From the IMG/VR virus record IMGVR_UViG_3300008261_000043, positions 1 through 43,465 of that record: a stretch of 43,465 nucleotides of DNA; one strand, 5' to 3'. The translations under genes and the position numbers were made by a program. Under the pieces are notes generated by a model. The model was given only the letters and a program-made list of their open reading frames with translations, was not told the DNA's origin and searched no databases. The DNA is from a virus. This document shows positions 1 to 43,465 of this stretch, piece by piece. The number at the start of each line of letters is the position of its first letter. Within the stretch, counting starts at the first letter, position 1.

Positions 1-165
1 GATGGTATTTATTATACGGATGAAATAAAAGGTGCTGCTACCGAAATAGGAATACAAGGTATTCACATAACAAGATTAGTTGATAATGGAAGCATGGCTA
101 TAACAATAAAAGAATATAGCAATCAAGAACTAATAGATTACATAAACAATAATACATTAATATAA
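1..165 (+). CDS. C-terminal fragment of an upstream tail-region protein
   Basis: The first 54 codons of the window are open in frame 1 and end with TAA at 163-165; the start lies outside. The visible end reads DGIYYTDEIKGAATEIG... and finishes NNNTLI. I do not recognise a family. The stop overlaps the next ATG by one base (TAATG), the coupling seen throughout this window, so it probably shares an operon with the fibre-region genes that follow. No function can be given from the fragment. Confidence 0.7.
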   Translation, partial: DGIYYTDEIKGAATEIGIQGIHITRLVDNGSMAITIKEYSNQELIDYINNNTLI

Positions 166-584
166 TGGCAGCAAATACCACACCCATATTTATAAAACAA
201 GGAAATTTCACACCTGCAAGAATAGCAGCAGCTAATACTGCATCAGATGGTTCAGGAACTTTAGTAACATTAGTTACTGCTACCGTAGATGGAACAAGAG
301 TAGATGGTGTTAGATTTATTAACTCACAAGCAACAGCAGCAGCAGCAGGAGCAAAAGTATATAGAATATTTTTATCTGATACATCAGGTACAAATCCAAG
401 AATAATTGGAGAGGTTGCAGCAGCAGCAGTAACACGTTCTACAACAGCAATTGGACAAACAGCAATTTATACTTTTGACCAACCAATAATTATGAAATCA
501 GGTCAATTAATGACTGTGATTCAATCAGTTTATGCAGGTGCGCAAGACCAAACAGATGCTTGTGCTTTTGCAGGTGATTATTAA
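165..584 (+). CDS. Small virion/tail-associated protein, Ala/Thr-rich
   Basis: 139 residues with no membrane segment or signal peptide. The composition (Ala, Thr, Gly, Ser) and alternating hydrophobic pattern suggest a beta-sandwich. This resembles the small structural proteins often found beside tail-fibre genes in Bacteroidota phages. An alanine run is encoded by a GCA repeat near 333-350. It is coupled to the preceding gene by TAATG and lies upstream of the Com-like gene and the large fibre gene, so a role in the fibre or virion surface is inferred from context only. No catalytic motif is visible. Confidence 0.7.
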   Translation: MAANTTPIFIKQGNFTPARIAAANTASDGSGTLVTLVTATVDGTRVDGVRFINSQATAAAAGAKVYRIFLSDTSGTNPRIIGEVAAAAVTRSTTAIGQTAIYTFDQPIIMKSGQLMTVIQSVYAGAQDQTDACAFAGDY

Positions 585-617
585 TGGTTATTAGCAGTTA
601 TTAATACTTATTAGTTT

Positions 618-794
618 ATGAAATTATTATTTTGTAATAAGTGTCATAAAAGAATATTTCCTCCTAAGTTTTTATTATCAAACATGGCAAACATACAAGG
701 TAATATTAAATTAAAATGTGGGGATAATAAATGTAAGGGAGAAGTACTTGTAAAGACAAAAAATATAGAAGATGGCAACATACACAGTAGCTAA
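618..794 (+). CDS. Com-like small zinc-ribbon protein
   Basis: 58 residues. Four cysteines form two knuckles: C6-x2-C9 near the N-terminus and C34-x4-C39 in the second half, followed by a basic tail. This spacing resembles the Com family; phage Mu Com is a zinc-binding mRNA-binding activator of mom translation, and Com-like proteins are often annotated beside phage tail genes. The last 23 bases overlap the start of the 1511-codon fibre gene, so translation of the two is probably coupled. A role in regulating that gene is a guess. The ORF is clean, ATG to TAA, with an AT-rich upstream and no Shine-Dalgarno. Confidence 0.7.
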   Translation: MKLLFCNKCHKRIFPPKFLLSNMANIQGNIKLKCGDNKCKGEVLVKTKNIEDGNIHSS

Positions 795-3700
795 TGGAGG
801 TGGTAATATAAATGCAGCATCAACTTATGTTGGTGGTGTTGGTGTACCTGGAGCAGCAGATGATATTGATTTTACAGCTACTTCTGGTCAATTAACCGTT
901 AATGTAAATACTACCATATTAGATATTAACTTTTCTAATTATACTAATGTAATTACATTTACAGCTAGTTTAACAGTTACTAGAAATATAACTCTTAATA
1001 CAACTACATCTACTTATACTACTGCTGGTGCAGAAGGTATTGTAAAAACAGGTACAGGTACTATTACTTCAAATAGTAAAATTTGGACAGCCAAATTTAC
1101 ATTAGGTGGTACAACTGCATACACAGTTACATTTAATGATGCAATGAATGTTAGTGGTGAAGTAGTTTTTTCTAATACTAATACAACTACTTTAAGTCCA
1201 AACAATGTTCTTGACCCTGAAAGATTTAATATATTAGGTAACTTTACTTTAAGTGGTACTACTGGTATATTAACTGGTACTACTACAATTAGAATTACAG
1301 GAACATCAAATCAAACTTGGGCAGGGGGAGGTAGTACTGCTCAAATTAGGTCTGATTTAAAAGTAGATAAGACAGGAGGAACACTTTCAATAACAGGAAA
1401 TATTTATTATAATACAAAATTATTTACCTATGTGCAAGGTACAGTAAATACTTCTAGTTCTACTCTTGTTATATCAACCGCAACTACTACTATGGACACT
1501 AATGGTAGTACATCAAGTGGAGCAACTACAACATCTTCAACAGGTATAAATTGGAATAATGTTACTTTATCTACTACGTTAAATTTAACAAATAATTTTA
1601 CTTGTGTAGGTACTTTTACTTCAAGTATTGGTACAATAACTCGTACTGCATCACAAAATGTGTATTTAGGTGGTAACTTAACAATGTCAGGAGCTTTAAC
1701 TTCAACTGCTGCAACTGTTATCATGAATGGTACAGGAACTTGGAGTGGAGGTGGGGCTGTTACAGCACCTTTAACATTTAATACATCAGGTACAATTACT
1801 GTAAGCGGTACTGTTGTTTTTTCTACAAGAACTTTAACATACATCACAGCTGCATCTGTAGTGACAACTGGCTCAACATTAACAGCATCAACTTCTTGTA
1901 CACTTGCCACAAATGGCATGACATGGAATAATTTTACTTGTAATGCAACAGCTACTATTACACTAAGTAATAATTTTTCATTTAGTGGAACATTAAGATT
2001 AGGGGAAGCAATTGGTGTAACAATAACTTATGGTGGAGTAGGAGCGTTATCAGCTACATCCACAGCAAGTGTTGTATTAGGTCTTCAGCAATTTGGTGTA
2101 GGTGGCGGTTCAACAATAAATTTTCCAACATCAACAGTTTTAAATATAGCAAGTTTAACTATACAATGTCCTGGTAATACTAATGTAGGTCATAATACTA
2201 CTGTAAATAATGCAACATTTAATGTTAGTGGAAATTTTGCTTTAAATTATTCAAATCAAGGAATGTCATATTTTACAGGCACATCAACCTCTGTTAATAT
2301 GATTGGTTCTGGTAGTATTACAACTAGTGGTAGTATTGCTTCTGCAAGTATAAATGTTCCTTTTACAATTAATACTTCTGGAACATATACATTTTCTACA
2401 GGTAATATATTTACAAATACAACAGTAACATATATTTCAGGAACTTTATCAGGTTCTACTGTTGTGTTTACTGGATGTACTTTAAATCTAAATGCAGGTG
2501 GTGATTGGGTTGTTGCAACTGTTATACGGGGTGCTACCACCCTTACAAGCAATGCTACTTTTACCAATACCCTAACAACAAATACTACTGCTGTAACATT
2601 TAGTGGTGCATTTACTATTAATGTAAAAGGAAACTTAGAAATCAATACAACAACTAGCGGTGCATCAACACCAATAGTAATTAATGGTACAGGTAATCAA
2701 ACATGGACTGCAACATCTTATTTGTCAAATACCTTAACAATAAATAAACCAAGTGGGAATTTAACATTAGGTGCAAATATTTATTACAATACAGGTATAT
2801 TAACTTATACTGCTGCTAACTTAGTAGATACTACTACTAATTCTACTACATTAACTATTAATGGTAGTTGTACTTTAGCTACAAATGGTATAAGTTGGGT
2901 TAATATATCAAATGTTGCAACAGCAACAATAACACTTAGTAATGATTTGGTATGGACTAACAATTGGAATGTAACAGCAGGTACTATATCATTCAGTGGA
3001 GCAAATAATTTGAATCCAGCTTCTACCGCTAATATTGCTTTTAGTGGTTCATCTACTGTTTCTATTAAAAACAATATACAAGTTACAAATGCAACGGTTG
3101 GGGTTACTACTATAAATACAAATCAAATAGCTATAAGTGGTAACTTAACAGTTGCTAGTACAACATCAGGTTCAACAACATTACTTATAAATGGTACAGG
3201 TTCTCAATCATGGACACATATTACCGCAAACTATTTGTCTAATAGTGTCACTATAAATAAAGCAAGTGGAACATTAACATTAGGTGCTACAATATATTAT
3301 TCAACAGGAACTCTTACTTATACAGCGGGTACTGTAAATACTACTACTAATAGTACTACATTAAGATACAATGCTGCTGTTATTTTAAATACATGGTCAT
3401 CAGCACTCAATGATGGTATAACATGGGTTAATATTGTGTTTCAAGGAGGAACTGTAACAACTACTATAAATACTGATTTAGTATGGAGTGGTACATTTAC
3501 TCAAACATCAGGTACTTTAAGTTTTAATGGTACAGGTTCTTTAGCTCCTGTTTCTACTGCAAATCTTACACTTTCAAGTGGTATATCATTTTCAGTTAAA
3601 AATAATATTCAGATTACTAACTTATCTTTAAATAATTCTCAATTATTAAATAATACAGTTAGTATATTAGGTAATTTAACAGTTAATTCAGCTCAATCAG

Positions 3701-5307
3701 GTTCAAATAGTGTAATTAATTTTAATGGAACAGGTTCACAAACTTGGTCACATTCTGTTGCATCATCATTTACAGCTACACCAATAACCATAAATAAACC
3801 AACAGGTGCGTTAACATTATCTGGTCAAATATATTTTCAAGGCTCTTCTTTAACATATACAGCAAACTCATCATCAGTAATAACAACAGGTTCTACTTTT
3901 AATATTGCAGCAAGTTCTACACTTACAACAAGTGGTATTACATGGAATGCAATAAATTGGTCAGGGGGAACAATAACACTAGCCAACGCATTAACTGCAA
4001 CTGGTTTAATTACAGTTACTCATGCTGCTCCTGTACTTAATGGTAGTGATTTATATGCAAATGGTGGGATGAATTATACTGCTTCAAATATTAGTGGTAA
4101 TTTTTCTTTTATTAGTGGAACATCTACAATTAGATTTGAAGGTACAGGCTCATGGACAAGTCCGAATTATGGAACATATAGAAATAATGTTATTATAAAT
4201 CCAACTGGTTCTTTTTCTATAAATGTAACTTATGTTTTAGGTACTATAACTTATAGCTCATCTAATGGAGGAACAATAAGTTCTGCTTATGTTACTGTTG
4301 GATATTATACAGCAACAAGTTCAATAGGACTATCAAGAAGTGTAACATTTAATACAAATGATATGCTTTGGAATCAGATATATTGCATGAGTTATACTAA
4401 TTCTAATGTAAGTCCTACCGCTTCAACAATTACTTGTTTATCTAACTTAAATGTTTATCAGTTATTTTTTGCATCAATTGGTACAGGTCAATTAGATAGT
4501 TTTACCTTTTCTTTTTCTGAAGGATTTAACATAACTAATCTTTATAACCTTAATTTAGATGCTAGGGTGACTGTCAATTTAGGAAAAGATTTAGTAACGG
4601 AAACTTTAATTTTTGGCACTGGAATATATCAAAGATTAAATAATTTTTCAGTAAAAGTAAATAGACTTTTAACTTCATCTGCATCTCAAGGTGCAATAGC
4701 TATTCAAGGTAGTACAAAAATTATTATGGCAAATAAAAGTTCATGGCAAAGAACTGATGGTAATACTACTTTATATTTTAACATGGAATTTCAAGGTAAT
4801 ATTACTTTTGGAACAACTGCTTTTCCAACTATGGTTTTTGCAGGCAACACTTTAGCTTATACAGGAACAAATGTGTCATCACCTGTGGGTAGAGGTAGTT
4901 TTCAAATAGCTTCTAATGCAACATTAACAAACTTAAACAAAATAGTATTTACTAATTTAATAATATCTAGTGGTGTAACATTAACCATGAATGAGTTTTT
5001 TAGTGGCTCTGCTAATATTATAACACCTATACAAGCATCATCTACTACCAATTACACAATAACATTTACAGATAATTTTGAAAAAATAGCAAAATTTGTA
5101 AATATTAGTGGATGTACATTATCAAGACCTCAACAATTATTACTTATTACAAATAGTAAAAAAAGCTCAACTAATACAAGAGGAATTAGATACATCAATT
5201 CATTACCAAATGGAATTCCTAAAGGAGAACCAAGTACAATGAATTCTTTGGGATTCTCTACTTCTAATTATTTAGCTGGTGATCCAGCTTTTGTAAAAAC
5301 AATATAA
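772..5307 (+). CDS. Large repetitive beta-rich tail fibre/adhesin
   Basis: 1511 residues, very rich in Thr, Ser, Asn and Gly with almost no charged residues, as expected for a beta-helix or beta-solenoid fibre. A repeat recurs, with a landmark like NGTGSQTW followed by INKPSGxLTLG, IYYNTGxLTYT, TLATNGITWNN and SNNLxW. Landmarks lie at DNA positions about 1300 (divergent), 2686, 3193 and 3727, so the clearest units are 169-178 residues. The last ~200 residues are more charged and non-repetitive (GIRYINSLPNGIPKG) and may be an attachment or trimerisation module. There is no signal peptide, consistent with a virion protein. It most likely binds the host surface. Known fibres of this type vary quickly by repeat recombination. 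The start at 772 lies inside the Com-like gene. Confidence 0.75.
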   Translation: MATYTVANGGGNINAASTYVGGVGVPGAADDIDFTATSGQLTVNVNTTILDINFSNYTNVITFTASLTVTRNITLNTTTSTYTTAGAEGIVKTGTGTITSNSKIWTAKFTLGGTTAYTVTFNDAMNVSGEVVFSNTNTTTLSPNNVLDPERFNILGNFTLSGTTGILTGTTTIRITGTSNQTWAGGGSTAQIRSDLKVDKTGGTLSITGNIYYNTKLFTYVQGTVNTSSSTLVISTATTTMDTNGSTSSGATTTSSTGINWNNVTLSTTLNLTNNFTCVGTFTSSIGTITRTASQNVYLGGNLTMSGALTSTAATVIMNGTGTWSGGGAVTAPLTFNTSGTITVSGTVVFSTRTLTYITAASVVTTGSTLTASTSCTLATNGMTWNNFTCNATATITLSNNFSFSGTLRLGEAIGVTITYGGVGALSATSTASVVLGLQQFGVGGGSTINFPTSTVLNIASLTIQCPGNTNVGHNTTVNNATFNVSGNFALNYSNQGMSYFTGTSTSVNMIGSGSITTSGSIASASINVPFTINTSGTYTFSTGNIFTNTTVTYISGTLSGSTVVFTGCTLNLNAGGDWVVATVIRGATTLTSNATFTNTLTTNTTAVTFSGAFTINVKGNLEINTTTSGASTPIVINGTGNQTWTATSYLSNTLTINKPSGNLTLGANIYYNTGILTYTAANLVDTTTNSTTLTINGSCTLATNGISWVNISNVATATITLSNDLVWTNNWNVTAGTISFSGANNLNPASTANIAFSGSSTVSIKNNIQVTNATVGVTTINTNQIAISGNLTVASTTSGSTTLLINGTGSQSWTHITANYLSNSVTINKASGTLTLGATIYYSTGTLTYTAGTVNTTTNSTTLRYNAAVILNTWSSALNDGITWVNIVFQGGTVTTTINTDLVWSGTFTQTSGTLSFNGTGSLAPVSTANLTLSSGISFSVKNNIQITNLSLNNSQLLNNTVSILGNLTVNSAQSGSNSVINFNGTGSQTWSHSVASSFTATPITINKPTGALTLSGQIYFQGSSLTYTANSSSVITTGSTFNIAASSTLTTSGITWNAINWSGGTITLANALTATGLITVTHAAPVLNGSDLYANGGMNYTASNISGNFSFISGTSTIRFEGTGSWTSPNYGTYRNNVIINPTGSFSINVTYVLGTITYSSSNGGTISSAYVTVGYYTATSSIGLSRSVTFNTNDMLWNQIYCMSYTNSNVSPTASTITCLSNLNVYQLFFASIGTGQLDSFTFSFSEGFNITNLYNLNLDARVTVNLGKDLVTETLIFGTGIYQRLNNFSVKVNRLLTSSASQGAIAIQGSTKIIMANKSSWQRTDGNTTLYFNMEFQGNITFGTTAFPTMVFAGNTLAYTGTNVSSPVGRGSFQIASNATLTNLNKIVFTNLIISSGVTLTMNEFFSGSANIITPIQASSTTNYTITFTDNFEKIAKFVNISGCTLSRPQQLLLITNSKKSSTNTRGIRYINSLPNGIPKGEPSTMNSLGFSTSNYLAGDPAFVKTI
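2686..4240 (+). repeat. Tandem ~170-178-residue coding repeats in the fibre gene
   Basis: Three consecutive units start at 2686, 3193 and 3727 with GGTACAGGT or GGAACAGGT encoding GTG(N/S)Q(T/S)W. Unit lengths are 507 and 534 bases; the third fades after about 4140. A divergent copy begins near 1300. Similarity is clear in protein and partial in DNA, so the duplication is old and diverged rather than recent. Confidence 0.6.
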
Positions 5308-5319
5308 TTACTATATTTG
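5289..5319 (+). promoter_or_regulatory. Bacteroidota-type promoter before the 5338 gene
   Basis: TTTTG at 5289-5293, an 18-base spacer, and TATATTTG at 5312-5319 match the Bacteroidota -33/-7 consensus (TTTG; TAnnTTTG). It overlaps the end of the fibre gene. The leader then contains AAACCAATAAT, a variant of the shared leader motif, before the ATG at 5338. It probably drives the lysis cassette. Confidence 0.6.
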
Positions 5320-5337
5320 TAAATAAAACCAATAATT

Positions 5338-5517
5338 ATGAGTGAACAAGTTCAAATGAGTAAAGAAGAAGCTTTACAAATTATAAAAAATGTTGCAGCA
5401 GCTTTTGTAGGTAATCTTAAAGATCACCAAGCAGTCCAAACAGCTTTAATAGTACTAGCTAAAGAATTAGAAAAAAATAATGTTATAAAAGAAAGTACAT
5501 TAGAAAAACCATATTAA
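5338..5517 (+). CDS. Small helical protein of unknown function
   Basis: 59 residues beginning MSEQVQMSKEEALQ, predicted to be almost wholly helical with no membrane segment. It follows a good promoter match and is the first gene after the fibre gene. The stop at 5515-5517 is followed by 63 AT-rich bases before the lysis genes. Small helical proteins of this kind are common at this position in related phages, but I cannot assign a role. The reading frame is supported by the promoter, the leader-like AAACCAATAAT and the clean ATG-TAA. Confidence 0.65.
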   Translation: MSEQVQMSKEEALQIIKNVAAAFVGNLKDHQAVQTALIVLAKELEKNNVIKESTLEKPY

Positions 5518-5580
5518 ATCTATTTTTTATTGTATATTAGAAAATAATTATTATCTTATAGTTATATATAATTATTTATC

Positions 5581-5880
5581 ATGGCACCTGAAGTTTTAAA
5601 TCTTATAGTAACAATAGCTGGAGCAATAATCATTACTCTAATAAGTGCAATTGCATACTTTCTTAAAATTCTACATACAGACACTAAAAAAGCAATTGAA
5701 GAAGTTGGAAAAAATAAAGGTAGAATAGAACTTGTTGAGCTTCAGTTAAATAGCGATGTAAAAAGATTAGAACAAACTACTCAATTAGAACTAAGAAATT
5801 TAGCTGAAACTGTGGGAAAGTTATCAGCAAGTGTGGATCAGCTAGTAAAAGTTCAACTTAATTTAGTAACAAAAGCATGA
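5581..5880 (+). CDS. Membrane-anchored coiled-coil protein, lysis region
   Basis: 99 residues. One hydrophobic helix at about residues 8-28 (LIVTIAGAIIITLISAIAYF) is followed by a charged heptad-like region, about 35-95, likely a coiled coil. This is an N-terminal anchor with a cytoplasmic or periplasmic coil. It lies directly upstream of the endolysin and overlaps it by 4 bases (ATGA), so it is translationally coupled. It may be a holin-associated or spanin-like factor. One transmembrane segment with a long coil fits an inner-membrane spanin or antiholin about equally well. Medium certainty for membrane location, low for role. Confidence 0.7.
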   Translation: MAPEVLNLIVTIAGAIIITLISAIAYFLKILHTDTKKAIEEVGKNKGRIELVELQLNSDVKRLEQTTQLELRNLAETVGKLSASVDQLVKVQLNLVTKA

Positions 5881-6425
5881 AACAATATACTTTAGAAGAA
5901 TTAAAAGCTGAATTTGCTAAATTAAATTATAGATGGTTTGATACATTAAACTTTATTGGTATCAGATCTAAAGCAAACAAACCTAATGAATTTGATGATT
6001 TGTTTGGTTTAATTCAAAACGGTACAATAAGATGGTTTAGTTGTACTACCAATCCAGGAACTCACTGGTTAAAAAACTTACTAAATCCAAAAGGGACTGC
6101 TCTTTTAAAACCCGGACAATATATAGATACTTGGAAAATAGGATTACATCAAGGTAAATACAAAGCTTTTGTACAAGCAAAACCGGTAACTGTTTATAGA
6201 GATGCTAATAAAAATGATTTTGCTGAAGAAACATCAGTAACTGATACTGGTTTATTTGGTATAAATATTCACAGAGCAAATGATAAAATGGTATCAAAAA
6301 TTATAGACAAGTGGTCTGCTGGATGTCAAGTATTAAATAATCCTGCTGATTTTAATATTGTTTTACAACAAGGAGAAAATAGCAAATTAAACTATTTTAC
6401 TTATACTTTACTTAAAGAATTTTAA
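5877..6425 (+). CDS. Probable endolysin with YkuD-type catalytic motif
   Basis: 182 residues, no signal peptide. The motif H132-x14-S147-A-G-C150 (INIHR...WSAGCQV) matches the H-x(14-17)-S-x-G-C active site of L,D-transpeptidase/carboxypeptidase (YkuD) folds, with Cys150 the predicted nucleophile and His132 its partner. Such domains act on peptidoglycan stem peptides. Flanked by membrane proteins and a spanin-like lipoprotein, it is the best endolysin candidate in the window; without a signal it would need a holin for export. The first 50 residues (RWFDTLNFIGIR) look like a separate small substrate-recognition part. It starts inside the stop of the previous gene and ends in TAATG into the holin gene. 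The fold assignment is by motif only. Confidence 0.7.
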   Translation: MKQYTLEELKAEFAKLNYRWFDTLNFIGIRSKANKPNEFDDLFGLIQNGTIRWFSCTTNPGTHWLKNLLNPKGTALLKPGQYIDTWKIGLHQGKYKAFVQAKPVTVYRDANKNDFAEETSVTDTGLFGINIHRANDKMVSKIIDKWSAGCQVLNNPADFNIVLQQGENSKLNYFTYTLLKEF

Positions 6426-6724
6426 TGAAAGATCTATTACAAAGTATAGGTATCAATATAGCAATATCTGTTGCTGGATTGTTTGGATCATTGCTAATGA
6501 TTGGTAAGCAAGCTACACACCAATGGAAAACAACATTCTTTTCTATAGTTTCTGGTGTTGCAAGTGCTAACTATATAACTCCGGTAATACTAGATATGAC
6601 TAAGATGAGTCAAAAATATGAAGTATCTATAGGATTTATTATGGGATTTCTAGGTCTTAAAGGTGTAGAAATAATAAGCAAAAAACTTGTAAAAGAAGAA
6701 AAAAATGACAGTTCTGATAAATAG
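6425..6724 (+). CDS. Holin candidate
   Basis: 99 residues with three hydrophobic stretches (about 8-27, 36-56 and 70-84) and a charged C-terminal tail ending KEEKNDSSDK, which is the typical layout of a class I holin. It follows the endolysin with a TAATG overlap. In the membrane it would oligomerise to release the endolysin. The next membrane protein overlaps it by 20 bases, so one of the pair may act as holin and the other as antiholin. Confidence 0.65.
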   Translation: MKDLLQSIGINIAISVAGLFGSLLMIGKQATHQWKTTFFSIVSGVASANYITPVILDMTKMSQKYEVSIGFIMGFLGLKGVEIISKKLVKEEKNDSSDK

Positions 6725-6992
6725 TATAGCAAATATTATAATTTGTTTAAGTGTATCATTATTCATGGTGTTTGTGTTTTCTGCTTCTAGTAAAATGCAA
6801 CAACTTCATTTATTAGAAAGAAACATTATTAAAATAGGATTGGCTGTAACAGCAGCTGGATCACTACTTAACTTTTTAACTTTATATACTCCTAACATTA
6901 CAGAAATTATTTTAAATTGTGGATTAGCAGTTATATTTTCTTGGGGTGTTTGGTTTCATTTTAAATACTTTACTAAAAATCATAAAAAATGA
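6705..6992 (+). CDS. Small multi-pass membrane protein, holin/antiholin-like
   Basis: 95 residues with three predicted helices (about 4-26, 43-62 and 66-85) and a basic end (KNHKK). The start lies 20 bases inside the preceding holin-like gene, and the last 4 bases overlap the next gene. Position in the lysis cassette and size suggest holin, antiholin or another membrane accessory factor. No sequence motif separates these possibilities. Confidence 0.65.
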   Translation: MTVLINSIANIIICLSVSLFMVFVFSASSKMQQLHLLERNIIKIGLAVTAAGSLLNFLTLYTPNITEIILNCGLAVIFSWGVWFHFKYFTKNHKK

Positions 6993-7198
6993 ATGCAATA
7001 AAAAATTATTATGCACCTACTCCTAAAAAATGGAGAAAAGCAGGAGATGCTTTACTTGCTGTAGCATTATATGCACAAACACAACAAGCTTTTACAGGTT
7101 ATTCAAATGTAACAGAAATTATTACTGTTATAGGTTTAGTAGGAAAATTTTTAACTAACTTCTTTGCAGAAGAAGATAAAAAAGAAGAAAATGTTTAA
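6989..7198 (+). CDS. Small membrane-associated protein of the lysis cassette
   Basis: 69 residues, starting MNAIKNYYAPTPKKWRKAGD with a basic N-terminal part, then a hydrophobic region (about 21-34) and another (about 43-58: IITVIGLVGKFLTNFF), and an acidic tail. Proteins with a PTPK(K/R)-RK-GD-LLA start are recurrent in Bacteroidota phage lysis blocks as far as I recall, without known function. It overlaps the spanin-like gene by 8 bases. Confidence 0.65.
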   Translation: MNAIKNYYAPTPKKWRKAGDALLAVALYAQTQQAFTGYSNVTEIITVIGLVGKFLTNFFAEEDKKEENV

Positions 7199-7616
7199 GT
7201 ATTTATATATTGTTATACTATCTTTATTTCTTTACTCTTGTTCATGTGATTATCATATGAGTAAGCTGAAGAAAAAGTGCAGTTATGTATTAGAAAAAGA
7301 TACAGTACTTGTTCATGATACTTTTATTGTATCACAAATAAAGAAAGATACAATATTCAAATTTCAATATTTTCAAAAAGATACAGTTATTATAAAAGAA
7401 GGTAGATTAACAATGAAATACTTTTATAATACTGTAGATTCAACAGTTTATCTATCAGGTAAATGTGACACTGTAAAAATTATCAGAGAGATTCCTTTTC
7501 CTATAGAAAAGACAATATTCAAATATGACTTTTTAAATTCAAACAAGTTTTTCTTACTTGTTGCAATGCTTCTTGCTATACTTATTCTTATAGTATATCT
7601 TTTTACTAAAAAATAA
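7191..7616 (+). CDS. Lipoprotein with C-terminal membrane helix, u-spanin candidate
   Basis: 141 residues from ATG 7191; an in-frame ATG at 7164 lies upstream, but 7191 puts the signal peptide at the N-terminus. Residues 1-16 form a hydrophobic signal ending in the lipobox L14-Y15-S16 with C17 as lipidation site. The middle ~100 residues are beta-prone (KDTVLVHDTFIV, KDTVIIKEG) and residues ~119-138 form a strong transmembrane helix followed by TKK. An outer-membrane lipid anchor plus an inner-membrane helix in one chain is the defining layout of a unimolecular spanin, which fuses inner and outer membranes in the last step of Gram-negative lysis. It is the last gene of the lysis cassette. Confidence 0.7.
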   Translation: MFKYLYIVILSLFLYSCSCDYHMSKLKKKCSYVLEKDTVLVHDTFIVSQIKKDTIFKFQYFQKDTVIIKEGRLTMKYFYNTVDSTVYLSGKCDTVKIIREIPFPIEKTIFKYDFLNSNKFFLLVAMLLAILILIVYLFTKK

Positions 7617-7640
7617 AGTTTACATTTTGTAAGTTTAAAC

Positions 7641-7671
7641 TTGTATAGTTTATATTAATATGCTATATTTG
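7641..7671 (+). promoter_or_regulatory. Strong Bacteroidota-type promoter
   Basis: TTG at 7641-7643, a 20-base spacer and TATATTTG at 7664-7671. Transcription should begin near 7677, giving a short leader that carries AAACCAACAAA just before the ATG at 7692. It lies in the 75-base gap between the lysis cassette and the packaging-side genes, so it probably starts the transcript leading into TerL. Confidence 0.7.
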
Positions 7672-7680
7672 TTTTACTTA

Positions 7681-7691
7681 AAACCAACAAA
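7681..7691 (+). promoter_or_regulatory. Shared leader motif AAACCAACAAA
   Basis: Exact copy of the recurrent leader element directly abutting the ATG at 7692. No Shine-Dalgarno is present; the motif may serve in initiation or as a target for a regulator. Confidence 0.55.
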
Positions 7692-7973
7692 ATGTCTGAA
7701 CAAAAAGAAAAAGAAGTAGTAATGACTCCTGAAGAGTTAGCTGCTCAAAGAAAAAATGTAATTCAATATTACAAAAATCAAGTTGAAATACTTAAACATC
7801 AGTTTGAGTATGAAGAGTTATTGGCTAACATTGAAGAAGCTAGAACTAAAAGAATGGCTTTCATTGTAAGACAAGCTCAAATGACTGCTGGACCTGAATC
7901 AGAAGATTCTGTAGAACAAGAAATCCCTGTACAACAAGAAGAAAAAAAAGAAAGAAAATTAAAATCAAATTAA
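7692..7973 (+). CDS. Charged helical protein of unknown function
   Basis: 93 residues, acidic and Gln/Lys-rich, nearly all helical, with a likely coiled coil at 15-60 (YKNQVEILKHQFEYEELL) and a disordered acidic end (VEQEIPVQQEEKKERK). It is the first gene after a strong promoter match. There are no catalytic motifs or membrane segments. A binding or scaffolding role is possible, but I do not recognise the family. Confidence 0.65.
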   Translation: MSEQKEKEVVMTPEELAAQRKNVIQYYKNQVEILKHQFEYEELLANIEEARTKRMAFIVRQAQMTAGPESEDSVEQEIPVQQEEKKERKLKSN

Positions 7974-7984
7974 CTTGCTAAACT

Positions 7985-7993
7985 AAACCAACA
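7985..7993 (+). promoter_or_regulatory. Leader motif AAACCAACA overlapping a start codon
   Basis: The element runs into the ATG at 7993. TAACTTGC at 7971 could be a weak -7 box but lacks a -33 partner, so this copy may act in translation rather than follow its own promoter. Confidence 0.45.
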
Positions 7994-8406
7994 TGGCAAA
8001 GATTAATATGGTAGATAAAAAGGTTGGCATGACCTTAGAAGATATTATTAAATATCAGTTAATAACATACTGTTATATTAATAAAATTACTCTTAGTGAA
8101 GCCGACCTAAATTGTCTTACATTAATAGGTCTTAATAAAAAAGTAGAAGTATCTGATTTCTGCAATGCTTGTTGTAACCCTGAAAATAGAGATAAAAATT
8201 CAAATATTACTCACAAAAAAATTATTTTTAAAACTCCTCAAACAGTAAGAAACTGTTTGGTAAAACTTTCTAATTATAACATTATTAAAAAAGATGGTAG
8301 TGGTAAAAATAAAATAGTTGAATTAAATGAGGATTTGAAAATTCAGATTGAAGGTAATATATTGTTAAATTATAAAATTTATCACATTGGTACCCAGGAA
8401 AGCTAA
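7993..8406 (+). CDS. Winged-helix-like protein
   Basis: 137 residues. The C-terminal half contains a segment like a winged helix: FKTPQTVRNCLVKLSNYNII as recognition helices, then KKDGSGKNKIVEL as a beta-hairpin wing. The N-terminal half is helical (LEDIIKYQLITYCYIN) with a Cys cluster (CNACC). Proteins of this kind recur near the packaging genes of Bacteroidota phages and may be transcription regulators or small-terminase-like DNA binders; both are inference. It overlaps the HU-like gene by 20 bases. Confidence 0.6.
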   Translation: MAKINMVDKKVGMTLEDIIKYQLITYCYINKITLSEADLNCLTLIGLNKKVEVSDFCNACCNPENRDKNSNITHKKIIFKTPQTVRNCLVKLSNYNIIKKDGSGKNKIVELNEDLKIQIEGNILLNYKIYHIGTQES

Positions 8407-8776
8407 AACTTTTAAAAAAGAAGTTGCACAAGATCTAAATTTAAGTGAACATTTAATAGATAAAGCTGTTGATTGTTATTGGGAAGCTGTTAGAAAAACA
8501 TTAGTTAATATGACAGAACCTAGTATTTTATTAAATGGTCTAGGTACTTTTAAAATAAGACATTGGGATATTGACAAACATATAGAAAAAAACACTTTAA
8601 TTCTACAAAGAATAGAAGGTAAATTTAAAAGTTATCCTATAACATTAGATTTAAAAGATAAGTTGGAAAAACTAAAAAAAATGAAAGAGCTCTCAGATGC
8701 TGTTCAAGAAAAACTAAAAAAGAAAAAGAATGAAAAAATTAATAAAAATTTGGAGAAACCGGAAACAGATATTTGA
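8387..8776 (+). CDS. HU/IHF-like DNA-binding protein, TTG start
   Basis: 129 residues. An HU-like N-terminal dimerisation region (VAQDLNLSEHLIDKAVDCYWEAVRK) is followed by a GLGTFKIRHW segment matching the GFGTF motif of HU/IHF. The usual beta-arm region is short and replaced by a lysine-rich helical tail (about 95-129). No ATG exists in frame before the fold: a TAA stands at 8366 and the first plausible start is TTG at 8387, inside the previous gene, so translation is probably coupled. HU/IHF proteins bend and compact DNA. A phage IHF-like gene close to TerL is a known trait of crAss-like phages. Confidence 0.7.
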   Translation: MVPRKAKTFKKEVAQDLNLSEHLIDKAVDCYWEAVRKTLVNMTEPSILLNGLGTFKIRHWDIDKHIEKNTLILQRIEGKFKSYPITLDLKDKLEKLKKMKELSDAVQEKLKKKKNEKINKNLEKPETDI

Positions 8777-9062
8777 AGGTATTAAAAATAGCTGGTATAG
8801 ACATCCTGAAATAGAAAGAATTGCTTTTAACAGGTTAGCTGAATGTGCTGAATGTGAACATGTAGATCAAGAAGGTTCTAAATGTGAAGTATCTGGAACA
8901 GCACCCTGTTGTGGAATTTGTGGATGCAAACTTTCTCTTAAAGTAAGATCTTTATCATCAGAATGTCCTCACCCTAATGGTCCAAAGTGGACAGCAAGAA
9001 TGACTCCTGAAGATGAAGATAAATATTATGCAGAAATAAATTATAATCCAGATCAAGATTAA
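8730..9062 (+). CDS. Cysteine-rich zinc-ribbon protein
   Basis: 110 residues. A basic N-terminal helix (MKKLIKIWRNRKQIFEGIKN) is followed by a Cys cluster of CAEC, then C, CCGICGC and C (about residues 39-80), fitting one or two zinc sites. The segment RLAECAEC...PCCGICGCKL...RSLSSECPHP is of a type I recognise from many Bacteroidota phages; its role is unknown. The start lies 47 bases inside the HU-like gene, an unusually long overlap, but the conserved-looking core begins well after it. Confidence 0.65.
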   Translation: MKKLIKIWRNRKQIFEGIKNSWYRHPEIERIAFNRLAECAECEHVDQEGSKCEVSGTAPCCGICGCKLSLKVRSLSSECPHPNGPKWTARMTPEDEDKYYAEINYNPDQD

Positions 9063-9082
9063 ATCTTAAAATTCAATTTAAT

Positions 9083-9898
9083 ATGGCAGTAACTTTTCAG
9101 GCAAAAAATCACAAATATCAAAGTCTTGATCCTAATGAAAACATAGACTGGTTAAGTGTTACTAAATTTGTAGGAGCCTTTAAACAACCATTTGATGCAG
9201 TAACTCAATCTCTAAAATCTAGTAAAAATCCAAGATCAAAATGGTATGGACTTAAACCAGAAGAAATACAAGAATATTGGGCTAAAGAAAGTGACAGAGC
9301 TGTTACAGATGGATCTTGGTATCATGATCAAAGAGAAGCTGATTTAATAAGTTTTGATACAATTCAAAGACAAGGCAGGCATATACCTATTATTAAACCT
9401 ATTTGGGATGGTGATATAAAAATTGCACCAAACCAAAAACTTACTGAAGGTATTTATCCAGAACATTTTGTATATTTAAAATCAGCAGGTATTTGTGGAC
9501 AATCTGATAAAATAGAAGTTGTTAAAGATACAGTAGAAATAGTTGATTACAAGACTAATAAAGAGATTAAAATGGCCAGTTTTGTAAACTGGGAAGGTAA
9601 ATCTCAAAAAATGATTGGTCCTTGTGAACATCTTGATGATTGTAATTTTAATCACTACTCTTTACAGCTCAGTACTTATATGTATATAATACTTAAACAT
9701 AATCCTAGATACAAAGCTGGAAAAATGTTTTTGCATCATGTAATATTTGAAAAAGAAGGGGAAGATAAATTTGGATATCCTATTCTTAAAAAAGATTCTA
9801 ATGGGGAACCTATAGTAAAAAATGTAGTACCTTATGAAGTACCTTATTTAAAGAATGAAGTAATAGCAATGATTAATTATATACAAGATAAAAAATGA
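9083..9898 (+). CDS. PD-(D/E)XK-type (RecB-like) nuclease
   Basis: 271 residues. The core CGQSDKIEVV followed by VEIVDYKTNKEI gives the Asp and the E/D-x-K pair of PD-(D/E)XK nucleases, and a later HYSLQLSTYMYI matches the QxxxY helix of the RecB/Cas4-like branch. This supports a metal-dependent DNA exonuclease or endonuclease in phage DNA processing. Related phages keep such a nuclease near TerL. It overlaps the next gene by 4 bases. Upstream 20 bases are AT-rich with no Shine-Dalgarno. Confidence 0.7.
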   Translation: MAVTFQAKNHKYQSLDPNENIDWLSVTKFVGAFKQPFDAVTQSLKSSKNPRSKWYGLKPEEIQEYWAKESDRAVTDGSWYHDQREADLISFDTIQRQGRHIPIIKPIWDGDIKIAPNQKLTEGIYPEHFVYLKSAGICGQSDKIEVVKDTVEIVDYKTNKEIKMASFVNWEGKSQKMIGPCEHLDDCNFNHYSLQLSTYMYIILKHNPRYKAGKMFLHHVIFEKEGEDKFGYPILKKDSNGEPIVKNVVPYEVPYLKNEVIAMINYIQDKK

Positions 9899-10158
9899 AA
9901 CCAATATTTAAAGAATATGGCTTAGTATTAGAAAACAGTAAACTTAAAGAAGATTTAGGTATTGAATCTTTGATATTTACTAAAATAACTGTTGATTTAA
10001 CAACTCTTATTGCTTTTAGAGAATCGGTAAATGATAATGGTGAAATAGAGCCTTATACATATATCTATTTAGAAAACGGTCAATCTTTTTGTATTGAGAT
10101 TTCTTATGATGATTTTTTAATAGTGTTTCATACAGAAGTAATAAATAAAAATGAGTAA
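9895..10158 (+). CDS. Small hypothetical protein
   Basis: 87 residues with alternating strands (IFTKITVDLTTLIAFRESV, YTYIYLENGQSFCIEISYDD), probably a small alpha/beta or beta-barrel fold; no known motif. Coupled to the nuclease upstream (ATGA overlap) and to the next gene by an 8-base overlap. I do not recognise it. Confidence 0.6.
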   Translation: MKPIFKEYGLVLENSKLKEDLGIESLIFTKITVDLTTLIAFRESVNDNGEIEPYTYIYLENGQSFCIEISYDDFLIVFHTEVINKNE

Positions 10159-10333
10159 TGATGAATTCACACATAGAAATTTTTGGATCAATAACCAACA
10201 AGTAAAATGGGTTCAAAAACAAGAAAAACTAGTAGTAATGCAAATACAAAAAGATTTTGATAAATGGTTTGTTGCTACAAGCCCTTGTCCGACAGTTTAC
10301 AAAATAACATTAAAAAATGATAAAACTACTTGA
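10151..10333 (+). CDS. Small hypothetical protein
   Basis: 60 residues, basic, two Trp near the N-terminus (FWINNQQVKWVQ). No family recognised. It overlaps both neighbours (8 and 17 bases), which supports it as a translated part of the operon rather than a chance frame. Confidence 0.55.
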   Translation: MSNDEFTHRNFWINNQQVKWVQKQEKLVVMQIQKDFDKWFVATSPCPTVYKITLKNDKTT

Positions 10334-10829
10334 TTTACAAAATGGTAAAGTGATTCCTACAGAGCATTGTTATACTCTTGGGTTTTTAAAGAAAATCATG
10401 GATGAGTTTCCAGATGAGTATTTAAAAGTATATGCTTATTTATTTTATATGACTTGTCCTAACCCGGATCTTAATCCTTATTTTAATATCCCAGAAGATG
10501 ATAAAGAACAAGTTATATTACAAGATATAGATGCAGATTTTAGTACTGAAGATGATTTGATTATTAATGCTTTATCTAAATGTGCTCAATTATACGAAAC
10601 TCCCACAAGCCGAGCTTACAGAGGTATTAGTTCTATGTTAGATAGATTGGCTATCTATATGGAAAAAACACCTATTACCCATGGTAGAGATGGGAATATT
10701 ACAGCATTAGTTAGTGCTGCTAAAAACTTTGAAGGTATTAGACAATCTTTTAAAGGTGCTTATAAAGATTTACAAGATGAACAAGAAACTAGAACAAGAG
10801 GTGGAGGCTCTTTAGCTTATGATCAATAA
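10317..10829 (+). CDS. Terminase-adjacent protein, possible small-terminase role
   Basis: 170 residues, mostly helical, with an acidic middle (EDDKEQVILQDIDADFSTEDD) and a C-terminal helical region ending in a Gly-rich tail (RTRGGGSLAYDQ). The gene sits two positions before TerL. Its helical C-terminal half (AAKNFEGIRQSFKGAYKDLQ) would suit an oligomerisation core, so a small-terminase function is plausible by position, but no DNA-binding motif is clear. Function is inference only. Confidence 0.6.
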   Translation: MIKLLDLQNGKVIPTEHCYTLGFLKKIMDEFPDEYLKVYAYLFYMTCPNPDLNPYFNIPEDDKEQVILQDIDADFSTEDDLIINALSKCAQLYETPTSRAYRGISSMLDRLAIYMEKTPITHGRDGNITALVSAAKNFEGIRQSFKGAYKDLQDEQETRTRGGGSLAYDQ

Positions 10830-10830
10830 T

Positions 10831-11031
10831 ATGACTGAACTACATGACTGGTTGTTTCATTACAATCCTTACAAAAAAATTTGGGCTGCTATTAAAAGAG
10901 ATGATGTAGCTAAATATTTTAATGGAGAATTAGAAAATATTTTAACTTCTAAAAAACAATCAACACTGGTTGATATCATTTTAAAAACTGATGGAGAAGA
11001 GAACAAAATAAAAAAGTTAATTAATGGATAA
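10831..11031 (+). CDS. Small conserved-looking protein immediately before TerL
   Basis: 66 residues from ATG 10831 (MTELHDWLFHYNPYKKIW). An in-frame ATG at 10819 is possible but would overlap the previous stop; the later start matches the short HDWLFHYN opening I recall for this type of protein beside TerL in Bacteroidota phages. It overlaps TerL by 8 bases. Role unknown, perhaps a packaging accessory. Confidence 0.6.
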   Translation: MTELHDWLFHYNPYKKIWAAIKRDDVAKYFNGELENILTSKKQSTLVDIILKTDGEENKIKKLING

Positions 11032-14000
11032 GTTTTTTTATACTGATATCCCTACTTGGGATAATGGTACATGGACCTATACTTCTTTTAATTCTAGAAC
11101 TGAATTTAGAGATTTTGTACTTTCTGTATTTAAAGAACCTGGAAAATATGAATTTGATAAAACCTCTTTCCTATTTAATGAACAAGCTAGAAAATATAAT
11201 GAACAAAAATTTTATTGTGCTGCTCCAGTAAGAACTAAAGACTTTATTGAATATTGGGATGATCAAAAAGCCAAGTGTAGAAAAGGTGTAATATTTCATA
11301 ATAATGGAAACACATGGTATCTTACTAGAGAGTATTATATGTGGCTTAACTTTTTGCCTATTAATAACAAAGAGATAAGAAAGTTCTCATTTCCTGATGT
11401 AAGAGATGCTCAATATCACATGGCTCTCTATGAGATTCTTGCAGAACTATTTTATAAACATGCTGCAATTTTAAAGAAAAGACAGATAGCGTCTTCATAT
11501 TTTCATGCAGCTAAACTTATTAACTGTATTTGGTTTGAAGAAACCCCTATTTTAAAAATAGGAGCTAGTCTTAAAACTTATGTAAATGATACATGGAGAT
11601 TCTTAAATGAGTACAGAAACTTCTTAGATGATAATACAGCTTGGTATAGACCTATGAACCCAGGTAAAGTTCTTGACTGGCAGCAACAAATTGAAACTAC
11701 AGTACCAGGTTCTAACCGCAAAACTCTTAAAGGTTTAAAAGGTGTACTTAAAGGAACCTCTTTTGAAAAAGATCCCACAGCTGGTGTAGGTGGACCATGT
11801 CATAGAGAAGGTACTCTTATCCTGATGTCTTCCGGTGAATATAAAAAAGTAGAAGATATCAAAATTGGAGAGTATGTTTTAGGCATTGATAATAAACCTA
11901 AAAAAGTTTTAAAAACATTTTCTGGTAAAGATTCTATCTATGAAATAAATCAAATAAAAGGTATGTCTTATTATGTAACAGGTGAGCATAAATTATACCT
12001 TATAAATAGAGATGCTAATGTTCTAGGAAAAAATAAATTAAGAATAACCAAAGCTAAAGATTGGGATAATCTTAGTAGTTATTGTAAAAAGGTATATGTA
12101 GGTGTTAAAAATAATCAAATACTTTCATTTTATAATGATTATCAAAAACCTATAATAGATCCTTATTTTTTAGGACTATGGATAGGTGATGGATATAGAG
12201 AAAAACCAGCATTAATAGTAAATAATACAAAAGATCCAGAAATACTAGATTACTTAAAAACCTTAGCTTATGAAACACAAAGTAAATTAAGCATAAGAAA
12301 AAAAGAAGTAAAAAGATATAATGATGAAATGTATAATGCTTTTTTTCTTATAAGTAATGATGGTAAAAACAGCTTTTTTACTGACCAGTTTATAAAATAT
12401 AATCTTTTTTATAATAAGCATATTCCCAATGAAATTCTTTATGGAAGTCCAGAAACCAGATTGCAATTTTTAGCAGGGTATATAGATACTGATGGATATT
12501 ATGATCCCAACAAAGGACATTTTGAGATAAGTTGTAAATCAGATGCTTTGTTAAAGCAGATAGTTTTTATTTGCAGAAGTTTAGGAGCTTATGTTAAAAC
12601 ATATAAATCTTCTTCTAAAGAACATACTGTTGATGGAAAAACTATAGTTTATTCAGAAAGTAATAGAGCAAGTATAAGGTTTAATGATAGTAGTATTATA
12701 CCCACAAAATTACCAAGAAAACAAGGTTCAAACTTAAGAACAAGAACTATTCATACTTCTCCTATAGAGTCAGTTATTTGTTTAGGTATAGAAAATTATT
12801 ACGGAATAGAAGTAGAAGATCATTTATATTACTTAGAAGATTTAACAATTACCCACAACTGCACTTACTTTTTTCATGAAGAGGCTGGGATTGCTCCAAA
12901 AATGGATGAAACTTTTGGTTATATGAAGCCTGCTTTAAAATCTGGTATGATAACTACTGGTACTTTTATAGCTGCTGGCTCTGTTGGTGATCTTGATCAG
13001 TGTGAACCACTTAGAGATATGATTTTAAGACCAGAAGGTAATGATATATTTTATGTAGAGTCTGATCTTTTAAATGATAAAAAAACTTTTGGTAAATCTG
13101 GTTTATTTATTCCTGAACAATGGTCAATGCCTCCATGTGTAGATGACTATGGTAATTCTAAAGTAGAAGAGGCTTTGCAAATGCTGGAGGAATATTTTCA
13201 AAAAAAGAAAAAAGATTTAAGTCCTGAAGCTTACCAGTTAGAAATATCTCAGCATCCCAGAAATATAGAAGAAGCTTTTGCTGCTAGAACAGTGTCTGTT
13301 TTTCCTACTCATTTAGTAGCAGCTCAAAAAAGAAGAATAGAAAATAAAGAATATTCTACAGAATATATAGAACTTAGCAAAAGTGCTGAGGGTAAATGGC
13401 TTATAGATAAAAGTAAAAAAATCCCTATAAGAGATTTTCCTATTCAAAAAAATATTGAAGATAAGTCTGGAGTAATAGTTGTTTATGAAAGACCGGTAGC
13501 AGATGCTCCTTTTGGAACATATTATGCATCTATTGACCCAGTGGCTCAAGGAAAAACTTCTTCTTCTGAATCACTTTGTTCTATTTATATTTATAAAGTT
13601 CCGGTAGAGGTGACCAGAATAAATGGTGAAGAAGTAACAAATTACATAGAAGATGATGGTATTGTTGCATCTTGGTGTGGTAGATTTGATGATGTAAACA
13701 AAACTCATCAAAGATTAGAACTTTTAATTGAATGGTATAATGCTTGGACTATTGTAGAAAATAATGTCCCTGGATTTCTTACTTATATGATAGGTAGAAG
13801 AAAACAAAAATATCTTGTTCCTAAAAGTCAAATTACATTTAGAAAAGATATAGAATACACTTCTAATGGTCCAGAAGAATATGGTTGGAGAAATACAGGT
13901 ACTTTATTTAAAACTTATATTTTACCATATCTAATAGATTACTGTAAAGAAGAACTTGATGCTGTAACTAAAGAAGACGGTGAAGTTGTAAAAATAAAAT

Positions 14001-14290
14001 ATGGTATAGAAAGAATTCCTGATGTTATGGCTATGGTAGAAATGGAACATTACAGGGAAGGGTTAAATGTGGATAGACTTATAGCCTTAGGAGCTCTTAT
14101 AGCTTTTGCTAAAGTTCAGGAGGCTAACAGAGGAATCAAGAAAAGAGTAGATGATACAGGTAAGAAGAAAACTTTGGATAATTCAAAAAATTTAACTAAA
14201 TTTACTAATAACCCTTTTAGACATATTGGGGTAAACAATGGAGCTTTAGGGACTAGAATTCCTAGAAATCCTTTTAAAAATATAAGATGA
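11024..14290 (+). CDS. terL: Terminase large subunit (TerL) interrupted by an intein
   Basis: 1088-residue precursor; splicing out the 354-residue intein leaves 734 residues. The N-extein has a Walker A-like element, KKRQIASS at 151-158. The C-extein begins at Cys613 with the Walker B-like TYFFHEE (614-620). The nuclease domain shows Asp838 (YASIDP), Glu912 (WTIVENN) and late acidic residues Asp1000/Asp1017 (PDVMAM, DRLIALGAL) as RNase H-like metal ligands. TerL cuts concatemers and drives ATP-dependent DNA packaging at the portal. It is followed by the portal gene with a one-base gap. The intein sits at the active site, so the enzyme is presumably inactive until protein splicing. Confidence 0.9.
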   Translation: MDKFFYTDIPTWDNGTWTYTSFNSRTEFRDFVLSVFKEPGKYEFDKTSFLFNEQARKYNEQKFYCAAPVRTKDFIEYWDDQKAKCRKGVIFHNNGNTWYLTREYYMWLNFLPINNKEIRKFSFPDVRDAQYHMALYEILAELFYKHAAILKKRQIASSYFHAAKLINCIWFEETPILKIGASLKTYVNDTWRFLNEYRNFLDDNTAWYRPMNPGKVLDWQQQIETTVPGSNRKTLKGLKGVLKGTSFEKDPTAGVGGPCHREGTLILMSSGEYKKVEDIKIGEYVLGIDNKPKKVLKTFSGKDSIYEINQIKGMSYYVTGEHKLYLINRDANVLGKNKLRITKAKDWDNLSSYCKKVYVGVKNNQILSFYNDYQKPIIDPYFLGLWIGDGYREKPALIVNNTKDPEILDYLKTLAYETQSKLSIRKKEVKRYNDEMYNAFFLISNDGKNSFFTDQFIKYNLFYNKHIPNEILYGSPETRLQFLAGYIDTDGYYDPNKGHFEISCKSDALLKQIVFICRSLGAYVKTYKSSSKEHTVDGKTIVYSESNRASIRFNDSSIIPTKLPRKQGSNLRTRTIHTSPIESVICLGIENYYGIEVEDHLYYLEDLTITHNCTYFFHEEAGIAPKMDETFGYMKPALKSGMITTGTFIAAGSVGDLDQCEPLRDMILRPEGNDIFYVESDLLNDKKTFGKSGLFIPEQWSMPPCVDDYGNSKVEEALQMLEEYFQKKKKDLSPEAYQLEISQHPRNIEEAFAARTVSVFPTHLVAAQKRRIENKEYSTEYIELSKSAEGKWLIDKSKKIPIRDFPIQKNIEDKSGVIVVYERPVADAPFGTYYASIDPVAQGKTSSSESLCSIYIYKVPVEVTRINGEEVTNYIEDDGIVASWCGRFDDVNKTHQRLELLIEWYNAWTIVENNVPGFLTYMIGRRKQKYLVPKSQITFRKDIEYTSNGPEEYGWRNTGTLFKTYILPYLIDYCKEELDAVTKEDGEVVKIKYGIERIPDVMAMVEMEHYREGLNVDRLIALGALIAFAKVQEANRGIKKRVDDTGKKKTLDNSKNLTKFTNNPFRHIGVNNGALGTRIPRNPFKNIR
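11798..12859 (+). mobile_element. LAGLIDADG intein within TerL
   Basis: Residues 259-612 of the precursor form a complete class 1 intein: N-terminal Cys followed by HREGTLILM...VEDIKIGEYVLG (block A), TGEH (block B TxxH) at intein 61-64, LAGLIDADG motifs LGLWIGDG (125-132) and LAGYIDTDG (225-233), and C-terminal THN followed by extein Cys613. All splicing residues look intact. The endonuclease motifs keep both acidic residues, so homing may still work. The site lies just upstream of the Walker B strand of the ATPase, a conserved target region in TerL. Confidence 0.92.
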
Positions 14291-14291
14291 T

Positions 14292-17060
14292 ATGCAAGTA
14301 TTAAACGCTTTACAAATGAAGAGTGGCAAAAAAGCCGAGTATAACCGTATGGGTTCTATTACTCAACCTCTTCAGTTTTTACCAAGAAAAGAAAAAGATG
14401 CTGAGTGGAGTGCTTGGTGTATGGATTGGTTGGAATGGAATGGTCTTAAGCAAATCAGAAGAAATGCTAGAAGACTTATGAAAAATTATAAGCTTGCTAA
14501 AGGTGTAATAGATAAAACAGATTATATTGTAGAAGAGGACAATGAGATGAGAGATCTTGTTGATACTCTTGCAAAAGAAGATGTAAGTGCTTTAGAATTA
14601 AAGTTTTACCCTATTATTCCAAATGTTATAAATGTACTAACAGCAGAATTTGCTAAAAGAAATACCCGGGTAACTTTTCAAGCTAAAGATGAGTATTCTT
14701 ATAATGAACTTCTTGAAGAAAAAAGAATACAAATTGAACAAGTTTTGTTAAAAAATGCAGAACAAAAGTTGATGGCAAAAATGATTGAACAAGGATTAGA
14801 TCAAGATGATCCTGAAGTTCAACAACAAATGCAGCAACAGCTTTCTCCAGAAAATCTTAAAACATTACCTGAAATTCAATCTTATTTTGATAAAAGTTAT
14901 AGAAGTATGGCTGAACAATGGGCTGTACATCAACATAAAATTGATGAAGAAAGATTTAAAATGGATGAGTTAGAAGAAAGAGGGTTTAGAGATATGCTCA
15001 TCACAGATAGAGAGTTCTGGCATTTTAAGATGAATGATGATGATTATGATGTAGAATTATGGAATCCGGTTCTTACTTTTTACCATAAATCTCCTGAAGC
15101 AAGATATATATCTCAAGGTAACTGGGTGGGTAAAATAGAAATGTTAACTATTGCCGATGTTATTGATAAGTACGGATACTTGATGACACAAGAGCAATTA
15201 GAATCTATTGAGGCTATCTACCCCGTAAGGTCAGCTGGCTACCCACTTCAAGGTTACCAAAATGATGGTTCTTACTATGATGCTACTAAATCTCATGAGT
15301 GGAACACTAATATGCCAGGTCTAGCTTATAGACAATTTGTGTCTATGTATGATAATTTTATCTATAATGGTGGGGATATTATCAACTGGATCATGGCAGA
15401 AAATGAAGATTATGCCCCTATGGGTGCAGCTTTTCTACTCCGTGTAACTACAGCATATTGGAAGTCTCAAAGAAAAGTAGGACATCTTACTAAAATAACA
15501 GATACAGGAGAAGTAATCACAGATATTATAGATGAAAGTTATAAAATAACAGATAAACCTGTCTATGATACTACTTTAATTAAAAATAAAACAAAAGATA
15601 CATTAGTATTTGGAGAACATATTGATTGGATCTGGATTAATCAAGTTTGGGGTGGAGTAAAAATAGGGCCTAATCATCCTTCTTTTTGGGGTATGAATAA
15701 TCCAGGGGGTATTAATCCTATGTATTTAGGTGTTGATCAAAATAACATTGGACCACTTAAATTCCAATTTAAAGGTGACAGCACTCTTTATGGCTGTAAA
15801 TTACCTGTAGAAGGAGCTGTATTTAATGACAGGAATACAAGATCTACATCTCTTGTAGATTTAATGAAACCTTTTCAAATAGGTTATAATATTGTAAATA
15901 ATCAGATTGCTGATATTTTAGTTGATGAATTAGGTACAGTTATCATGTTGGATCAGAATGCTTTACCTCAAAAATCACTTGGTGGAGATTGGGGTAAAAA
16001 CAATTTCCAAAAAGCTTATGTAGCTATGAAGAATTTTCAAATGCTACCGCTTGATACTAGTATAACTAATACAGAAAATGCATTAAACTTCCAGCATTTT
16101 CAGGTAATGAATTTAGAACAAACTCAAAGGATGCTTTCTAGGATTCAAATGGCTAATTATTTTAAACAGCAAGCTTTTGAAGTAATAGGTATTACACCTC
16201 AAAGAATGGGTCAACAGTTGGGTCAAACTAATACGGCAACAGGAATTGAACAAGCTGTAGCTGGTTCTTATGCTCAAACTGAAACCTATTTTATAAATCA
16301 TTCAGATAACTTAATGCCTAGAGTTCATCAAATGAGAACTGATTTGGCTCAGTATTATCATTCTAAAAAACCATCTATTAGATTACAATATATGACATCA
16401 GCAGATGAAAAAGTTAATTTTCAAATGAATGGTACTGATCTGTTACTCAGAGACTTAAATATATTTTGTTCAACTAAAGCTAATCAAAGAGCTATACTAG
16501 AACAAATGAAACAACTAGCAATGTCTAATAATACAGCCGGTGCAACTATCTATGATTTAGGAAATATTATGCAAACAGAATCTGTTGGTGAACTTACAAA
16601 TATTCTCAAAGGAATTGAAAAGAAAACAGATAAGCAAAGACAAGAACAAATGCAACATGAACAGCAAATGCAAGAACAAGCTAATCAAACAAGACTTCAA
16701 GAAAAACAAATGGAGCTTGATGCTAAAATGCAAGAAGCTGAAAAAGATAGAAGAAAAGATATTTTGGTTGCTGAAATCAAGTCTGCTGGTTATGGGGCTA
16801 TGCAAGATATTAATCAAAACTTACAATCTGATTATATTGATGCTTTGGATAAAATACAAAAGTCTGAACAATTTCAAGAAACTATGAATTTGCAAAATAC
16901 AAAAGAAACCAACAGAACAGCAAATGATAGAGAAAAAGCACAAATAGAAAGAGAAAAATTACAGGCTCAAATGCAAATGAAACAGACAGATTTAGAAATT
17001 GCAAGAGAAAATAAAAACAAATATGATACAAAACAAAAAACTAGTAAGGATAAAAAATGA
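14292..17060 (+). CDS. Portal protein
   Basis: 922 residues. Position right after TerL, large size and a long helical body fit the portal of crAss-like and related phages. The section around GITPQRMGQQLGQTNTATGI is similar in style to the portal stem/crown region. The last ~130 residues are a Gln/Glu/Lys-rich coiled coil (QEQMQHEQQMQEQANQ) that may reach into the head or contact scaffold. The portal is the dodecameric ring through which DNA enters and leaves. It ends in TGA, and a 106-base gap with promoter-like and hairpin sequences follows. Confidence 0.82.
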   Translation: MQVLNALQMKSGKKAEYNRMGSITQPLQFLPRKEKDAEWSAWCMDWLEWNGLKQIRRNARRLMKNYKLAKGVIDKTDYIVEEDNEMRDLVDTLAKEDVSALELKFYPIIPNVINVLTAEFAKRNTRVTFQAKDEYSYNELLEEKRIQIEQVLLKNAEQKLMAKMIEQGLDQDDPEVQQQMQQQLSPENLKTLPEIQSYFDKSYRSMAEQWAVHQHKIDEERFKMDELEERGFRDMLITDREFWHFKMNDDDYDVELWNPVLTFYHKSPEARYISQGNWVGKIEMLTIADVIDKYGYLMTQEQLESIEAIYPVRSAGYPLQGYQNDGSYYDATKSHEWNTNMPGLAYRQFVSMYDNFIYNGGDIINWIMAENEDYAPMGAAFLLRVTTAYWKSQRKVGHLTKITDTGEVITDIIDESYKITDKPVYDTTLIKNKTKDTLVFGEHIDWIWINQVWGGVKIGPNHPSFWGMNNPGGINPMYLGVDQNNIGPLKFQFKGDSTLYGCKLPVEGAVFNDRNTRSTSLVDLMKPFQIGYNIVNNQIADILVDELGTVIMLDQNALPQKSLGGDWGKNNFQKAYVAMKNFQMLPLDTSITNTENALNFQHFQVMNLEQTQRMLSRIQMANYFKQQAFEVIGITPQRMGQQLGQTNTATGIEQAVAGSYAQTETYFINHSDNLMPRVHQMRTDLAQYYHSKKPSIRLQYMTSADEKVNFQMNGTDLLLRDLNIFCSTKANQRAILEQMKQLAMSNNTAGATIYDLGNIMQTESVGELTNILKGIEKKTDKQRQEQMQHEQQMQEQANQTRLQEKQMELDAKMQEAEKDRRKDILVAEIKSAGYGAMQDINQNLQSDYIDALDKIQKSEQFQETMNLQNTKETNRTANDREKAQIEREKLQAQMQMKQTDLEIARENKNKYDTKQKTSKDKK

Positions 17061-17072
17061 GTACTTAGCTAT

Positions 17073-17092
17073 ATTATTGCAAAATAATTTTT
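17073..17092 (+). terminator. Weak AT hairpin with T tract after the portal gene
   Basis: ATTATT (17073-17078), loop GCAA, AATAAT (17083-17088), then T to 17092. The 6-bp stem has no G-C pair, so it would be at best a partial terminator. Confidence 0.3.
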
Positions 17093-17133
17093 ATAGGTAA
17101 TACATAATTTTAAATTTTTAAAGTTTATTTGAA

Positions 17134-17141
17134 TAAATTTG
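17134..17141 (+). promoter_or_regulatory. Possible -7 box before the scaffold gene
   Basis: TAAATTTG matches TAnnTTTG and is followed by the same GCT(T/A)ATAT stretch and AAACCAACAAA leader as the 21102-21132 promoter. No clear TTG lies 19-20 bases upstream, so strength is uncertain. Confidence 0.45.
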
Positions 17142-17156
17142 CTTATATTATATAAT

Positions 17157-17167
17157 AAACCAACAAA
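17157..17167 (+). promoter_or_regulatory. Shared leader motif AAACCAACAAA
   Basis: Exact copy, with its last A being the first base of the ATG at 17167; a preceding T extends the match to the candidate antisense loop at 28377-28391 to 12 bases. Confidence 0.55.
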
Positions 17168-18429
17168 TGTCAGATAACAAAGAAACAACAACTGTTCAAC
17201 AGGTTGATATGAACCTAGATGAACTATTAGGTATGCCTGGTGCGGATAACATCATGATTCCTACAGAAAATAAAAAAGAAGAAGAAAAACCTTCTATTTT
17301 TAGCAGAAAAGAAGTAGATCTATCGTTCCTTGACAAAGCTGAAGAAGATGATGAAAATGAAACCAAGTCAGATGATAAAGCTGATCAAACTGAAACATCT
17401 GCAAAAAAGATTGATTCTCCGAAATCAAAAGAAGAGTTGGATAATTTACTTGATATCAAAGATGATACTGAAGATCAAGAAACTTCTAAAAAAGGTGGTA
17501 GACCTACCGGGCTTGTAGAGCTTGGACAAAAACTTATAGAAAAAGGATATCTAACACCATTTGAAGGAGATGAAGATGTAAGTAAATATACTCTTAAAGA
17601 TTGGGAAGAACTTTTTGAAGCTAATGAAAAAGAAAAAGCTAAAAAATATGAGGAGAATATTTCTACTCAATTTTTTGAATCTTTACCTGAAGAATTACAA
17701 TATGCAGCTAGTTATGTAGCTAATGGAGGTAATGATTTAAAAAGCTTATTTAGATCCTTAGCTGCTGTTGAAGAAATAAGAGAACTTGATGTAGATGATG
17801 AAAGTGGTCAAGAGCAAATAGTAAGAAGCTATTTACATGCTACTAGTTTTGGAACAAGTGATGAAATAGAAGAAGAAATTGAAAGTTGGAAAGATAGAGA
17901 TGAACTTAAAAGTAAAGCTAAAAAGTTCAAACCAAAATTAGATGCTATGCAAGAGCAAATTGTTGCTAGACAACTTGAACAACAAGAGCAATTAAGAAAG
18001 CAACAACAAAGACAAGCTCAATTGTATACAGATAACATCTATAAAACATTAGAACCTGGGGAATTAAACGGATTAAAAGTTGACAAAAAAATGCAGAATT
18101 TATTATTTTCTGGATTAACTCAGGCTAACTATCCATCTGTTTCTGGAAGACAAACTAATTTATTAGGTCATTTATTAGAGAAATATCAGTATGTTGAACC
18201 TAATCATTCACTTATAAGTGAAGCTCTTTGGTTGTTAGCTGATCCTGAAGGATATAGAAACAAGGTAAGAGAAATTGGTAAAAAAGAAGCTGTAGAAAAA
18301 ACAGTAAGACAATTAAAAACTGAACAATCTAATAAAATTTCATCTACATCTCCTTCAGAAGATTATAATGATGGAAGATCTAAAAAACCAGGAATTCAAA
18401 GACCTTCATCTAACTTTTTTAAAAGATAA
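17167..18429 (+). CDS. Probable scaffolding protein
   Basis: 420 residues, highly acidic and disordered at the N-terminus (about 1-115, rich in Glu/Asp/Lys), then helical, with a Gln-rich coiled coil at about 258-290 (ARQLEQQEQLRKQQQRQ) and a basic C-terminal tail ending PSSNFFKR. Acid-rich, coiled-coil content between portal and major capsid genes is the usual signature of a scaffold, which directs procapsid assembly and leaves before or during packaging. No protease motif is visible in it or next to it. It could instead be an internal head protein. Confidence 0.6.
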   Translation: MSDNKETTTVQQVDMNLDELLGMPGADNIMIPTENKKEEEKPSIFSRKEVDLSFLDKAEEDDENETKSDDKADQTETSAKKIDSPKSKEELDNLLDIKDDTEDQETSKKGGRPTGLVELGQKLIEKGYLTPFEGDEDVSKYTLKDWEELFEANEKEKAKKYEENISTQFFESLPEELQYAASYVANGGNDLKSLFRSLAAVEEIRELDVDDESGQEQIVRSYLHATSFGTSDEIEEEIESWKDRDELKSKAKKFKPKLDAMQEQIVARQLEQQEQLRKQQQRQAQLYTDNIYKTLEPGELNGLKVDKKMQNLLFSGLTQANYPSVSGRQTNLLGHLLEKYQYVEPNHSLISEALWLLADPEGYRNKVREIGKKEAVEKTVRQLKTEQSNKISSTSPSEDYNDGRSKKPGIQRPSSNFFKR

Positions 18430-18470
18430 TACAAATAGAATAAACAATAACCTAAAAACAAAAACAAAAA

Positions 18471-20096
18471 ATGGCAACTCCAGTTTTAAACAACGGTATC
18501 TTCCTAAGGGATACTAACTATCAAGCAAGTTCACATATTGATTCTTATCACTTAGTGAACATGCTAAAAGATGCAGAACCAATGGACTTAGGACCAGTGG
18601 ATATTTGGGCAATGTCTCAAAAAGTAGAAATGCCTCTTTACCAATTATCTTCATTTGGTGGTAAAAACATCATTAATGTAGATAATGCTCGCGGTGAGTA
18701 CAAATGGCAAACTCCTGTATCTCAAGATCTTCCTTACATCATTGAAGACATTGAACCAGATAATGCTACTAAAGGTATTGATGGTACAACCTTCAAAATC
18801 AAAATCAACAAACGTGAATTTGGACATGGTGATATCATCACTTATGACAAATATAATGGTGTTGAGATGTACATTACTGCAGATGATATCTTACCTATCG
18901 GTGATGGTTTTATCTACACTGTACAATTAGTAAACAATGACAACTACAAGTTTTTAGAAAACAAATACTTAGTACCTCAAACTAAGTTATTTAGAAAAGG
19001 TTCTGCTCGTGGTGAATATGGTGAGAGATTCTCTGACATTTCAACTAGATCAGGTTTCCGTGAGTTCTATAACTTTGTAGGTGGAGCTGAAGCACATGTT
19101 CATTATTCAGTATCTTCTCGTGCTGACTTAATGTTAAAAGGTGGTATGAATGCAGATGGTACAGTTCCTGTAACTGAAATCTGGAGAAACTTTGACAAAA
19201 ACTTAGATCCATCTTTAAATAAAATTGAATCTGTTGCATCTGCAATGGGTAAAGATTACTTAAAGAGAGCAGTAGGTAATGGTACTTTAACTCGTACTTT
19301 CTTAACTACTATGGAAGCAGCTCACTTGACTAAAATTGCTACTGATATTGAAACTTACTTAATGTGGGGTCATGGTGGTAGAATTAAACAAGATGGTCCA
19401 GATGATATGCGTCTATCTGTAGGTTTGTGGAAACAATTAGACAACTCTTACAAAAGAGTGTATAACAAATCTAGCTTTAACTTAGAGTTATTCCGTTCAG
19501 AGTTGTATAACTTCTATGCAGGTCGTGTGGAATTCCAAGGTCCAGATCCTAAGAGACAATTAATTGTTCAAACAGGTATGGGTGGTATGAGATTAGTAAA
19601 TGAAGCTATCAAACGTGAAGCTGTTAACTCTGGATTAGTAATCCAAGCTGCATCTAACAATGGTATTGGAGCTATCTCTGGACAAGGTATGGATTTGAAC
19701 TTTGGATTTGCTTTCACTAGCTATGTAATTCCATTCTTAGCAAATGTTAAGTTTGTACTTAACCCTGCTTTTGATAACTTACATACTAATGATATTGAGA
19801 ATCCAATCATTGATGGTAACCCATTATCATCTTACTCATTCATTATCTTTGATATCACTGATACAGGAAATGACAACATCTACATGTTGAAATTATCTTG
19901 GGATAATCAATTGAAATGGTTCTACCAAAATGGTACTATGGACTACATGGGAAGAACTCAAGGATTCCAATCTAATGGTAACTTCAATGGATACCGTGTG
20001 ATGATGACTCAAACAATGCCAGCTATCTGGGTGAAGGATCCCACAAAAGTATTAAAAATAGTAATGAGAAATCCTATCACAGGGGGTTCGTTCTAG
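18471..20096 (+). CDS. Major capsid protein
   Basis: 541 residues with no low-complexity segments. Position after portal and scaffold, size, and a shift in codon use toward CGT arginine codons (while most neighbours use AGA) mark an abundant head protein. The HK97-type fold is assumed from phage type; I cannot see a diagnostic motif. An E-loop-like region may be REFGHGDIITYDKYNGVEMY. The leader is purine/A-rich (ACAAAAACAAAAA) rather than the AAACCAACAAA type. The gene ends TAG TGA TAA in frame, three stops in a row, unlike the single TAA stops elsewhere. A homing endonuclease gene follows. Confidence 0.78.
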   Translation: MATPVLNNGIFLRDTNYQASSHIDSYHLVNMLKDAEPMDLGPVDIWAMSQKVEMPLYQLSSFGGKNIINVDNARGEYKWQTPVSQDLPYIIEDIEPDNATKGIDGTTFKIKINKREFGHGDIITYDKYNGVEMYITADDILPIGDGFIYTVQLVNNDNYKFLENKYLVPQTKLFRKGSARGEYGERFSDISTRSGFREFYNFVGGAEAHVHYSVSSRADLMLKGGMNADGTVPVTEIWRNFDKNLDPSLNKIESVASAMGKDYLKRAVGNGTLTRTFLTTMEAAHLTKIATDIETYLMWGHGGRIKQDGPDDMRLSVGLWKQLDNSYKRVYNKSSFNLELFRSELYNFYAGRVEFQGPDPKRQLIVQTGMGGMRLVNEAIKREAVNSGLVIQAASNNGIGAISGQGMDLNFGFAFTSYVIPFLANVKFVLNPAFDNLHTNDIENPIIDGNPLSSYSFIIFDITDTGNDNIYMLKLSWDNQLKWFYQNGTMDYMGRTQGFQSNGNFNGYRVMMTQTMPAIWVKDPTKVLKIVMRNPITGGSF

Positions 20097-20164
20097 TGAT
20101 AATCAAGCAGTTACAGCAATTTATATATTGTTGATAACTATTCCACCCAACTGGGTAAAAGTTC

Positions 20165-20195
20165 TTTGAAATAACAAATGGGTTTTGTAGATTTG
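20165..20195 (+). promoter_or_regulatory. Promoter nested in the homing endonuclease start hairpin
   Basis: TTTG at 20165-20168, a 19-base spacer and TAGATTTG at 20188-20195, close to the Bacteroidota consensus. The -7 box ends 4 bases before the ATG at 20200, so the transcript would be leaderless or nearly so and would lack the 5' arm of the hairpin at 20186-20220. Confidence 0.6.
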
Positions 20196-20220
20196 TAATA
20201 TGAAAAAATTACAATCTACA
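20186..20220 (+). promoter_or_regulatory. Hairpin sequestering the homing endonuclease start codon
   Basis: TGTAGATTTGTAAT (20186-20199) pairs with ATTACAATCTACA (20208-20220): 13 base pairs with one bulged T, the ATG at 20200 in the 8-base loop. RNA reading through from the capsid gene would fold this and hide the start; RNA from the nested promoter would not. Confidence 0.65.
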
Positions 20221-20985
20221 GACTCAAGAGTTATAGAGGCTATAAATCTTTATAACTCAGGAATGGCAATTAAACCTATATGTCATAAATTAAAAATGGA
20301 TGGAGAATCTCTTAGAAAAATACTTAAAGAGCTAAATCTTTTAAGAACAAGATCACAAGCAGCTCAAAAAAGTAAATTATTAGGAGAGGTAAACCATCAA
20401 GTTTTAGATATATTAACACCTGAAAGTTTATACTGGATAGGATTTTTATATGCTGATGGACATATAGAAAAAGAAAGACCAAGAATATCAACTACATTAT
20501 CTTCAGAAGATAAAACACATCTTGAAAAAATGGCTTCTTTTTTTGGAAAAGGTATAAGTGTAAGAAAACTAGGTTCTGGACACTACAGAGTAGCTTTTAG
20601 TTCAACACCTATTTATTATAAATTAATAAGTATGGGGTTTACTAGTAGAAAAACTTATGCTATTATTCCACATGAAGGATTAAAAAATTCAAAAGATTTT
20701 TGGAGAGGTGTAGTAGATGGTGATGGATGGTTAAGTAATGGTAAACAAACATCATTAGGTTTGTGTGGTCATATTAACACTATACAGGAATTTCTTAATT
20801 TTATACAAAAAAATGGTATAAAAACTAAAGCCAAACCCCATAAAGTTAAAAAAAGAGAATATTTGTGGACAATTGATCTACATGCAAATAAGGATAAAGC
20901 TGTTGCAAATTTACTCTACAAAGACTCAACTGTTTACTTAGACCGCAAGTATCAAAAGTACTTAGAGTTTACAGAAACAGAATAA
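20200..20985 (+). CDS. LAGLIDADG homing endonuclease with N-terminal HTH
   Basis: 261 residues. Residues ~8-46 form a resolvase-type helix-turn-helix (VIEAINLYNSGMAIKPICHK...). Two LAGLIDADG helices follow: WIGFLYADG (79-87) and WRGVVDGDG (168-176), each ending in an acidic catalytic residue, so the enzyme is a one-chain, two-motif endonuclease. It would cut a long asymmetric target in phage lacking the insert. It is free-standing between the capsid gene and 21161 rather than inside a reading frame. The ATG lies within a 13-bp hairpin and just after a promoter. Coding is intact, so it may be active. Confidence 0.88.
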   Translation: MKKLQSTDSRVIEAINLYNSGMAIKPICHKLKMDGESLRKILKELNLLRTRSQAAQKSKLLGEVNHQVLDILTPESLYWIGFLYADGHIEKERPRISTTLSSEDKTHLEKMASFFGKGISVRKLGSGHYRVAFSSTPIYYKLISMGFTSRKTYAIIPHEGLKNSKDFWRGVVDGDGWLSNGKQTSLGLCGHINTIQEFLNFIQKNGIKTKAKPHKVKKREYLWTIDLHANKDKAVANLLYKDSTVYLDRKYQKYLEFTETE

Positions 20986-20990
20986 AATTA

Positions 20991-21090
20991 GTACCTGAGA
21001 GGAGGTTTGTTGATATACCCTCCTCTCAATATGGTACCATCACCCCTGATTGTGTAGCACATTTTAGAGAGCGAAACTCTAGTCAGGGGC
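20991..21090 (+). ncRNA. Structured RNA region downstream of the homing endonuclease
   Basis: Two neighbouring folds fill the gap. First, GTACC (20991-20995) with GGTAC (21033-21037) encloses a 9-bp GC-rich stem, GAGAGGAGG (20997-21005) with CCTCCTCTC (21019-21027), loop TTTGTTGATATAC. Second, CCCCTGA (21043-21049) with TCAGGGG (21083-21089) encloses two small hairpins, TGTG-TAG-CACA (21051-21061) and TAGAG-AGCGAAA-CTCTA (21065-21081), giving a three-way junction. No T tract follows either fold, so neither is a simple terminator. It could be a transcript end or processing structure, part of a mobile intron-like element, or a regulator. No function is established. Confidence 0.5.
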
Positions 21091-21101
21091 AACATTCTCA
21101 C

Positions 21102-21132
21102 TTGCAAAATGAGAAATAAATAAATAAATTTG
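21102..21132 (+). promoter_or_regulatory. Strong Bacteroidota-type promoter
   Basis: TTG at 21102-21104, a 20-base spacer and TAAATTTG at 21125-21132, the same spacing as at 7641-7671. It would start the transcript for the head-accessory block. Confidence 0.68.
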
Positions 21133-21139
21133 CTAATAT

Positions 21140-21161
21140 AAACCAACAAAACAAACCAACA
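21140..21161 (+). promoter_or_regulatory. Double leader motif AAACCAACAAA / AAACCAACA
   Basis: Two copies in tandem, 21140-21150 and 21153-21161, the second running into the ATG at 21161. This is the only leader with two copies. Confidence 0.55.
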
Positions 21162-22177
21162 TGAGTGTAACAATTGTATCTCTAGCTGAAACAGCTAAAA
21201 GTGGTAGTATAACTATCAAACCGTTCTTTGATCCTAACAAATCTAATCTAGGTTTAGAAAAATATGGATTAGCATTATTTGATGGAATTTTTCATGAAGA
21301 GCAATTAGCTTGTATTGAAAGAAATGGTGTGTCAAGATTTATTACAGGTTTAAATGAATTTGCTCCTGAAATCAAATTGATTAAAGATTCAGAAGAAAGA
21401 GAAGCTAAAATCAGAGAAATCAGAACAGTAGTTTCTCAACTTGAGAAAGAATTAGCTGCTAATATTGTAGATCCTAAAGATTCTGATTTTTGGAATAAAA
21501 TCAAATTGTTAAAACCTGATAATTCAGAGTTTTGGAGTAAAATTTCTATTAGATGTGGTAATGAACCTGTTTATTTAGATCCTGCTAAAGATCCACTTGA
21601 TCTAATTAAAATTTATGCTATTGAAGCTGGTGGTTTTTCTATAGTAGCTAAAAGTTATGAAGATGCTAAATCAAGAGCTGTATCTCCTAAGTTTTTCTTA
21701 GATAAACATGTTGATACTATTTCTTCTAAAACTGAACTTAGCAAACTTAGAAATAAAGCAATATCTGAACTTACTAAGTTGTTTGATAAAAATCAAAACA
21801 AACTTTTCTATGTTGCTAAAATTGTAGATGGTAACAGTGTTCAATATAAAAAATCTACTCCTAATGATGTTGTTTATGATAACATGGATAGATATATTAC
21901 AGGAAATGGAGTAGAGCCTAATTTAAAAAGAGCTGCTCAAACTTTCTTAGATGCTGTTGCATTAGACATGGAAACTTTAAAAATAAAATCTATAATCAGA
22001 GATGCTACATATTATAAATTTATAATTGCTAAATCTGATGGATTCATCTACCATACAGACACTTCTTCTTTAATGGGAAGAAATGCTACTGAATGTTTAG
22101 AGTTTTTAAAGAACCCACTTAATGATAATATCTTATTAGATCTTACCAAAAAAGTGGAAAAATATTGGAATATGTAA
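21161..22177 (+). CDS. Head-region protein of unknown function
   Basis: 338 residues, no membrane segment or signal. A helical part at 60-100 (REAKIREIRTVVSQLEKEL) and alpha/beta stretches elsewhere. It has its own strong promoter and a two-copy leader, suggesting high or separately timed expression. By position after the capsid gene, an internal head or cargo protein is possible. No catalytic motif seen and no family recognised. Confidence 0.7.
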   Translation: MSVTIVSLAETAKSGSITIKPFFDPNKSNLGLEKYGLALFDGIFHEEQLACIERNGVSRFITGLNEFAPEIKLIKDSEEREAKIREIRTVVSQLEKELAANIVDPKDSDFWNKIKLLKPDNSEFWSKISIRCGNEPVYLDPAKDPLDLIKIYAIEAGGFSIVAKSYEDAKSRAVSPKFFLDKHVDTISSKTELSKLRNKAISELTKLFDKNQNKLFYVAKIVDGNSVQYKKSTPNDVVYDNMDRYITGNGVEPNLKRAAQTFLDAVALDMETLKIKSIIRDATYYKFIIAKSDGFIYHTDTSSLMGRNATECLEFLKNPLNDNILLDLTKKVEKYWNM

Positions 22178-22197
22178 TAATTAAAAAAAATATAAAA

Positions 22198-22440
22198 ATG
22201 AAAAAGCTAGCAACAAAAAAAATGAAAACAGGTGGTATGGCTAACCCTAATGCTACTGTTACTGTAAATAAAGTACCTACTAAGTATACTGGTGGTAAAA
22301 ATGCAGAAGCTACTGTAAACAAAACTGCTACTAAATACACAGGTGGTAAATCAACTGCTCCTGCTGGTGCAGTACCTGCAGCTAAGTATGGTAAGTCTGT
22401 TATGAAAAAAGGTGGTATGGTTAAATCTAAAAAGAAATAA
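22198..22440 (+). CDS. Small lysine-rich protein with tandem 13-residue repeat
   Basis: 80 residues from ATG 22198; in-frame TTG codons upstream overlap the previous gene and are less likely. It is strongly basic and holds two copies of a TVNK..TKYTGGK unit plus KKGGM near the end, finishing in SKKK. It is disordered in appearance. First of nine tiny genes packed nearly end to end between 22198 and 24129. Basic tails suggest nucleic-acid binding, possibly with packaged DNA. Confidence 0.62.
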   Translation: MKKLATKKMKTGGMANPNATVTVNKVPTKYTGGKNAEATVNKTATKYTGGKSTAPAGAVPAAKYGKSVMKKGGMVKSKKK

Positions 22441-22442
22441 TT

Positions 22443-22721
22443 ATGGCAAAGAAATTAGCAAAAGCTCAGTTTGGTAAAGCTATAAAAGCTGGAATAAATG
22501 CTGCTAGTAACACATATAAAAAAGGAGTAGCAAAAAAAACAATAGAAAATAAAAATTTTTTAAATAGCTTAAATGCAGAAAAAAGACAAGCATACTTACA
22601 AAAAGAAGCTGATGATAAATTTAAAATAAAAGCAATGTTAGGTACTGGTGCTGCTGCAGCTGCATTAGCTGCTGCTAATAAAAAGAAAAAAGGTGGAGCA
22701 GTAAAAGCTAAAAAGAAATAA
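22443..22721 (+). CDS. Small basic protein with Ala-rich segment
   Basis: 92 residues, Lys-rich, with an Ala-rich hydrophobic stretch at about 68-78 (MLGTGAAAAALAAANK) that could be a weak membrane or packing helix, then KKKKGGAVKAKKK. It shares the Lys-Gly-Gly motif and lysine end with the previous gene. Possible internal head or membrane-contact protein. Confidence 0.62.
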   Translation: MAKKLAKAQFGKAIKAGINAASNTYKKGVAKKTIENKNFLNSLNAEKRQAYLQKEADDKFKIKAMLGTGAAAAALAAANKKKKGGAVKAKKK

Positions 22722-22722
22722 C

Positions 22723-22872
22723 ATGGCAAAGAAATGTGCAGCTTGTGAAAAAGCTAAAATGAAAAAAGGTGGTTTTCCTGATCTTAACAAAGATGGGAAA
22801 ATCACTAAAGCTGATATCTTAAAAGGTAGAGGTGTTATTAAAAAAATGGGTCGTTCAACTAAAAAGAAGTAA
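22723..22872 (+). CDS. Tiny basic protein with EF-hand/dockerin-like loop
   Basis: 49 residues. Residues 20-31 (DLNKDGKITKAD) match the calcium-binding loop D-x-N-x-D-G-x-I-x-x-x-D of dockerin and EF-hand proteins with every acidic position in place, followed by ILKGRGVIKK. The N-terminus has CAAC; the end is STKKK. A single such loop usually works as half of a pair, so dimerisation or partner binding is plausible. Frame is supported by tight spacing to both neighbours. Confidence 0.62.
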   Translation: MAKKCAACEKAKMKKGGFPDLNKDGKITKADILKGRGVIKKMGRSTKKK

Positions 22873-22874
22873 TC

Positions 22875-23090
22875 ATGGCAAAGAAAAAATCAACAATTAT
22901 GAGTGAAGACAAGACGTACCAAGCTAAATGGGATCTTGATACTTTAAGGCAAGCTAAAGAGATTGAAGCTAATGCTGCTAGAATGAGAGCAGCTCAGAAC
23001 TATGCTAAAGAACAAGTTAAAATGTTAGGTGGTATAGTATCTGGGTCAGGTAAAGCTCCTGCTAAAAAAACAACTACTAAAAAGAAGTAA
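22875..23090 (+). CDS. Small lysine-rich helical protein
   Basis: 71 residues, basic at both ends (MAKKKST; KAPAKKTTTKKK) with a helical middle (LRQAKEIEANAARMRAAQNY). No family recognised. Tail resembles those of histone-like DNA-binding proteins, in composition only. Confidence 0.6.
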   Translation: MAKKKSTIMSEDKTYQAKWDLDTLRQAKEIEANAARMRAAQNYAKEQVKMLGGIVSGSGKAPAKKTTTKKK

Positions 23091-23092
23091 TC

Positions 23093-23272
23093 ATGGCTGA
23101 AAAAAAAGACAAGAAGTGGATACAAAAAGCTACTGCATCTATTAAGAGAAGGGGTACAGAAGGTGTTTGTACAGGCTCAAAATTTGGATCATCTTCATGT
23201 CCCCCGGGTTCTAAAAGATACAATTTAGCTAAAACATTTAAAGGTATGGCAAAAGCTAAAAAAAGTAAGTAA
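23093..23272 (+). CDS. Tiny basic protein, KKWIQKA type
   Basis: 59 residues: KKWIQKATASIKRRGTEGVC near the start, two Cys, and a C-terminal helix KRYNLAKTFKGMAKAKKSK. Small proteins with a WIQKA...RRG start and a LAKTFKGM end recur next to phage capsid genes. Function unknown. The stop overlaps the next ATG (TAATG). Confidence 0.6.
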   Translation: MAEKKDKKWIQKATASIKRRGTEGVCTGSKFGSSSCPPGSKRYNLAKTFKGMAKAKKSK

Positions 23273-23514
23273 TGGCAAAGAAAGTTAAAGTATCTGCTGG
23301 TGGTGAAAAGCATGTAGTCTATAAAAAGACTACTAAGCAAGGTAAAGGTCAACCAGGACATATTATGGTTAACCATCCTACTAAAGACAAAGGTAAATGG
23401 GATACCATAGACCTTACCAAAAAAGCAGGTGCTAAAACTGTAGCTCAAGGAGTAGCTGCTACTAAGAAATGGCATAAAGAAAACCCTTATCCAAAACCTA
23501 AAAAGAAGAAATAA
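23272..23514 (+). CDS. Small basic protein
   Basis: 80 residues with KKHVVYKKTTKQGKG-like basic stretches, GHIMVNHPTKDKGKWDTIDLT in the middle and a PKPKKKK end. Both ends overlap neighbours by one base (TAATG), so it is translated as part of the chain. No family recognised. Confidence 0.6.
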   Translation: MAKKVKVSAGGEKHVVYKKTTKQGKGQPGHIMVNHPTKDKGKWDTIDLTKKAGAKTVAQGVAATKKWHKENPYPKPKKKK

Positions 23515-23663
23515 TGGCTAAGCAGATGTTAAAAAGAAAAGATGGTAGTGTATCTCAAAGAGGTCTTTGGGATAATATCCGTGATAACAAAGGTTCAGGT
23601 AAAAAACCTACCAAAGAGATGCTTAAACAAGAAAAGAAGATAAAAGCTAAAACTAAGAAATAA
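23514..23663 (+). CDS. Tiny basic protein, GLWDNIRxNKGSGKKPT type
   Basis: 49 residues. The core QRGLWDNIRDNKGSGKKPTK is nearly identical to a short peptide I recall from many environmental phage genomes, then EMLKQEKKIKAKTKK. It is therefore a conserved phage small protein with no assigned function. One-base overlaps at both ends. Confidence 0.65.
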   Translation: MAKQMLKRKDGSVSQRGLWDNIRDNKGSGKKPTKEMLKQEKKIKAKTKK

Positions 23664-23944
23664 TGGCAAAAACTCCAGCTTGGCAAAGATCTGAGGGTAA
23701 GTCTAAATCAGGTGGACTTAACAAAAAAGGTGTTGCTTCTTATAGAAAAGAAAACCCAGGTAGTAAATTGCAAACTGCAGTAACTACTAAACCTTCTAAG
23801 CTTGATCCTGATAGTAAAGATGCTAAGAGAAGGAAGTCATTTTGTAGTAGAATGGAAGGTATGAAGAAAAAACTTACAAGTGCTGCTACAGCAAAAGATC
23901 CTAACTCAAGGATCAATAAGTCTTTAAGAAAGTGGAATTGTTAA
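23663..23944 (+). CDS. DUF6321-like small protein
   Basis: 93 residues. Features typical of the DUF6321 family as I know it: AWQRSEGKSKSGGLNKKG at the start, ASYRKENPGSKL, then KRRKSFCSRMEGMKKKL and a final RINKSLRKWNC. Both Cys are kept (SFC and the terminal C). The family is common in marine and environmental phages with no known function. Basic overall, in line with its neighbours. Confidence 0.7.
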   Translation: MAKTPAWQRSEGKSKSGGLNKKGVASYRKENPGSKLQTAVTTKPSKLDPDSKDAKRRKSFCSRMEGMKKKLTSAATAKDPNSRINKSLRKWNC

Positions 23945-23955
23945 AATAATATACA

Positions 23956-24129
23956 ATGGCAAAATTAACTAAAGGAGCACCAAAGAATAAAAGTATTGAT
24001 GCTAAGAATAATGAGATCATTAAAATCATGAATGATAGAAATGATCAAAAGAAGAAATATAGAGTAGAGGTAGAACAAGAGTTCAACCCTCCTATGTCTA
24101 AAAAAGCTATGCAAAAAATTAAACCATAA
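23956..24129 (+). CDS. Tiny basic/helical protein
   Basis: 57 residues: MAKLTKGAPKNKSIDAKNNE, a helical charged middle and a FNPPMSKKAMQKIKP end. The stop overlaps the next ATG by one base. No family recognised; last of the small-gene chain. Confidence 0.58.
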   Translation: MAKLTKGAPKNKSIDAKNNEIIKIMNDRNDQKKKYRVEVEQEFNPPMSKKAMQKIKP

Positions 24130-24833
24130 TGTTAAATTCAGCTATACTCATAAAGGTGAAACAGAGGTTAAATAAGTTGGCCTCGAATGATTATGATAAT
24201 ATAGAGTCATGGCAAATTATTGAAGCATTCAATAAAGCTCAAGTTGACTGGTGTAGAAGAAACCTTCATGGTATGAATACCAAGCAAGAAGGTGATGAAC
24301 AGTCTACCCGGAGAATTGATGATTTGCAAACACTTTTGACTAAAACATCTTTAGTACTTTCTAACAAGCAAACTTATTATGAAAGTATAAACTTTCCTAC
24401 TGATTATCTTCAGTGGAAAAGAATAAGTATTAAAGCTAAAAATGATTGCTGCAATGCTAGAAATATGGTTGTTTATTTAGGAGAACAAGCTAATGTTGAT
24501 GAACTTCTTAGAGATAAAAATAAACAACCTAGTTTTGAATGGAGTGAAACTTTTGCTACTTTATCTAGTAATCAAATACAAATTTATACTAGTGGTAAAT
24601 TTGAAGTAACAGAAGCAACATTTCATTATTTTAGACAACCTACTAGAATTCAGATAGCAGGTATAGCTAATCCTTATGATGATGGAATCATCTCTACAGT
24701 AGATGTAAATTCTGAATTTAAAGATGATTTAGTTGAATTATTTATAGATGAAACAGTTAAAGTAATTGCTGGTGATATAGAATCTATGACTCAATTCCAA
24801 AGAATGTCCCAATCAGTTGAACAAAATAATTAA
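24129..24833 (+). CDS. Head-tail adaptor/ring-like protein
   Basis: 234 residues. The N-terminal helical part (ILIKVKQRLNKLASNDYDNIESWQII...AFNKAQVDWCRR) and the following beta-rich part are similar in style to connector proteins that sit under the portal. A second protein with the same kind of opening (29105) supports a set of ring proteins. No decisive motif is seen. Coupled to the small-gene chain by TAATG. Confidence 0.55.
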   Translation: MLNSAILIKVKQRLNKLASNDYDNIESWQIIEAFNKAQVDWCRRNLHGMNTKQEGDEQSTRRIDDLQTLLTKTSLVLSNKQTYYESINFPTDYLQWKRISIKAKNDCCNARNMVVYLGEQANVDELLRDKNKQPSFEWSETFATLSSNQIQIYTSGKFEVTEATFHYFRQPTRIQIAGIANPYDDGIISTVDVNSEFKDDLVELFIDETVKVIAGDIESMTQFQRMSQSVEQNN

Positions 24834-24841
24834 ATTATATA

Positions 24842-25300
24842 ATGGAAAAACCTAGATTTTTAAAAAGAGATACTGGTGCAGTAAGTAAATCTGCAGAGTA
24901 TAGTGCACCAGTAAGTGGTTCACTAGATTCTATGGTAAGTGCTTGTGTATCAGAACTTATGAATGCAGCAACTTCTATTCATAAGTTACATCTTAAAGTA
25001 ACTGGTGCAGGATCATATGCTGCACACAAAGCTTTGAATGAATTATATGATGCTTTACCGGGACATGCTGATGATTTAGCAGAAGGATTCCAAGGAGCAT
25101 CAGAAAAGTTATTAGAGTACAAAGATGTAGCACCAAGACAATTAGGAACAGTAGCAGATGCCGTTTCCTATTTGAGAGAAATGCATACAATGGTATCTAA
25201 CTTACAAGCTAAAATGCCTTATAGTGAATTAGTAAATGATTTAGATACTATTAAAAGCACTATAAATTCTGGTAAGTATAAATTGCTTTTCTTAAAATAA
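24842..25300 (+). CDS. Dps/ferritin-like protein
   Basis: 152 residues, all helical. Residues 50-85 align with the Dps ferroxidase region: H50, then G55, H62 twelve residues on, D77 fifteen after H62 and E81 nineteen after H62. In E. coli Dps the ligands His51, His63, Asp78 and Glu82 have the same spacing; only Asp67 is changed, to Asn66. The motif HLKVTGAGSYAAH also matches the HWNVKG..F...H signature. Dps shells store iron, detoxify peroxide and coat DNA. The short basic/disordered N-terminus (RFLKRDTGA) could bind DNA. It resembles phage DUF5856 proteins too. Located among virion genes, so it may be packaged. Confidence 0.72.
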   Translation: MEKPRFLKRDTGAVSKSAEYSAPVSGSLDSMVSACVSELMNAATSIHKLHLKVTGAGSYAAHKALNELYDALPGHADDLAEGFQGASEKLLEYKDVAPRQLGTVADAVSYLREMHTMVSNLQAKMPYSELVNDLDTIKSTINSGKYKLLFLK

Positions 25301-25310
25301 ATTTGGATAT

Positions 25311-25344
25311 TTGAAAACTTTTTTATATATTAAATATATATTTG
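25311..25344 (+). promoter_or_regulatory. Possible promoter before the 25373 gene
   Basis: TATATTTG at 25337-25344; the nearest TTG (25311-25313) is 23 bases upstream, longer than usual. The following leader is A-rich without the shared motif. Supported by the 72-base gap and the codon bias of the downstream gene toward high expression. Confidence 0.45.
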
Positions 25345-25372
25345 TTTATTAACCTTTAAAAATTAAAAAAAA

Positions 25373-26725
25373 ATGGCTTATTTTAATCATGCCTTTAGCA
25401 AAATGTTCTTAGGAACAGGAGAAACTATTAGTTCTCCATTTGAAACATCTGGTGGTTTCATTACTACTTCAAATGTTACTACAGCTCAATTATCTGAATT
25501 ACCTGTAGGGTACTTTGGTTTTTTTGATGCAAAAAGTTACAAGTCTGTTACATCAGGTCAACTTGATGGATGTTGTCCTTTAATCTTAGCAAGTAGCTCT
25601 GTATTGAGTAAAGACAAAATTGGTCCTTTCCATGGTGGATACCGTGAGACTAACAAGTCTAAAGTAATCAACCCTAAGTTTATTCAAAAAATTTATAGAG
25701 TTGAGGCTTGTGCACCTCAACAAGCAATTGTGTCTGTAGGTAATACACCGCAAACAAAATATGCAACACTAGTTGCTGATAAATTTCAAGGTGGAACTAC
25801 AGATTCAACTTGTTGTTTTGAGTTTTTATGTGGTGAAACTTACTACTTAAGAATTGATGTTAAAGGTTCTCCTGCATTACGTGCATTGAATCACAATGCT
25901 TACCAAACTGTATCTGCTTATACAGGATGTTGTTCTGATCAAGTAGCTCCGATTGTTCCAAATTTAGTAAACTCTACTTTAGTAATGATTGAGTGGGCAA
26001 AAGCAATCGTAATCAACAATTACTTAAAAGATTTTGTTCTTCCTGTAGTATTTGATGAAGCTGGTACTGCTTGGTATGCTCCAGGAACTACTGTAGATCC
26101 TATGTCAGGTGCACCTGTAAACTCAAGTCAGTGGTGGACTGCTTATGATACTACTATTCCTCATGAGAGTGGTCAATGTGCAGGTCTTCGTTTATTTGGT
26201 GCATTTGTTGAAACTAAATTCAACACTTGTACTTTCCAAGTAACTGATTTCTTTGAAAAAGAACCTATTAAGATTTATGCTTCAATGGTTGATTATACTG
26301 GAGATCCTTGTACTTTTGAAGGAATCTGTGTATACAATGATTGTTTAGGTCTTCAAGGTATGGGCTTTGGTGAGCAAGTTTTAAGGGATTTAATTAAAGC
26401 TGAATCTTACTTACAAAACTTCTTCCATTCAGACTTCAGGGTAAGGGATATTACTCAAGGTTATGATATTTCATCAGCTATTAGTAGAGAGAGTAGATAC
26501 GATAGATATTATATCTTACATAGTGTACCTCGTTACAATAATCCAACTGGTGTATTTGATAATGATCGTTATTTGTTAGAAATCATTACTCCTGAAGGTG
26601 GTAATGCAAGTTTAAATAGCTTTTTAAACTCTTGGCTTGAAGCTTGTATACAATGTGAAGCTCCTTTAGAAACAGTTTCTTGTGAGCCTTGTACAGCTCT
26701 TTCTAATAATTATTCTCCAGCATAA
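25373..26725 (+). CDS. Abundant virion structural protein
   Basis: 450 residues, beta-rich, with many Cys (GCCPL, CCFEFLC, GCCSDQ, CIQCEAPL). It uses CGT arginine codons like the capsid gene and unlike its other neighbours, and it stands alone between a promoter-like box and a strong terminator, so it is likely one of the most expressed proteins. The segment KIGPFHGGYRETNKSKVINP is of a type I recall from environmental Bacteroidota phages. Candidate roles are auxiliary capsid protein, tail tube or sheath; the lack of a tape measure argues against a long tail. Role unresolved. Confidence 0.7.
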   Translation: MAYFNHAFSKMFLGTGETISSPFETSGGFITTSNVTTAQLSELPVGYFGFFDAKSYKSVTSGQLDGCCPLILASSSVLSKDKIGPFHGGYRETNKSKVINPKFIQKIYRVEACAPQQAIVSVGNTPQTKYATLVADKFQGGTTDSTCCFEFLCGETYYLRIDVKGSPALRALNHNAYQTVSAYTGCCSDQVAPIVPNLVNSTLVMIEWAKAIVINNYLKDFVLPVVFDEAGTAWYAPGTTVDPMSGAPVNSSQWWTAYDTTIPHESGQCAGLRLFGAFVETKFNTCTFQVTDFFEKEPIKIYASMVDYTGDPCTFEGICVYNDCLGLQGMGFGEQVLRDLIKAESYLQNFFHSDFRVRDITQGYDISSAISRESRYDRYYILHSVPRYNNPTGVFDNDRYLLEIITPEGGNASLNSFLNSWLEACIQCEAPLETVSCEPCTALSNNYSPA

Positions 26726-26750
26726 ATAAAACTTGATAAATTAACTTAAT

Positions 26751-26784
26751 AAAAGGAGGAGTAATAACAACTCCTCCTTTTTTT
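26751..26784 (+). terminator. Intrinsic terminator after the abundant structural gene
   Basis: AAAAGGAGGAGT (26751-26762) pairs perfectly with ACTCCTCCTTTT (26770-26781), 12 bp, with a 7-base loop AATAACA, then a T tract to 26784. Strong canonical form. Confidence 0.88.
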
Positions 26785-26785
26785 G

Positions 26786-26793
26786 TATATTTG
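26786..26793 (+). promoter_or_regulatory. -7 box giving a near-leaderless start at 26799
   Basis: TATATTTG ends 5 bases before the ATG and directly follows the terminator T tract. No TTG sits at -33 (the terminator stem occupies it), so strength is uncertain. Confidence 0.45.
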
Positions 26794-26798
26794 TAATT

Positions 26799-27359
26799 AT
26801 GGCAAAACATGTATTAAGTCTGGAAATACCAGATGTGATGAATAAAACAATACTAAGAGTAATTGACACTAGTGTATATGCAAATAGTATAGCTATTGTT
26901 TGTCCATTATTGCAAATAACTCTTCCAGGATTTACACATCCTTCTAATGTAACACCTCCTGTTATTAATCCAGGATTCACATTAAATGCTACTGCATGTA
27001 CATTGGGTAGTCAAACAACAGGTTGTAATGATACTTTTTATGATTTACAAGATGGTATTTATATTATTAAATATAGTGTAGAACCTAGTGATTATGTTTA
27101 TGTAGAATATAATCATCTAAGAATAACTTGTGCAATGAATAAAATCAAAGATGTTTATTGCAATTTAGATTTAGGTTCTTGTGATCCTCCGGCTGATAAA
27201 AAAAATATATTAAATCAAGTAAGACTTATAGAACAATATTTAAAAGCTGCTAAAGCTTATGTAGAAGATTGTCATGATCCTAAAAAAGGCATGGAACTTT
27301 ATACTTATGCTGTAAAACTTTTAGATAAGCTTACTTGTAATGATTGTAAAACTTGTTAA
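26799..27359 (+). CDS. Cysteine-rich virion-region protein
   Basis: 186 residues: a beta-rich N-terminal part (VLSLEIPDVMNKTILRVIDT) and a helical C-terminal part ending CNDCKTC. Ten or so Cys, including paired CNDC. The opening (IPDVMNKTILRVIDTSVYAN) resembles phage proteins next to other Cys-rich virion genes, but I do not know a function. Preceded by a strong terminator and a -7 box five bases before the start. Confidence 0.65.
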   Translation: MAKHVLSLEIPDVMNKTILRVIDTSVYANSIAIVCPLLQITLPGFTHPSNVTPPVINPGFTLNATACTLGSQTTGCNDTFYDLQDGIYIIKYSVEPSDYVYVEYNHLRITCAMNKIKDVYCNLDLGSCDPPADKKNILNQVRLIEQYLKAAKAYVEDCHDPKKGMELYTYAVKLLDKLTCNDCKTC

Positions 27360-27370
27360 TAAATATTTAA

Positions 27371-27381
27371 AAACCAACAAA
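27371..27381 (+). promoter_or_regulatory. Shared leader motif AAACCAACAAA
   Basis: Exact copy just before the ATG at 27383. No clear -33/-7 pair precedes it, so the motif can occur within an operon as well as after a promoter. Confidence 0.5.
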
Positions 27382-27382
27382 T

Positions 27383-27556
27383 ATGAGCAAGTGTTTAAAT
27401 TGTAATAAAAATTTATCCTGTGGATGTAAAAAAAGAACAGCTTCAGATGGAAAAAGTTGTTGTTCTGATTGTTTAAGTAGTTATGAAGCAGGACTTAAAA
27501 AATTAAAAACTACTACAGCTAATAATGTAGTAATATATAAAGCACCAAAAAAATAA
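27383..27556 (+). CDS. Small zinc-ribbon protein
   Basis: 57 residues. Seven or eight Cys in the first 32 residues: C-x2-C, then CGC, then CC-x2-C (SKCLNCNKNLSCGCKKRT...KSCCSDCLSSYE). Looks like a treble-clef or double zinc ribbon. The pattern CLNCxKxLSCGC..R.ASDGK is one I recall from many Bacteroidota phages near structural genes. The helical tail KKLKTTTANNVVIYKAPKK is basic. Role unknown. Confidence 0.7.
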   Translation: MSKCLNCNKNLSCGCKKRTASDGKSCCSDCLSSYEAGLKKLKTTTANNVVIYKAPKK

Positions 27557-27561
27557 TACAG

Positions 27562-28362
27562 ATGGCATCAAGAAATGTAAGACCGGGTTGGACTTCAAAT
27601 AATCCTTGTATTACTGTTGAATATATTGAAAAAGTAAACTGTAGTTTTGCAAAACAGGTTTATGATCAAATGATATCTGTAAGATATGGTATTCAATCTT
27701 GTTGTTTAGAAGATTTGATGAAATGGGATATTAAGAAACAAGTTTTAGATTATGAACTTAAAACTATTCCTGATGATCAAATACTTCATCCATTGTGTTA
27801 TTGTTATACAGTGAATGTAACATCTGGTACCGGTTGTTTTAAATATTTAGATTGTAATGGTGAAACAAATCTTATCACAATAACAGGTCCTAAAATAGAA
27901 AAGATATGTTCTGAAAAAACTCCTGAGCTAATCTGTCCTACAGAAGATGTTTATTATTCTATAACAGGAGCTCCAATAGTTTGTAGCTCAGATCTTATTT
28001 GTAACTATAACATTTTAGAAGTTATGTTACCAGATTGTACTGTACCATTAGATGAAGGTTGTCTTGAGCTATATTGTAAAATATGGGCTAGTGTTGAATC
28101 AACAACTATTACAATAAATAACACACCATATACATTTGATAATTATACAAATAGTGAGTGTAATGATGATAATATACCTGTTGATTTAATTATTTTAATT
28201 GAAAATATCAACTCTTTAAATTTAGGCACTGCAACAATTAATTCTTCAGGTACAGGTTTTACTGTTATAGGAGAAAATGAGTTTGGAGATTTAGAAATTA
28301 GTAGAGGAGAATATTTGGATCCTTACATAATTACCACTACTTGTACTACAAATTGTGAATAA
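27562..28362 (+). CDS. Cysteine-rich virion-region protein
   Basis: 266 residues, beta-rich, about 20 Cys, several paired (SCCLED, CSEK, TTCTTNC). The N-terminal half is helical (IEKVNCSFAKQVYDQMISV), the C-terminal half resembles a beta-sandwich with low charge. Likely structural by context; the Cys content suggests metal binding or disulphides after release. It is followed by a hairpin and a strong terminator. Confidence 0.65.
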   Translation: MASRNVRPGWTSNNPCITVEYIEKVNCSFAKQVYDQMISVRYGIQSCCLEDLMKWDIKKQVLDYELKTIPDDQILHPLCYCYTVNVTSGTGCFKYLDCNGETNLITITGPKIEKICSEKTPELICPTEDVYYSITGAPIVCSSDLICNYNILEVMLPDCTVPLDEGCLELYCKIWASVESTTITINNTPYTFDNYTNSECNDDNIPVDLIILIENINSLNLGTATINSSGTGFTVIGENEFGDLEISRGEYLDPYIITTTCTTNCE

Positions 28363-28369
28363 AGATTGA

Positions 28370-28402
28370 TGTCACGGTTTGTTGGTTTAAACGTGGCTGA
28401 CA
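28370..28402 (+). ncRNA. Hairpin with loop antisense to the shared leader motif
   Basis: TGTCACG (28370-28376) pairs with CGTG...ACA (28392-28402, with a small bulge), and the 15-base loop 28377-28391 reads GTTTGTTGGTTTAAA. Its reverse complement contains AAACCAACAAA exactly, the leader found before several genes here. It sits in the 3' region of the preceding transcript, four bases before a strong terminator, which is the layout of 3'-derived regulatory RNAs. Regulation is inferred, not shown. Confidence 0.45.
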
Positions 28403-28405
28403 GGC

Positions 28406-28439
28406 AAAGTCTCTGGTTAAATTATACCAGAGACTTTTT
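28406..28439 (+). terminator. Intrinsic terminator
   Basis: AAAGTCTCTGGT (28406-28417) pairs perfectly with ACCAGAGACTTT (28426-28437), 12 bp, with an 8-base loop and a T run 28435-28439. Ends the transcript of the Cys-rich block. Confidence 0.88.
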
Positions 28440-28486
28440 GCTTTATATACAATAAAAGTTTATTTTTAAACTTTAGAAAAATTGTG

Positions 28487-28494
28487 TATATTTA
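28487..28494 (+). promoter_or_regulatory. Weak -7 box before the 28506 gene
   Basis: TATATTTA, one base off the TAnnTTTG consensus, after a terminator and 11 bases before the ATG. No clear -33 partner; included because a new transcript is needed here. Confidence 0.35.
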
Positions 28495-28505
28495 TATATA
28501 AGAGT

Positions 28506-29099
28506 ATGTTAAAAGAATTCAAAAAACCAGATGTAAAAGCTCCTAGATGTAGGGCCGGTGTTCATTCAATATTGAATAAAGCTTTTATTGATGATTTTGT
28601 AAGTAAGTATCCTCAATATGCAGGAATAACTTATTTTGAATTATTAAAGATAGTTAAAGCTTTTAATAAAAAACTATGGGAACATGCAGCTGTTAGTAGA
28701 GATGGTACAGAATTACCAGAAGGTTTAGGGTACATCTTTATAGGAACTTGTTTTTCTCCTAAAAAATTTAATAATAATTATGGAGAATCAATAAAGCAAG
28801 ATTACAGAATAAGACATAGAAATTTTGAATCTGATAACTATTTGTGTAAAATATTTTATACTAATTTTTCTACTAAATATAAGTTTAAGTTTAGAGAACT
28901 TTGGTCATTTGAGCCAACAAGAAGTTTTAAAAGAAGTGTATCTAAAACTTATCCGGAAAACTGGAAAATATATTTACAAGTAGAAGGTAATAAACATATA
29001 AGTAAGTATATTAAAAAATACTTTAAAAAAGAATATGTTAAAAAAGTGATTAAGAATTTTGTTCTTGATCCAAATTATAATGAGTTTGATTTAAACTAA
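28506..29099 (+). CDS. Conserved-looking tail/connector-region protein
   Basis: 197 residues from ATG 28506. An upstream in-frame TTG at 28482 lies inside the promoter-like box and is rejected. Segments FVSKYPQYAGITYFELLKIV and ELPEGLGYIFIGTC are of a type I recall from many Bacteroidota phages beside connector genes. Basic in the second half. Function unknown; probable virion or assembly role by context. Confidence 0.65.
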   Translation: MLKEFKKPDVKAPRCRAGVHSILNKAFIDDFVSKYPQYAGITYFELLKIVKAFNKKLWEHAAVSRDGTELPEGLGYIFIGTCFSPKKFNNNYGESIKQDYRIRHRNFESDNYLCKIFYTNFSTKYKFKFRELWSFEPTRSFKRSVSKTYPENWKIYLQVEGNKHISKYIKKYFKKEYVKKVIKNFVLDPNYNEFDLN

Positions 29100-29104
29100 A
29101 AAAC

Positions 29105-29776
29105 ATGACAACAATTGGTGAAACTATCTCCCGAGTTAGAAATGTAGTAAAAGGTGTTAAAGAAGATGCTTTCTTAACTGATAGATTTATATATAGTCTT
29201 GTTCTTAAATATGGAAAAGCTTTAATAAGAAGACAAGATAATGAAAACAAGATTATGAGATTTCAAAGTTTATTTGAAAAATTACCTTGTGTAGAACTTA
29301 TTGAAGTAAACAAAGTTGAGGCTTGTTGTGGTGGAATAAGATCTAACTGTACTATAAAAAGAACAAAAGATAAACTTCCTACTGTATTAGAAGGTGCTTA
29401 TGGACCATTATTTAGAACAATCAGTTCTATTGATGGATCTATACAAGTATATAAAACTTATCCTAGTACATATACTAATATGGCAAACTCAACTCATTTT
29501 AGATATAATAAAAACAAATACTATTGGTATTTAGGTGGTTATTTATATTTTCCTAATATAGAATGGGAAGCTGTTTCAATTGAAGGTCTTTGGGATGAAA
29601 GTATAGCAATGTATACTTGTGATGGAGATGTTTGTAAACCTAGACAAGAAGATGATACACATATTCCTGAATATTTATTTGCTGAAATAGAAAAAATGGT
29701 ACTGGGTGATTTAGTTCAATTAATGCAAACACCTATTGAAAATGTAGATGATAATCAAAATATTTTAAGATCTTAA
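29105..29776 (+). CDS. Ring/connector-like protein
   Basis: 223 residues; helical start (TIGETISRVRNVVKGVKEDAF) then beta-rich with Cys (EACCGGIRSNC) and an Asp/Glu-rich end. Layout and position, followed directly by another adaptor-like protein and the huge tail protein, fit the ring proteins that link portal to tail in crAss-like phages. No diagnostic motif; medium-low certainty. Confidence 0.6.
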   Translation: MTTIGETISRVRNVVKGVKEDAFLTDRFIYSLVLKYGKALIRRQDNENKIMRFQSLFEKLPCVELIEVNKVEACCGGIRSNCTIKRTKDKLPTVLEGAYGPLFRTISSIDGSIQVYKTYPSTYTNMANSTHFRYNKNKYYWYLGGYLYFPNIEWEAVSIEGLWDESIAMYTCDGDVCKPRQEDDTHIPEYLFAEIEKMVLGDLVQLMQTPIENVDDNQNILRS

Positions 29777-29780
29777 TACA

Positions 29781-30803
29781 ATGTCATATAATTACACACT
29801 CCGGTATCGAACTTTTGATCAAATGCTTGATGATGTTCAAGTAGACTTTCAAAACTTGTCATTACAAAATATGATTGAACCTCAACAACTTATCAAAGTT
29901 GCCAAGAAAGTTACTTATGATTTAGGTTTAAGAATTCTTATGACTAAAGAAACACTACTTGATGTAAAAAAAGGTAAAGTAAAATTACCTGATGATTTCT
30001 TTGTTCTTAATTATTCACTTATTTGTGATGAGCTTACCATCAATGAACCTGTTATGCAAGGAACTGATATTCAAGAAGTTACCTTAATTCCTAGTTATAA
30101 GCAAACAACATCAGAAATTAATCCTTGTTCTGAACCTACAGTAAATTGTGCTTCATGTGGAGTTCCAACTACAAGTTGTGGTTGCCCATCTCCTGCATCA
30201 AATTGTCCTGTTCTACCGGAAGGACAAAACTATTGTGCAAAACCAAAACTACAAATCAATTGTAAAGGTGATGTATATGAATTAGTACAAGTTGTAAAAT
30301 CACATCAAAGAACATACAAAAGACTTTGGCCTCTTAATATTATAGCAAATGCTCAATCTATTGCTTGTGACTGCCCTAACTTATATGTTAAGTCACCTCA
30401 ACAAGCTTGGATTAAAGACAATTATCTTTATACAAATTTTGATACGGCTACTGTTTACATTAGTTATCAAGGTCAGCTAGAAGATGAAGAAGGTAATTTA
30501 TTAGTACCAGATCATCCTGAAATAAATGATTATTATGAATATGCTATTAAGCAAAGAATTCTAGAAAATCTTTTGATGAATGATGAACCTGTAACTGCTA
30601 AATTACAGATAGTAGAAGCTAGATTAAGACAAGCTAGAAACTATGCTAAAAGTATAGTAAATACACCTAATTTTGCAGAAATGAAAGAAATGTGGTGGGC
30701 TAATAGAAAAGCACAATATGGTAGATTTTATGATCAATTTAAAAGCTACCCTTGGAACCAAGGTTTTAATATTAATGTGTATAACCAAATGGATAGATTC
30801 TAA
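29781..30803 (+). CDS. Ring/stabilisation-like protein with Cys cluster
   Basis: 340 residues. N-terminal helical (MIEPQQLIKVAKKVTYDLGL) then a beta-rich region and a long C-terminal helical part (LRQARNYAKSIVNTPNFAEM). Unusual insert at residues 116-161 with eight Cys (116, 123, 126, 133, 135, 142, 152, 161) rich in Pro and Ser, likely a metal-binding or disulphide knot. Ends in TAATG into the giant tail gene. Resembles the stabilisation/ring proteins of crAss-like phages in order and style. Confidence 0.6.
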   Translation: MSYNYTLRYRTFDQMLDDVQVDFQNLSLQNMIEPQQLIKVAKKVTYDLGLRILMTKETLLDVKKGKVKLPDDFFVLNYSLICDELTINEPVMQGTDIQEVTLIPSYKQTTSEINPCSEPTVNCASCGVPTTSCGCPSPASNCPVLPEGQNYCAKPKLQINCKGDVYELVQVVKSHQRTYKRLWPLNIIANAQSIACDCPNLYVKSPQQAWIKDNYLYTNFDTATVYISYQGQLEDEEGNLLVPDHPEINDYYEYAIKQRILENLLMNDEPVTAKLQIVEARLRQARNYAKSIVNTPNFAEMKEMWWANRKAQYGRFYDQFKSYPWNQGFNINVYNQMDRF

Positions 30804-33800
30804 TGGCAGAACAAAATAATAATTCTAGAACATTTGATAAATCATTAAATGAAGATGTTAATGATTTTCACTTGCCTTCCAATCAGTGGACTCAAGCAAG
30901 AAATGCTATTAATAATTCTATTACCGGTGATTTAGGAAAATTAGGCAATGAACCTGCTAATTTAGAATGTCTTACACCAGATTTAAAATATCCTATTATA
31001 GGGTTTATTCATATTATAGAAGATAGATGGGCTGTCTTTTCTACAGATGGAACCAACTCTGAAATAGGAATATTTATAGAAAGTTATTGTGGACAGGATT
31101 TAGAAAATTTTCCTGCATACAGTGTTATTGTTAATGATCAATGTTTAAACTTTAAACAGGAATGTTTAATCAAAGGTGTATCTAGATCTACTAGTACATG
31201 TACTTATAAATTATACTGGGATGACGGGTTAAATCCATCAAGAGTATTAGAAATAGATGCTGATAATCCTAGTAGAAATGAATATACAGATCCTAACAGT
31301 ACTATTCCTTGGAAACAAACTTGTACTTTAGTAGGGGATTGCAATATCTGTGAAAACACTTCTGCTTTAGATTGTGACAAAATAAGATTAGCCCCTCTTA
31401 TGAATCCTATTTGTATAAGTGTACAAAATGGTATAAGTGGTGGTAATTTATTAAATGGTTCTTATGCTGTAGCAATGGCTTATGCTATAAAAGGACAAAA
31501 AATAAGTGATTGGTATATATCTAATATTCAACCAATATGGACACATGAAAATTCATCTGGTTCTTTAGATGTTTATATTGATAGTGTAGACAAAGATTAT
31601 GATGAAGTAGTAGTTGCTGTAATAGGAGTTGTTAACCAACAAGCTGTTGTAAAAGAAGCTGGTTTATACAGTACTAGACAAACTAGAATAAGTTTTGATA
31701 GTATTTTTGATACATGGCCTACTATTCCTATTGAACAAATTCCTATAATGACTCCTGTAGCAAATAAATCAGATGCTATGTATAATGTAGGAGAATATTT
31801 GTTAAGGGTGGGTCCTACAAGTAAAGAAGATTTTAATTACCAACCTCTTGCAAATCAGATAGTTACAAAATGGCAATCTGTAGAATATCCTGTTGATTAT
31901 TATGTAAAAGGTAATAATAATGTAGGATATATGAGAGATGAAGTATATTCATTTTTTATTCAATGGATATATGATACAGGTGATAGATCAGCTTCATATC
32001 ATATTCCAGGGAGACCTCCTATGAATGCTCTTCCTCAAAATGGATCTATACCTTTTATTCCAGCAGGTAGTCAAAATGATCAAAATGTTATAGCTGATAT
32101 AAATGGTATATTAGGAGATAATCAAGTTTGGGAAATATATAACACGGCTATAGAATTATCATCACCAGGAACTATTCTTCCTGATACAGGTGTTGTAAGA
32201 GGAGAAGGTCTAATGGGTTATTGGGAATCAGAAGAAAAATATCCTGATGACAAACCTGATATTTGGAATTCAAATATTGCAGTATCACCCTATAATGTAT
32301 ATCAAACAGTAACCCCTAATCCTACTACAGGATCTCAACATGACTTGTGTGGAAAAAACATAAGACATCATAAATTTCCTGAAGATAACTGTAGTCCAAA
32401 TGTTAATAGATATAATGCAGGGACCGGTGACAGAATAAGAGTAATGGGTGTAAAGTTTGAAAATGTAAAACAACCTGTTCTTAATGATGGAGTTACACCT
32501 GTTCCAGGTATTATAGGATATAGAATTTTAAGAGGAACAAGAAATGGTAATAGATCAGTTATTGCTAAAGGTATTATAAATAACATGCATGAGTATGAAA
32601 TACCTGGAGTAAATGCTGCTAATAAAAGAGGATTGTATCCTAACTATCCATATAATGATTTAAGGGAGGATCCTTTTTTAAGTACTACTAAAACTTATAC
32701 AACTTCTTCATTAGATCCATTTGATGGAGCACAAGGAAGTGTTGGTGGTTATACTCCAATGCCTGGAGGATTTGATGGATTTCCTAGATTTAGCCCAAAC
32801 TATGTAACATTTCATTCACCAGAAACTAACTTTAATAATCCTTTTTTAAATGCAAAAGAATTAAGATTATATCAAAATGTATATGGAAATGTTATTGGAA
32901 AGTTTGATACATCTGAAGAACATCCTAAAGAAAAACTTATAACAGACTATGTATTTTTAATAGCTGCTATTGGAGGTGTAGGTGTAGCTGTATTAAATAT
33001 GAATGGAGAAAGAAGAGTAAGTAAAAAATTAGCTTCTTATCCTGGTTTTTCTCATAGAGATAGTTTTATAGATAAATTAGATTATAGCGGTTTATCTACA
33101 TCTGGCAGTTTTAATTCAAGTGGTAGTATTGGAGTAGGTCCAGTTTCACCAGCATCAGCTGGTCCATTTCCAACAACGGGTGGTGGAACTACAAGTGGTA
33201 ATTTTTCAGGTACTGTTGATAATAAAGATTCTTATAAAGCAACTGATCCTGCAGGACCAGATCCTAATTTTTATACAAACATTCAAACACAAACTGGAAG
33301 TACTCCAGCTGCAAAAGTTAATCAAGCTCTGCTTACCTACAATATTGAAGTAGATATTACTGGAAATCAATTTCAAGATGCTATAGCTGGTACTATAAAT
33401 CAAGTTGATAAGGATACAACGGATGCACAAAAAACAAGTAATGAAGCTGTTGATAATACCGGTGGAGCATTTAGTTCTTCTACAACAACTATAGAACAAT
33501 CAGACGGTAATTCTCAAAGAACACCTTTTCTTTTAAGAACTTTAACAAACACACCAACTTTTTTAAATTATTTTACTGATGGCACTGATAGTTTTATAAG
33601 ATTAGTTAGAGCTTTTTTAAGGTATAGAGATTATGTTGTAAGGTACCATTCTCATGGTTTTTATAATAATACTGAACTTAGACCTTCTACCAGATTTAGA
33701 ACTACACTTACTAATCAACAATATATCAATCCTGAAATTATAGATTATGATTCTCAAAATAGAATAAACAATTTATATAGATCAAGAACTGTAGCTTTAA

Positions 33801-36205
33801 CATTAGGTCATACAGATATTCCTGCTCCAACTAAAATTGATAAAACTAGATTTGATAGTACAGGTTTAACAACATCATCAACACCTAATTTACCTATTGG
33901 TGCTAAATATTTTTGGCCAGATAAAGCATCATGGTTAGATGGAATTCCTGATACTAGTATTGAAAACTTAACTAGTAAAGAAATAGATTCTAGTATGATG
34001 GTTGATACATATAGTACACCATTGCACCCTGGTCAATTGTGTTCTTCTCATTATGGAGCATTAAAAGTAAGAATTAGAAATCAATATGGTCAATTAAATA
34101 GAATAGTACAATTACCTGTTAATCAATGTTATACAACTTTTAATGTTACAATAAATCCTGAAACACAACAAGAAGTTGTTACCGGAGATGAAACAATTGT
34201 TTTATTTGGTGGTGATACTTATGTAAACAGATACACAGAAAAGAATACATTTTTCTTTTTTTACAATTGGTTATATGGACAACCAGATGGTGCACAATTA
34301 GATTACACTCAATATGAAATGATAGCTTATCCTAAATATTGGGCTAACTTTAATCAATTTCAAACAAGTGATTTTACCTCAACATTTTTAAGTTCTATAA
34401 CAACTTTAACATTTAATTTTAATGATGTAATTACTCCAAAAGATTACTATGCTTTAGATGGTGGTGAATTAAGTGGAAATTGGCTGACAAGTATAGCTAG
34501 CGGATTTAGATTTGATAAAAGAGGTTGGTTTTATTTATTTAACTCAGGAGTTAGAGATTTCTTTGTAGAGTCTGAAATAAATTTAGCATTTAGAGATTAT
34601 GGTGCTTTACCTTCTGAAAAATATTTTAATCCTTACTTAGGTTCTAATACTAAAGACTTATTTGAAACAAGTATTATTAAATCTGGTAATTATTACAAAT
34701 ATGATATCTCATTAAGTACTTCAAAATTACCAACTAATTATACATCTTGGGCAAATACACAAGAACCTAGTTATGATCCTTATATTGCTGAAACTTGTTT
34801 TGTATATCAACCAACTAGAATAATATATTCTTTACCATCTCAGTATGAAGGACTTAAAGATGGCTGGAAAATATTTTTAGCTAATAATTATTATGATTTT
34901 GATAATGTAGTTACATGCATCAAACCTGTAAATAAAAGTGGTGCTATGATATTTTTTGATGCTGCAAGTCCTGTTCAATTTCAAGGTACTGATCAGTTAC
35001 AAACAGACTTAGGCACCAAACTTACTATTGGTGATGGGGGATTGTTTTCACAACCATTACAAAGATTAGTAAATACAGATGCTTCTTATGAATATGCTAG
35101 TTGTCAAAATAGATTAAGTGTTATTAATACACCTGCCGGTTTATATTGGATTAGTCAAAATCAAGGTAAGATATTTAATCTTTCAGGAGGTATTAAAGAG
35201 ATTTCTAACATTAACATGAAATGGTGGTTAGCTCAATATTTACCTTATAAATTAACAGAGCAATTTCCTAACTTTGATTTAATAGATAACCCAGTTATTG
35301 GTTTAGGTTGTCAATCTATTTATGATAATGAAAATGGTTTAATTTACTTTACTAAAAAAGATTATATACTTAAACCTACTTTTAATAAAAATGATTTTGA
35401 GTATATTCCTAATACCAACAAATTTATTTATCTTAATCTTCAAGAAGAAATAACATTAGGAGATCCTCTTTACTTTGATGATGCCTCATGGACAATAAGT
35501 TATGACCCTAAAACAGAAGGTTGGTTAGGTTATCATGATTGGCACCCGAGTCTGATGCTTCCTGGAAAAAACACTTTTATGACTGTAAATCCTAATAACT
35601 TAAAAGGTATATGGATTCATAATGAAAGATGTGATTTATATTGTAACTATTATGGATTAAATTATCCATTTGAAGTTGAGTTTACTGTAAATACAGGAGC
35701 TATTGTAAATAGTTTAAGAAGTATAGAATTTTTTATGGAAGCCTATAAATATGCAGAAAACTGCTATGATAGATTTCATGTTCTTGATTTTTACTTTGAT
35801 GAAGCAACTCTTTACAATACAGAACAGACTTCAGGATTACTCAAGTTAAACTTAAATCCTAAAGAAAGTCCTGGTTTAATACTTCAATATCCACAAGTTA
35901 ATCCTACCAATATTGCTATACTATTTTCTAAAGAAGAAAATAAATATAGATTTAATCAGTTTTGGGATATAACTGCAGACAGAGGAGAATACAATCCGGC
36001 AGCACAAAGACCTATTTGGGATACTGCACCTAATGGATATATAAGAGTATTAAATCCTAATAACTTAAATTATAACAAAGATCCTTTGCAAAGAAAAAAA
36101 TTCAGACATTATACTGTATCTGTCTTACTTAGAAAACTTGTATCAGGAGACAGAAAAATGTTAGTGATGTTAGCAGATGTTAAAAACCTTTATTCTCCAA
36201 GATAA
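30803..36205 (+). CDS. Giant tail protein (hub/muzzle-like)
   Basis: 1800 residues, beta-rich throughout, no coiled-coil tape-measure region, no signal. Opening segment RTFDKSLNEDVNDFHLPSNQWTQARN and many aromatic loops. A low-complexity, Ser/Gly/Thr-rich section lies at about residues 765-830. The only protein in the window big enough to form the tail tip or tube end; in crAss-like phages a similarly large protein (muzzle) occupies this place after the ring genes. Assignment is by size and context. Coupled to both neighbours by one-base overlaps. Confidence 0.6.
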   Translation: MAEQNNNSRTFDKSLNEDVNDFHLPSNQWTQARNAINNSITGDLGKLGNEPANLECLTPDLKYPIIGFIHIIEDRWAVFSTDGTNSEIGIFIESYCGQDLENFPAYSVIVNDQCLNFKQECLIKGVSRSTSTCTYKLYWDDGLNPSRVLEIDADNPSRNEYTDPNSTIPWKQTCTLVGDCNICENTSALDCDKIRLAPLMNPICISVQNGISGGNLLNGSYAVAMAYAIKGQKISDWYISNIQPIWTHENSSGSLDVYIDSVDKDYDEVVVAVIGVVNQQAVVKEAGLYSTRQTRISFDSIFDTWPTIPIEQIPIMTPVANKSDAMYNVGEYLLRVGPTSKEDFNYQPLANQIVTKWQSVEYPVDYYVKGNNNVGYMRDEVYSFFIQWIYDTGDRSASYHIPGRPPMNALPQNGSIPFIPAGSQNDQNVIADINGILGDNQVWEIYNTAIELSSPGTILPDTGVVRGEGLMGYWESEEKYPDDKPDIWNSNIAVSPYNVYQTVTPNPTTGSQHDLCGKNIRHHKFPEDNCSPNVNRYNAGTGDRIRVMGVKFENVKQPVLNDGVTPVPGIIGYRILRGTRNGNRSVIAKGIINNMHEYEIPGVNAANKRGLYPNYPYNDLREDPFLSTTKTYTTSSLDPFDGAQGSVGGYTPMPGGFDGFPRFSPNYVTFHSPETNFNNPFLNAKELRLYQNVYGNVIGKFDTSEEHPKEKLITDYVFLIAAIGGVGVAVLNMNGERRVSKKLASYPGFSHRDSFIDKLDYSGLSTSGSFNSSGSIGVGPVSPASAGPFPTTGGGTTSGNFSGTVDNKDSYKATDPAGPDPNFYTNIQTQTGSTPAAKVNQALLTYNIEVDITGNQFQDAIAGTINQVDKDTTDAQKTSNEAVDNTGGAFSSSTTTIEQSDGNSQRTPFLLRTLTNTPTFLNYFTDGTDSFIRLVRAFLRYRDYVVRYHSHGFYNNTELRPSTRFRTTLTNQQYINPEIIDYDSQNRINNLYRSRTVALTLGHTDIPAPTKIDKTRFDSTGLTTSSTPNLPIGAKYFWPDKASWLDGIPDTSIENLTSKEIDSSMMVDTYSTPLHPGQLCSSHYGALKVRIRNQYGQLNRIVQLPVNQCYTTFNVTINPETQQEVVTGDETIVLFGGDTYVNRYTEKNTFFFFYNWLYGQPDGAQLDYTQYEMIAYPKYWANFNQFQTSDFTSTFLSSITTLTFNFNDVITPKDYYALDGGELSGNWLTSIASGFRFDKRGWFYLFNSGVRDFFVESEINLAFRDYGALPSEKYFNPYLGSNTKDLFETSIIKSGNYYKYDISLSTSKLPTNYTSWANTQEPSYDPYIAETCFVYQPTRIIYSLPSQYEGLKDGWKIFLANNYYDFDNVVTCIKPVNKSGAMIFFDAASPVQFQGTDQLQTDLGTKLTIGDGGLFSQPLQRLVNTDASYEYASCQNRLSVINTPAGLYWISQNQGKIFNLSGGIKEISNINMKWWLAQYLPYKLTEQFPNFDLIDNPVIGLGCQSIYDNENGLIYFTKKDYILKPTFNKNDFEYIPNTNKFIYLNLQEEITLGDPLYFDDASWTISYDPKTEGWLGYHDWHPSLMLPGKNTFMTVNPNNLKGIWIHNERCDLYCNYYGLNYPFEVEFTVNTGAIVNSLRSIEFFMEAYKYAENCYDRFHVLDFYFDEATLYNTEQTSGLLKLNLNPKESPGLILQYPQVNPTNIAILFSKEENKYRFNQFWDITADRGEYNPAAQRPIWDTAPNGYIRVLNPNNLNYNKDPLQRKKFRHYTVSVLLRKLVSGDRKMLVMLADVKNLYSPR

Positions 36206-37344
36206 TGAAACAGAATAAAATACCTAGAAATGAATACATAAGAAAACCTGTTGGTAAAACAGATCCTTATAAAGATGATGTAATTTACTCTAACTTAGGT
36301 CAATGGAAATACCCGGGTCAAGTAACTAAAATACCTTCCGGTGACATTACCATGCAAGGTGTTCCTTATCCTGTCTATGGAGAAGATAACTTAGGTAATT
36401 CACAAATGATGTATCCAGGTATAGACTATCAATTTCCTGGTCAGTATGTTACTGAATATCCTATGGCAATGTATGGTGGAGATCCTTCTCTACCAGATAT
36501 AACAGGTCATTATCAAGTAGGAGGATGGTTAGATGAGTATCAATCAGGTGGAGTAAGTAAATATAAAGGACCTATTCAACAAGATTTAAACACCATGTGG
36601 TTAAAATCAATAGAAAATAAACAAGGTATTCCAACAGGTATTGATAATAATCTTTTAATAAGGCAACAATATAAAGAATCTACTTTTAATCCTAATGCAG
36701 TATCAAAAGCAAAAGCTAGAGGATTAGCTCAAATAAAAGAAGATGTAGAAAAAGATGCAATTAAAGCAGGAATACTAAAAAAAGGAGAAAATATTTTTGA
36801 TCCAGAAGTAAATAAAAGAGTTCAAGAATGGTACATGAATGATTTATATGATTCTAGTTTTATAAATAAACCTGGACAAAAAGATAGTGTAAAATTAGCA
36901 AAAGCTCTTGCTGCTTATAATTGGGGAAGAGGTAATACTTTAAAACATCTTAATGAACAAAAGAAAAAAGGTGTAGATATTTATAATACTTATGATTGGG
37001 TAAATGGAATGCCTAAAGAAACAAGAGATTATGTAAATAAAATACTTTTAAAAAAAGACCCTCAGTTTGAAAAAGATTATAAAAAAGCTTATGAAACATA
37101 TTCTTATAAAGAAAAAGGTGGAAATATTGGAGAAGATGACTTTAGAAGAGGTGGGTCTTATACCCCACCAAAACTAAAAAGAAAAGTTAAAAAACAAGGC
37201 ACCTCTAAAAACATAGCAACTTCTGTAAACAAACTGTTTACAAGAAACTACGATGTGTTTGGACCAAGTGGTAAAAATATTTACAATCCAAATGTATATA
37301 AAACAGGAGGACAGTCTACTGGATGGCTTGATAATCTGGATTAA
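36205..37344 (+). CDS. Lytic transglycosylase (SLT-type) virion protein
   Basis: 379 residues. The SLT core spans about 145-285: catalytic Glu158 in RQQYKEST, the GLAQI strand-turn (173-177, compare GLMQI), AYNWGRGN (237-244) and ETRDYV (272-277), all in family order. It cleaves glycan strands, here probably to open the cell wall during DNA entry. N-terminal 1-120 is Gly/Pro/Tyr-rich with GG motifs (YGGDPSLP, QVGGW, QSGG), and the C-terminal 300-379 is basic with GGN and TGGQST. These GG motifs are shared with the next two proteins. Confidence 0.78.
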   Translation: MKQNKIPRNEYIRKPVGKTDPYKDDVIYSNLGQWKYPGQVTKIPSGDITMQGVPYPVYGEDNLGNSQMMYPGIDYQFPGQYVTEYPMAMYGGDPSLPDITGHYQVGGWLDEYQSGGVSKYKGPIQQDLNTMWLKSIENKQGIPTGIDNNLLIRQQYKESTFNPNAVSKAKARGLAQIKEDVEKDAIKAGILKKGENIFDPEVNKRVQEWYMNDLYDSSFINKPGQKDSVKLAKALAAYNWGRGNTLKHLNEQKKKGVDIYNTYDWVNGMPKETRDYVNKILLKKDPQFEKDYKKAYETYSYKEKGGNIGEDDFRRGGSYTPPKLKRKVKKQGTSKNIATSVNKLFTRNYDVFGPSGKNIYNPNVYKTGGQSTGWLDNLD

Positions 37345-37367
37345 TTTTATTATATTTATTATATTTG
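37328..37367 (+). promoter_or_regulatory. Promoter region with near-leaderless start at 37374
   Basis: TTG at 37328-37330, a 20-base spacer and TATATTTA at 37351-37358; a second box, TATATTTG at 37360-37367, ends 6 bases before the ATG. Either box fits; the second gives a near-leaderless transcript. Confidence 0.5.
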
Positions 37368-37373
37368 TATATC

Positions 37374-40300
37374 ATGAACAAACAGCAAATATTAAATGGT
37401 ATGTCTGAGGAAGAGTTCTACAGACTTTACCCCACAAAAGCTCACTGGGAAAGGGCTCATAAAATGAAATTAGGTGGTTTAAGTGGAGCCTCTCATGATG
37501 GTCAACCTACTGCAGATCAGTTCTTTAACTATGGATCTCATGCTAATGATTCATTAAATATACCTATGGGTAATCCTTTCTTTTTAGCTTATGGCGGTAC
37601 ACCTTATTATGGTGGACCATTATATCCTGCTGCAGAAGGTATTACTACACCTACTCCTTTTGCTCCACCATCTGATGCTAAAAAAGTAACAACAGTTCCT
37701 CAAGGATATAAACAATTAGGTGTAAGTGGTAATAAAACTTATTATGATAAAGAGGCTAAGCAAGCAATACCTTCAACGGGTTCAGGGAAACCTAATGCTC
37801 AATGGGAAAATTTTATAAGACAACAATTACAAAGCGGTGTTAGTCCAGAAGAACTCGTTAAAAAAGGTCACATATCGCAGGCTGCTATACCAAAGTTTCA
37901 GAAAGATTGGAATCCCGTTTATACAGAACAAGCTGCTAAACCAACTCCTACACCAACAACTCCTCAACCTAATATACCAAATAATAAACAACCAGAATTT
38001 GCTTTTGGTATTCCCTATGCTGGAGAAAGAAAAGATGTTACTCATTTAGTAGGAGCTGGTACATATAATTATAGAGATGAATCTGGTAAAGAATATGGAG
38101 TAAGAGCTTATGACTTACCGGGACAATATGATCCTAAAACTCAAAAATGGATTGGTGACGGTGGATATAGTAATGCTACAAGAACTTATGCTTATGAAAA
38201 AGATGGCAAATTAATTCCTTTTGATCCTAACTTTAGTACTACAGTTAGTGATGATAAAGCTAAAAAAGTTTACTATAACAAAGTAGGTTTAGATCCTAAA
38301 TATATTAGCCAACAGGAACAATCAAAAGCTTTAGAACACGGTCCTCTTATGCAAAAACCTAGTGGTAGTGATTATCTTATAAGTCAAGGTGCTAAATATG
38401 ATACTAATTTAGATACTGTTAGTAAATTAAATCAAGGTAATTTATCCACAGGAACTTTTTCAAATATTGATCAGACTGTTGGTAAACAAAATTTACCTAG
38501 TTATAAAGCTTATGGTGGAGATGTAACTGAATTCTGTTGGGGAGGTGGTCTTCCAGGTGGTCCTAATGAAATGCCTGAAATGTTACATGGTGGATATCAT
38601 TCACCTATGAATTATGGTTCTTATCCTGTTACTTCACAATATGGTGGAATGATGGATGATTCTAACAGAGATGCTTTTCCTATGATGGATATGGGAGGTC
38701 TTAAAAAAATCTTAGGAGCTGTTGCAAGAAAAATGAAAAAAGCTCAAGGTGGGGATATAACTGTTACAGGAGGTAATCAAGATTATTTAAAAAATAAAAA
38801 TGCAGCTTTTCAAAATAGTGTAGGCAGACTTATGAATAATGCATTTATAGATCAAGAATATGAAAACATATCTAAAGCTATAATGCAAGTAGGTGGGCAA
38901 CCTATGCAAGGACCACAGTTAAATATGCAAAATGCAGCTTATCAAAATGCATTACAAGATCAAATGTCTGGATATGAACAAAGAAAAAATCAAGAAGCTG
39001 GTGACTTTTATAATGCTACATTAAATTTTGCAAATAACTTATCTACAGCAGCTGAAGGCAAAGAAGTTCTTCCATGGTATAAAATGCTTACAAATATGTA
39101 TACACCTTATAATGCAGGTTATAACCCAGGAGCTACTCATAATTTTTATAGTCCTTTTAATTATTTTCCTGCTAATGTAAGAAAGAGGTATGTAGCTAAA
39201 GCTGAGGATCTTAAAAAGTTTGAAGAATTTGCTAAAAAATATCCTACTGATTTATTTAGTGGAAAATATCCAGTTGATATAGCTCAATCTGAAGAATATG
39301 GACCATTAGCTAGAGCTCTTGGTAAATTTGGAAAAAAGGCATTTGGTCCAAAATCTATAACTACTACTGTTAGTTTTAAACCAGGAGAAAAATCTGTAAA
39401 TAAAAAAACCAGTTTAGAAGAAGATAAAAAACAGAAAAGTACTATACAAGATCCTGGTATGTTTGAACAAGATTATTTATTTCCAAATGCTAGAATAGCT
39501 ACTCCTTCTCATTTACAATTTATGAATGAAAAAGAACCTAGTTTACCTGATTTTTTTCCTTCAAGAAATAAACAGTCTATACAGGATATACCAAATACTT
39601 CAGAAGATCCAGAAATAATAGAACATTTAAAAAGTTTATCTGATAAAACAGCTAATGCATCTGTTCAACAAATGAAAGATCAAGGTGTTAAACCAGAAAA
39701 TAAAAAAAATAATTATGGATATACTTTAGATGATTATATTAAAGACAAACTAAGATATGAAGCTACAAGGGGTAGTTCATCAGGAACAGGATTTTCAGAT
39801 TTTGGATATCATGCTACACAAATACCATTAAAAAAACAAGATAAAAAATATACATTTAATAAACCTTCAATAGCAAAAGCAATAAAAGATGAAAATGATA
39901 ATATAATAGGATATGAACCTACTAATGAAGAATTGCAAAAAGCTTTAGATTTATATAAAAAAGAAGTTATACCTCAAATAGATTATTTTGGTGATGATCC
40001 GGCATTAGTAGGAAGATCTGCAGATTTTTTATTTAATACAGGTAGAGATCCTAGAGTTTATATGATTGACCAATACTTAAAAAGTATAGGTAAATCTGGT
40101 ATACCTAACAGGCAAGCTTACAATGTTGATACTAAAAAAGCTAAATGGACACCAGCGCTTGAGCAGAATTTATTAAAAGAGTGGACTAAATATCAACCAG
40201 AAATATCAAAATTACCTAGAGAAAAACAAATAGAATTATTAGATCAAGCTAGAGATTGGTATTATCAAAATATTGATCAAGAAAACGGTAAACCTAATTC

Positions 40301-40880
40301 AGCTTATAATAAAACTTGGAAAGGTAGAATTACAGGAGATAAAAAATATAAAAAGTATGGTGGATATCTTCCTATAGCTAAAACTGGAAATAATCCTATT
40401 TCATTAAAGGCATCTAAACCTGCAGAGTTAAAAGATATGGATGAACAAGATACAGGTTTATTTTTAACAGATTATGAAAAACCTGCATCTGCAAGTTTTA
40501 CTGCAAAAAGAGATTATTCAGGATTAAAACAAGCTATTGGTCAATATGCTGTTCCTGCAATTAATGCTATAGCATCTATAGGAGAAAATAGAGATTACAA
40601 AGCTGCTGAAGAAAAGTATAAACAGTCACTTGATCCTATGAATATGTACAAAGCAACTCAAGGTAATACAGGTGATTATTTAGTAAATAATCCGGCAATA
40701 GGTCCAGACTTTAGACCAGATCAAACTATACCAGTACAATATCCTGGAGGAATGTATGGTGCTTATGGAGGATCTTTTCAAATGGGTGGATTTTATGAAG
40801 AAGGTGAAGAATATGATTTGACTCCTGAAGAAATAGAAGAGTTAAGAGCACAAGGTTATGAACTTGAACAATTAGATTAA
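37374..40880 (+). CDS. Large multi-domain virion protein, GG-motif-rich
   Basis: 1168 residues from ATG 37374 (MNKQQILNGMSEEEF); the in-frame TTG at 37365 falls inside a -7 box. Disordered Gly/Pro/Tyr regions with many GG motifs (AYGGTPYYGGP, MGGLKKIL, AQGGDI, YGGYLPIAKTG, AYGGSFQMGGF) separate folded parts. A helical domain at about 830-990 (GRSADFLFNTGRDPRVYMID, LPREKQIELLDQARDWYYQN) could be a muramidase-like domain, low certainty. Acidic C-terminus (LTPEEIEELRAQG). Probably ejected or tail-associated together with the transglycosylase. Confidence 0.6.
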   Translation: MNKQQILNGMSEEEFYRLYPTKAHWERAHKMKLGGLSGASHDGQPTADQFFNYGSHANDSLNIPMGNPFFLAYGGTPYYGGPLYPAAEGITTPTPFAPPSDAKKVTTVPQGYKQLGVSGNKTYYDKEAKQAIPSTGSGKPNAQWENFIRQQLQSGVSPEELVKKGHISQAAIPKFQKDWNPVYTEQAAKPTPTPTTPQPNIPNNKQPEFAFGIPYAGERKDVTHLVGAGTYNYRDESGKEYGVRAYDLPGQYDPKTQKWIGDGGYSNATRTYAYEKDGKLIPFDPNFSTTVSDDKAKKVYYNKVGLDPKYISQQEQSKALEHGPLMQKPSGSDYLISQGAKYDTNLDTVSKLNQGNLSTGTFSNIDQTVGKQNLPSYKAYGGDVTEFCWGGGLPGGPNEMPEMLHGGYHSPMNYGSYPVTSQYGGMMDDSNRDAFPMMDMGGLKKILGAVARKMKKAQGGDITVTGGNQDYLKNKNAAFQNSVGRLMNNAFIDQEYENISKAIMQVGGQPMQGPQLNMQNAAYQNALQDQMSGYEQRKNQEAGDFYNATLNFANNLSTAAEGKEVLPWYKMLTNMYTPYNAGYNPGATHNFYSPFNYFPANVRKRYVAKAEDLKKFEEFAKKYPTDLFSGKYPVDIAQSEEYGPLARALGKFGKKAFGPKSITTTVSFKPGEKSVNKKTSLEEDKKQKSTIQDPGMFEQDYLFPNARIATPSHLQFMNEKEPSLPDFFPSRNKQSIQDIPNTSEDPEIIEHLKSLSDKTANASVQQMKDQGVKPENKKNNYGYTLDDYIKDKLRYEATRGSSSGTGFSDFGYHATQIPLKKQDKKYTFNKPSIAKAIKDENDNIIGYEPTNEELQKALDLYKKEVIPQIDYFGDDPALVGRSADFLFNTGRDPRVYMIDQYLKSIGKSGIPNRQAYNVDTKKAKWTPALEQNLLKEWTKYQPEISKLPREKQIELLDQARDWYYQNIDQENGKPNSAYNKTWKGRITGDKKYKKYGGYLPIAKTGNNPISLKASKPAELKDMDEQDTGLFLTDYEKPASASFTAKRDYSGLKQAIGQYAVPAINAIASIGENRDYKAAEEKYKQSLDPMNMYKATQGNTGDYLVNNPAIGPDFRPDQTIPVQYPGGMYGAYGGSFQMGGFYEEGEEYDLTPEEIEELRAQGYELEQLD

Positions 40881-40881
40881 A

Positions 40882-42249
40882 ATGGCAAGAGTAAAAATAA
40901 AAAGAATACCTCAGGCTCTATCAGGGCTTGAAGTAAAAATGCAACCAGGTCTATATGGTACTAATGGTAATAGACAATTTACTTTACCTAATAGAGTAGA
41001 TAGTCAAAAGTTTGCTCAACAACCTGTAGAAGCTAGAAAAAATTTAAGTGCTGTTCCTAGAGAAGAAGCTAACTTAGAAGCTGAGGGTGGAGAAACTGCT
41101 GTAGTAAATATAGATGGTATTCCAGCTCATTTTAATATAACAGGTAAAAGACATAGTGAAGGTGGTGTTCCTTTGAACCTACCTGATAATTCTTTTATCT
41201 TTAGTGATACTGCAAAAATGAAAATTAAGGATCCTAATATTCAAAAAGAATTTGGGATGTCTTATAAAAAAGGTGGATACACTCCTGCTGAAATAGCTAA
41301 AAAGTTTGATATTAATAAATATAGACAAATCCTTTCAGATTCTAATACAGATGATCTTCAAAGAAAATCAGCTGAAATGATGATTTCTAATGCTAATCTA
41401 AAGTTGGGAAAACTTGCATTTGTTCAAGAAGCTATGAAAGGATTACCTCAAGGTGTTCCTGTTATAGCTATGCCTTATTTAATAACTAATCAAATTGATC
41501 CGGCTGCTTTTGCTCAAACAGAAGCACAACCAGAAGAACCAGATGCTGACATGGGTATATCAAGATATGGTGGAAACATGGTATCTCAGTTTGATAAGAA
41601 AAAATATGGAGGTCTTCCTATGGCTCAAGAAGGCAACTTAGGAGAAGCACTTTCTTATTTTGAAAAAAGAAAAGAAGAAAAAGAACAATCTAAGTTAGAA
41701 CAAGAAGCTAAAAGACAACAACAAATTGACTATTTGAATAAAATAGAAAAAATAAAAAAAGACTTGTATTATAAAAAAATGCAAGAACAAAGTGACTTAT
41801 ACAAAAAAGAAACACTTAAACAACAAGAACAAAAGGTTTTGAGTTTGATAAATCAATTAAAACAAGCCGAGCAGAATAAAGGATTAATAAAAGATGTTGA
41901 TGCACATGAAAGAAAAATAGAAAATGCTAGAAAGGAGTATGAAAAGCTAGCACAAAAAATGGGTGTACCAGTTACCATTTCTATTTCTGCTAAAGGTCCT
42001 ATGTATAAATCAAAAGAACAACAAGAAAATATAGGATCATCTTATAAAATATCTGAAGGAGAAAAAGAATATTATAATAAAAAAAATAAAGCAGGTATAG
42101 AAAAAACTACTGCTCAATCAGAACCTAAAACTAGTGTTTTAGTTCCTGCTCCAGCTAAGAAAAAAGCTGAGACTAAAACTGCTGTTGAAGAAGAAAATAA
42201 TTCTAATGTAATCACATTAAGTAATGGTAAAACATATATTTTGGATTAA
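40882..42249 (+). CDS. Virion-associated protein, GG-motif family
   Basis: 455 residues. N-terminal domain about 1-210 with EGGETAVVNIDGIPAHF and RHSEGGVPLNLPDNSFIFSD, a conserved-looking module I recall in large Bacteroidota phage proteins. Then SRYGGNMVSQFDKKKYGGLP and AQEGN, followed by a long Lys/Glu/Gln coiled coil (about 255-360) and a disordered tail. It starts one base after the previous stop. Function unknown; likely part of the internal or tail complex with its neighbours. Confidence 0.6.
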   Translation: MARVKIKRIPQALSGLEVKMQPGLYGTNGNRQFTLPNRVDSQKFAQQPVEARKNLSAVPREEANLEAEGGETAVVNIDGIPAHFNITGKRHSEGGVPLNLPDNSFIFSDTAKMKIKDPNIQKEFGMSYKKGGYTPAEIAKKFDINKYRQILSDSNTDDLQRKSAEMMISNANLKLGKLAFVQEAMKGLPQGVPVIAMPYLITNQIDPAAFAQTEAQPEEPDADMGISRYGGNMVSQFDKKKYGGLPMAQEGNLGEALSYFEKRKEEKEQSKLEQEAKRQQQIDYLNKIEKIKKDLYYKKMQEQSDLYKKETLKQQEQKVLSLINQLKQAEQNKGLIKDVDAHERKIENARKEYEKLAQKMGVPVTISISAKGPMYKSKEQQENIGSSYKISEGEKEYYNKKNKAGIEKTTAQSEPKTSVLVPAPAKKKAETKTAVEEENNSNVITLSNGKTYILD

Positions 42250-42264
42250 TTAAAAAATAAAAAC

Positions 42265-43465
42265 ATGACTCCTGAAGAAATAAAAAAACTTGAAAGTGAT
42301 TATAAAAAGTTTGAAAGTTATAAAAAAAGATTAGAAAAATTAAAAGCTGATAAAGAAAAGGCTAGTATTGTTGATTATCCAAAATTAGCCAGAGATTTTG
42401 AATCTATAAAAGCAGACTATGATAAAGATTTTGGATTACCATCTGAAGCTAAAGGTTCTGTTACAAGTCTTGACGCTGCTGAAAAGCAAGCAATGGCTAT
42501 AGCCAATGATGCTCAAAATGTAAAAGCTCCTAAGATTAAAAAATCTATTGATGATTTTTATAAATCACAAAATAAAGAAACAAAAGTTGCTGAAGCACCG
42601 GTTACTCAAACTGTTAAAAACACAACCAGTGCAACACCAACTTCTTCTGTAAAAAAAGAAGTAAAAACTGAAACACAAAGTCAACCTACATCTAAAGGAA
42701 TTAGATTAAAAATAGAAAACGGTGTTCCTTATGAATCAGCTGATGGAAAAAATTGGGTAAAAGTTGAAGGACTAAATGATGAAGATTTTAATAAAATAAA
42801 AAAAATTAGTACTTCAAAAAAATCTACAAATAATAATGTTGGTGTTGTTGATCCTTATCATCTAGGTACTAAAAAGAAAGATTTAATTAATAGACTTACT
42901 CCTGAACAAGCTGAAGTAGTTAGAACTGATGATGTAAGAAGATTACAACATCAAGCTGGTCAATCAGGTATATATGGAGAAAAAGTAACTGTTGAGGAAT
43001 TTGATAAAAGAAATCCTGAATGGACTAAACAGTTTGAAAGTGAGTATGGAAAATTTAATCCAAAAAAACATACAGGAATATTTCAAGAAGAATATAATGA
43101 TTATGTATGGAAATTAGCAAAAAAAAGAGCTTTAGAAGCAGGATATCCTGATTCTGAAGCTGAAAAAATGGCTAATGACTGGGTTGAAGTAATGGGTTTT
43201 CAAGCTGGTTATACTAAAGGAGATCCTAGAGGACAAGACAAAAAGTTTGGTGAATTTACATCATCTAGGTTAGAACCTCAATGGAAACCTTATAGTGAAG
43301 CACCTCCTATAGAAAAAGAACCGCCTTCAGATCAAACTATCATTGAAGATAAAGAAAAACCTAAAGAAGAAAAACCTAAAGAAGAATTTAAAAGGTTTAC
43401 TCCTGCTCAACAACCAGGTACTCCTTATCATCCTTGGTGGTTACAAGACATTGTTAAAATTGCCG
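42265..43465 (+). CDS. Large charged virion-region protein, cut by window end
   Basis: 400 complete codons from ATG 42265 with no stop before the window ends. N-terminal coiled coil (SDYKKFESYKKRLEKLKADK), a Thr/Ser/Lys linker, a folded part around RNPEWTKQFESEYGKFNPKK and GFQAGYTKGDPRGQDKKFGE, and a Pro/Glu/Lys repeat (KEKPKEEKPKEE). Same style as the two genes before it. The KFNPKKHTGIFQEEYNDYVW segment might be a peptidoglycan or peptidase domain, but I see no catalytic set. Confidence 0.65.
   Translation, partial: MTPEEIKKLESDYKKFESYKKRLEKLKADKEKASIVDYPKLARDFESIKADYDKDFGLPSEAKGSVTSLDAAEKQAMAIANDAQNVKAPKIKKSIDDFYKSQNKETKVAEAPVTQTVKNTTSATPTSSVKKEVKTETQSQPTSKGIRLKIENGVPYESADGKNWVKVEGLNDEDFNKIKKISTSKKSTNNNVGVVDPYHLGTKKKDLINRLTPEQAEVVRTDDVRRLQHQAGQSGIYGEKVTVEEFDKRNPEWTKQFESEYGKFNPKKHTGIFQEEYNDYVWKLAKKRALEAGYPDSEAEKMANDWVEVMGFQAGYTKGDPRGQDKKFGEFTSSRLEPQWKPYSEAPPIEKEPPSDQTIIEDKEKPKEEKPKEEFKRFTPAQQPGTPYHPWWLQDIVKIA

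Follow-up and report, generated by a model that had tools for sequence, protein, structure and literature searches.

The window analyzed here, that is, the whole 43.5-kb stretch of DNA making up one IMG/VR virus record, belongs to a crAss-like phage. Its Pfam and PHROGs matches include the terminase large subunit (with an intein), Crass_capsid, CrAss_Ring_2, CrAss_Ring_1 and a muzzle protein. A short RNA element lies between a variable gene and the genes that precede and encode the tail ring proteins. The features of this locus are:

27562–28362, + strand: variable gene, 266 aa; its stop codon is 8 nt before the hairpin, and it is non-homologous among the window and the relatives G001 and G002.
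28371–28439, + strand: predicted extent of the whole RNA element, ~69 nt, comprising a hairpin, a linker and an intrinsic terminator; member of a covariance-model family with one strong copy per relative; fold z-score -5.5.
28371–28376, + strand: 5ʹ arm of the covarying stem, GTCACG.
28381–28389, + strand: seed GTTGGTTTA in the loop, complement of TAAACCAAC; (nearly) invariant in the family, with its complement enriched before gene starts.
28392–28397, + strand: 3ʹ arm of the covarying stem, CGTGGC.
28398–28405, + strand: linker TGACAGGC, CTRAYWRG-like and conserved; its complement occurs in group C and D leaders, a putative second contact in some relatives.
28406–28437, + strand: intrinsic terminator of 12 pairs with a T tail; relatives change the sequence and keep the structure.
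28506–29099, + strand: conserved downstream neighbour, 197 aa, 26–60% identical in relatives and always downstream of the RNA.
29105–29776, + strand: tail ring protein 2 (Pfam CrAss_Ring_2), a syntenic anchor.
29781–30803, + strand: ring protein 1 (Pfam CrAss_Ring_1), a syntenic anchor.

Elsewhere in the window, the terminase large subunit (1088 aa, 11024–14290) carries its intein (Pfam Hom_end_hint, Hom_end and LAGLIDADG) at residues about 256–616; the terminase genes of most relatives encode about 733 aa and have no intein. A stand-alone LAGLIDADG-type ORF of 261 aa (20200–20985), located between the capsid gene and a 338-aa gene discussed below, is possibly a free homing endonuclease.

An 83-nt stretch covering the element folds with a predicted energy of -30.4 kcal/mol (z = -5.5). 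The initial annotation, made from the sequence alone, described a hairpin with an exposed loop, followed at once by a strong intrinsic terminator. The terminator is present, as is the hairpin, at 28371–28397; the 15-base loop is not fully open, since in the predicted fold UUUG (28378–28381) pairs with UAAA (28388–28391) and only UUGGUU is left unpaired, so that the margin of the seed is partly masked in the window. Groups C and D, which are more distant, lack this inner pairing or have a different one. The element differs from a plain terminator in having a separate upstream hairpin with a constant loop and a covarying stem. It is short and structured, ends in its own terminator, and is conserved as an RNA. 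No tRNA or tmRNA was found, no clear promoter was identified directly upstream of the RNA, and Rfam 15 gave no match in the window at the gathering threshold and none around the element with E up to 1. The AT-rich stretch 28440–28505 separates the terminator from the 197-aa gene, and TATATTTATATATAAG just before the ATG of that gene is a possible promoter for the ring/muzzle block.

The initial annotation also reported that the loop is complementary to a leader found immediately before several gene starts. These leaders are where it placed them, ahead of the genes at 7692, 7993, 17167, 21161 (two copies) and 27383, with a variant before 5338:

5326–5337, + strand: variant leader AAACCAATAATT before 5338, weaker.
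7681–7691, + strand: leader AAACCAACAAA of the 93-aa gene at 7692.
7985–7992, + strand: leader AAACCAAC of the 137-aa gene at 7993, conserved in orthologues.
17157–17166, + strand: leader AAACCAACAA of the 420-aa gene at 17167, conserved in orthologues from groups A–D.
21140–21150, + strand: first leader copy of the 338-aa gene at 21161; the double copy is kept in many orthologues.
21153–21160, + strand: second leader copy of the same gene.
27371–27381, + strand: leader AAACCAACAAA of the 57-aa Cys-rich gene at 27383, conserved in orthologues of 54–71 aa.

Three of the copies (the 9-mers at 7985 and 21153, the 11-mer at 17157) reach into the start codon and take in the A of its ATG. The count of the 11-mer AAACCAACAAA against composition-matched shuffles, which the initial annotation had recommended, gives five copies over both strands of the window (four on the + strand and one on the - strand, inside the hairpin), whereas dinucleotide shuffles predict 0.11; for the 9-mer there are nine copies versus 0.82 expected. 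Four more window copies of AAACCAAC/AAACCAACA are away from gene starts, at 3796, 16906 and 37938 (+ strand) and at 34524 (- strand). The exact 11–12-base complement originally described holds within the window's group of relatives but not beyond it; across relatives, the constant pairing core is 7–9 bases, AAACCAA(C) against (G)TTGGTTT.

Our searches placed the element in a conserved, structured RNA family, with members in about 40 records of related crAss-like viruses. When viral contigs were searched for exact 16-mer matches, 39 stretches came up, mostly coincidences; six of them had the hairpin, a TAACA-type linker and a terminator. A first covariance model was built from six sequences, and long relatives were fetched through their terminase. 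Nearly every long terminase relative has one strong model match, and at terminase identities of only 55–66% the matches still reach E about 1e-6. The family was then extended by a pattern scan, a second model and relatives of a target gene. Two further members, missed by the model, were found by inspecting the syntenic place, and the weak matches in G050, G056 and G058 (E 0.008–0.02) were assigned using position as well. The 197-aa neighbour, used as a single-sequence query, found no relatives. A custom scan for a hairpin plus terminator with TTGGTT at loci of the 338-aa gene, which has at least 571 relatives, returned one type only, already known from the model, mainly because the loci stop short of the site. 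In cellular genomes, the 112 exact matches to the 16-mer are at the level expected by chance, and none has the architecture of the RNA.

The stem of the hairpin covaries. In the alignment, 97.8% of cells are paired, with 0/500 shuffles as good and slid partners reaching only 16–38%; in a wider set, 86.2% are paired, again with 0/500 shuffles as good. While compensatory changes alter the stem, the loop core TTGGTT(T) persists, such that the same core sits on stems as different as GTCACG/CGTGGC, AGTCGT/ACGACT, GCTGTGA/TCGCAGC and GTCAGTGG/CCACCTGAC. The initial annotation had made its proposal depend on conservation of the loop together with the leaders in relatives. Indeed, the loop core is conserved in about 40 relatives with a changing stem, and the leaders are kept at orthologous genes.

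The position of the RNA is conserved too. The order in relatives is variable gene, RNA, 197-aa-type neighbour, Ring_2, Ring_1. In 28/30 genomes the RNA begins 0–12 nt past the stop codon of a long frame; the other two have no clear upstream frame. Of the genomes in which both could be placed, most have about 95–160 nt between the RNA and the neighbour; in G056, G063 and G068 the gap is about 1.5 kb and contains another gene. The upstream gene is not even homologous among some members; hence, the conserved item is the RNA and not the gene that precedes it. Two promoter-like motifs were noted in passing. The stretch GTAAATTATTAATGTAG precedes the 197-aa homologue in G056/G063, with a similar stretch before the 420-aa homologue, and TTTGC.TATATTA precedes the 420-aa gene (window ~17130–17167) and its orthologues in groups A and D; both are possible phage promoter motifs.

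For each genome, we asked which 7-mers of the RNA have complements that are over-represented in the 40 nt before ORFs, relative to dinucleotide shuffles. Among the first 14 genomes, complements of the loop core numbered 26 v 2.4, 6 v 0.9, 12 v 0.9 and 15 v 1.2 expected in groups A, B, C and D, respectively. Ten genomes gathered later gave 26 v 4.0 for GTTGGTT and 62 v 12.8 for TTGGTTT. Across all 24 genomes, almost no other part of the RNA has a complement enriched upstream of starts. The density of AAACCAAC is 5.4 per nt at 0–4 nt before the ATG and 0.03–0.07 per nt beyond 40 nt, and the leaders are mostly 0–9 bases before the AUG. The conserved seed is complementary to the 5ʹ leaders of genes elsewhere in the genome. 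Largely the same orthologues carry these leaders, namely genes of about 93, 137, 420, 338 (often with two copies) and 54–71 aa; in group D, mainly the 420- and 330-aa genes still carry leaders. Most leaders are upstream of the RNA and on the same strand. The ~420-aa target gene is just before the capsid gene and the ~338-aa target is after it. Structure and family searches for the 420-, 338- and 137-aa target proteins returned nothing convincing. One group B leader carrier, in G028 (L296:2770-3033), encodes a GroES-like co-chaperonin (Pfam Cpn10, E 2e-16), and is possibly a regulated chaperone for virion assembly. Ranking by duplex energy puts leader genes at or near the top in most genomes; in G045, G048 and G056 they are not singled out.

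Covariation between loop and leaders, a check suggested by the initial annotation, was sought in distant clades, and no double changes were seen in the seed, because the loop hardly varies. In some clades the leaders have drifted (to AAACCAAAC and AAAACCAAAACC) with the loop unchanged, and the base 3ʹ of AAACCAAC shows no clear covariation with the base 5ʹ of the seed. The linker provides a second point of comparison, at which the match is specific to certain groups and covaries in part. In group D, AGTCA occurs upstream of the leader motif in 10/12 leaders versus 8/523 other genes, and complements TGACT of the linker; in group C, the RNA has TGACTGACA and the leader of the 423-aa gene has TGTCAGTCA. 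For the 332-aa gene of G033, leader and RNA could form about 22 bp in two blocks (-28.0 kcal/mol), and the predicted duplexes for G027 and for the 418-aa gene of G047 are similar in energy (-28.1 and -28.9 kcal/mol, respectively). With row and column effects removed, cognate duplexes are better than non-cognate ones by about 2 kcal/mol, a difference equalled in 56/5000 and 65/5000 permutations (p about 0.01, with permutations that ignore phylogeny). AGTCA might be a feature of promoters or start sites as well, since some group A leaders carry it although the linker does not match.

RNA and leaders co-occur. Of twelve named phages, eleven lack the RNA, one has a chance-level match, and none has a clear leader excess. 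The crAss-like phages crAss001, DAC15, phi14:2, cr111_1, cr118_1, cr55_1, cr1_1 and csAssE-Sib have neither a match to the RNA model nor a clear excess of leaders over a reversed-pattern control. The cultured relatives FpV4, Fpv1 and phi17:2 have no RNA match and Lbo-JY46 only one at chance level (E 0.25), and a clear leader excess was found in none of the four. As a separate matter, L561 (PP438436.1, Leptolyngbya phage Lbo-JY46) bears a cyanobacterial host label and encodes crAss-like capsid and ring proteins, with TATCTTTG, which resembles a promoter of the Bacteroidota type, ahead of the ring gene region; its host assignment may be worth re-examining.

What might this RNA do? The initial annotation suggested a trans-acting small RNA, and joint conservation of the family, the loop and the leaders supports that reading. 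We propose, with a probability of about 0.68, that the element is a trans-acting, probably 3ʹ-UTR, base-pairing sRNA that represses translation of a phage regulon. The sequences argue strongly for pairing of the RNA with the leaders; that the RNA is expressed, processed and paired in the cell, that it represses rather than activates translation, and when it acts are steps that we infer. The 3ʹ end of the gene block that precedes the tail ring genes would itself be, or would give rise to, the RNA, with the RNA's own terminator closing it. Several phage genes have (U)AAACCAA(C) in their short leaders, mostly 0–9 nt before the AUG, and the hairpin would present the seed (G)UUGGUUU(A) to this sequence. 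In some clades, the linker (e.g. CUGACUAG) may pair with a complementary stretch further upstream in the leader, and the two contacts together would amount to about 20 bp, interrupted by a bulge or an internal loop. In Bacteroidota, ribosomes initiate without Shine-Dalgarno pairing and favour messages in which the stretch before the AUG is A-rich and unpaired (PMC6847099). Kinship with crAss-like phages suggests that the hosts are Bacteroidota. Pairing would cover the region that such ribosomes need unpaired, and translation would be repressed. Since the RNA sits at the end of the block holding most of its targets, its likely role would be negative feedback on selected genes once the block has been transcribed.

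An alternative explanation is that pairing with the leaders activates or stabilises the messages instead of repressing translation, for example by shielding the mRNA 5ʹ end. The same sequence evidence for pairing would serve, a duplex on such short leaders could cover the 5ʹ end too, and the phage RNAs AsxR and IsrK can raise expression (PMC12197685). However, the sites are 0–9 nt before the AUG, where pairing normally hinders initiation, and the A-rich leaders have no evident self-inhibiting structure for an RNA to open. We consider activation unlikely. A shade less likely again is that AAACCAA(C) is an element for the start of translation or transcription, and the hairpin a conserved 3ʹ-end or protein-binding element whose loop matches the leaders without pairing in the cell. 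The lack of seed covariation fits this explanation, as leader and loop are each nearly constant and could be so for reasons of their own, and A-rich leaders favour initiation in Bacteroidota. It is harder to reconcile with the loop being, in every group, the one part of the RNA that complements the leader, with the match at the second contact in some groups, and with the lack of a leader excess in named relatives that have no RNA.

Could the main targets instead be host messages or RNAs, with the phage leaders as decoys or by-products? Several phage sRNAs, such as PreS and AgvB, act on host messages or sRNAs (PMC12197685). Nonetheless, the complement is concentrated directly at the AUG of a fixed set of orthologous phage genes, which makes this explanation very unlikely. 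Slightly more improbable still is a cis-acting attenuator or mRNA 3ʹ-end structure that controls only the downstream 197-aa and ring genes. The terminator is just upstream of these genes in most relatives, but the three genomes with another gene in the interval do not fit, among them a promoter-like sequence shared with a target gene is found right before the neighbour, and the match to distant leaders would be left unexplained. Lastly, although short A/C-rich words are common in such genomes, and the 16-mer recurs in cellular genomes as often as chance predicts, we rejected a chance match in AT-rich sequence beside an ordinary terminator as next to impossible, given the shuffle counts in the window (5 v 0.11) and in relatives, and the fact that about 40 records keep the RNA, its position and the leaders.

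Two classes of known RNA resemble the repressive sRNA proposed here. The c4 antisense RNA of P1/P7 is also a small phage RNA with complementary sequence probably in loops, and it prevents translation of a phage message by binding in the region of the ribosome-binding site (PMC12197685). In contrast, c4 acts on one message, ant, in temperate-phage immunity, whereas the window's RNA has several predicted targets, spread through the virion block several kilobases away, and not an immunity message beside its own locus; no ant-like Pfam match was found among the target genes tested, and no sequence relation between c4 and the window's RNA was found in Rfam. OppZ and CarZ of Vibrio cholerae come from operon 3ʹ ends with a terminator and inhibit translation of their own message by pairing (PMC7398697). 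The window's RNA has the same placement, directly after a stop codon and ending in a terminator. OppZ and CarZ, however, belong to the host, are produced by RNase E and act together with Hfq; the window's RNA is encoded by a phage whose hosts are presumably Bacteroidota, and its predicted targets have a single repeated leader in common.

Base pairing is also the mode of regulation of the phage RNAs sar (P22), OOP (lambda), PreS (lambda) and VpdS (VP882) (PMC12197685). Of these, sar and OOP are each antisense to a message that adjoins or overlaps them, PreS is directed at host dnaN, and VpdS, from a temperate phage, works together with Hfq; that source describes none of them as reading a leader common to a set of phage genes. 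Our literature search, which left most subscription journals and all bioRxiv preprints outside its scope, found nothing on the motif or on sRNAs of crAss-like phages. A base-pairing phage sRNA is a known kind of regulator; a conserved family whose regulon lies on the phage itself and is marked by a common leader would be new.

We also put forward a broader model, which we hold to be evenly poised between right and wrong: a clade-wide regulon in which a single sRNA, encoded where the structural block ends, recognises AAACCAA(C) as the leader common to selected genes, the ~420- and ~338-aa genes among them, and sets their output by feedback, with a second contact in places, in hosts that do without Shine-Dalgarno sequences. 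The crAss-like phages are very abundant, mostly uncultured viruses, and little is known of how their expression is controlled. If the proposal is true, they would have a phage-internal post-transcriptional regulon for which the RNA, the target sites and the predicted pairs are already mapped, and it would show how antisense control works where ribosomes ignore Shine-Dalgarno sequences.
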